Source of the DNA: an archaeon
Lineage (GTDB): Archaea; Thermoproteota; Thermoprotei_A; Marsarchaeales; Marsarchaeaceae
Reading direction: 5' to 3'
NCBI GenBank assembly: GCA_021800035.1
Contig: JAJYZJ010000015.1
Location: 1-37,404, forward strand
Length of the DNA: 37,404 nt
Position numbers and translations under genes: made by a program. The notes beneath the pieces are model-generated. The model was not told the origin of the DNA and made no database searches. It saw only the letters and a program-made list of their open reading frames with translations. Numbering within the stretch: the stretch's first letter is position 1; each line of letters opens with the position of its first letter. Below are positions 1 to 37,404 of this stretch, piece after piece.

Positions 1-542
1 GCCGTGATCAACTTCCTTACGAGCGTATAAAGTTCTGGGCCAGCCAGCAACTCCGAAAACTCCACCCATGAGCGCAAACCTCTGCTTAACGCATTGAACA
101 CATTGGTTACAGCTTCGTCGTTGAGCGCGTCGCGAACAGCCTTAAGGGTGTAACCCGCTTCGGCGACTGCGTCGAACACGCCGTCGCGCTGCATCTGGGC
201 CAGCCTGTCAAGTACCTGTGCAAGCTCCGGCCCCGAGGAAGAGGCTGCCTTGACAAGCTTCTTCCCCTGCTCCGAACTCACTTCGCGCGCAACTTCGAGT
301 GTACCCCCCATGGTTGATGCGAGCGCCTGTACCGCCTCATCGTTGAGCGAGTCCCTGAGGCTCCTGATTGAAGCCAGAGTCTCCGAGATTGCTTCAAGTT
401 TTCCGTCAGAGAACAGCGCCTCCATTTTTTCAACCGCTTCAGTCAACTTCAAGATGGCTGAAACCGGTAGCTGCGAAACAGCTGCGGGGCTGCCGCCGGA
501 ATCCTGAGCCGATTGCTTGTTTTGACTCTGTTCTGGCTGCAT
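1..542 (-). CDS. DUF1641 family protein, 3' end outside window
   Basis: An open frame of about 180 codons begins at ATG 542 and runs off the left edge, so the C-terminus is missing. A Gln/Ser-rich head is followed by two similar helical units, each with a Leu-Asn-Asp-Glu-Ala-Val segment. This is the alternating Leu/Ala/Glu helix pattern of DUF1641 proteins, which commonly accompany sulfide:quinone oxidoreductase genes. The start lies 4 nt after the TGA of the DsrE-like gene, and GGTGAT just upstream can serve as ribosome binding site. A nearer ATG at 547 hits a stop after about 30 codons and is rejected. It is the last visible gene of the leftward SQR operon. Its biochemical role is unknown; a partner of the SQR is inferred from context. 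Confidence 0.75.
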   Translation of the reverse strand, partial: MQPEQSQNKQSAQDSGGSPAAVSQLPVSAILKLTEAVEKMEALFSDGKLEAISETLASIRSLRDSLNDEAVQALASTMGGTLEVAREVSSEQGKKLVKAASSSGPELAQVLDRLAQMQRDGVFDAVAEAGYTLKAVRDALNDEAVTNVFNALSRGLRSWVEFSELLAGPELYTLVRKLIT

Positions 543-546
543 ATCA

Positions 547-943
547 TCACCAGATCTGGAACAACGTAGCACCCTCGTTTTCGACCATAAACGTAGTGAC
601 GCCTTCGATTGAATCAATAAAGCTGGCATAGTCTTCGCGGCGTATACCGAAGAGTTCAGACGCCATCGAGCATGCGGCGAGAGTTACGCGGCCTATCGAC
701 TTGGCCTTGCGGAAGTTTTCGACGTATGCGGACTCCTTGCCCGAATCCCTGATGAGCTTCGCGGCTGCTGAATCCACGGCCAAAACAGGCGGGTTCCTGA
801 AGGCCTGTACTCCGTCCATTGTTGCGAAGACATTCACCTCTGCTCCAAGGCTGGCCGCAGAGAGAGCGGTCATCGACGCAAACTCAACCTTCCCGAGCTC
901 GTTTGAGCCGAGCAGAAGAGCAAGCCTAAACTTATTTCACCAT
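547..943 (-). CDS. DsrE/DsrF-like sulfur carrier family protein with disturbed start
   Basis: The protein has the DsrE-like fold signature: an N-terminal beta strand of the type Leu-Ala-Leu-Leu-Leu-Gly-Ser-Asn-Glu, a middle Asp-Gly-Val-Gln-Ala-Phe segment, and Leu-Ala-Ala-Cys-Ser-Met-Ala, which carries the conserved Cys of the peroxiredoxin-like DsrE subgroup. Homology clearly begins near 933, but no ATG, GTG or TTG lies in that frame before the upstream stop. ATG 943 (then GTG, AAA, TAA) lies in another frame and would need one base skipped. The first in-frame ATG is 873, which would remove the first strand and about 20 residues. Either a 1-nt indel (true or sequencing), an odd start, or a truncated protein applies. 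It sits between SQR and DUF1641, so a role in sulfane-sulfur handling is likely. Confidence 0.7.
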
Positions 944-952
944 CTTGGGCAA

Positions 953-2098
953 CTATATTATGGTTCTCGCGTGGATGCTCCAGTAGAGGCGGTTATAGGC
1001 GAGTTTTCCCCACCAGTGTATCTGAGAAGGTGTAGGGGGATTCGGTGGATGAGTATAGTCGAACTTGATATAGGTAGCCTGGTCCAGCCCCGTAGCTATA
1101 TAGCAGAAAACGGAGCCCGTATAGTCACGTTTGCTACCGCCCCCGGCTGCGTCCACTGAGACGTTGTTGGCCACCACGTAGGACTCGTAGTCGGCCGTGG
1201 ATCCGGCCTTGGAAATGGGTATGTCGGTTGTGTCACCCATGACATAAACGTCGTCGTGACCCTTCATCTGCAGGGAGTACTTGTCTGTGGGCACCCAGTT
1301 GCGTCTGTCTCCTATTCCGGAGTCGCCGAGTACCTGAGCGCCCTTATGCGGCGGCACCGCAATCAGCAGATCGTAGTTCAGGCTTTCTCCTTCTTTAGAA
1401 GTGATCTTCTTTCCGGAGGGGTCTACGCCGGCGAGCGTGAACTGGCTGTGAACGTTTATTCCCCTCTGGTCGAACACGCCGGTCATCATCTTGTTGACGT
1501 TGGGAATCCCGAACACGCCCGGCACAGGATAGCAGTAATGCAGGTTTACTTTGTCCCTGATTCCCTTCCTCTTGAAGTAGTCATCCAGCATGAGCGTGAT
1601 TTCAAGCGGGGCAACCGGGCACTTGTGTGGAAGCATGGCCACGTCCACCACTATGTTGCCTCCCTGAAAGCCGCGCACAGAGTCCCACATCTTCTGAGCG
1701 CCATCCAAGCTGAAGAACGTTTGGGCGCCCTCCTTGAACCCGGGTATCTCGTCCACCTGTATATGCGAACCCGTGGCCAGAACAAGGTAGTCGTAGTTGT
1801 GGGTTGAGCCATCTGCTGTAACAACGGCTTTATCCGCAGGGTTCAGCTTGGTAATCGTGCCCTTATCTCCCGTGATCAAGCCCACCCGGCGATCCAGCAG
1901 CTCCCTTTCCTCTGCGAAGGTGTCCTTTGGATGCATTTCACCCATTGATACCAGCATAAACCCCGGCTGATAGTAGTGTTTCTGGGATCTGTCCAAAACC
2001 GTAACCTTGACCTCTCCTCTGGCCATTTCGTCAGAAAGCTTCTGAGCGATTCTGTTAGCAACTATTGTTCCACCTATGCCTCCGCCAGCCACAAGCAC
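953..2098 (-). CDS. sqr: sulfide:quinone oxidoreductase (SQR family flavoprotein)
   Basis: A 381-residue pyridine-nucleotide-disulfide-type flavoprotein. The FAD dinucleotide motif Gly-Gly-Gly-Ile-Gly-Gly lies at residues 5-10, a second FAD element Val-Tyr-Val-Met-Gly-Asp at 284-289, and the SQR-type Pro-His-Lys-Cys-Pro motif puts one redox Cys at 160. A second Cys at 332 (Ser-Val-Phe-Cys-Tyr) matches the other conserved redox Cys. The third Cys found near position 130 in many SQRs is absent. The C-terminus is aromatic and basic, as expected for monotopic membrane attachment. SQR oxidises sulfide and passes electrons to the quinone pool. The GTG start at 2098 is chosen because GGTGG lies about 11 nt upstream and the FAD motif follows at once. 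Upstream is a TusA-like gene (11 nt gap), downstream a DsrE-like gene. Confidence 0.88.
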   Translation of the reverse strand: MLVAGGGIGGTIVANRIAQKLSDEMARGEVKVTVLDRSQKHYYQPGFMLVSMGEMHPKDTFAEERELLDRRVGLITGDKGTITKLNPADKAVVTADGSTHNYDYLVLATGSHIQVDEIPGFKEGAQTFFSLDGAQKMWDSVRGFQGGNIVVDVAMLPHKCPVAPLEITLMLDDYFKRKGIRDKVNLHYCYPVPGVFGIPNVNKMMTGVFDQRGINVHSQFTLAGVDPSGKKITSKEGESLNYDLLIAVPPHKGAQVLGDSGIGDRRNWVPTDKYSLQMKGHDDVYVMGDTTDIPISKAGSTADYESYVVANNVSVDAAGGGSKRDYTGSVFCYIATGLDQATYIKFDYTHPPNPPTPSQIHWWGKLAYNRLYWSIHARTII

Positions 2099-2109
2099 AT
2101 TTTTCGTTT

Positions 2110-2349
2110 CTAAGCCACCTTCTCCACGACAAGCCTGAGCTTGTCACCAACCGATTCGTCAACAACTATTTTGTGTCGGGTTTTCTTCGCCCACGCGTAT
2201 ACATCCTTCCTCGTGGCTTCGTCCTTGATAAATATCTCCACCCCCTCCCCCGCATATGCGTCGTTGATGGCTCCAGCAAGCTCACCTATTGCGCCGGCGC
2301 AGTTCGCAGAAGTTGAGTCAATGGATTTGTAAAGTTTGACCGAACTCAT
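2110..2349 (-). CDS. TusA/SirA-like sulfurtransferase with degenerate Cys motif
   Basis: About 79 residues from ATG 2349. The pattern of one Cys near the N-terminus (Asn-Cys-Ala-Gly-Ala), a helix, a Gly-Glu-Gly-Val-Glu-Ile-Phe strand, Asp-Glu-Ala-Thr-Arg-Lys-Asp-Val and a final Val-Val-Glu-Lys strand fits the TusA fold. Classical TusA has Cys-Pro-x-Pro; here both prolines are replaced, while the Cys stays. TusA-like proteins carry persulfide sulfur between donor and acceptor proteins. It is first in the SQR operon, 11 nt before the SQR start, with a TATA-like box about 40 nt upstream. A GTG at 2358 could be used instead. Family assignment rests on pattern similarity. Confidence 0.65.
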   Translation of the reverse strand: MSSVKLYKSIDSTSANCAGAIGELAGAINDAYAGEGVEIFIKDEATRKDVYAWAKKTRHKIVVDESVGDKLRLVVEKVA

Positions 2350-2383
2350 CGCAGACACAGTTGCAACCCGCTAGACGACTATA

Positions 2384-2393
2384 AAAAGCTGAT
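2384..2393 (-). promoter_or_regulatory. TATA-like box for the leftward SQR operon
   Basis: On the minus strand the stretch reads CTTTTTATAG, a good archaeal TATA-like element. Transcription would start near 2360, giving a leader of about 10 nt before ATG 2349. Confidence 0.5.
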
Positions 2394-2582
2394 GACTGCC
2401 ATATTTCAATAGCCCTTAAAATTTTGAATATCTACATCTGGGAGCTGACTTTCCATACGACATATTCAACGGCGAGACATTCCTCAAATTCCCGGAGCCT
2501 CAGTGTATCTTCTCTATCATAATAACGAGCCCGAATGCCTTTTCAATATCAATATTAACGAGAAATTAGACTAGACGAGAAA

Positions 2583-2590
2583 TCTTAAAT
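2583..2590 (+). promoter_or_regulatory. TATA-like box for the ArsR operon
   Basis: TCTTAAAT lies about 26 nt before ATG 2614, which would make the ArsR mRNA nearly leaderless; no Shine-Dalgarno sequence is visible before that start. The palindrome GAATATTC at 2596-2603 lies between box and start and is a candidate operator. Confidence 0.5.
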
Positions 2591-2613
2591 CATTCGAATA
2601 TTCTTATTTCATT

Positions 2614-2967
2614 ATGAGCAAACGGTTACACCGAGAAAGAGAGGAGCTATACATCATGCACGCGGAGCTCTGTAAACTTTTCACAAACCCAGTTAGACTG
2701 AAAATGCTTGAAGCGCTTGGCGGCGGTGAGAAAACAGTTCAGCAGCTTTCCCTTGATATCGGTATAAGCCAGCCAAATGCCTCACAGCACCTCGGACTGA
2801 TGCGTAAGGCGGGGGTGGTAAGAGTCAGAAGGGACGGGAACAGGGTCAACTATTCACTGCGCAATCCAAAGCTTCTCGAAGCCTTCAACAACATGAGAAA
2901 TGTGCTATCAGATATCCTGAGTGAACGCCATTCCCTTATGGCATCCGGGGGAGGCCGGGAGGAGTGA
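2614..2967 (+). CDS. ArsR-family winged-helix repressor
   Basis: A 117-residue protein with a typical ArsR/SmtB winged helix. It has Leu-Phe-Thr-Asn-Pro-Val-Arg-Leu near residue 20, a recognition helix around residues 50-70 (Ser-Gln-Pro-Asn-Ala-Ser-Gln-His-Leu), and a wing ending in Asn-Arg-Val-Asn-Tyr-Ser-Leu. The only Cys is early (Glu-Leu-Cys-Lys), so the classic metal-binding Cys pair of ArsR/SmtB is absent. It could sense a reactive sulfur species through this Cys or another ligand. It stands divergent from the SQR operon and overlaps the next gene by 4 nt (GTGA), so it likely controls both sides of the intergenic region. A start is well set by the TATA box 26 nt upstream. Confidence 0.85.
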   Translation: MSKRLHREREELYIMHAELCKLFTNPVRLKMLEALGGGEKTVQQLSLDIGISQPNASQHLGLMRKAGVVRVRRDGNRVNYSLRNPKLLEAFNNMRNVLSDILSERHSLMASGGGREE

Positions 2968-3287
2968 AGTACGCGGTCATAATCAACACCAAGGACCCTG
3001 AGACCGTTTGGAACGCATTCAGATTCGGGTGCGCTGCGCTTTCCAAGGGGCACAAGGTCTCCGTTTTCCTGCTCGGCCCAGCGGTCGAAATTGACACGGT
3101 AGATGACCCCAAGTTCGCCGTCAAAAAGGTTGAGAGCCGATTCTCTGAGCTCGGTGGCGAAGCGCTCAGCTGCGGCACGTGTTTAAAGATACGTAGAATG
3201 AACGCGGCTGAGTATTGCCCGCTATCCACAATGGACAACCTCGTGCAGCTCACAGAAGACGCCGACAGGGTTGTGAGCTTCGGATGA
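2964..3287 (+). CDS. DsrE/TusD-like sulfur carrier protein
   Basis: A 107-residue protein with the DsrE/TusD fold pattern. It opens with Lys-Tyr-Ala-Val-Ile-Ile-Asn, has a middle strand Val-Ser-Val-Phe-Leu-Leu-Gly-Pro, and carries a Cys-Gly-Thr-Cys-Leu-Lys motif near residue 72, the position of the active Cys in the family. The GTG start is preceded by GGAGGAG and overlaps the ArsR stop as GTGA. Its own TGA overlaps the ATG of the next flavoprotein gene (ATGA). This tight coupling suggests one mRNA and stoichiometric production with the SQR-like enzyme, to which it probably passes or from which it receives sulfane sulfur. Two Cys in the motif, rather than one, allow a disulfide or trisulfide intermediate. 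Confidence 0.78.
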   Translation: MKYAVIINTKDPETVWNAFRFGCAALSKGHKVSVFLLGPAVEIDTVDDPKFAVKKVESRFSELGGEALSCGTCLKIRRMNAAEYCPLSTMDNLVQLTEDADRVVSFG

Positions 3288-4456
3288 ATCACGAGAACAC
3301 GATTGTTGTTCTCGGGGGAGGTGTGGGCGGATTGACCCTCGTGACCGAACTCGCAAAAAGTGTCCGCGGAAAACACAGAATAGTTCTCGTAGACCGTAAA
3401 ACAGTATTCCATGAATGCGTCAATAACCTCTGGGCGATCACCCAGGATGTCCCGGATTACGGGGCCATTTCCGTGGACTTCTCAGCCTCCCTCCGAAAAG
3501 CGGGAGTGGAGCTGATAGAGGCTGAGGTCAATTCGATCAATCCCGAATCCAAGGTAGTTGAAACGGAGAAGGAGTCAGTCCGAGCGGACTACTTGGTGAT
3601 AGCCCTCGGCGCACAGCTTTCCCCCGAATCCGTTCCTGGCCTAGCCGACGCGGGCTACAATATATATGAATGGAAGGGGGCGTGCGACTTCGGCAGCGCC
3701 CTGAAGTCGTTCGAAAATGGAAAAATAGGTATTCTCGTTTCAAGGACTCCGTTCAAGTGCCCTGCCGCGCCATACGAGGCCGCGTTCCTCCTAGATTCTG
3801 CCCTAAGGGAATATGGCCGTAGGCAGAGGGTTCAGCTGGACGTTTACACTCCCGAGTGGCAACCCATGCTCTCCGCTGGAGATGAGGTCGGAAACGTCAT
3901 CGTGGGCTACATGGCTGAACGTGGAATAGGCTACAACACGGAGCGCTTTGCGCTAAAGGTAGACTCGAAAAACAGCAAAATGCTTTTCGAGATAGATGAC
4001 GCAGAATACGATTTGCTCGCGTTTGTGCCACCTCACACTGCTCCCCAAGCGGTGCGCTCATCGGGTCTCACAGACTCGACTGGGTGGGTACCCGTGAACC
4101 CCAACACACTCGAGACAAGGTATAGGGGCGTCTACGCGTTGGGTGACATATCCTCGATTAGGCTGCACAACGGCTTGTTCCTCCCCATGGCGGGGGTGTT
4201 CGCTTTGGGTGAAGCACTTGTTGTCGCAAACAACATTGCAGCCCAGCTTGGATTGTGCCAAAACACACAGTTCAGCGGCGAAGGCTTCTGCTTTATAGAG
4301 GTTGGCAACAGGCTTGCGGCCATGGGTTCAGGAAACTTCTACGCAGCCCCATCACCCAAGGTGAGTATGACACCCCCCACGAACGAAAACTGGATGGCCA
4401 AACGTGAACTCGCATCATCAATAACACGCTCCCTCAAGGCCTTGGAGAGTTCATAA
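3284..4456 (+). CDS. SQR/flavocytochrome c sulfide dehydrogenase-like flavoprotein
   Basis: A 390-residue FAD enzyme starting at ATG 3284, where ATGA overlaps the preceding stop. The N-terminal motif Val-Leu-Gly-Gly-Gly-Val-Gly-Gly lies at residues 9-16. Redox Cys candidates are C159 (Thr-Pro-Phe-Lys-Cys-Pro) and C336 (Gly-Phe-Cys-Phe), and the second FAD motif Val-Tyr-Ala-Leu-Gly-Asp is at 283-288. The Phe-Val-Pro-Pro-His-Thr-Ala-Pro segment at 247-254 is usual in this group. It is a clear paralog of the leftward SQR, with different spacing and a shorter hydrophobic tail. It could be a second SQR, or a soluble sulfide or polysulfide oxidoreductase. Regulation with ArsR and DsrE is implied by the overlapping genes. 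Confidence 0.8.
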   Translation: MNHENTIVVLGGGVGGLTLVTELAKSVRGKHRIVLVDRKTVFHECVNNLWAITQDVPDYGAISVDFSASLRKAGVELIEAEVNSINPESKVVETEKESVRADYLVIALGAQLSPESVPGLADAGYNIYEWKGACDFGSALKSFENGKIGILVSRTPFKCPAAPYEAAFLLDSALREYGRRQRVQLDVYTPEWQPMLSAGDEVGNVIVGYMAERGIGYNTERFALKVDSKNSKMLFEIDDAEYDLLAFVPPHTAPQAVRSSGLTDSTGWVPVNPNTLETRYRGVYALGDISSIRLHNGLFLPMAGVFALGEALVVANNIAAQLGLCQNTQFSGEGFCFIEVGNRLAAMGSGNFYAAPSPKVSMTPPTNENWMAKRELASSITRSLKALESS

Positions 4457-4794
4457 ACGCGAGTTCTCTAGCCAGTGGCCCTGGATTCGGGAAACCGCTG
4501 CATGCATTCCGCCCGGCCAATGCGGCGCGCTGCGCAAGCCCAGGACCCACGGAGCCACGTCCTGCAGTGAGCGTAAGACTTTCGGCCTCTACCCGGCAGT
4601 CGCGGAGTTATGTCGCAGCGGGCCCACTCGAACATTCGCCGCCGAGTTCGATCCTTCAAACTCGATGTGACCGCGAGAAAGCAACACAGCACCAGACTTT
4701 CTCAAGTTAATGTATAAGAAGCTGAAAAAGATAAATGATTCGGTAGACTCATTTGCAAACGCTTTAGAGAAGGAACAAGCTCCCAAATGAACTC

Positions 4795-5007
4795 ATGGCA
4801 TCTTCCGTTATGGTAAATGACATAGGGCCAGTCGTACGGGACGTAATCACCAGATACTCTAACACGATTGGGGATCGGAAAAATAATGACGATGTGGAGA
4901 AGGGATTGCTTTGGACGATTAACTGGCTCATTGTTATGCTAGTAACTTCGCCGGATCATTTAACTTTGAGGTTGGTCCCGAAAGCGTTTGAAAGTGTTTC
5001 TACGTAA
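4795..5007 (+). CDS. short hypothetical ORF, possible remnant
   Basis: A 70-codon frame with one hydrophobic stretch (Leu-Leu-Trp-Thr-Ile-Asn-Trp-Leu-Ile-Val-Met-Leu-Val). A 25-codon helical ORF rich in Lys and Glu at about 4711-4788 ends just before it and may have been its N-terminal part before a frameshift. No family recognised. The rest of 4457-5092 shows no convincing gene. Confidence 0.2.
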   Translation: MASSVMVNDIGPVVRDVITRYSNTIGDRKNNDDVEKGLLWTINWLIVMLVTSPDHLTLRLVPKAFESVST

Positions 5008-5092
5008 TTCGAAAAGACATCCTGCAATTTCCCCCTGCTGAAAGTTGCTGTAAAGGAGGCAAAATTTTAGCTTCCCAGGCTGGTCTCCAATA

Positions 5093-5458
5093 TTACATTA
5101 AGCAAGGTAAAAGCGTCCCATTTGAAAGTTGGACAGGCATTGCATCACTGCAATTCATCCTTGTATACTTGGGTAGATTCTCAGGCAGATACATATCCCA
5201 ATTCTTCTCAATCTGTTCTCCAGTGCGCTGGTCCCCATTGTTCAAACCCATCACCTCATTCCTAGTTAGGGAGTGATCCGAAATAGTACCTGCTATGGGA
5301 ACCACGCGCATGTTGTTTGATGTCTGTGCAGTGAAAAAGTGCATTCCTCTCTCCCTTGCGGAAATAGTCATAACAAAATATGAAGACAACATGCCCTGAT
5401 CGATGTTGGAATTCACACTGCCCCTGTCGTATGCATACCAAGTACCAATCACAGGCAC
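5093..5458 (-). pseudogene. unidentified ORF, probably the 3' part of a broken gene
   Basis: An open frame of 121 codons with balanced composition. It begins Met-Pro-Val-Ile-Gly-Thr-Trp-Tyr-Ala-Tyr and contains Phe-Val-Met-Thr-Ile-Ser-Ala-Arg-Glu and Asp-His-Ser-Leu-Thr-Arg-Asn. Upstream, in another frame (about 5470-5550), a coding-like segment Asp-Arg-Ile-Gln-Tyr-Val-Tyr-Val-Pro ends in TGA, so a larger gene may have been frameshifted near 5465. I do not recognise the family. No promoter seen. 5460-5810 holds nothing else I can support. Confidence 0.3.
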
Positions 5459-5810
5459 ATAAGCAAAGGATCATGAACGGGTAAATCCGGTTATTATGGG
5501 TCTAATATTAGGAACATAAACATACTGAATACGGTCGGATGCGTTTTCGTGACAAAGTCTAAAGGCCCATAGAATCAAGAACTGTCAGCGGTTCTTCAAC
5601 TCGCATGAAAATTCACAATGTTGAGAAGCCGCCTTTTTGTCATATCCCTTTAAATTGGCCTTATTGAGAATCGAATGTGAGCCATTTTCGGTACCAAAGT
5701 TTTGTCGCATTGTGGTTTCGCTTATTCCTGTAATTTATCTTAATGCTGATGTTTTATTGAACTCAAATTTCTACCCTCCAGGCGTCAGCGAGATCACATT
5801 TTATGATTCT

Positions 5811-6544
5811 TCAGACAGTTATTCCTCCATCAACAACGACCACCTCTCCCGTCACAAAGGAGCTATCTTCAGATAGGAGAAAACGCACTACCCTAGCGAT
5901 TTCTTCAGGCTTACCAAAACGCTTCAGTGGAGTTCTTTCTATCATTTTATCGAAGATTTCATTATTTTTCTTGATGTACTGCGTCATATCTGTATCAATG
6001 AATCCGGGTGCAACAGCATTCACTCTAATGGATGGACCAAGGTTTAGGGCAAGTGCTTTTGTAAGACTGGACAGTGCAGCCTTGCTGGCACTGTATGATA
6101 TGGACCCTGGTAATGGTCTGAGTGAGGCGGCAGAGCTCATATTGACAATGGATGAATTCTCCTCAAGCAGATCAAGAAGATTCTTTACAATTAACAAGGG
6201 AGCCTTTACATTTATGCCAAAAACGATATCCCACATCTCTTCCGTCACCCTGGTCAGATTATCACCAGCTCCTGCGCCTGCGTTATTTACTATGCCCTTT
6301 AATTTAACGCCGGCATTTCGACCTGATCGCAAAGATCCTTGATCCCGCGTGATGAGGACAGGTCGGCGTTTACAAGTACAACATTAGAACCGTTTTTCCT
6401 ACATTCTTCCGCAGCTTTCAATGATGCCTCGGCACTCCGGTTATAATGGAGGATCAGATCATACCCGGATTTTGAAAGCTCAACGGCAACTGCGAACCCG
6501 ATACCCCTTGACGATCCTGTAATTAGAATGTATCCGTTTCCCAT
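5811..6544 (-). pseudogene. short-chain dehydrogenase/reductase (FabG-like), frameshifted
   Basis: Two frames together make a full SDR of about 245 residues. The N-terminal piece (6544 to about 6310) has the cofactor motif Thr-Gly-Ser-Ser-Arg-Gly-Ile-Gly and the Asn-Ala-Asp-Leu strand. The second piece (about 6330 to 5811) has Val-Asn-Asn-Ala-Gly, catalytic Ser in Asn-Met-Ser-Ser-Ala, catalytic Tyr-Ser-Ala-Ser-Lys, and the usual Val-Val-Asp-Gly-Gly end. The frames switch near 6310-6330, consistent with a 1-nt insertion or deletion. All catalytic residues remain, so the break is recent or a sequencing error. SDRs of this type reduce or oxidise keto and hydroxy groups with NAD(P)H; the substrate cannot be told. 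ATG 6544 fits a TATA box about 30 nt upstream. Confidence 0.8.
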
Positions 6545-6569
6545 TGAATAAACCACGGCTACCTTTGAT

Positions 6570-6579
6570 TATAAATTTT
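6570..6579 (-). promoter_or_regulatory. TATA-like box for the SDR gene
   Basis: The minus strand reads AAATTTATAA here. Its distance to ATG 6544 of about 26-30 nt predicts a leaderless transcript. Of the stretch 6580-7320, 6955-7179 is one open frame ending in a Gly-Arg-Leu-Ala-Pro-Gly-Lys-Val-Ala-Arg segment that might be a remnant; otherwise I see nothing. Confidence 0.45.
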
Positions 6580-7322
6580 ATCCGTATGAGAAGCTCCCAG
6601 GACTGATTTTTTCTCATGGTATGATATATTTACGCGTCATGTTTCCCGTTTTCCACGACCTGAAGAACCGTCACTTCGCGTGATAACAATCATGTAAAAC
6701 AGCTGTTGACGTTTTAATAGTAAAGTGTCTCAAGTCCTGTGTGTGTTCAAGGATACTCCCTACTAAACATTCCCCGGTGATATCACGGATATTCTCGGAA
6801 AAACAGTTACATTGTGTTTCCCTTTAAATCGGGGAGTTATAGCGAGCACATTCCAAAAAGTCGCTACTTTCTTGTCCACTGAGGTTGCCATGCAAAATCC
6901 TGATCCGTATTACTATGGTCAGATAAGTTTGTGTCGCTATATTAGTCGGATTAGATGGAACATGCACGTTTCTGCATAAATTATGATTTTCTGGGGTTTC
7001 GGGTTCCGGCGACGTGCAGTGAGTCAGGAGTCGGCTCGGCTGAACCTGAATTGTCAAAAACGGGAAGGTCCTCAGGCGAGACGGTATACGGCAATTGTTG
7101 GGCCACCGTTCAAGATTCGGGGAGGCTGGCACCGGGAAAAGTTGCACGCCAGACCCTACAGCTGCTGGAAGGCTTCTGAGACCCTCACGGAAGTAGTGTG
7201 GTCTAAGGTTTGGCCCGTCGGACGCGCATATGCGTCAAGCGTTTAGGGCGATGTGTGCACCAGAGTCGCACCTGAAGGGCCCAAAGCTTAAACCGCGAGC
7301 TAGGAGTTCCCTTGTCCGCTGG

Positions 7323-7688
7323 ATGACTGGAATAAGCGTCATGGTGGCAGTAGGCAGCACGAGCAGCGTTAAGCTTCAGGCCGCGCGCAGGGGCGTTGCA
7401 AAGTATTTCAGGCCAAGGGATGTCGGGGTAAAGGTCGACTCAGGCGTGGGTTCCCAGCCGCTGGGCAGGGAGACTTTCATGGGCGCCGCGACGAGGGCTG
7501 CGCGAGCGCTCTCTGCCGGCTGGTTCGACTTCGGTGTTGGCATAGAGGGTGGCATAGGGTTTCAGCAGGAGGTACCTATGGGGTTCGGGGTCGCGTATGT
7601 GGTCAACCCAGTTGGTGATATTCATGTACACATTCCGCTTCGTGTTCGAACTCCTTGCGGTACTCGTCGCACTCTCATCGCCTCATGA
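7323..7688 (+). pseudogene. DUF84-type inosine/xanthosine triphosphatase remnant (YjjX-like)
   Basis: From ATG 7323 or 7341 the frame encodes Val-Ala-Val-Gly-Ser-Thr at the N-terminus, Val-Asp-Ser-Gly-Val, Gln-Pro-Leu-Gly-Arg-Glu-Thr-Phe, and Gly-Ile-Glu-Gly-Gly-Ile. These follow the order of the DUF84/YjjX nucleotide triphosphatase family, which hydrolyses ITP and XTP to protect nucleic acids. Family members usually have about 170-180 residues; here homology stops near 7620 after about 95 residues and the frame ends at 7688 with unrelated sequence. The 3' part is lost or scrambled, so it is called a pseudogene. No promoter was identified. Confidence 0.65.
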
Positions 7689-7837
7689 CTCCTAGGACCG
7701 CGCCACCAAGCACAACCCAAACAAACCCAAACAAACCGCAGCTAATTCCGGGCATCTGGCACCCGCAGAAACTGTGGAACACGCGCTTTCGGGATACAGA
7801 AGAATCCTGGGGGTTCGAATATGTCGAGCCCCGGCGG

Positions 7838-8464
7838 CTACCCTTGTTGTGTGTTGGGATCGTGTTTTTGGCTGAGCAGAGCGCCGCCGAAGCACATCGC
7901 CCAGATAAGCTCGGGGTAAACCACCATTCGCTCGGCTCCGCCTATGCCCAGTCCGAGTCCCACGAGCTCTGAATCCAGAAACAGAAACAGGATAGTGGCA
8001 GCGCCCATCGCGACCGAGAAGTAGCCGAAGAACCCTCCGATGATCTTGTAGGAGGCGATCGCGGCAAGCCCTCCGATAAGGAACGCAATAAGCGAGAACA
8101 CGGTGTGCTCGGCAGGCGCGGCTTCTGTGAACACTCCCACTCCTAACACGCCCACTCCGGACAGCGCCACAAGTGGGCTAAACGCCTTCGAGCGGAACGC
8201 GGCGTAGAACAGCCCCGAGCACGCAAAAAGGCATATCCCAAGCGCTACTGACGAGTAGTCAAACAGGTTGTGGCTCGGAAGCTCCACGCACACCCTGCCC
8301 AACACCGGTGAAGTGCGGCACATCGTGCCCAAATCGCTTACAAAATTGTCCGCAACATTATACCTGGCACCATCGATGAACTCGGATATTTGAAGAGAAA
8401 AAAAGTAGCCCAAGGCCGCAACAAGAAGAAGCCCACCGCCTGCAACCGAGTAGCGTGAGCGCAT
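7838..8464 (-). CDS. DUF998 family integral membrane protein
   Basis: A 208-residue protein from ATG 8464, with about six hydrophobic segments: residues 8-26, 70-92, 98-115, 118-140, 145-165 and near 185-200. After the first helix comes Asn-Phe-Val-Ser-Asp-Leu-Gly, matching the family hallmark Asn-x-Ile-Ser-Asp-Leu-Gly, and then His-Asn-Leu-Phe-Asp, as in DUF998. The function of the family is unknown. Longer starts up to 8578 would add a Cys- and Arg-rich head that does not look like this family, so ATG 8464 is preferred. It appears intact among decayed neighbours and has no visible operon partner. Confidence 0.75.
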   Translation of the reverse strand: MRSRYSVAGGGLLLVAALGYFFSLQISEFIDGARYNVADNFVSDLGTMCRTSPVLGRVCVELPSHNLFDYSSVALGICLFACSGLFYAAFRSKAFSPLVALSGVGVLGVGVFTEAAPAEHTVFSLIAFLIGGLAAIASYKIIGGFFGYFSVAMGAATILFLFLDSELVGLGLGIGGAERMVVYPELIWAMCFGGALLSQKHDPNTQQG

Positions 8465-8578
8465 GCGGTCGCATTCCTTCCTCCAGCTTAAAAGTTTCGC
8501 CTGAGGGCATGTCCCGAACGCTCTGGGTTGCGCACCTCGTCGGAAACTAATGTTTGCGACTGCACTACTTTTGGGCAA

Positions 8579-9033
8579 GTCCGGCTAACTGCGGGCGTAG
8601 AGCAAATTGGGAATCTGTATAGCGGGAAGTCTGAGATTTAACCCCGTGCAGGACATATGGTGCCCGGGACCGGAAGGCAGACTAGTAAGCGGAGAATGCA
8701 GGGGTTTTGCGATTCTCTCATTAGATATCTGTCACTTGGGCTAGTGCTCTGAAGCCGCACATAAGATAGCTGAAGATGCGACCTGCCACAACAACCATTA
8801 TCTCCCAAAGCCGTGTCCTGCCTGATTCACTGCGGTGATACTCAGCCCTAGAAAGGCTCGAACTGGAATGACAGCTTCGGCCCTGCGCTATTCGGGGTGT
8901 GCGCTGGGCCGCCTCCCCTTGATACGCGCTAAGGGGCTCCGACCGACCCGCAGTCTAAGGCTACTAAGGGTCAATCGCGTACACGGGTGAATCGATTGAT
9001 GTTTACGGTGGCCGCTCTCTGTAACATTAGCCG
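8579..9033. other. gene-poor stretch
   Basis: I see no supported gene, RNA or repeat. A short minus-strand frame near 8730-8860 ends in a hydrophobic tail but matches nothing I know. Confidence 0.4.
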
Positions 9034-9519
9034 CTAGTCCGCGCGCGCACCTGAATCCAGCTTGGAGTCGATCCTGTCCTTGGCGCGCAGGTATAGTTTT
9101 GTGAGCTTGCCTAAGAATTCGGGGTCTCCCTTGTTCAGAGCTCGATACAGTAGCATGCACGCATTGGTCATGATGTCAACACTGCCTTCACTTGTGCCCT
9201 TGAAGTCCTAGGGAATAAATGCGTAAACATGCGACCACGGGCCCCTGCGTACGAGAAACAAGTACACTTGGTTGGGTCTTGGCCCTTTTGCAAGCTCGAA
9301 CCTGTCTCCGAATGTTTCCTCAAGCAGTGCAAGCGCCATGCGCTTCGAGTGCTGGTAGGATTCAGGATCTTCGCCACTGCTTCTCAAACACAGTCACAAC
9401 TTCCGTTCGCGCTGGACCAATACGGCTGATTCAGCGTTACGGGCTGCCTCCGTCACCATTTCCGCTCCGAACTGCAACAAGACGATTAGAGAGTGTCGTC
9501 CTGCTCGGATTAAAGCCAT
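9034..9519 (-). pseudogene. unidentified gene with two in-frame stops
   Basis: One frame stays coding-like from ATG 9519 to the TAG at 9034, about 160 codons, but is broken by TGA at 9394-9396 and TAG at 9208-9210. The segments read as ordinary soluble protein: Phe-Gly-Ala-Glu-Met-Val-Thr-Glu-Ala-Ala, Leu-Leu-Glu-Glu-Thr-Phe-Gly-Asp-Arg-Phe, Gln-Val-Tyr-Leu-Phe-Leu-Val-Arg-Arg, and a helical Lys/Asp-rich C-terminus (Leu-Arg-Ala-Lys-Asp-Arg-Ile-Asp-Ser-Lys-Leu). The frame may extend further upstream to about 9600. No frameshift is needed to join the parts. I do not recognise the family. Confidence 0.45.
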
Positions 9520-10010
9520 TGGTCCTCTGCCGCGGCTTCCATAGATGTTGCTCCAAATATGAAAAGGTTCCCAATCTTTTTTCCAATCAGAACAGCGTTC
9601 TGGACACGAAAGCTACTTGCGCTAGCCATACAGATCGAGCTTGGCTACCTTATTTCTTTCTTCTAGAAGAGAATATGGGCCACATGCAACCAAAAAATAT
9701 GCAGCAGGCCGACAGGGGGCCGAAGGCCTGGGCGTCTACTAGAAGATCTAGAATCTCGTTGTGGTGCGACGACTTAAAGCTGGCGTCTTGAATATGAAGT
9801 AAGAGTTTTTCTTGTGCAAATTCTGATTGCAGGTTGTTTCTATGCTACTCAACACAATGCTCATGATGGCCATACCAAACATAATTTCTGGCAAGTTCTT
9901 CAGCCGTAGTTGTCGCTTGCAATCAGCCACGTACACTCATCGTTTGCCGGACACAAACACGAAAACTTCTCCGTTTCTCAATTAGAACCCCATTCTCTCC
10001 CCCTCCCTAG

Positions 10011-10298
10011 CGAGCCTATACCAGCCGACACCCCCCGAGCACAAGCGAGCTCGTTAGGATAAGGGGAGGACTCCAGTTTCTCGCCGCCTTTGATGACATC
10101 CAAATTACCAGGGGAGACAAAGATCTCCCTAGGCTGTTCGCCCCCGTGGCCGACACAAACAGAGACGTCAACCCCGTAGTGACTGGTTCAGAGATAGGTC
10201 TGCTCTTCGATTGCCTAGGCTTCTAGGATCTCGGTTCTTTGTTCTACAGCAGGCAAAAAAACGGTTTTCTCCTATTCCCGAGACCATCTCTTCGATAG
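10011..10298 (+). pseudogene. archaeal AAA ATPase (Arch_ATPase family) internal fragment
   Basis: In one frame the sequence reads Asp-Leu-Pro-Arg-Leu-Phe-Ala, then Val-Val-Thr-Gly-Ser-Glu-Ile-Gly-Leu-Leu-Phe-Asp, then TAG at 10224-10226, then Ser-Leu-Phe-Tyr-Ser-Arg. This order matches the sensor region of archaeal ATPases (Thr-Gly-Ser-Glu-x-Gly-Leu-Leu-Tyr-Asp, then Pro-Leu-Tyr-Gly-Arg). The Walker A part and the C-terminal domain are missing. It is a decayed fragment of a family often linked to mobile or selfish elements. The surrounding stretches 9520-10010 and 10299-10595 show no supported gene. Confidence 0.6.
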
Positions 10299-10595
10299 TC
10301 AATAGAGTTTGGAACGAAGACCTCGCCTCACTAAGCACATAATCATACTTTTACAATTACCATTACTATATCTTCTCCTTGGATGAACCTTATTCAATGC
10401 GTAAAACGACTATAAAACCCAGAGTCCTCTGGGCTCGTATACTCGCACCTCTGCAGCTCAAATTAGGCGAGAATTCAGGATCAGTTTTCAGGTTTCTCAT
10501 GGACCCAAGGCCAGATCCCTTGTGGAGTTTCCATCATTCCTTCGTGTTTTCTTTCATAGTCTCCTGATTCTATCGGCCTCATTTGGCTTTATCGT

Positions 10596-11933
10596 CTACC
10601 GGAAGATGTCTTCTGGCGTATATACTAGGTAGCCTGAGTCAAGGAGCTGCTTCTTCTGCTCTATGCTTTTTGCCATGGGGCCGTAAATCTTTTCCTTTGC
10701 TCTTATGTTGAGCACTTTGTTCTTGAGTTTATCCAGCAAGGTTTGGGCTTCTCTGAGAGTTAGCGTGCTCCACTTTACTTCGAGAGCGTAAGCGAGCTTT
10801 TCTTGTCTGGTTGTAGCAACAATGTCTATTTCGGTGTCTTTGTCGACCCACCGCCCTACGTAGCTGGGACTGAGCCTGAGTCTGCCTCTGGCTATCAGCT
10901 TTATGATGTAACCCAGTGCCACTTTCTCAAACACTCTTCCTAGGTGCGCGCCTAGTTCCTGCTCAAGCTGCTCCCAGACCACACGGTTAAGACCCGCCTC
11001 CAGAAGATTTCTGTTTGCCCAAACAAATCGGAACCAGAAATGCAGAAACGGATCCGCGAGCACATAGCTCACCTTCCCCCTTGGCTGCGTGACCTCCCTG
11101 GTCAACAGCCTCATGGTCGTCAGCGACGAGATGTACTTCGGCAGGTTTTCTCGCGGGATCTTAGTATAGTCTGCTATCTCGCTTACACTCTGCCGACCCG
11201 CTGAGGCCGCACCCATAATATCCATGTAGGCGCCAAGACTTCTCACCTCCTGCATAAGAAGGAACTCGGGCTCGTCGTAGAGCGCACCCTCCTTACTTAG
11301 AATCAGTCTTTGAGCGTTTTCTACGGCGCTTAGCGATTCCTCCACGCGCTCAAGGTAGGCTGGTGTGCCTCCGAAGATACCGTAGGTCGCCATCAATTCC
11401 TCAGGTTCCTTGCTGGGGAACCATTCCGCAAGCGCTTGCGGCTAGAGCGGGCTCACTTCGAGCGTGAGGCTCTTACGGCCATAGAGGGGTGCGTCCCCCC
11501 TCAGTGAGACCCTTTCAATCATACATGTAGATGAACCTGTGAGAACCAGTTTAGCATTGGTTTTTGAGAATCTTTCATCCCACTAATGCTGTAAAAGCGA
11601 AACTGCGCCCCGCATTTCAGACAGATTCTGGAACTCGTCGAGGACAATTATTTTACCTTGCCCAAAGATTTCGGAGAAGTACTGAAATACGGATTCTAGG
11701 TCGCGGAAGACAGCCCCCGCGGGAAGAGTTGCACCCAAACCCTTCGAGAAGCCTCTCAAGAGGGAGGCTTGTCCACCCCTCGGTACAAAAACGTAAACAC
11801 CTTCCCTCGCCTTTAGGAACTCCAAAAGTAAGCGGGTTTTGCCCACGCGTCTCCTACCGTAAACCACGGCGATCCCGGCTCATTCCTGTGAGGCGAACTC
11901 TTTAAGTGATTTCAGCTCATCTTGTCGGTTCAC
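10596..11933 (-). pseudogene. archaeal AAA ATPase with DUF234-type C-terminal domain, three in-frame stops
   Basis: A single frame of about 446 codons covers the full family length. Visible parts are Phe-Val-Asn-Arg-Gln-Asp-Glu-Leu at the N-terminus, Walker A Gly-Arg-Arg-Arg-Val-Gly-Lys-Thr, Walker B Ile-Val-Leu-Asp-Glu-Phe-Gln, sensor Leu-Val-Leu-Thr-Gly-Ser-Ser, Pro-Leu-Tyr-Gly-Arg, and a long C-terminal domain with Asp-Pro-Phe-Leu-His-Phe-Trp-Phe-Arg-Phe and a nuclease-like Glu-Ile-Asp-Ile-Val-Ala ... Ala-Leu-Glu-Val-Lys-Trp motif. It is interrupted by TGA at 11880-11882, TAG at 11583-11585 and TAG at 11442-11444, with no frameshift. Translation of the C-terminal 266 residues could restart at ATG 11396 or 11393, but the ATPase core would be lost. 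Confidence 0.8.
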
Positions 11934-11959
11934 AAACCTTAGGAATATGGCCCTAAGGA

Positions 11960-12085
11960 TTACAATCCTATAGTTAAGTGTTTGTAGTCAGGGGGTATTA
12001 TCGTCTTAATGTTGGCTTTCCGCATCGCGGATAGGATCGTTGCGTCCCCGCCTCCTATTCCAAGGAGGGAGCGCCCTTCGACCAT
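11960..12085 (-). pseudogene. PIN-domain (VapC-like) C-terminal remnant
   Basis: A 41-codon frame from ATG 12085 ends in TAA at 11960. It contains Gly-Gly-Gly-Asp-Ala-Thr-Ile-Leu-Ser-Ala-Met followed by Ile-Lys-Thr-Ile-Ile-Pro-Pro-Asp. This resembles the last acidic motif of PIN ribonucleases (Gly-x-x-Asp-Ala-x-Ile-Leu-Ala), followed by the final strand. The rest of a toxin of about 130 residues is absent. It overlaps nothing coding and sits next to the broken ATPase, so it is read as a relic. Confidence 0.4.
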
Positions 12086-12098
12086 GTCAACTGATTAG

Positions 12099-12556
12099 AT
12101 GATTGTGCAGTAGTCCAACTGGAACGTGAATGGTTTGAGAAGCGCATTGAAAACCCGGCCTACCTCCACCTTGCAGAGTCGGGAGTACGGCGCGGTTCTT
12201 CCGCAGGAAACAAAGGCGGACGCGCTTCCTCTTGAACTTTCCACGCTCAACTGTACCTGCTTCTTGAATGCGGCGAAGAGAAAAGAGTACTCGGGGACGC
12301 TTACGCTTTCAAGGACACGCCGCTTTCTGTGTCATGCAGGATGGGGGCTGAGCTGTTCGACAGCGAAGGCCGAGCGGTCACCATTGAGTATTCCAACTTC
12401 CTCGTGGTGAACACCTACTTCCCCAGCTCCAAGCACGGGTTGACCAGGCTCGGAGAAAAACTCGAGTTCAACGGCGCATTCGAAAACCGCGTTGAGGCAC
12501 TCAGGGAAACCAAGCAGGTGCTTGCGGCAGGCTCCAATGCTTCAGCTGTAGAGTAG
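12099..12556 (+). pseudogene. xthA: exonuclease III / AP endonuclease remnant
   Basis: The 5' frame has Asn-Trp-Asn-Val-Asn-Gly-Leu-Arg-Ser-Ala-Leu, the start signature of ExoIII, then Pro-Gln-Glu-Thr-Lys-Ala (catalytic Glu), and Lys-Glu-Tyr-Ser-Gly-Thr. A frameshift near 12310 moves the homology to the frame holding Gly-Ala-Glu-Leu-Phe-Asp-Ser-Glu-Gly-Arg and Val-Val-Asn-Thr-Tyr-Phe-Pro-Ser. It ends at a TAG at 12554 where the catalytic Gly-Asp-Phe-Asn-Val-Ala motif should be; here it reads Gly-Ser-Asn-Ala-Ser-Ala. A TAG at 12111 follows the ATG directly. The C-terminal half, including the catalytic Asp-His, is absent. ExoIII repairs abasic sites; this copy cannot. Confidence 0.75.
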
Positions 12557-12557
12557 C

Positions 12558-13514
12558 TCACTTAGGTACTGCGGTTATGAAGCTATTTCCTCGCATCTTG
12601 GATTTCTCTGATATTTTTTCCCTTATCAATTGGTCCATTTGCCTAGAGCAATCATGGGTTCCAGTTATGACGTCAACGAAGACCTTCTTTACTCCTTGCA
12701 TGTCTCTAGCCTTAAAATAGTTCTCCTCCATTTCCGCTATCCTGTCAGTGAACATCATAAACATGGCGTTCCCGTTCGGGTTCACTATGTGGCAGAAGCT
12801 GGCCCTTCCGAAGGCCTCTTTGAGGCTGTTCACCGTAGTCTGGATCGTACTGCAGTCCATCTGAAGCATAAGCCCGTAGATAACGGTGCCCGCAAACTCC
12901 CTCATATCGAACACAGGAGCAACCAAGCAGGCACGGGCGGATATGAGCCTGCTCAGACGGTAGTTTACGGCGCGGGTGGTTAGGCCCAGTTCCTTACCTA
13001 TTTTGGCTGGCGACTTCAGGGCGTCATACCTCAGCGAAGCCATGATCCGCCAGTCGGTCAGGTCGAGCTTTGTGCTTACCCGTGGCATTTGAAAATCGTA
13101 CAGCTTCACCGGACGAGAGCCGGTCAGGGACTCAATCGAATGCACCAACGCCTCAAGCTGTTCCTGTGAGGTATAAGCCACGGTGGCCCTTAGTGAGTTC
13201 AGGCATACGTCAACCCGTAAAACTTGATCGAGGCTCTTCAGCCTTTCAAGCGCCTCGTTCTTGGATACATAATCTTGAAACCGAAGCAGATACGAGGAGG
13301 CACGCAAGCCCGCGGCCTCAAGATTCGGGTAAACCTGATAGTACTTTATGAAGCCCTCGCTCTCCAGCCTGCGTATACGGGATCTCACAGTCCTCCTGTC
13401 CAGCCCAAGCTCAGTAGCAATCTTGGTCACGGCGGGGCGCCTGTCGCCCAGACGATTGGGTATCTGGCGGTCGAAGCCAAGGTCCCATAGTATAGCTATG
13501 TCGATCGAGTCCAC
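12558..13514 (-). CDS. tandem Lrp/AsnC-type transcription regulator
   Basis: A 318-residue protein built from two Lrp-like halves. The first HTH lies at about residues 28-56 (Ala-Thr-Glu-Leu-Gly-Leu-Asp-Arg-Arg-Thr-Val) and the second at about 153-190 (Gly-Lys-Glu-Leu-Gly-Leu-Thr-Thr-Arg-Ala-Val), each followed by an alpha/beta domain. The tandem arrangement gives one chain the DNA-binding capacity of a usual dimer. The GTG start at 13514 lies 4 nt after the inferred transcription start, set by the TATA box at 13540-13549. An inverted repeat straddles that start point and suggests self-repression. Effector unknown. It abuts the exonuclease remnant tail to tail. Confidence 0.82.
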   Translation of the reverse strand: MDSIDIAILWDLGFDRQIPNRLGDRRPAVTKIATELGLDRRTVRSRIRRLESEGFIKYYQVYPNLEAAGLRASSYLLRFQDYVSKNEALERLKSLDQVLRVDVCLNSLRATVAYTSQEQLEALVHSIESLTGSRPVKLYDFQMPRVSTKLDLTDWRIMASLRYDALKSPAKIGKELGLTTRAVNYRLSRLISARACLVAPVFDMREFAGTVIYGLMLQMDCSTIQTTVNSLKEAFGRASFCHIVNPNGNAMFMMFTDRIAEMEENYFKARDMQGVKKVFVDVITGTHDCSRQMDQLIREKISEKSKMRGNSFITAVPK

Positions 13515-13517
13515 ATG

Positions 13518-13532
13518 GGCTATGATATAGCC
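13518..13532. promoter_or_regulatory. inverted repeat at the transcription start of the tandem-Lrp gene
   Basis: GGCTATGATATAGCC is a 15-nt repeat with perfect 6-nt arms and a 3-nt centre. It covers the position about 26 nt from the TATA centre, where transcription should begin. A bound regulator would block initiation, so this is a candidate operator for autoregulation. Confidence 0.45.
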
Positions 13533-13539
13533 AATCCCC

Positions 13540-13549
13540 TATAAATTTG
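13540..13549 (-). promoter_or_regulatory. TATA-like box for the tandem-Lrp gene
   Basis: The minus strand carries an AAATTTATAG-type element about 26-30 nt before GTG 13514, predicting an almost leaderless mRNA. Confidence 0.55.
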
Positions 13550-13615
13550 GTTAGTCCAAGGCATGATGGTAACCGGTTGTCACGTGGCCCCGGCCTAAAC
13601 CGCTCAAAAATGCGC

Positions 13616-14050
13616 TCAGTTCCCGCTTGCTATAGCTCGTCGTCCACGGCCGCTCATCTTCCATACTTCAAAGGCGCTTAGCATCACAAGGGAAATATCG
13701 AGTGGAAAAATGATAAGATCGCTGAAATCTGGCCGGCCGCTGCCACTCATGATAGCCAAGGGCACGATCACAAGCAGGGCCACGGAATATACGAGGGAAG
13801 CCAGCGCCCCAGGGCCCTTCCGCTTCCATGAGAGGTAGATTATCGGAACCCATACCAGCGCGGCGGCGATAAAGCGAACTATAAGTAGCGCGGACGGAGC
13901 CTGTTCGTTTGGCATATACTCTGAAATCGACGCCGGGTCAAACGTTACAAGCAGATACCACGGAGCCAGCATGAACTGGACGAATGCCATAAAGATCTGC
14001 AGGAAGACCATCGCATGGAGGGTATCTGGCGGCCGAACTCCTTCCCCCAC
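13616..14050 (-). CDS. small polytopic membrane protein
   Basis: A 144-residue protein with four hydrophobic segments: about residues 14-36 (Ala-Met-Val-Phe-Leu-Gln-Ile-Phe), 52-75, 84-102 and 112-128, with basic residues between helices 2 and 3 and at the C-terminus (Gly-Arg-Gly-Arg-Arg). I do not recognise a family. The start at 14050 follows the SRPBCC stop by 6 nt, so both are probably on one mRNA and may act together. Confidence 0.65.
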   Translation of the reverse strand: MGEGVRPPDTLHAMVFLQIFMAFVQFMLAPWYLLVTFDPASISEYMPNEQAPSALLIVRFIAAALVWVPIIYLSWKRKGPGALASLVYSVALLVIVPLAIMSGSGRPDFSDLIIFPLDISLVMLSAFEVWKMSGRGRRAIASGN

Positions 14051-14056
14051 TCTGGT

Positions 14057-14533
14057 TCACCTCATCCTTGCAAGATTAGCCTGATCTTCCGTGTAGACCG
14101 TATCCAGAAACTTGAGCACGGTCTGTTTAACTTGCTCTCTTGGTATGAGTGAGGATGTCCATTCCCCGACCGAGACTACACCGGTCTTTTCACCTTGCGG
14201 GACATAATAGGAAAACTCCTTTGATCCTGCAAACAGCCCTTCAATCCACTCCATGGAGAATCCGAGTGGTGGGAAGGCGGTGAGCCTAATCCCATTCTTG
14301 ACTCTTGCTCCATTCGGCATCAGAAGAGTACCGGATATGTAAGTCACACTGCCATCATCAGCCTTTTCGAACTTCACATCAGGCACGCTCGGGTGGACGT
14401 GTTCTGGGCTATCGTGTAACCTCCAGATCTTCTGCATGGGCGCATCGAACACGCCATCTGCATCGAGCACGAACACGAACCACGGCGAGCTACTCGCCAT
14501 TTTGTCGGATGTAAAGACCTTGTTCTCGTCCAT
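14057..14533 (-). CDS. SRPBCC/START-fold lipid- or ligand-binding protein
   Basis: A 158-residue protein. The pattern of a first strand with a polyketide-cyclase-like Phe-Asp-Ala-Pro-Met-Gln-Lys-Ile-Trp-Arg-Leu, alternating strands in the middle (Val-Lys-Phe-Glu-Lys, Val-Thr-Tyr-Ile-Ser-Gly, Phe-Ser-Met-Glu-Trp-Ile-Glu-Gly), and a long C-terminal helix (Val-Lys-Gln-Thr-Val-Leu-Lys-Phe-Leu) fits the SRPBCC superfamily. Such proteins bind hydrophobic ligands or catalyse cyclisation; the ligand is unknown. ATG 14533 is about 26-30 nt after a TATA box, so the mRNA is nearly leaderless. It is followed after 6 nt by a membrane protein gene. Confidence 0.6.
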   Translation of the reverse strand: MDENKVFTSDKMASSSPWFVFVLDADGVFDAPMQKIWRLHDSPEHVHPSVPDVKFEKADDGSVTYISGTLLMPNGARVKNGIRLTAFPPLGFSMEWIEGLFAGSKEFSYYVPQGEKTGVVSVGEWTSSLIPREQVKQTVLKFLDTVYTEDQANLARMR

Positions 14534-14555
14534 AAGTGGCCTATGACATGGAGGT

Positions 14556-14566
14556 TATATATTATC
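14556..14566 (-). promoter_or_regulatory. TATA-like box for the SRPBCC operon
   Basis: The minus strand reads ATAATATATAA here, the strongest TATA match in the window, placed about 26-30 nt before ATG 14533. Confidence 0.55.
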
Positions 14567-14641
14567 GCGGTCAATCGGCATGCACATGTGAGAAAGGCGC
14601 TTCAGAGACCTACATCACCGTCCTACCGCACTTGTGCCGGC

Positions 14642-14869
14642 TCAACAATATATGGCAGGTTTCTCCAATTCCGGATATTTGGAAACGGGACCCTTGCTGT
14701 CTGGTCCACCGTTCATGTGGTGGCTGAGCTGGCCCTAGTTGAACCCCGTGACATCCACGAGTTCCTCTAAGCTTTCTAGGCTGTCACCTGACTTGTGTAT
14801 CGCCTGCAGAATCGCCAGCTTCACCTCCGAAATGGAGCGGCGGTATCCGAGTTTGATTATCGGAAACAC
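14642..14869 (-). pseudogene. winged-helix/HTH protein remnant with an in-frame TAG
   Basis: From GTG 14869 the frame reads Ile-Ser-Glu-Val-Lys-Leu-Ala-Ile-Leu-Gln-Ala-Ile, then Leu-Glu-Glu-Leu-Val-Asp-Val-Thr-Gly, then TAG at 14735-14737, then Gly-Gln-Leu-Ser-His-His-Met-Asn-Gly. The order helix, short helix, recognition helix ending in Leu-Ser-His-His is that of an ArsR/MarR-like DNA-binding domain. The TAG falls at the start of the recognition helix. The part after 14700 loses similarity and ends at TGA 14642. It overlaps the end of the VapB-like gene by 13 nt. Confidence 0.5.
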
Positions 14870-15177
14870 GTAGGGTCTCTGACTCTATGTCCAGAAGGCT
14901 CAGAAGTCGAATATGAACGCGCTCGACAGGCAGCTGCACGTAAGTATCTTGCTTCCCTGATGATTCTCGCAAACTCTTCGTCACTTATCTTTCTGAGCTT
15001 TTCAGAAATCTGCTGCATGTCTTCGTCAACTTCTTCAAGCTCTCTTCTTCTTACCTCCATTTCCATTGTCTCCCTGATTAAGGAATCAACTGGAATGTCA
15101 TACCTTTTCAGCTTCTCTTTAAAATCCACTGGTACCTTCGCTGACACCGTAATGTACCTAGCTATGTTCTCTGGCAC
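14857..15177 (-). CDS. VapB-type antitoxin-like protein
   Basis: A 106-codon frame from GTG 15177. The N-terminus is a ribbon-helix-helix pattern (Ile-Thr-Val-Ser-Ala-Lys-Val-Pro-Val-Asp-Phe-Lys-Glu-Lys-Leu, then Val-Asp-Ser-Leu-Ile-Arg-Glu). It is followed by a long Glu/Arg-rich helix, as in VapB-like antitoxins of thermophilic archaea, which neutralise PIN toxins and bind their own promoter. The last 25 residues (after Ile-Ile-Arg-Glu-Ala-Arg) turn Arg/Ser/Pro-rich and look out of frame, so the natural end may be shortened. No toxin gene lies downstream; only an HTH remnant does. It may be an orphan antitoxin. Confidence 0.55.
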   Translation of the reverse strand: MPENIARYITVSAKVPVDFKEKLKRYDIPVDSLIRETMEMEVRRRELEEVDEDMQQISEKLRKISDEEFARIIREARYLRAAACRARSYSTSEPSGHRVRDPTCFR

Positions 15178-15306
15178 GTGTTTACCTGTATAACGTTTAT
15201 CAATCAGGCCTTTGTAGAGCGCTCTCGGTGGAACAACGTTAAAACGTTCACCTCACTGGCTTTCTGACCGGGTCAAGCCACATTAATGCTGATGGATGCG
15301 ATCTGC

Positions 15307-15528
15307 TTATCCATACCTGATATTTATGCCTTCGAATCTGAAGATCAATAGCTCATGAGGACCGCTCGTAGGGCCACCCCTGTAAATCAGTGCCTCTCCG
15401 CTAACAAGTAACACTGAAACCCTATCTTTCAGAATTCCGGTACACTTGGAGGCTGTCTTTGACTTTTCCAACCCGTCCCAAGCCCACTCAGTCGACCGTG
15501 TTGACAGTTGCGGCGCGCGACGCCTCAA
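15307..15528 (-). pseudogene. possible C-terminal remnant of the amidohydrolase gene
   Basis: A 73-codon frame whose middle reads Asp-Arg-Val-Ser-Val-Leu-Leu-Val-Ser-Gly-Glu-Ala-Leu-Ile-Tyr. This could be the closing beta strands of an amidohydrolase, which the fragment just upstream encodes. The order and strand agree, but similarity is weak. Alternatively it is a chance frame. Confidence 0.25.
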
Positions 15529-15643
15529 CGTTACCTCTAAGTTTTAATTTGGTTGATTATTTTCTTGCGGCTCTTCCCACGCTCGGAGTTGGGCCTGCCA
15601 CCGAAATCTGAGACGCGAACGTCTTTTAGTGAGCGGTTTATCG

Positions 15644-15949
15644 CTATCTACATACCCCGTTAGGTGTTGGCACACATATACTGGAACTTCTAGCTGGGGG
15701 TTGAAACATATCTCCAGAATTCCTGTGGCTCGGTAAAGATGCTGAGGATTGGGAATAGTATATGTTCCGCATCAATTCTGCGGCTAATTTCTTGGTGGGC
15801 CCACCCCGATGCTCGAGCGAGTCGACTCTTGCTTCCACCGCATACTTCATGGATTCTGGCCCAACGGTGTGTGTGGCCACCTTGCGGCCGGAGTGATGTG
15901 CCTCATCCACTAGCGTTTCGGCGCTTATATCCATAGAAAATTCTTTCAA
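15644..15949 (-). pseudogene. amidohydrolase (imidazolonepropionase-like) internal fragment
   Basis: The frame has Glu-Ala-His-His-Ser-Gly-Arg-Lys-Val-Ala-Thr-His-Thr-Val-Gly and then Ala-Arg-Val-Asp-Ser-Leu-Glu-His. These are the metal-binding His segments of the metal-dependent amidohydrolase family. Near 15770 the homology moves to another frame (Phe-Pro-Ile-Leu-Ser-Ile-Phe-Thr-Glu-Pro-Gln-Glu-Phe-Trp), which meets a TAG at 15690-15692. The N-terminal half with the first His-x-His is missing. It is a decayed middle piece of a gene normally about 400 codons long. Confidence 0.6.
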
Positions 15950-15954
15950 AAATT

Positions 15955-16281
15955 ATGCTAACTCTAACCATAGAGAGCTTAAATTTGCAGCCTATGAAAG
16001 GAAAGAGATTAACTAGCTGTAGAGGTTATAAAGTATCCGTGAATAAAAAGGAGGATAAACCTGGGCCAGTCGATAAGACAACAATTCTTAAAATGGATGA
16101 ATCGACCTTCAGTAAATTCAAACGATTGGTGCCCTCTGAGCTGCCCAAATGTCCTTTGTGCGGGGGCGATACACAGGAATTGGGCAGCTATATGCGAGAC
16201 GGGTCCAGCGTACTAATATGTCTAAATGAGGAATGCGACATAATAGGGTTCAGATCCAAGAGTCCTCGTGGCAGCGCTTAG
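15955..16281 (+). CDS. small zinc-finger protein
   Basis: The C-terminal part contains Cys-Pro-Leu-Cys-Gly-Gly and, about 24 residues later, Cys-Leu-Asn-Glu-Glu-Cys, a four-Cys zinc site. The frame can begin at ATG 15955, ATG 15994 or ATG 16093. A TATA-like TTATAAAG near 16024 and an AAAGGAGG sequence near 16047-16054 favour a start after that point, such as ATG 16093, which gives about 62 residues. Function unknown; archaeal proteins of this size often bind nucleic acid or a partner protein. Confidence 0.5.
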   Translation: MLTLTIESLNLQPMKGKRLTSCRGYKVSVNKKEDKPGPVDKTTILKMDESTFSKFKRLVPSELPKCPLCGGDTQELGSYMRDGSSVLICLNEECDIIGFRSKSPRGSA

Positions 16282-16805
16282 CGTATAAATCGTTCTTAGT
16301 TGATTCCAATTCTGTAAATCCATGGACAACTCTGTATTGCGATACTATTCAAGACCTGGTTAAACGGTTCGCCTTGTACCCGCAAATACGACGCCACGCA
16401 TTTTCCAAACAACACTTTTTAACTGAATAGTGTCCGACCGCGCGCTCAGCTCACACCATAAATATGGGAGAATAGTCCTATTTGCCTCAAATCAATCTCC
16501 TTCTTACTTTAAGTGGGGAGAGGAGACTTACCGACAAGACGTTGAATTAAATTGACACGGAATCCGCAACACCAAGCTTTGGCGTTTTATCCGAGAAACG
16601 CTTGGCAACTCGCGCCCAAAAACACCCACTCGTCCACGTTACCCCCAAATCGCCGTTTTTCTGTTGAAAGCGTTCTTCACGATTTTGTACAATGTGCAGC
16701 CATTGTTGCACCGTGAAATGGACAAACGTAAACACCATTACACATTACGCCGCAGGCAGTAATAGTGTTCCTAACTATTTCCACAGATCTGAAAGCGTCT
16801 TGAAG
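16282..16805. other. gene-poor stretch
   Basis: No coding frame, RNA or repeat that I can support. It lies between a rightward zinc-finger gene and the 3' end of the leftward DUF929 gene. Confidence 0.4.
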
Positions 16806-18221
16806 TCACTGAAAACTACTGTTATAGATATCTTTCTCTCGTGCACAGTCTGCGACCGCCAACTGGACGAACCATATGATCCATGGCGTTTGAAGTTCAG
16901 TGACGAACAAATCGGCTGAAGAACCCACGCCTTGCATACCCTTTATGGTGAAGGAATCGCACACCGAAACCGGTCTTCCGCCGTCAACGGAGCATATCGC
17001 AGAAGTTATCATGTTCGCTGATGCCTCAATTTGGGTTCCCACACTTGTGTTGGTGTGTATGTATTCGATGATCTGTGTCCAGTTGTACTCGTCGAGTAGA
17101 GCGGGGTCATAGGGAGCCCCCGACATCACAACTTTGTTCGCGAAGTCTACGAAGGGTATTCCGCCGTTCGCCACCTGATTCCAAACCTGAGAATAGTTCG
17201 TGGGCACGCTTTGCAACGGCTGATACTCTCTGTTTTCGTACTCGTATGACTTAAAGACCAAATAAGGACTGGAATAATTGGCGTTCACGAAAGTAAAGGT
17301 GGGCGTGTCAGCGTAGACATCGGTGGAAGAAGAAAGCATATACTGTAGCCCAGTAAAGTTTCCAAAACGCAGAAGCGCCACTATGAGAGGCCATCGCGCT
17401 GCGGCGCAGTAAGGGCAATACTCGGCACCCACGTAGACTATCAGGGGTTTTCCGCCAATGGACCACGGCAATCCGCTGTACGGGCTCAAGACTTTGTACG
17501 TATTCTCACTGGGGGCGTAGTACGGCTTCGATGCGCTCACCAAAGTTGAGTACACCGTTTGGGGGACTTCAGCGCCGATGTACGAGGTGAGATTTGACTG
17601 CGACTGTAAGGTGGATTGGGGCGTCGCACTGAAGTCCTGCAATATTGAGCCCAGATAGGCACCCAGGCCCTGGTTTTCACCAACAATTCTTTGATTCGCG
17701 TTCACCAAGTAGAATATGTCTAGATATTCTGATGGATTATACTTCTGTGTAACCCATTCGGGCGCCGTGCCGATCAGCCACCCAGGCTGGTCTAGACCCC
17801 CATACTGGTGGGCGAATTGAGTCACGGTCGGACCCTGTTCGCCGAAGTCATCGTAGTTTTCCACTGCGACGATTATTATACCGTGTGCCCTCAGCGCGGA
17901 GTAATATTGCGAAGCCAAGAGTTGCTGAGACTCGATACAAGAGGAGCACCACGTGGTAAAGAACCAAAGTATAAATGGGCGTCCCCTGAGTTCGCTTAGA
18001 CTCAGTGAGGTACCATTAACCAAAGTGACCTGAAAGTTGGTGAAAGGTGTGCCATCGCTGCTGGCAACAAAGCTAGGAGACATTTGGCTAAAATGCACGT
18101 AAATGGTGCCCAAGGCAATTATCGTGGCAACTGCCACGATGGTACCCACAATGGCTCGGTTGCGTTTTCTCCGCTTCCTTTGCATCCGCTCCTCCAGTTT
18201 GCGTTTGGTCCACTTAGGCAT
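16806..18221 (-). CDS. membrane-anchored double thioredoxin-fold protein (TlpA-like + DUF929)
   Basis: A 471-residue protein. A Lys/Arg-rich N-terminus precedes one membrane anchor at about residues 23-43, so the rest faces outward. The first domain (about 50-195) is TlpA-like with active site Trp-Cys-Ser-Ser-Cys (C92/C95). The second (about 215-430) is a DUF929 domain with Glu-Tyr-Cys-Pro-Tyr-Cys (C269/C272), and a later Cys pair C410/C421 probably forms a disulfide. This pairs two redox sites in one chain for disulfide exchange or metal/thiol chemistry outside the cell. The start overlaps the end of the upstream membrane gene by 8 nt. Residues after about 430 look less typical and may be divergent. 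Confidence 0.75.
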
Positions 18222-18798
18222 CTTGACTCCGCCGTGCCAAAAATGGGGGCTCGCAGCAAGCCAGGTTAGAAAGCATCCTGTGCACAGCGTAAACCAGCGT
18301 CGCCACCGAGAAGACGTAGAATACGAAATAGTACCTCTCGAAAAAGAATTGGACAGACGGGGACAAACCCGCCGCGACAGGCACTGTGCCGCTTATTATG
18401 GCCAACGCGATCGGGATGACGGGAGTACAGCATAACACGTTCACGGCGCTGCTTATCACAGACGTGATGGGAGCCACTTTGTTCATCTTGGCACCAACTT
18501 TGCGTGCATACACATTCGCTGTTACCAACAGTCCGAGCAGCCAGCCGAACGCGAAGGCGAAAACCAGCTGAGGAGGCGTTATGAACCTGACCGCCTGCGG
18601 CACGAAGGCACCGAACGGAAGCGTTGGCAACAAAAAGATATACAAGACGGTTACCGAGGTGGCCAACGCCAAATACATGGCCAGATATTTCTTATCTCCG
18701 AGCATACGAGCAAGAGTCGTCATTGTCTCCATTCTCAAGCGTTCCTTCGAACTCAAATAATCCGGATTTGTTACTTCGCTTTGGATATAAAGACTCAT
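18214..18798 (-). CDS. polytopic membrane protein with a Cys-Cys-Thr-Pro membrane motif
   Basis: A 194-residue protein with about four or five hydrophobic segments: near 38-60, 72-93, 105-140 and 150-172. The third carries [10 protein letters not shown], a vicinal Cys pair followed by prolines. Such a pair inside a helix recalls MerT/MerF and other thiol-based metal transporters; a further Cys-Cys-Glu-Pro lies near the C-terminus. An internal ATG at 18732 is an alternative start. It overlaps the double-thioredoxin gene, so thiol handover between the two is a reasonable inference. No known family is claimed. Confidence 0.6.
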
Positions 18799-19783
18799 GC
18801 TAAACCGTTGAAAGACGTTCCGTCAAACCCTTTCATCGAGTAAAGCAAAGTAGAGAACACCGCCCTTCCAATTCTAGAAGTAAAAAATAACACTTCTAAA
18901 AGTTAGCGGTCAACCACGTCCATGCATAACGATTGGAGAAAACGGTCGCATCGCACTTCAGCTCTCCGTGTGACCGCAGACGTGAACGCTGCATAACGCG
19001 CAAGCCGCTTTAACTAGCCACGCGGGGCTGCGAATTTTACTAATTGATGAGCATCACTTCAAGACGATTCGCCTCCCACCCCCCGAATTGTGGCTCTTTG
19101 GACCTGCAGACTCACCCAAGTATTCATGCGACGCAATCGAGGAACAATGCCTCAAAGAGAATCCTCTGCACCACCAAAGGCCCAGAAGACCACGCCGCCG
19201 ACAATTACAGACAGAGCCTGACACCCTCCTGCCTTTGAAAGGTACATGATTCCCGACTCCTCGAGATCTGCGTGCACGGTTTTCATGCTACGGGGTTCTG
19301 AGCTGGTATTGGAAACAGCCTCTGCCGTTGGGGATGTAATGCGTGGCCCGTTTGGCTCTCTGCTCTCTGGAACTCTCTCCCACTTCGACCCTCAAGCCTT
19401 ATCCCGCTTTTGATCGTTCAGGCCGCACTCATCCGATCTGGCCGGACCCGCCCCATTCAGCGTAGCTCAGATGGACATCTAAGCGAACCCATCCCCCACT
19501 GAATCAGCAGTATGGGTTTTCGCTCGACTTGATTAAGATGGCTACGACCGCCGTGTTTCGCTGCACGTCCATACAAACGTGAGGCTGGCAAAAACCGTGC
19601 AGTAACAATGTCAGAGGCCGCTTGAAGAAAGAAGGGAGTAACCACGAAGCGTCTGTGCCCTCCGCGGAACGTCCATAAATAAGAGTCAAGCGCCATTTCC
19701 CGGGTGACCGCGGCCAACCCCTTGCCCAGCGATAAAAAATGCCCACCCTATTGGAGCCGGTGCTTAAAACCTGAGCGCCAAAT
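18799..19783. other. gene-poor stretch upstream of the DUF929 operon
   Basis: Nearly 1 kb without a supported gene on either strand. Frames found here are short and have unusual composition. No clear promoter for the gene at 18798 was found. Confidence 0.4.
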
Positions 19784-20461
19784 CTATTTGGGCACATCCG
19801 AAGCGTTTTCTTTCTTAGCTTCAGCCGCCTTAAGGACTCTCCCATGACTTTCTTTTGCGCCGTACCTTTGATCCAGCCTTTCTTTGAAGGCCGACGCGCA
19901 CTCTTCTCCCGAAAAGTAATATTTGCCCCCATAGTAGTGCCTGATAAGTGGCTTACCGTATATTACGCAGTCGCAGAATCTACACCTGAACTGTAATGGG
20001 GTGTCGGGTTTGACTCGGCTTCCGTATTCTTCTTTGAGAACCTTAGTGGAAACGTAGACGGAAAAACCACTGAGCCCGAACCCCTTGCTTAGCTTGAACA
20101 TAAGGGTGTTTAGGTGTTCCATGTCCTCTATGTCTACCTCAAGCATAACGCTTTTGCTTCCCGCCACAAAAGAAGCAGCTCGGATTTCTTCGACTTTTTC
20201 GAGGTTCTCTTTGAATTGGTCGGTGTTTTCAACATCCACATCCGCCAGCACAAAGGCCTTGACCCTACCCATAATTTTTTCAGAGTCAACAACCACTGTA
20301 AACTTTTTAATGAGTCCCAGCTTGATCAAATTTCTCAGCCTAGCCCGAACAGTGGGTAGGCTCACCCCCACTCTGTCAGCGATGTCTTTATACATCATTC
20401 TTCCGTCTTGTTGGAGTAACTCGATGATCTGTGCATCCACTGAATCTATTCGATAAGACAT
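19784..20461 (-). CDS. Lrp/AsnC-type metalloregulator with TRASH domain
   Basis: A 225-residue protein. Residues 10-50 form an AsnC-type HTH (Asp-Arg-Val-Gly-Val-Ser-Leu-Pro-Thr-Val), about 65-140 an alpha/beta domain, and 158-195 a TRASH domain with C160, C163, C165 and C188 in Arg-Cys-Arg-Phe-Cys-Asp-Cys and Ser-Gly-Glu-Glu-Cys. TRASH domains bind soft metals. This architecture is known from archaeal metal regulators such as the Sulfolobus CopT/CopR type, which control copper or mercury genes. The gene lies downstream of merA on the same strand but 453 nt away, so it probably has its own promoter (a CTTTTTACG element lies about 33 nt upstream). Control of the mercury genes is inferred. Confidence 0.85.
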   Translation of the reverse strand: MSYRIDSVDAQIIELLQQDGRMMYKDIADRVGVSLPTVRARLRNLIKLGLIKKFTVVVDSEKIMGRVKAFVLADVDVENTDQFKENLEKVEEIRAASFVAGSKSVMLEVDIEDMEHLNTLMFKLSKGFGLSGFSVYVSTKVLKEEYGSRVKPDTPLQFRCRFCDCVIYGKPLIRHYYGGKYYFSGEECASAFKERLDQRYGAKESHGRVLKAAEAKKENASDVPK

Positions 20462-20914
20462 ATGCTAGGTTTCCCCTGCCCAATTTTGCGTAAAAAGTCA
20501 CCACCCAAAGACAGTTTGGAGCGAGCGTATTTTTGAGTTTCTCTCAAACTCTGAAAGCGCGTATTTGGTTGGCCCACGACGCATTCGTATGGGTCCCCCC
20601 GAAACTCGTGGACACGTGGTAAGAACGTAAAAAAGTGCTGCGCAGAACCACCTTCGCTTCGTGGGCTTTCAGCGACTCGCCTGTATCTCAGAAAACCTTC
20701 AGGGAACCGAGGACAAAAGGTGTTTCGAGACAAATTGAGCGCTTCTCCCTGAGAAGCTTCGAGCATCCAAACCGCACTCAGTGTCGAATACCGAAGCACG
20801 CGAAACCGGTTGAGTAAATGCTCATTCAGGCCAAACCTCGTTGGATGGCTCTGAAATTGCGGATAGTAGACCGGTTCGATGAATGCAAAGTATTTGCTGT
20901 TTTCATCTCCAACG
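20462..20914. other. gap between merA and the TRASH regulator
   Basis: A 159-codon minus-strand frame crosses this gap (20446-20925) but overlaps both neighbours, has irregular composition and matches no family I know, so it is not annotated as a gene. Confidence 0.4.
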
Positions 20915-22349
20915 TTACTCGACACAGCAGCTCATCCTGTCCACGCTTCTAACAAAAGCCTGAGCGGCCAGTTTCAGTGCTTCTGAAAGCGTGGGGAAAA
21001 CATGCGTTGTTTCAACAATTTCTTTGTAGGTCGAACCGTGCTTGATAGCCAGAGCCGCTTCAACTATGTACTCCGTGGCATTGGGAGATAACGCGTGGGC
21101 GCCCACCACTTTGCCGGTGTGGGGGTCGAGAACAAGTTTCACCAAGCCTTCGTCTTCTCCGAGTATTTGAGCCTTGGCCACTTTATCTAAACCCACTATT
21201 CGACACGAACACGCATTGGTCTTGGCCATCACCTCTTCTTCAGTCATACCCACCGAAGCCACTTGAGGATTTGTGAACACAGCCCACGGCGCCGACGTGT
21301 AGTCAACCCGTTCTTGGCCGCCCAGGATGTTAGCGGCTGCTACAACACCTTCCCTAGCGGCCAGAGTCTCAAGCATGAGCCTCTTGGACACACAGTCCCC
21401 CGCAGCGTATACTGACCGACCAGTGGTTCGCATTCCGGAGTCCACGACAATGAAACCCTTCCTGTCAGTGTTGATCCCCGCCTTTCCGAGTTCCAGTTCA
21501 TCTGTGTTCGGTCTTCTCCCGGTGGCCACAAGTATTTCGTCAACCTCAAGCCTTGTCTTGCCTTGGGGTGTGACCACGTCGAGAACCTTGGCTCCACGGG
21601 CGCGGCTCACGCTGCTAATCCTAGCCTTAACGTAGAATTTGACACCTTGAGACTCAAGTCTGCCCATCAGCGCACTGGACACTTCTGGTTCAGCGGTGGG
21701 CAGTATGCTGGGCATGGCTTCCACCAAGTGAACATCGACGCCCAAGTGGGAGAACGCCTGCCCCAATTCGAGACCTATTGCACCGCCGCCTATCACTGCC
21801 ATGCTTCCGGGCTTCTCCTTCATATTCCATACTGTATCACTCGTAATGTACTCGGTGTCAGCCAGTCCTTCGATTGGTGGAGCTGATGGCCTAGAACCCA
21901 CGGCTATCAGCACATTTTTGGCAGAGAGCTGTTCCACCTCACCGTTGGAAATGGTGACGGCACTCGAAGAATCGAACTGCGCTTTACCCTCTAAAACCGT
22001 TATGTTGGGATAATAACTCAGAACTTTGCTGTACTTTTCAGTTCGAAGCTCCGAAACCAAGTCCGCGACGCCGTCCATCAACTCGGGAAAGTTGAGCTCT
22101 GGTCTAGCTACACCCACGCCACGGAAAAGCTTGTGTTGAGGATAATAGTACCTATGAGAGGCTTCGAGGAGATATTTGGATGGAACACATCCCACGTTGA
22201 CACATGTTCCGCCTATCGGCCCCGTTCCAACCATGGCTACCTCCGCCTTGCCTTTGCTCAATTCGCTAAGCCTGATAGCCGCGGCGAACGCGGCCGCACC
22301 TCTTCCTAAAATCAGTACGTCGTACGAATTCTTCGTCGTCTGTGACCAC
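20915..22349 (-). CDS. merA: mercuric reductase, start region disturbed
   Basis: A MerA-type flavin disulfide reductase. Seen: FAD motif in Leu-Gly-Arg-Gly-Ala-Ala-Ala-Phe near the N-terminus, active-site Cys-Val-Asn-Val-Gly-Cys-Val-Pro-Ser-Lys, NADPH motif Gly-Gly-Gly-Ala-Ile-Gly-Leu-Glu, Tyr-Ala-Ala-Gly-Asp-Cys, and the Hg-specific C-terminal vicinal Cys pair Met-Ser-Cys-Cys-Val-Glu. There is no N-terminal NmerA domain. MerA reduces Hg(II) to volatile Hg(0) with NADPH. The MerA frame is open from 22375 but has no ATG, GTG or TTG until TTG 22261, which would cut off the FAD motif. GTG 22349, exactly 26 nt from a TATA-like box, is in a frame one base off. A 1-nt indel or an unusual start is implied. 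Confidence 0.85.
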
Positions 22350-22366
22350 CGGCACTGTCTTCGTGC

Positions 22367-22378
22367 CTTAAAATATCA
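22367..22378 (-). promoter_or_regulatory. TATA-like box for merA
   Basis: The minus strand reads GATATTTTAAGG. Transcription would begin near 22347, at the GTG at 22349, supporting a leaderless merA mRNA if the frame problem is resolved. Confidence 0.4.
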
Positions 22379-23098
22379 GCCTGTCCTTTTAAGAAATGAA
22401 AGCATAGCAACTCATTCTTCCGTTCGATGAAAGCATAACAACCCTTCTTTCCTGTTCAACATCCGACGGGCACACCTTACCTTAAGCCACCGTTCGTTGG
22501 CAAGGAATTTCTAGCAAGAACTGTTTGCAAACTATTCTGCTGTTTTGAGGAGGTGGTCCATCCTAAAAATGACCGGTACTTCGATTCTTGGGCGTTAGTC
22601 CCTCTCAGTGTTTTGTGTACACCATCAATGCCCCCACACAATTTTTCGTTGGCCAACCCCTGTTCTTACAGTTTCTTTCGCTCGATGAACCAGCGAGCAG
22701 AAATGTAGGATAAGCAGGGTACAAGCGTGCCGAATTCTAAGCGTCCGAAAAACCGGTTTAAGCGCCTCCGCCTTGAAAATCCCAGTGTTCGAAGCCCCTA
22801 CCGGTATCGCTTGTCGACAGCACGGAAAGACGGAAAAGTCGCCCAGAATCAACCGCCTCTAACCAAGAAAACTTCCGTAGGCCAAAGTCAACCAGTCACA
22901 CATGGATCGCCGAGCCCTTTACCGGTAACATTCAGAAGTGTTGGATCCATATGTTGTTCAGCAACCAAAAAGTTGGTTTATTCCACGAAATAACGGCAAC
23001 GCCCCGTAAAGAAGGCGACCGCGCTACGGCTAGGTTCGCTGGGTGTGGGTCACCATTTTAGAGAACGCCCGTGACATTCCGAAAGGAGTGGCTTAACG
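22379..23098. other. intergenic region between merA and the MerH-like gene
   Basis: About 700 nt between divergent genes, with no supported gene. It should hold the promoters of both sides. AAAGGAGTGG at about 23081-23090 is a ribosome binding site for the gene at 23099. Confidence 0.4.
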
Positions 23099-23467
23099 GT
23101 GTACACACCTATCTGCCCCGGTTGTGGTTGCTCGCTAATCAGACTGGGTATCGTCCGTGAAAAGGCTGTATACTTCGTGTACGATTCAAAAGATTACTAC
23201 TTTTGCTGCCGTGACTGCCTGTCGTCGTTCCTTGATGACCCAGCCACCCACATTCAAAGACTCGAACGCATGTTTGTTTGCCCCGTATGTTTGGGTGAAA
23301 AGGATGTGACGGAAGGTGTAAAGCTTGACACAGAAGGAACTGAGCTGCTCTTCTGCAAATGCCCGATGTGCGTACGAAAATTCGATGGCAACAGAGAATT
23401 CTATTTGAGACAATACGTTGGAGATTATCTGGAGCAAGAACAGTCTTGGTACGCTGCGTGTTGCTGA
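23099..23467 (+). CDS. MerH-like double Cys-module protein (TRASH-like)
   Basis: A 122-residue soluble protein with two Cys modules. Module one has Ile-Cys-Pro-Gly-Cys-Gly-Cys and, after two aromatic-rich strands, Phe-Cys-Cys-Arg-Asp-Cys, a TRASH/YHS-like fold. Module two has Val-Cys-Pro-Val-Cys and Cys-Lys-Cys-Pro-Met-Cys. The chain ends in Tyr-Ala-Ala-Cys-Cys, a vicinal pair like that of MerA. In Sulfolobus the mer operon includes MerH, a small TRASH metal-trafficking protein; this larger gene beside merA plausibly has the same role, handing Hg(II) to regulator or reductase. GTG 23099 follows AAAGGAGTGG by 8 nt. It is divergent from merA. Confidence 0.65.
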   Translation: MYTPICPGCGCSLIRLGIVREKAVYFVYDSKDYYFCCRDCLSSFLDDPATHIQRLERMFVCPVCLGEKDVTEGVKLDTEGTELLFCKCPMCVRKFDGNREFYLRQYVGDYLEQEQSWYAACC

Positions 23468-23790
23468 AGTCTTCGAAGACGGAAACCAGCCCACTCAGCC
23501 ATATGGCGGGCCGGGGCCGAAACGCATTCTCATACCCGAAACAAGCGGGACACAAAATTACCAAGAATCACGGAGAACCAGCTACGCGCCCCTGATACGG
23601 TTACGCTGACCACGCCGCCGACGTGGATGAGCGGTTGCCTACGCCTGGTCCTCGACCAGTTACAGCGCCTCGAATTCTGCATAGGCTTGTCCTGCCATTA
23701 TCCCATTTCGTTTAGGAAAAAAATATTTACGATGCCTTTTCGATTTCGAAATCATCAGGGATATTTCTAGCTATAAGATAAGTATAGATA

Positions 23791-23797
23791 AAGGAGA
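23791..23797 (+). promoter_or_regulatory. strong ribosome binding site for radical SAM gene 1
   Basis: AAGGAGA lies 7 nt before ATG 23805 and fixes the start. AAAATATTTAC near 23719-23730 is a candidate TATA box giving a leader of about 55 nt; CTATAAGA at 23771 is an alternative. The stretch 23468-23790 shows no other feature. Confidence 0.5.
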
Positions 23798-23804
23798 GCA
23801 GATT

Positions 23805-25433
23805 ATGGTTTTTAAATACGTCTTAAGCGCCGACCGCTCGCAGTTATCCAACTACAGGGGAAACTTTCTTTATGGGTTCCTATCCTGCGGACCCGCGAAG
23901 GTTTCGCCCGAACCCGTGTACAGCATGATCTGCCCTACCAGGGATACTTACGAAAGGAGAACGGGCGTTTTGAAGCTTGCCCCCGTAGGATTGAGACGCG
24001 TCGAAGGCGCACTTGAAAAAACGCTGGGTTTGAGTTCGGTTGTAGCCCAGCACCCGTTTGAGATAGAAGGGGCGATCGATGAGAATACGAAGATAGTGGG
24101 TTTAACAGAGATGAGCCCCTTGGGCATTGGCACCGTGGACACAGCCATTAGCTGGCGTACAGACAACTGGAATCGAAAGTGGTTTATGACCCTTATGAGG
24201 CAGCTGAAGCAACTAAAGAAGCGGTTCAACTTTAAAGTCGTGGTTGGAGGACCCGGCTCTTGGCAGCTTCTGGGCCCTTTCACAGACTATCTGCGTGCAC
24301 AGGGAACACCCATCGCCGCTAAAGCCTCGCGTTTCAAAACAGCAGTGAACGGTTCGTTCACAAGGTTGAAGGCAAGTATAGACCCCTGGGTGAAAGAAGA
24401 ACTGGGCGTCGACCATGTCGTGGAAGGAGAAGCCGACGTCTTAGCACCAAGCATATTCGAAAACGTAGAAAACGGCGACGCACCAGAAGTCATACATTGC
24501 CTGACCAACTCAATCAGGGATTTCGAAGACATACCCGAAATCCGGCGGGCCACTCTCACGGGCTCCGTCGAGATAATGCGTGGCTGCGGGAGAGGATGCG
24601 ATTTCTGTGCGCCCAACCTGAGAACGAAGCGCGACTTTCCAGTTGAAAGAATTGTTAGAGAGGCCAGCGTGAACATCCACATGGAACACCGAGATGTCTG
24701 GCTTCTCTCGGAAGAGCTCACGTTGTACGGATGCGACAATAAGGATAAGGTGCCCAATCAGGACGCGATAATAGATCTTTTCACGGCTCTCAAGAAGGCG
24801 GGAGCCAGTAGAATAGGCTGCACCCACTGGACATTCGCAGGTGTGCGCGCAGCGCCCGAACTCATACATAGACTGAGCGAAATAAACGGTTTGCATCGCG
24901 ACTGGATGGGTGTGCAGCCCGGATTGGAGTGGGTTTCTCCCCGAATGGTCAAGAAGTTCATGCCATACAAGGTAAAGCCGTTTTCGCCAGAAGAGTACCC
25001 AGAAACCGTGAGGGAGGCTATAAAAATAATGAACAGGAATCACTACTATCCCGCGATAACTCTTGTTGTGGGCCACCCCGACGAAGAAGACGATGAAGTC
25101 GACATGACAACAGAGTTCATAGAGCGCCTTTCAAGGTTTGATAATATGAGGGGCATAGTCGCTCCCCTGCTTTACGTGGACTACTACAAACCGCACAGAA
25201 CCATGGACTACGACAAAATGAACGAGCATCACTGGCGGCTGTACTATACGGCGTGGAAACACAACGCAAAGGAATTTGGGGACACAATTTGGCTCGCCAC
25301 CCAGAACTTCGACTTCTTCAGCAGATTCGCAACCATACTCGGCGTCCATGCCCTAGACCACTTTATTCTGCGGTTCCTCAAGTCGGAGTTCAAAAAAAGA
25401 TTTCACTATGTCCCCGACTGGATGACGACCTGA
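23805..25433 (+). CDS. B12-binding-type radical SAM protein (paralog 1)
   Basis: A 542-residue enzyme. An N-terminal Rossmann-like domain (about 1-240) carries Val-Val-Gly-Gly-Pro-Gly near 146-151, like cobalamin-binding domains of this class but without a visible Asp-x-His-x-x-Gly loop. The radical SAM cluster motif Cys-Gly-Arg-Gly-Cys-Asp-Phe-Cys is at C261/C265/C268, preceded by Glu-Ile-Met-Arg-Gly. Enzymes of this type make methyl transfers or C-C bonds on unactivated carbons; archaeal tetraether ring synthases (Grs) are in this broad class. It shares collinear motifs with the protein at 33774-35447, so they are paralogs. Context with mercury genes is notable, but a direct link is unproven. 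Substrate unknown. Confidence 0.75.
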   Translation: MVFKYVLSADRSQLSNYRGNFLYGFLSCGPAKVSPEPVYSMICPTRDTYERRTGVLKLAPVGLRRVEGALEKTLGLSSVVAQHPFEIEGAIDENTKIVGLTEMSPLGIGTVDTAISWRTDNWNRKWFMTLMRQLKQLKKRFNFKVVVGGPGSWQLLGPFTDYLRAQGTPIAAKASRFKTAVNGSFTRLKASIDPWVKEELGVDHVVEGEADVLAPSIFENVENGDAPEVIHCLTNSIRDFEDIPEIRRATLTGSVEIMRGCGRGCDFCAPNLRTKRDFPVERIVREASVNIHMEHRDVWLLSEELTLYGCDNKDKVPNQDAIIDLFTALKKAGASRIGCTHWTFAGVRAAPELIHRLSEINGLHRDWMGVQPGLEWVSPRMVKKFMPYKVKPFSPEEYPETVREAIKIMNRNHYYPAITLVVGHPDEEDDEVDMTTEFIERLSRFDNMRGIVAPLLYVDYYKPHRTMDYDKMNEHHWRLYYTAWKHNAKEFGDTIWLATQNFDFFSRFATILGVHALDHFILRFLKSEFKKRFHYVPDWMTT

Positions 25434-26212
25434 CATCAGTTAACGCTTTTGGAGAGCGTGTACAAACGCATAGCAAACAAGATACCCGGGCCATGCGACT
25501 GGGCACACCGAATGCAACGGGTCTCTGGACGCGTCCATCACAAAGAAGCAGAGTTCAGCTATTCATTCATGCATAACGGCTTGGCATCTGCATTAGTGCC
25601 AGTGCTGCGCCTTATCTCGATGAACCTGGGAAGAGGCGGGAAAACTTGCGCGATGTCCGAAAAGTATTCTTACTGTGTACCCGCGGTCCAGGTTAGGCGC
25701 GGCTTCTGCCCGGTACTTCTGTCTCTCTAGCGCGACGCCACGACTAAGCAAAGTAGGCCCAAGAAAAGTGGGTCCACAGACATATCGTGGCGAAGCAGAA
25801 ATCTACGAGCGCTCGAATGCGATTGGGATGCTGAATGTACGTGACTATGCTGTAGACCAGAGGTCAAATATGGAAACTAGAGTCGAAACCGCGGCATATC
25901 TCCGACTATCGACTCCACCCAATGACCGCAGCAAAAATTTTATCGAGACACCACAGCAAGCGGGTGACCGCAGGGCCGGAGACAAAATCTTGATGGCTCA
26001 GACGTGGTTGCGGAATTGCTTGCAGAACGCTCAGCAGTCCGGACCGAGGCGGGTTGAAAAAGGAAACAATGGATCCGCAAAGGCTTTGCTCGACCTCGCA
26101 GTTGTTCAAAGAAAAGGAACCGACGTGATTTTTAGTCAGTGAAAATAGAGACGTCGGCATCTTTCTACTGCTAAACGATTACGTCCATTAGGCTCCGTTA
26201 AGACTAACACCC
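25434..26212. other. gene-poor stretch after radical SAM gene 1
   Basis: Frames here (for example 25449-25730 and 25675-26142) have no recognisable family and irregular composition. No RNA gene or repeat was seen. Confidence 0.4.
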
Positions 26213-27616
26213 ATGGTCACTGTGCCGTCTGATAAAAGAAACCTTGGCGGGGCTGTGGCAGCTTCAAACGTCAGAGTGACGAACGGCGGGGTCACAGGTC
26301 GGCTACCCATGTTTCCGGGGTTTTCTACGAATATCCTACCGGTTTTGGTTGCGTACTGGGTGGTCGCCTCTGGAGTCGCAGCGGCGTATTCGTCAGGTTT
26401 ACCGCTTGTGATAGCGGGTTGGCTCTCACCCACGACGATTATGCTGTGGCCAGTGGGGCGTAAATTTGGGCTGAAGTACACCGATTATAGGACGCCATGG
26501 TTTCTGGCGTCCGTTGCTTCCATGGCTGGCGTTCCTTTGTGTGTGTTCTGGATAATCTCGACTCCCATGTCTGACCCGTTCGAGAAATATTTGGCGCTGG
26601 TGTTGCTCATCTCAGTAGTAATAGGACTGTTTGGGGTGGAAACCGCGCATAGGGAGGCCTATGGTAAGCCTTTGCGAATGTTCTTTAGGCCCGACCTGAT
26701 ACTCGGAAGCAACAGGATTCTCGCAGGAGGTCTCGCCGCTCTAGCCATAGGTATGAAGTTCATGTTCTCAGATGCACCGCCAGGCGATGTTCCGCACGGA
26801 GACTGGTTTGCGTTTTTCTTTATTATAGTTCTGGGTCTGTATCAGCTGATTCCGCTGAGAGGGTTAATCAAAATGAGGAGTACCTTGACAAGGATGCTCC
26901 ATGGGGGAGCTGGGCTCGGGACGACGCTTCTCAGGGAGCTTTACCTTATAGCGGGCGTTTCTTTGATGCTTTTCTCGGCGCACAACTTTTTTGGTGGAGC
27001 TGTCCCGTTTACGCGGAACGTGTTGCGCGGCAGTGAACTTGGCGCCATCGACATGGTGGCGGCGGCTATATTCGTGATACTACTCAGATCGTGGTACAAA
27101 AGGCGCGTAGGCGACCCCTTTTTCAAGGAAACAGTGAGGCAATCACTTATCAAGGATCTGATCCTTGTAGTGGGCATGTCTGCATACTTCTACGGCTTTA
27201 TAGCGGTGATGGTCGGGGGCTTTCCGCGGCCACTGAACTTGGGAGCGAATCTGTATCTCAGCCTGATAGGGCTGGGTCTTTATCTGTGGGGATTGATCCT
27301 ATTGATTCCCCTCAGAGCATGGGCTCGTCAAAACCAGAAGACCGGAATCATGCAACAGATGATGGCTGTAATTCTACCATCACTCGATTCTGCGGAGAAA
27401 AACGCGGCGATCAGAAAAATCCTAACCGGTTTGCTCGCTCTGACAGACAGTGAACTAGCCAAGGCGGCTAAGCTAATGGTGTCCGTGTTGGGAAAGCTAC
27501 CCGAGGAGCAAAGAGGCTCGGTGATGGATGCACAAATGCGTGTGCTTGCTGAGCTACCCGCCGAGGACAGATTGAGAATGATGAGGGCAATGGACTACGC
27601 CATGATGCAACACTGA
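26213..27616 (+). CDS. nine-helix membrane protein with helical C-terminal domain
   Basis: About 467 residues. Hydrophobic segments lie near 42-66, 95-118, 124-144, 163-183, 200-220, 238-260, 280-300, 313-338 and 350-372, followed by a soluble helical tail of about 95 residues. The tail has repeats of the type Leu-Pro-Glu-Glu-Gln-Arg, Leu-Pro-Ala-Glu-Asp-Arg and Met-Met-Arg-Ala-Met, which resemble the whole protein encoded at 30323-30784. The function is unknown; a scaffold or transport role with that soluble homolog is possible. The first 75 residues are less certain: ATG 26309 or ATG 26441 are alternative starts. No promoter was seen. Confidence 0.6.
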   Translation: MVTVPSDKRNLGGAVAASNVRVTNGGVTGRLPMFPGFSTNILPVLVAYWVVASGVAAAYSSGLPLVIAGWLSPTTIMLWPVGRKFGLKYTDYRTPWFLASVASMAGVPLCVFWIISTPMSDPFEKYLALVLLISVVIGLFGVETAHREAYGKPLRMFFRPDLILGSNRILAGGLAALAIGMKFMFSDAPPGDVPHGDWFAFFFIIVLGLYQLIPLRGLIKMRSTLTRMLHGGAGLGTTLLRELYLIAGVSLMLFSAHNFFGGAVPFTRNVLRGSELGAIDMVAAAIFVILLRSWYKRRVGDPFFKETVRQSLIKDLILVVGMSAYFYGFIAVMVGGFPRPLNLGANLYLSLIGLGLYLWGLILLIPLRAWARQNQKTGIMQQMMAVILPSLDSAEKNAAIRKILTGLLALTDSELAKAAKLMVSVLGKLPEEQRGSVMDAQMRVLAELPAEDRLRMMRAMDYAMMQH

Positions 27617-27719
27617 AGAACCGCTACAAAAGCCGTTGTCCATAGACAGCAAATCGAGGCGACGCTGAACATAGTCCTCGGAGACCGCAAACCATGGATG
27701 TCACGGTGAGACAAATAAT

Positions 27720-28490
27720 ATGTATCCCGGTTACTGGTTCCACTTTTGGTACGTCGCACCAGTCTCTGCCTCCTTTACGTACTTTGGTGCACGCACCGAG
27801 TACAAATGGTCTCCTCTTCTGTGCATCACGCTTATTCTGATTGTGCCACTGTTCGTCCCTCCCAGTCCTCTCGGACTCTACGCCATCGTGGCCACCCAGC
27901 TAGTGGATACAGTTACACTGAGCGGCTACATTCGGCGTGGGACAAGAAGCCTGCTCTGTCCCGCGAGTAATCGCCTCACCGTCGCCACCATCTTCTTACC
28001 AGTGGGTGGTGGTTCACTGCTACTGTTGTCATTCGGTTGCAAAATAGGAGTCTTACTTTATTCCCCCGCTGCACTGCTGTTTGTGTTTCTCTTTGCCTTA
28101 CGCGGAAGAATCAAGTCCAGCACGCAGTGTGTATCACTAGGCCGTTACGCCTCTCTCGTAGTCTTGTCTGCTACTGCTTTTGGACTACCATACCTCTTTA
28201 CAACCCCGCAAAAGGAAGCCGAGAGTGCTCGATTTGAGAAACTCGCACTGGCTACTCTTAGCGCCGCAGTGGCCAACACTGTAGTGGCCCTGCTACGCCT
28301 CGGTCCATCTTTTCTACAAGTCGACCTGGCCGCGTGGGCCGTGGCTGGAGGTGTGCTCGGCGTAGCTACCGCAAAACGGTTTGGGAAACCTGCGGGGTCA
28401 AGGATGCTTTTCAGAGCTTACCTCGGCGTGTTGACTGTGTTGGGCTTTACCACTCTTTTGTTCTATCCCCGTATCCTCGGCCTCCTATAA
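27720..28490 (+). CDS. TauE/SafE-like (TSUP) membrane permease, tentative
   Basis: A 256-residue protein with seven or eight hydrophobic segments. The second half (Ala-Ala-Val-Ala-Asn-Thr-Val-Val-Ala-Leu, then Leu-Ala-Ala-Trp-Ala-Val-Ala-Gly-Gly-Val-Leu-Gly-Val-Ala, then Phe-Arg-Ala-Tyr-Leu-Gly-Val-Leu-Thr-Val) follows the C-terminal repeat of TSUP anion exporters, which move sulfite, sulfonates or other sulfur anions. The Gly-Gly-Gly in the middle also fits, but the N-terminal repeat is weak. ATG 27720 has GGTGAG about 10 nt upstream. It starts 103 nt after the nine-helix membrane gene and may share its mRNA. Confidence 0.4.
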   Translation: MYPGYWFHFWYVAPVSASFTYFGARTEYKWSPLLCITLILIVPLFVPPSPLGLYAIVATQLVDTVTLSGYIRRGTRSLLCPASNRLTVATIFLPVGGGSLLLLSFGCKIGVLLYSPAALLFVFLFALRGRIKSSTQCVSLGRYASLVVLSATAFGLPYLFTTPQKEAESARFEKLALATLSAAVANTVVALLRLGPSFLQVDLAAWAVAGGVLGVATAKRFGKPAGSRMLFRAYLGVLTVLGFTTLLFYPRILGLL

Positions 28491-28875
28491 CACACTAAAG
28501 AGACTCCACCCATGAAAAATCCGTTCATCCAAGGTGGATACCGAAGACCCCGACTTCAATATGCGTTGACGAACACTTTTTGTATCGGCTGCAACCAGAC
28601 TTCAAATACACTTTCGTTACTCCCTTACCCGTCGGGCCCTAATCAAGGCGACCGCGGAACATTAGGGGAACACACTCATTCTTCAAAGCGAGCGGGTCGA
28701 CATGCACAGCGGACGTTGTAGTGAGTGTGCCAGACTCAGTAAAGGTTACCGTTCGATTTGCATCTTGAGCGGATTGAAGCTTCGGGTTTCCAATCGAAAG
28801 AGGTTCGGGGCTCTAGTTTCATCGGCAAAAGAGTGGTGCTTATCGACAAATGAGTGTTTTGGTCGGGTGGAAAAA
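28491..28875. other. gap upstream of the CopZ-like gene
   Basis: The frame of the next gene stays open back to 28702, but the extra N-terminal 58 residues look random in composition, so this is treated as untranslated. No other feature was seen. Confidence 0.35.
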
Positions 28876-29379
28876 ATGCCCGAAGAATGTTGCGCTACAG
28901 AGGAAAGACATACAGGGTCCGCCTGCCCCTCGTGTCTCCGTTTAGGTCGACGGATTAAACCGATAACCGTTGCGGTGATGGTCAAAGAAACAAGGTTTTA
29001 CCTGCACGTTGAGAATCTACCACAGAACAAGATGTTCTTTTGCCCCACAGAAGACTGCAACGTCGTCTACTATGATACAGAACACCACCTGGTATTCAGA
29101 AAGCCAGATATTAGAGTCAAGGTGTGGCAGAAAGAGAAAGTGCGGGACGACGTACCCGTCTGCTACTGTTTCCACCATACGATTTCCTCCATCAGAAAAG
29201 AATACTTGAAGGAGGGCAAATCCGATGTCACAGCAAGAATCAGCGCCGAAGTAAGGGACGCGAACTGTCGGTGCGAAGTCGCAAATCCTCAGGGGTCGTG
29301 CTGCTTGGGTAACGTGTCGATGGCTCTGAAACTGGTCGGAATCGGCATGCAATCCGTTAAGCCGCGTGCAACTCAGTGA
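28876..29379 (+). CDS. CopZ N-terminal-type iron-sulfur/zinc metallochaperone
   Basis: A 167-residue protein from ATG 28876. It has Cys-Pro-Ser-Cys (C17/C20), then Phe-Phe-Cys-Pro-Thr-Glu-Asp-Cys-Asn-Val-Val-Tyr-Tyr (C56/C61), then Asp-Ile-Arg-Val-Lys-Val and Val-Cys-Tyr-Cys-Phe (C96/C98), and Cys-Arg-Cys plus Cys-Cys-Leu-Gly near the end (C131/C133, C142/C143). This order matches the N-terminal zinc and [2Fe-2S] domain of archaeal CopZ from Archaeoglobus and of mercury-resistance chaperones related to it. There is no C-terminal heavy-metal-associated Met-x-Cys-x-x-Cys domain, so it stands alone. It likely binds Cu or Hg thiolates and delivers them to a transporter or reductase. Confidence 0.75.
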   Translation: MPEECCATEERHTGSACPSCLRLGRRIKPITVAVMVKETRFYLHVENLPQNKMFFCPTEDCNVVYYDTEHHLVFRKPDIRVKVWQKEKVRDDVPVCYCFHHTISSIRKEYLKEGKSDVTARISAEVRDANCRCEVANPQGSCCLGNVSMALKLVGIGMQSVKPRATQ

Positions 29380-29529
29380 CGTACTTCCACACGGCTAAAG
29401 CTGGTGGGTCTCCCCACTCGCTCACGGTAAATTCGATTATATTGATAATGTCGCTCGTAGAAAACACATTTAGCCGATAGCTTAGATACATCGGAGAGGA
29501 ATCTAACAATCTGGATTGGGGATCAATGA

Positions 29530-29673
29530 GATGGAATAGACGAAGACTATCTGAAATATGAGAACATAGAACAGCTCAAGCAATGGATACTGTCGTTGAG
29601 ACCCAAGGACATCAAGGAGAGGGGAACATCGGAAAGAGGATTAGGTAATTTCAAACAAAAACAGAAATATTGA
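29530..29673 (+). pseudogene. short coding remnant of unknown gene
   Basis: A 47-codon frame directly after a TGA (29527) reads like a helical C-terminus: Leu-Lys-Gln-Trp-Ile-Leu-Ser-Leu-Arg-Pro-Lys-Asp-Ile-Lys-Glu-Arg, then Ser-Glu-Arg-Gly-Leu, then a Lys/Gln tail. The same frame before the TGA is also coding-like for about 14 codons. Family not recognised. Confidence 0.3.
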
Positions 29674-29677
29674 GGTA

Positions 29678-29938
29678 CTAAAAGTAGGCCAAAGACAGCA
29701 TCTGTCTTTTTTGAATTACATAAATCTGAAAATAACAATTAATATTTGCAGAATTCAATGAAACCTGCGCCTCAAGTGGTCTATGGCGGGATTTCAAAGC
29801 ATCTGTGAACTCTTTGGTGTCCGGTAGTGGATAAAGAAAGCGAAAGACGATAACGCCATCGCGTAGCGCTCTACGCATCTCTACACTCGTCTCTTTGAAG
29901 CTGCCCAGAATATCCTCTGACAGGTTGGGGTAGGCCAA
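29678..29938 (-). CDS. hypothetical 86-residue protein
   Basis: A frame with plausible composition at its N-terminus (Tyr-Pro-Asn-Leu-Ser-Glu-Asp-Ile-Leu, Ala-Leu-Arg-Asp-Gly-Val-Ile-Val-Phe-Arg). That pattern resembles the tail of archaeal nucleotidyltransferases, but the catalytic part is absent. It may be a fragment. The stretch 29939-30322 shows nothing I can support. Confidence 0.25.
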   Translation of the reverse strand: MAYPNLSEDILGSFKETSVEMRRALRDGVIVFRFLYPLPDTKEFTDALKSRHRPLEAQVSLNSANINCYFQIYVIQKRQMLSLAYF

Positions 29939-30322
29939 ATCTCAACGCAGATGAACAACCCCCATTGACGGCACATAGTGGGCAACAACAGAATCAAGAT
30001 ATCGTCTCTTCGGGCGCGAACACTGAGCAGGGCGAACGCTCATCCGAACACCGCCGGGACTGCTAAGGAGAGATTCGCCTTTTAGTCTTCGGCCTTGGGA
30101 AACGGCGACTCTTACCAGCTTGTTGAATTTTGAATATATTGGTGTAACATGCGGCTGTAAGCGACCGTGCCCACGTTTACGCGGAGCACTCGTGTAAGTC
30201 TCTCGGCGAGGCTCAGCTGTAAGATGACCAACGTACCCCTTTTCACAAAAGGTGTGTTTTATCGACAAATCTTACGGTAGTTAAAGCGTCAACTATTCAT
30301 GGACGCCGGCGTATAAGAAACT

Positions 30323-30784
30323 ATGAGTTCGATGCTTGATGAGATGGTTAAGACGCTGGCGAACGTCCCGGAAAACCAGCGTAGAGAGATGGTCAAAGCA
30401 AGACTGATGACTTTCATCGATATGGGCGAAAACGAAAGGGCTCAGAGCATTGCCTCAATGGTGGCTGCTGTGCACAAGCTTGACCGGGACAAGGTCGTCA
30501 AACTCACTTACACGCGGCTGGAATCTCTGGCTGAGGACTTCGATGAAAACTCAAGGAATCGATTGATAAAGGGTCACATGATGGCTCTTACGGGGTTGCC
30601 AAAAGAAATTGTCAGGGCGGAGTTCGACGCAATCGGCTCAACCATCCCACAGTGCCACGAAGGCTGCAGAACAAAAGACGTGTCCTCGATGCGGAAGGTG
30701 ATGGAACAGATCCCACAGGACAGAAGAGCGGGTTTGGCCCAGATGCTTCCGGAAAGTGCCAAAAAGATGCTAATGGGTGGGTAA
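30323..30784 (+). CDS. all-helical repeat protein with Cys-His-x-x-Cys motif
   Basis: A 153-residue soluble protein made of repeated helices. Units include Val-Pro-Glu-Asn-Gln-Arg-Arg-Glu-Met-Val, Met-Gly-Glu-Asn-Glu-Arg-Ala-Gln, Phe-Asp-Glu-Asn-Ser-Arg-Asn-Arg and Ile-Pro-Gln-Asp-Arg-Arg. Near residue 110 it has Gln-Cys-His-Glu-Gly-Cys-Arg, which could bind a metal. The helical units resemble the C-terminal tail of the nine-helix membrane protein at 26213-27616, so it may bind beside it or substitute for that tail. Family unknown to me. The start ATG 30323 follows no clear Shine-Dalgarno sequence. Confidence 0.65.
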   Translation: MSSMLDEMVKTLANVPENQRREMVKARLMTFIDMGENERAQSIASMVAAVHKLDRDKVVKLTYTRLESLAEDFDENSRNRLIKGHMMALTGLPKEIVRAEFDAIGSTIPQCHEGCRTKDVSSMRKVMEQIPQDRRAGLAQMLPESAKKMLMGG

Positions 30785-30965
30785 GCTTCAACGGCATTGT
30801 TAAATCCGTGAAACAAAATGGCAAAAGCAAAAATTCGTCGGGGGAATAAGCTTCATAAAGGTGTAAATGAACCAAGGCCTTCCACGGCCTCAGAAAACAG
30901 CGCTGGCGGATGCGGTTGCTGCTCGGATATCGCAAGTGAAGAAACCGCGGAGGCAGGAGAACGCC

Positions 30966-31208
30966 ATGACCAGTAGAGAAGGCTCTGACACACACAGAAA
31001 AAAAGACCTTGCGGCCCTGCTGCTCGTGTTCGCTTGCTGCGGTCTCCCCTTGCTCTTGGTAGTGGGCGCTAGCGCGGCTTCGGTTCTTATCAGCACAACC
31101 ACAACTGACATCGCGGCTGTGGGTATCTTGGTTTTAGGCGCCGCCGTATACTCCGTGAATAGACGTCGAAACAAGAGACAATCGGAGCAGACATGCTGTG
31201 AGGAGTAG
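30966..31208 (+). CDS. MerF-like two-helix membrane protein with two Cys pairs
   Basis: An 80-residue protein from ATG 30966, with GGCAGGAG upstream. Helix one (about 13-39) holds Phe-Ala-Cys-Cys-Gly-Leu-Pro-Leu-Leu-Leu, helix two (about 43-63) follows a short Thr-rich turn, and the C-terminus ends in Thr-Cys-Cys-Glu-Glu. MerF transporters have two helices and two vicinal Cys pairs that pass Hg(II) inward; pair one in helix one matches, and pair two is here at the C-terminus. It has no sequence identity claim beyond this pattern. It starts 182 nt after the helical repeat gene. Longer starts at 30867 or 30894 give a Lys/Arg-rich head. Confidence 0.6.
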   Translation: MTSREGSDTHRKKDLAALLLVFACCGLPLLLVVGASAASVLISTTTTDIAAVGILVLGAAVYSVNRRRNKRQSEQTCCEE

Positions 31209-31600
31209 TCAGCCTGGCTACAGAGAAGGCGCGGGGAAATGCTCACTTTTTTAAACGCAGGAAATCGCTTGCAGCAAAGTAGCTCCCCTTCGTCTCGCCG
31301 ATGAATCAGAAGCTCGGCTGCCCAAGACTCCCGGACTCTCGGTGGACGGGCCCTAAGCATGTCAAGCGGCGACGAATAGTGGGATGTTGACCATGCCCGC
31401 AGGGCTCCTGACGCGATCTTCTCGTCTCTACCGTCTGGTCGGATGGATGTCGAGGTTCACTTATTGGGTTCCGCACGTCTTCTGCCACGGTACGATGCTG
31501 TTAACTCACTGTGATTCCTCACGCAGAATCTTCCGGATTTCCAAACCCTAATACATTCCGGAACCAGGCTGGAATAGAGGGGCTATACAACTCTGAATGA
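31209..31600. other. gene-poor stretch
   Basis: No supported gene or RNA. CTATACAAC near 31583-31591 is a weak TATA candidate for the next frame. Confidence 0.35.
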
Positions 31601-31624
31601 ATCACATGGTTTCCAAACGGGCAC

Positions 31625-31972
31625 TTGGAACTAGTATTAGCCGTGTTACTCCTGTTTCTCTGTTTTCTGCTATCCAAGCTGTTCTCCTCTAAAGCCACGC
31701 TCACGGCACAACTCTTTAAAACTCAGGGTGAAGTGGGTGGCACGCGCCCCGCAGAATTTGTGAGCATATTTCCCACAGTCATCAGTGTGGGATACTACGC
31801 TTAGGCACTGGGCTCCTTGGTGCTCGGACCACTGAGTACCTTTACTCCCCTGCTTTCAACCGAATACACCCATCCCTTCTTCCTGAACCTCGTAGCTGCC
31901 ATATTGATGGTGACCCTATATTTTTATTTGGCAAGAAAGTTGACTCAGCCGGTCTATAACAGTTCCGAGTAG
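31625..31972 (+). pseudogene. small membrane protein gene interrupted by TAG
   Basis: One frame of 115 codons from TTG 31625 to TAG 31970 encodes three hydrophobic segments: Leu-Val-Leu-Ala-Val-Leu-Leu-Leu-Phe-Leu, Val-Ser-Ile-Phe-Pro-Thr-Val-Ile-Ser-Val-Gly-Tyr-Tyr, and Leu-Val-Ala-Ala-Ile-Leu-Met-Val-Thr-Leu-Tyr-Phe-Tyr-Leu. It is broken only by TAG at 31802-31804, after Gly-Tyr-Tyr-Ala and before Ala-Leu-Gly-Ser-Leu-Val-Leu-Gly. No frameshift is needed. I do not recognise the family. It lies between the MerF-like and MerB-like genes. Confidence 0.4.
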
Positions 31973-32239
31973 GCAGCAATTCTATTGGCCCCAAAACCTG
32001 TTTGAGTATATTTAACGAAAAATGTTTGCGGGAAACGCTGGGCTCAAGAGCTGAAATCGTGTTGCGGCAACAAATGCTATGACGCTTGTTTATGCGGTAT
32101 TCACCGATATGAGGGAGGCCAATCGGCGGCTTCCCACGGATTTTCAATAAACAAAATGACGCGGAGGGACGCCTGAGGCTTGGAAGTCTTCTGGGCGAAA
32201 ATTTGATTGTGTCATTTTTCGGCGGATAAGCACGTGGCG

Positions 32240-32249
32240 CTATATATCG
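32240..32249 (+). promoter_or_regulatory. TATA-like box for the MerB-like gene
   Basis: CTATATATCG lies about 32 nt before GTG 32277 and would start transcription within a few bases of it. 31973-32239 holds nothing else I can support. Confidence 0.45.
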
Positions 32250-32276
32250 CATGCTAGAGTATGTGTGACCTGAACA

Positions 32277-32744
32277 GTGCGCACCTCAAAAGACCATGCG
32301 GATGTCTTGGATGCTGTTGCGGACAAACGTAGGATGCTGAATCTAATTGTAAGTGCTGAGCCCACAGACTTCAAAGTGACTGTGGAAACAAAGGATGGAA
32401 AAGTCTTCTAGGTATATTGTGCGTTTGACACCATCATATACCACATTCTTACGAAAGAGACAATAACGGTAGAAACTTTTTTGGGGAACGAAGAAGCGGT
32501 GATCAGAATCCCAAGGGATAGAAGGGTGCTTGTCTCGTTTGTGCAACCCAGCTATTGGCACAGCTTACCCAGTGCGGCCGAAACGCCTTCACCCGTATGC
32601 CGTTTCCTTAAATTCTTTGGCAGTCGCCGAGAATTTGATGATTGGAAATCCTCGCTGGGGCCAGGCACGCAAATGTTCGTAGAGGTTATGACTGTCGAAG
32701 ATGCGATGCTGTTGGTGGACAAGGTGTTCGGCGAAGAAAGGTAG
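32277..32744 (+). pseudogene. merB: MerB-like organomercurial lyase with one in-frame TAG
   Basis: One frame of 155 codons from GTG 32277 to TAG 32742, broken only by TAG at codon 45 (32409-32411). Right after it comes Val-Tyr-Cys-Ala-Phe-Asp-Thr (C48, D51), matching the MerB catalytic segment Tyr-Ala-Trp-Cys-Ala-Leu-Asp-Thr (C96/D99 of E. coli plasmid MerB). Later comes Val-Cys-Arg-Phe-Leu-Lys-Phe-Phe (C108), matching Cys-His-Val-His-Phe-Phe (C159), then Asp-Asp-Trp-Lys and Glu-Val-Met-Thr-Val-Glu-Asp-Ala. All three catalytic residues are thus kept. The TAG falls where MerB has Tyr or nearby. The N-terminal winged-helix part of MerB is mostly missing. MerB splits C-Hg bonds to give Hg(II) for MerA. 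Readthrough, a split product (restart at TTG 32481 loses C48) or a pseudogene are possible. Confidence 0.7.
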
Positions 32745-33127
32745 CGTAGCCAGAAAAATTCGAGTTCAGAAAGAAACGGAGCACGATAAAGCCAAAGAAT
32801 CGGTGTTTGCAATTCTATATATACGCGCGTGTCCGCATATCGCAGTGTGTCCCGACGATTTCAGCGGGTTGCTCCTGTACGCTATCAATCGTACGCCGCC
32901 TTAAACGTTGAACCGCCTGTTCTGTTTCCCTATCTTAAGAAACGGACTCAGCGAGGCTGGACCGACGCTGGCCCCCCATGCCGTTGCAACACGCTATGGA
33001 CAACAAAATTCAGCGACACTCGCACCGCAACGCGGACATAATAAACACCGTTTTGTTCCAGATCCTTTCGGTCAATACAGCGAACCAAAAGTAAGTAGAG
33101 GCGAAGTGGACACGGCGAGCGCGTCGC
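32745..33127. other. gap between merB-like and CBS genes
   Basis: Convergent ends of two genes. No supported coding frame, RNA or repeat. Confidence 0.4.
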
Positions 33128-33610
33128 TCACGCGTACCATGACTCATAATGCTCGGAACTCTGTCTTGTAAACGCCTGTATGAAATCGCTAAGGAACCCA
33201 GCCTTGTCGGCTAGTGCGCTTGCTATATCAACAAGCGAAACGACACCTTCTAGCTCATTTCCCTCTACCACTGGTAGACGTCTAATACGCCTGTTTGCCA
33301 TTAGCCTTAACGCCTCCTCAATTGTTGCATCGGGTCCTATCACGATTAGCGGGGAACTCATGACGGCTCTTACCCTTGTAGTTCTCAGCCTAAGGCCCTT
33401 AGCGGCTACTCGACGCACTATGTCCCTTTCAGTGATTATTCCCACAATCTTTCCACCGTGCTCTGCAAGTACGCAACCGCATCCCGAGTTCTCCATACCC
33501 TTCGCGGCATATTCCAAAGTTGCATTCACGTCGATCGATACAGGGTCAACGGTCATGATTTCTTTAACCCGGACATTCAACTTGATTCTGTCTTGACCTT
33601 CGATATTCAT
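33128..33610 (-). CDS. two-CBS-domain protein
   Basis: A 160-residue protein with two CBS domains. The first (about 14-70) has Ile-Met-Thr-Val-Asp-Pro-Val-Ser-Ile and Gly-Ile-Ile-Thr-Glu-Arg-Asp-Ile-Val. The second (about 80-140) has Val-Met-Ser-Ser-Pro-Leu-Ile-Val-Ile and Gly-Val-Val-Ser-Leu-Val-Asp-Ile. CBS pairs bind adenosyl ligands such as AMP, ATP or SAM and regulate partner proteins. The gene is the last of a leftward cluster, 15 nt after a small zinc-ribbon gene and close to a radical SAM gene, so SAM sensing is an attractive but untested idea. Cys-Gly-Cys near residue 44 is unusual. Confidence 0.85.
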   Translation of the reverse strand: MNIEGQDRIKLNVRVKEIMTVDPVSIDVNATLEYAAKGMENSGCGCVLAEHGGKIVGIITERDIVRRVAAKGLRLRTTRVRAVMSSPLIVIGPDATIEEALRLMANRRIRRLPVVEGNELEGVVSLVDIASALADKAGFLSDFIQAFTRQSSEHYESWYA

Positions 33611-33625
33611 TGAGCCACGCCTCGA

Positions 33626-33766
33626 TCAAATGGGTTGATAATTTCGCTTTTGGTGCAGATACTCAAAACAATTTTGAGCGGTGCATTCTTTGATAGCAGA
33701 ATCACGTCTACACTTTTTCTTGCCGCACAAGGCACATTTCGGACAGCGAATAATCTTTTTGAACAC
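33626..33766 (-). CDS. small Cys-rich zinc-ribbon-like protein
   Basis: A 46-codon frame from GTG 33766 to TGA 33626. It contains Arg-Cys-Pro-Lys-Cys-Ala-Leu-Cys-Gly, then Lys-Lys-Cys-Arg-Arg, then Lys-Glu-Cys-Thr and Gln-Asn-Cys-Phe, six Cys in about 30 residues. It begins 7 nt after the radical SAM stop and ends 15 nt before the CBS start, as expected for a real operon member. Other frames here give no family. It may bind zinc, iron-sulfur or mercury. Confidence 0.5.
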   Translation of the reverse strand: MFKKIIRCPKCALCGKKKCRRDSAIKECTAQNCFEYLHQKRNYQPI

Positions 33767-33773
33767 TTCATTT

Positions 33774-35447
33774 TCATACTGACACCGATGATGTGGTCCG
33801 AGTGCTTCCAGTCAATCCGTAGCGTTTGACTCTGTCTATATCCAAGCCTCTCTTCCTGCAAATGGACTCCACCACTTTCATCATGACCCATCCGCCAAAC
33901 CTTATGAGGCCAGCGGTACCCATTCTCACAAAGGGGTTACCGCTACTATCCTTGACAGAGTCCCTAGCCGCCATCTTGGCCAGGTGTCTGTAAGACGCGT
34001 AGTAAACCGCCAGCTGAGACTCATCCAACATGTTCGAGCTGAAACTCTGACTTTTCAACACGCCGAGGGGCACGTGCTGCATCGGGGTCACAGTGAACTC
34101 GAAGGGCCTCCCGTCCACCTGCGAGTTACTCATCCTGTTGATGAGCGCCACGGTGTCCCAGTTATCCTCCGGATCCTCCTCTTCTTGGCCAACCTGAACA
34201 GTGAACGCGGGGCGCCAAAAATAACGGTTAAAGTTACGCGTCCCCTCCCACACAATGTCGGGCCAAGCCCCGTCCGAGCCTATCCGCAGCGGAAGGGTTT
34301 TGTTGGGCATATGAATCTTCGCCAACCTATCACTACCCGTCTCGACGCCCACTTGGACGCCTACCCAGTTAGACGGACCCGCGTGTACTATTCCCGAAAG
34401 CTTCTGGATGAGCTCCGGGTAAGCCGCCGGAATAGATATCCTACCATGCGTAGGGTTCGCGCTTCTAACACCCCTCACAGACATAACAGCAGACAGTAGA
34501 CTAGCTAAGGCGTCTACATTGGGCGTATACAAAGGTCCGTGTTGATAAGCAAAGAATTCATCGGTTTGTAGCCAAGCATTTGTAAAGCCGCCGTATTTCG
34601 CATTAACAGCCACTTCCTGAGCCACGCGCTCAGGAGAATAGTAGCGTAGGGGTCTCAGCGTGACTTCGCAGAAATCGCAGCCTATACCACAACCTCTCAT
34701 CACCTCGTTGAGTCCTTTGCAAGCGGGGTGTACTATGCTGGCTATCTCCTCCACTCGTGGGGAAGCTCTGCCAGAAGGCTTTCTTGATACGAAGCGTCCG
34801 TGAGGTCTGTAAAACCTTCTGAACCTGTCGTCAAAACTCATGAAACCCTGAGTGAATACGTTCGGGTCTAGTTTGCCCTGATAAACTTGGTCAAAAAGCA
34901 TGCACGCAACGTCGTCCACCTCCCCCTGATACGCAAAGTCGATTCCCAGCCGCTCCAATTCATCAGGGAAAACCATGAACTCCCATACACCTGGACCTCC
35001 GACAAGTATTTTGGCCTTGGTCCCCCTGCGAGCTGTGTTCAACCGACTAATCAGCGCCTCCCATTCTTTCCGAACCCAAGGATAAGAATTTGAGCCAAAC
35101 AACGCAGAATACGACATCGTGAGTGGCCCCAGTCCCAAAGGGTCCATCGTGGATACACCTATCACCTCCGTGTCTTCTCTTATAAAGGACTCAAGGAAGT
35201 CTGGATGCGGCACGGTCACTTCCTTCTCCGAATAACAACTCAACAGAGAGGCTTCCAGCTTACGTAGTGGATAAGGTGCCAATAGGGCCTGACCGTTTCT
35301 AAGAGGCCTGGGTACATCTCCTTTCAAAAAATAGTATAAAGAACGCGGGATACTGCTGCTGGGTGCGCAGGGCAAAAAATCGAGCAGGGGAAAATTACGG
35401 TAATCAAACATAAGCGTTGAGTCCGACACCAAGACGTATTTGGCCAT
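33774..35447 (-). CDS. B12-binding-type radical SAM protein (paralog 2)
   Basis: A 557-residue enzyme from ATG 35447, chosen because its N-terminus (Lys-Tyr-Val-Leu-Val-Ser-Asp, then Leu-Leu-Asp-Phe-Leu) aligns with paralog 1; GGTG lies just upstream. The N-terminal Rossmann-like domain has Leu-Val-Gly-Gly-Pro-Gly near 148-153 and Asp-Pro-Leu-Gly-Leu-Gly near 102-107 (paralog 1 has Ser-Pro-Leu-Gly-Ile-Gly). The SAM cluster motif Cys-Gly-Ile-Gly-Cys-Asp-Phe-Cys is at C253/C257/C260. A conserved His-Gly-Arg-Ile-Ser-Ile-Pro-Ala and Gly-Val-Glu-Thr-Gly-Ser follow. It could be a tetraether ring synthase (Grs-like) or another C-C bond former. It follows a Cys-pair membrane gene by 13 nt. Confidence 0.75.
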   Translation of the reverse strand: MAKYVLVSDSTLMFDYRNFPLLDFLPCAPSSSIPRSLYYFLKGDVPRPLRNGQALLAPYPLRKLEASLLSCYSEKEVTVPHPDFLESFIREDTEVIGVSTMDPLGLGPLTMSYSALFGSNSYPWVRKEWEALISRLNTARRGTKAKILVGGPGVWEFMVFPDELERLGIDFAYQGEVDDVACMLFDQVYQGKLDPNVFTQGFMSFDDRFRRFYRPHGRFVSRKPSGRASPRVEEIASIVHPACKGLNEVMRGCGIGCDFCEVTLRPLRYYSPERVAQEVAVNAKYGGFTNAWLQTDEFFAYQHGPLYTPNVDALASLLSAVMSVRGVRSANPTHGRISIPAAYPELIQKLSGIVHAGPSNWVGVQVGVETGSDRLAKIHMPNKTLPLRIGSDGAWPDIVWEGTRNFNRYFWRPAFTVQVGQEEEDPEDNWDTVALINRMSNSQVDGRPFEFTVTPMQHVPLGVLKSQSFSSNMLDESQLAVYYASYRHLAKMAARDSVKDSSGNPFVRMGTAGLIRFGGWVMMKVVESICRKRGLDIDRVKRYGLTGSTRTTSSVSV

Positions 35448-35460
35448 CACCAGTTCGCCC

Positions 35461-35835
35461 CTACGTGGTACGTTGCCCCCTATGTTTGGCGTTGACGGCA
35501 TGAGCGACCAGTAGCGTCAAAAAAACTGCGTCGACAAGTAGAAGACCACTCTGTGAGCGCACAAAAGAAGGGTCCGAAAAAGACCGCATGGCTTCTTCGT
35601 GGGCAAGCGGCAGTCCACAGCAGAGTAGCATAGCCAACGCGTTTACAACAACCTTTGCAGGTAGTCTGCCGCCTAAGCGTTCAACCAGCTCTGCAGCTAA
35701 CTGAAGGGTTAATTTGTGAGCCTGAATATGAGTTTCAGATCCAACCTTAAGACTTCTAGTCGGTTGGCTTAGTTTTCTAAGAAAGAAGAATTCTTCTAAG
35801 CGCTCACTTGTTCTCGTGCCAGAAACACTCATCAT
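35461..35835 (-). CDS. MerF-like membrane protein with Cys-Cys-Gly-Leu-Pro motif
   Basis: A 124-residue protein. The first 60 residues are soluble and helical (Leu-Thr-Leu-Gln-Leu-Ala-Ala-Glu-Leu-Val). Helix one (about 63-80) contains Met-Leu-Leu-Cys-Cys-Gly-Leu-Pro-Leu, and helix two is at about 98-115. The Cys-Cys-Gly-Leu-Pro-Leu string is also found in the protein at 30966-31208, so the two share a motif seen in small Hg transporters. Only one Cys pair is present here. It heads a four-gene leftward cluster (this gene, radical SAM, zinc ribbon, CBS) with gaps of 13, 7 and 15 nt. Confidence 0.55.
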   Translation of the reverse strand: MMSVSGTRTSERLEEFFFLRKLSQPTRSLKVGSETHIQAHKLTLQLAAELVERLGGRLPAKVVVNALAMLLCCGLPLAHEEAMRSFSDPSFVRSQSGLLLVDAVFLTLLVAHAVNAKHRGQRTT

Positions 35836-36030
35836 TATTAACTCTGATTACATGCCACAAAATACAAATACCTTATTCTTGCACGCTTGAAAAATTATCT
35901 GAGAGACTTTTCAACCATCGCAAACGCAAGCCAGCCGTGTGCGGTTCAGTCTCTTAATCATTCGCATGTTTTCCTGTGATCGGCATCGACCACCATATCT
36001 GATCTATACGTAGCAGCCGCACTGCCGCGT

Positions 36031-36300
36031 TTACTGAGCTTTGCTGACCCTAGCCACCGATCGTCGCAACGGTTCAAAAAAAATCGCTTGCACGAGATAG
36101 CCTATTAGGCCGAACAGCGCAGCATGGCCCCAACTGAAGCCGTAAAGGCTTATCAGACCGTTGTAGACCAACCAACCCACTATTCCCTCCACCGCGGGTA
36201 TCACAATGGGTTCGCGTAGTGTTGCTCTGAATAGCTTCCTTATCGACACTCGGTATACATCACCGTGAATTCGCGGTTGCAGCAAATGGATTTTATCCAT
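36031..36300 (-). CDS. small two-helix membrane protein
   Basis: An 89-residue protein from ATG 36300, with hydrophobic segments at about 35-56 (Ile-Val-Gly-Trp-Leu-Val-Tyr-Asn-Gly-Leu-Ile) and 60-78 (Ala-Ala-Leu-Phe-Gly-Leu-Ile-Gly-Tyr-Leu), and basic residues at both ends. The frame is open to 36435, but the extra residues look random. No family recognised. 35836-36030 shows only a weak TATA candidate for the preceding operon near 35865. Confidence 0.4.
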   Translation of the reverse strand: MDKIHLLQPRIHGDVYRVSIRKLFRATLREPIVIPAVEGIVGWLVYNGLISLYGFSWGHAALFGLIGYLVQAIFFEPLRRSVARVSKAQ

Positions 36301-37077
36301 ACAAGACTGAAAAAAGTTTGTTCGCAACTTTCGGGCGTGGTTGCCGCTAAGCTGAAAGGGCGGGGATTGATAACAAGATGCCCGAACGATACACGCAAAC
36401 CGCCAGAACAAACTGATGCAAACCAGTTTTGACAAGTTTAGGCGCTTGCTAAGTATCCTAGATACAACATTCGTTGTTCAACTCTCTGCCCAGATGCATC
36501 AAGCATTTATTCGGAATGGTTTTACGGTTTCTGAGTGGGTGCCAGCCTCTGGAGGAGGAAGCCACCGTCCGGCTGTGGGCCTACCTGTAGGTTCCCCCGC
36601 CCACGTTTTTAAGCCCGCCCGCATATGTCGCTGGGGCGACCGTGCGTGGACGCCCTAGACATACCTCATGCATATTCGTCCAGCTCTGCCATCCTTTTTG
36701 TCGTGGACCAACCAGCCGTAGCTTCGGAGCTCGATACTGCGCTCAACAAGGATTGCCCCTGGTTTTTTCAACGAACTCACTCCTTGGTTCGAACGACTTG
36801 ATCATCAGTAACCCTAGGCTTGCGCCGATCTGCTCGGCTTGTAGATTCCCTACCTTGGCGCAGAACCCCCGGGGCCTTTCGTAACGAGGGATATGCCGGC
36901 CCGCGGCATTTACGTTTTAGGGTTCTGTGTCCACCCTGCCTTTCCGACAAAATGTCAGCCCTGTAAGCTAACCCAGAGCGTGCCAGTAGTTTTTGTCTCT
37001 AACTTTCGGTTCACGCTATAATACACGCTAAAACTTGCACTGTTTACCTAACTTTCTTAAAAAGGCTCAAGCTGGGA
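36301..37077. other. gene-poor stretch with one stem-loop
   Basis: No supported gene. ATGCCG-GCCCG-CGGCAT at 36893-36909 can form a 6-bp GC-rich hairpin, position without clear role; a CTATAATA element near 37014-37021 may serve the transposase gene downstream. Confidence 0.35.
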
Positions 37078-37404
37078 GTGCGCCAAAGTTCTTTACAGAA
37101 TCCTGAAAGAACGTTTCGGAAGTATTCTACTATAGCCATAAACTTTCCATTATACCCCTTCGCCTTCTTCAGGCTCCGCAACATTGCGGAGTACAGAAGG
37201 GCACCCGGAATGGAGCGCCTGCGTGCAGCAAGCACTGTGCAGACCTACAATGAAGACATTTCCCAAGCCCACCTTCAGGAACTGATCGGTTTGGCGGCAT
37301 TGATGATAATGAACCTACAGGGAAGGTCAACGGTAAATGCTGCCGGTGACAGCGCAGGGTTGTCAACACAGACGTACGGAAGGTGGTACACGATAAAATA
37401 CGGT
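37078..37404 (+). mobile_element. IS transposase gene (DDE, IS5/IS4-like), 3' end outside window
   Basis: A 109-codon frame from GTG 37078 runs off the right edge. It contains Arg-Leu-Arg-Asn-Ile-Ala-Glu-Tyr, then Tyr-Asn-Glu-Asp-Ile-Ser-Gln, and Ala-Ala-Gly-Asp-Ser-Ala-Gly-Leu-Ser-Thr followed by Tyr-Gly-Arg-Trp-Tyr. The Gly-Asp-Ser-x-Gly-Leu segment is the first catalytic Asp region of IS5/IS4-type DDE transposases, which cut and paste the element. The terminal repeat that should lie just upstream could not be recognised by eye. The frame is open back to a TAA near 37000, so an earlier non-standard start is possible. Confidence 0.65.

Follow-up and report, generated by a model that had tools for sequence, protein, structure and literature searches.

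A short MerB-like gene interrupted by a TAG codon in the mercury island of a hot-spring Marsarchaeota archaeon

Introduction

The closest known systems to the locus described here are both bacterial and archaeal. The bacterial one is the organomercurial lyase MerB of the plasmid R831b type (PDB 1s6l, 3f0o, 3f2f), in which C96, D99, and C159 are the catalytic residues. The archaeal ones are the MerB of Candidatus Marsarchaeota G2 archaeon ECH_B_1 (NEXG01000020.1) and the MerB of Metallosphaera yellowstonensis MK1 (NZ_JH597768.1), both short proteins encoded by uninterrupted genes. A survey of 84,032 genomes published in 2021 recorded MerB in 11 archaeal genomes, none of them of Crenarchaeota, and its authors inferred a mesophilic setting for the entry of MerB into the mer system (PMC8261052). 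A genome paper of 2020 had, however, mentioned merB in M. yellowstonensis (PMC7325606), and thus the short MerB is uncommon in Archaea but has been noted before.

Here we describe a merB-like gene of a hot-spring Marsarchaeota archaeon of the same family as ECH_B_1, whose genome assembly (2.12 Mb in 130 contigs, 85% complete) encodes a single MerB, as judged by profile search. The gene is part of a stretch of 37,404 nucleotides, referred to below as the window. With R831b MerB, its product has in common the fold of the catalytic domain, the equivalents of C96, D99, and C159, and the position of the preceding Tyr, but it has neither the winged helix nor an equivalent of C117, is only about 15–20% identical, and is interrupted by a TAG codon. 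The ECH_B_1 protein, 38% identical, and the M. yellowstonensis protein, 32% identical, carry the same variant at position 117. The ECH_B_1 locus also shares with the window two radical SAM proteins, a 467-amino-acid membrane protein, a second, MerB-associated membrane protein, and a protein with a CCGLP motif, but it differs in having an HMA-domain-like gene directly ahead of merB, no such gene being found in the window. In M. yellowstonensis, as in the window, merA and the MerB-associated membrane protein are present, but in the compact order merA-merB-membrane protein. SaoL, a MerB-like organometallic lyase (NF040728), weakly resembles the window protein in the part around its first catalytic residues; at 19.6 bits, the score is well under those of the NCBIfam MerB models (35.5 and 31.3 bits), and the SaoL cut-off of 140 is far from reached.

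The merB-Like Gene

The gene is a single frame of 155 codons with a GTG start, in which the only internal stop is a TAG at codon 45 (Table 1), exactly as the initial annotation had described it. The translation reads VRTSKDHADVLDAVADKRRMLNLIVSAEPTDFKVTVETKDGKVF up to the TAG and VYCAFDTIIYHILTKETITVETFLGNEEAVIRIPRDRRVLVSFVQPSYWHSLPSAAETPSPVCRFLKFFGSRREFDDWKSSLGPGTQMFVEVMTVEDAMLLVDKVFGEER from there to the terminator. Both parts are coding by log-odds based on the genome's own codon usage, with values of 6.3 over the 44 codons before the TAG and 7.6 over the 110 codons after it, and a TATA-like element about 30 bases ahead of the GTG is in line with the earlier call of a normal promoter.

Table 1. 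Features of the window, with coordinates in the window.
Feature	Coordinates	Strand	Evidence or comment
Short-chain dehydrogenase	5811–6556	-	Split by a frameshift near 6300–6330
Archaeal ATPase_2/DUF234 gene	10596–11990	-	TGA 11880, TAG 11583, and TAG 11442 in one frame; decayed
Lrp/AsnC-type regulator	19784–20461	-	Weak TRASH match; homologues beside merA in relatives
merA, mercury(II) reductase	20915–22327	-	TIGR02053 542.9 bits (cut-off 454)
YHS-domain protein, Cys-rich	23099–23467	+	PF04945; homologue in ECH_B_1 cluster
Radical SAM protein	23805–25433	+	Weak B12-binding-type similarity
Probable membrane protein, 467 aa	26213–27616	+	62% identical to ECH_B_1 homologue
MerB-associated membrane protein, 256 aa	27720–28490	+	Uncharacterised; invariant C35 and C107
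zf_CopZ-domain protein	28702–29379	+	PF18423 53.7 bits
Small membrane protein with CCGLP motif	30867–31208	+	MerF/MerT-like by eye only
TATA-like TATATAT	32241–32247	+	About 30 bases 5' of the GTG; sequence read directly
merB-like gene	32277–32744	+	PF03243 when read through, MerB fold, homologues; terminator also TAG
In-frame TAG	32409–32411	+	Codon 45; column is Tyr, invariant in all six aligned relatives
Catalytic C-A-F-D (C48, D51)	32418–32429	+	Equivalent to C96/D99 of R831b MerB
Second catalytic Cys (C108)	32598–32600	+	Equivalent to C159
Radical SAM protein	33774–35501	-	Weak B12-binding-type similarity

The assignment to MerB, proposed from the letters of the sequence, is upheld by profile, alignment, and fold. 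The joined frame, with the TAG treated as an unknown residue, matches PF03243 at 45.9 bits (cut-off 27), and the half following the TAG does so by itself at 35.4 bits. A profile built from the window protein together with two intact archaeal homologues retrieves MerB chains from the PDB (E 3e-6), placing YVYCALD over LYAWCALD and the Cys of CPYLKFF over the second catalytic Cys, and in this alignment, as in the multiple alignment, C48, D51, and C108, the residues singled out in the initial annotation, fall on C96, D99, and C159. An AlphaFold model of the read-through protein, folded with six homologues, is of high confidence (pLDDT 87.4, pTM 0.82), and its significant PDB matches are 11 MerB structures (E 1.2e-6 to 8.3e-5, TM-score of about 0.6) and nothing else. 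The cut-offs of the NCBIfam MerB equivalogs are missed (35.5 of 193 bits for NF009710 and 31.3 of 200 bits for NF033555), and they are likewise missed by the intact archaeal relatives.

Two features set this protein apart from R831b MerB. One is the region of Cys117, which in the multiple alignment contains no Cys in the window protein, in ECH_B_1, or in Metallosphaera, and on this ground the sequence is assigned to the MerB-like 117alt class defined in PMC8261052. Another is the N-terminal winged-helix domain, which is absent, only about 25–30 residues preceding the catalytic domain. The initial annotation was right that most of this domain is missing, yet the intact MerBs of ECH_B_1 and M. 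yellowstonensis are equally short and also devoid of it, and therefore its absence is a trait of the clade rather than a sign of damage.

The Mercury Island

The merB-like gene is found among genes suggestive of mercury detoxification. The conserved ones, among them merA and the genes for the Lrp-type regulator, the two radical SAM proteins, the 467-amino-acid membrane protein, and the MerB-associated membrane protein, are free of internal stops when aligned to relatives. The regulator is likely metal-responsive, and the YHS-domain protein is possibly a metal carrier. The homologue of the CCGLP protein in ECH_B_1 is encoded two genes ahead of merB. The two radical SAM proteins, divergent in sequence, flank the mercury genes, and each is 75–77% identical to a homologue in the same ECH_B_1 cluster. 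The 467-amino-acid protein, encoded directly before the MerB-associated one, belongs to no Pfam or NCBIfam family.

The merA frame has an anomaly of its own: no ATG, GTG, or TTG is found before the FAD-binding motif, and at the position of the start codon of the relatives there is an ACG (at about 22325–22327). This ACG may be a lesion in the start codon or an unusual start, or the consensus may be wrong at this point. A second MerA, 43% identical, is encoded on contig 41 of the source genome and may keep Hg(II) reduction independent of the island. Elsewhere on the contig, the ATPase gene and the short-chain dehydrogenase gene are disrupted (Table 1). Taken together, the lesions on the contig suit an accessory region under weak constraint, though the anomalies of merB and merA are of one base each and could be consensus errors.

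The In-Frame TAG

We consider the locus to be a real gene for a short organomercurial lyase without a winged helix, part of a Marsarchaeota mercury-detoxification island, of which this copy is probably a true null allele. Judging by the residues it retains, the intact enzyme would cut the carbon-mercury bond by means of C48, C108, and D51 and hand Hg(II) to MerA for reduction, and the intact homologues presumably do so, while the copy in the window would yield no enzyme. In the sequenced copy the TAG takes the place of an invariant Tyr three codons ahead of the first catalytic Cys, and translation would end after 44 residues. Re-initiation can be rejected as a way around the stop: no ATG, GTG, or TTG separates the TAG from Cys48. 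The next possible start in this frame is a TTG at 32481, past both C48 and D51, and hence re-initiation would give no catalytic fragment.

We infer that the mutation is real and recent, most likely a recent null allele or a strain polymorphism. There is a single disabling change in the 155 codons of merB, and since this lesion stands alone and the conserved island genes are without internal stops, selection may have persisted almost to the present, or else a consensus error may account for the TAG. As 3.6% of the substitutions in merB would create a stop, one stop without a second bounds the age of the null allele only loosely. Of the options raised in the initial annotation, that of a fresh pseudogene beside a full mercury island is thus the better fit in the form of a null allele, the island being otherwise conserved.

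The strongest competitor, an unlikely one but one that carries real weight, is that the TAG arose by an error in sequencing or assembly, or stems from a minority strain whose base was picked by the assembler, and that the living population has an intact merB. This would be consistent with the fact that just one point change, in an invariant column, breaks a frame that otherwise remains open and coding-like, with the conservation of the neighboring genes, which are intact and in frame, and with the fragmented and incomplete state of the assembly. However, the error rate of the assembly does not appear to be high, as about 81 kb of its conserved coding DNA contain no clear internal stop, and other genes on the contig carry multiple lesions typical of true decay.

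The initial annotation favored a further possibility, that the gene is read through its TAG, either as pyrrolysine or by amber suppression inserting Tyr or another residue, to give a full-length active lyase. The continuation of the frame, of its codon usage, and of the catalytic residues past the TAG would fit with such decoding, as would the two additional TAGs in the ATPase frame on the same contig, but the latter frame also holds a TGA. Most other evidence speaks against it. The source genome, as far as it is complete (85%), has no match to the pyrrolysyl-tRNA synthetase PylS, and none of the 45 tRNAs found in it, with introns allowed, has a CUA anticodon; in this typing by ARAGORN a few intron-containing tRNAs may be mistyped, but no CUA loop is apparent on reading the sequences. 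The anticodon of tRNA-Tyr is GUA. TAG serves as an ordinary terminator, ending about a third of the high-scoring frames sampled over 298 kb of the source genome (63 of 190), merB among them, and a codon-usage scan finds it in no excess among in-frame stops. When frames were aligned with a sister species over the above-mentioned 81 kb, 11 in-frame stops were seen, all near the starts of alignments and upstream of plausible start codons. Where the window protein has the TAG, R831b MerB and each of the six relatives in the alignment (from Marsarchaeota, Metallosphaera, two bacteria, and two other archaea) have Tyr. Genome-wide recoding of TAG is therefore rejected, given the lack of PylS and of a CUA tRNA, the frequent use of TAG as a terminator, and conserved genes without internal stops; readthrough driven by RNA structure is rejected as well, the sequence 3' of the TAG showing nothing notable (z -1.2). 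Decoding of the merB TAG remains very unlikely, with the proviso that the missing 15% of the genome could hold a suppressor tRNA or PylS. A second TAG-broken frame just upstream of merB (31638–31970) was also considered and set aside: its first 50 codons score as non-coding (-9.2), and it has no counterpart in the ECH_B_1 or Metallosphaera loci.

Finally, it is scarcely credible that the frame resembles merB by chance, or is a long-decayed pseudogene, and at no time encoded a MerB in this lineage: its stop codon and the missed equivalog cut-offs would be in keeping with this, but it is contradicted by the profile results (a PF03243 score above the Pfam cut-off, with all catalytic residues present), by the fold, and by synteny, the nearest uninterrupted homologue (38% identical over 131 residues) being found in a genome of the same family, next to the same genes.

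Distribution of Short MerB Proteins

The rarity of MerB in Archaea, also pointed out in the initial annotation, holds for the phylum as a whole, in which 5 of 398 genomes score above the PF03243 cut-off. Among 98 relatives, MerB is encoded by four: the source genome, ECH_B_1, M. yellowstonensis MK1 (G039), and one further genome (G092). In a scan of contigs for MerB, a single-sequence query returned nothing, and an alignment query returned four loci. Related short MerBs are also found in two gammaproteobacterial MAGs. These carry the YVYCALD motif and are each encoded beside a different small membrane protein, and in one of the two (L106) a MerR-like regulator is also adjacent. In another family of Thermoproteota (L009), a short MerB-like gene (1025–1462, minus strand) immediately follows the C-terminus of merA, and in a related locus (L007) a MerB-like match was reported with a TGA and a TAA in frame. 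A plasmid or viral source is not supported: only two Deinococcus plasmid merB genes were matched, at 29% identity, and no viral sequence.

A MerB-Associated Membrane Protein

No Pfam or NCBIfam family gives the 256-amino-acid membrane protein of the island a meaningful score, and the protein is present in exactly the same four of the 98 genomes as this MerB, in each case close to it. Simple counting gives such a co-occurrence a probability by chance of about 3e-7, which rises to about 7e-6 when the near-identical copies of G039 and G092 are taken as one. The gene for this protein is separated from merB by about 0.2 kb in Metallosphaera, by 0.7 kb in ECH_B_1, and by 3.8 kb in the window. Across the 398 genomes of the phylum, a profile search gave one further match only, a weak one, and the protein is absent from the more distant MerB carriers. 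Its structure model is all-helical and of low confidence (pLDDT 54).

The association with MerB suggests that this protein may move mercurials. A broader proposal, which we put forward tentatively, is that Thermoproteota of acid hot springs share a distinct module for organomercury detoxification, whose merB was recently knocked out in the window. Such a module would consist of a MerB lacking both the winged helix and Cys117, and of a dedicated polytopic membrane protein, with two invariant Cys residues, that would take up or hand over organomercurials or Hg(II).

Conclusion

The TAG in merB is in itself ordinary. Together with the intact relatives from Marsarchaeota and Metallosphaera, the locus places MerB within the mercury islands of thermoacidophilic Thermoproteota, and it thus has a bearing on how methylmercury is turned over in acid hot springs and on the spread of MerB, while the tight pairing of MerB with the membrane protein makes the latter a candidate, open to experiment, for a transporter of mercurials in Archaea.
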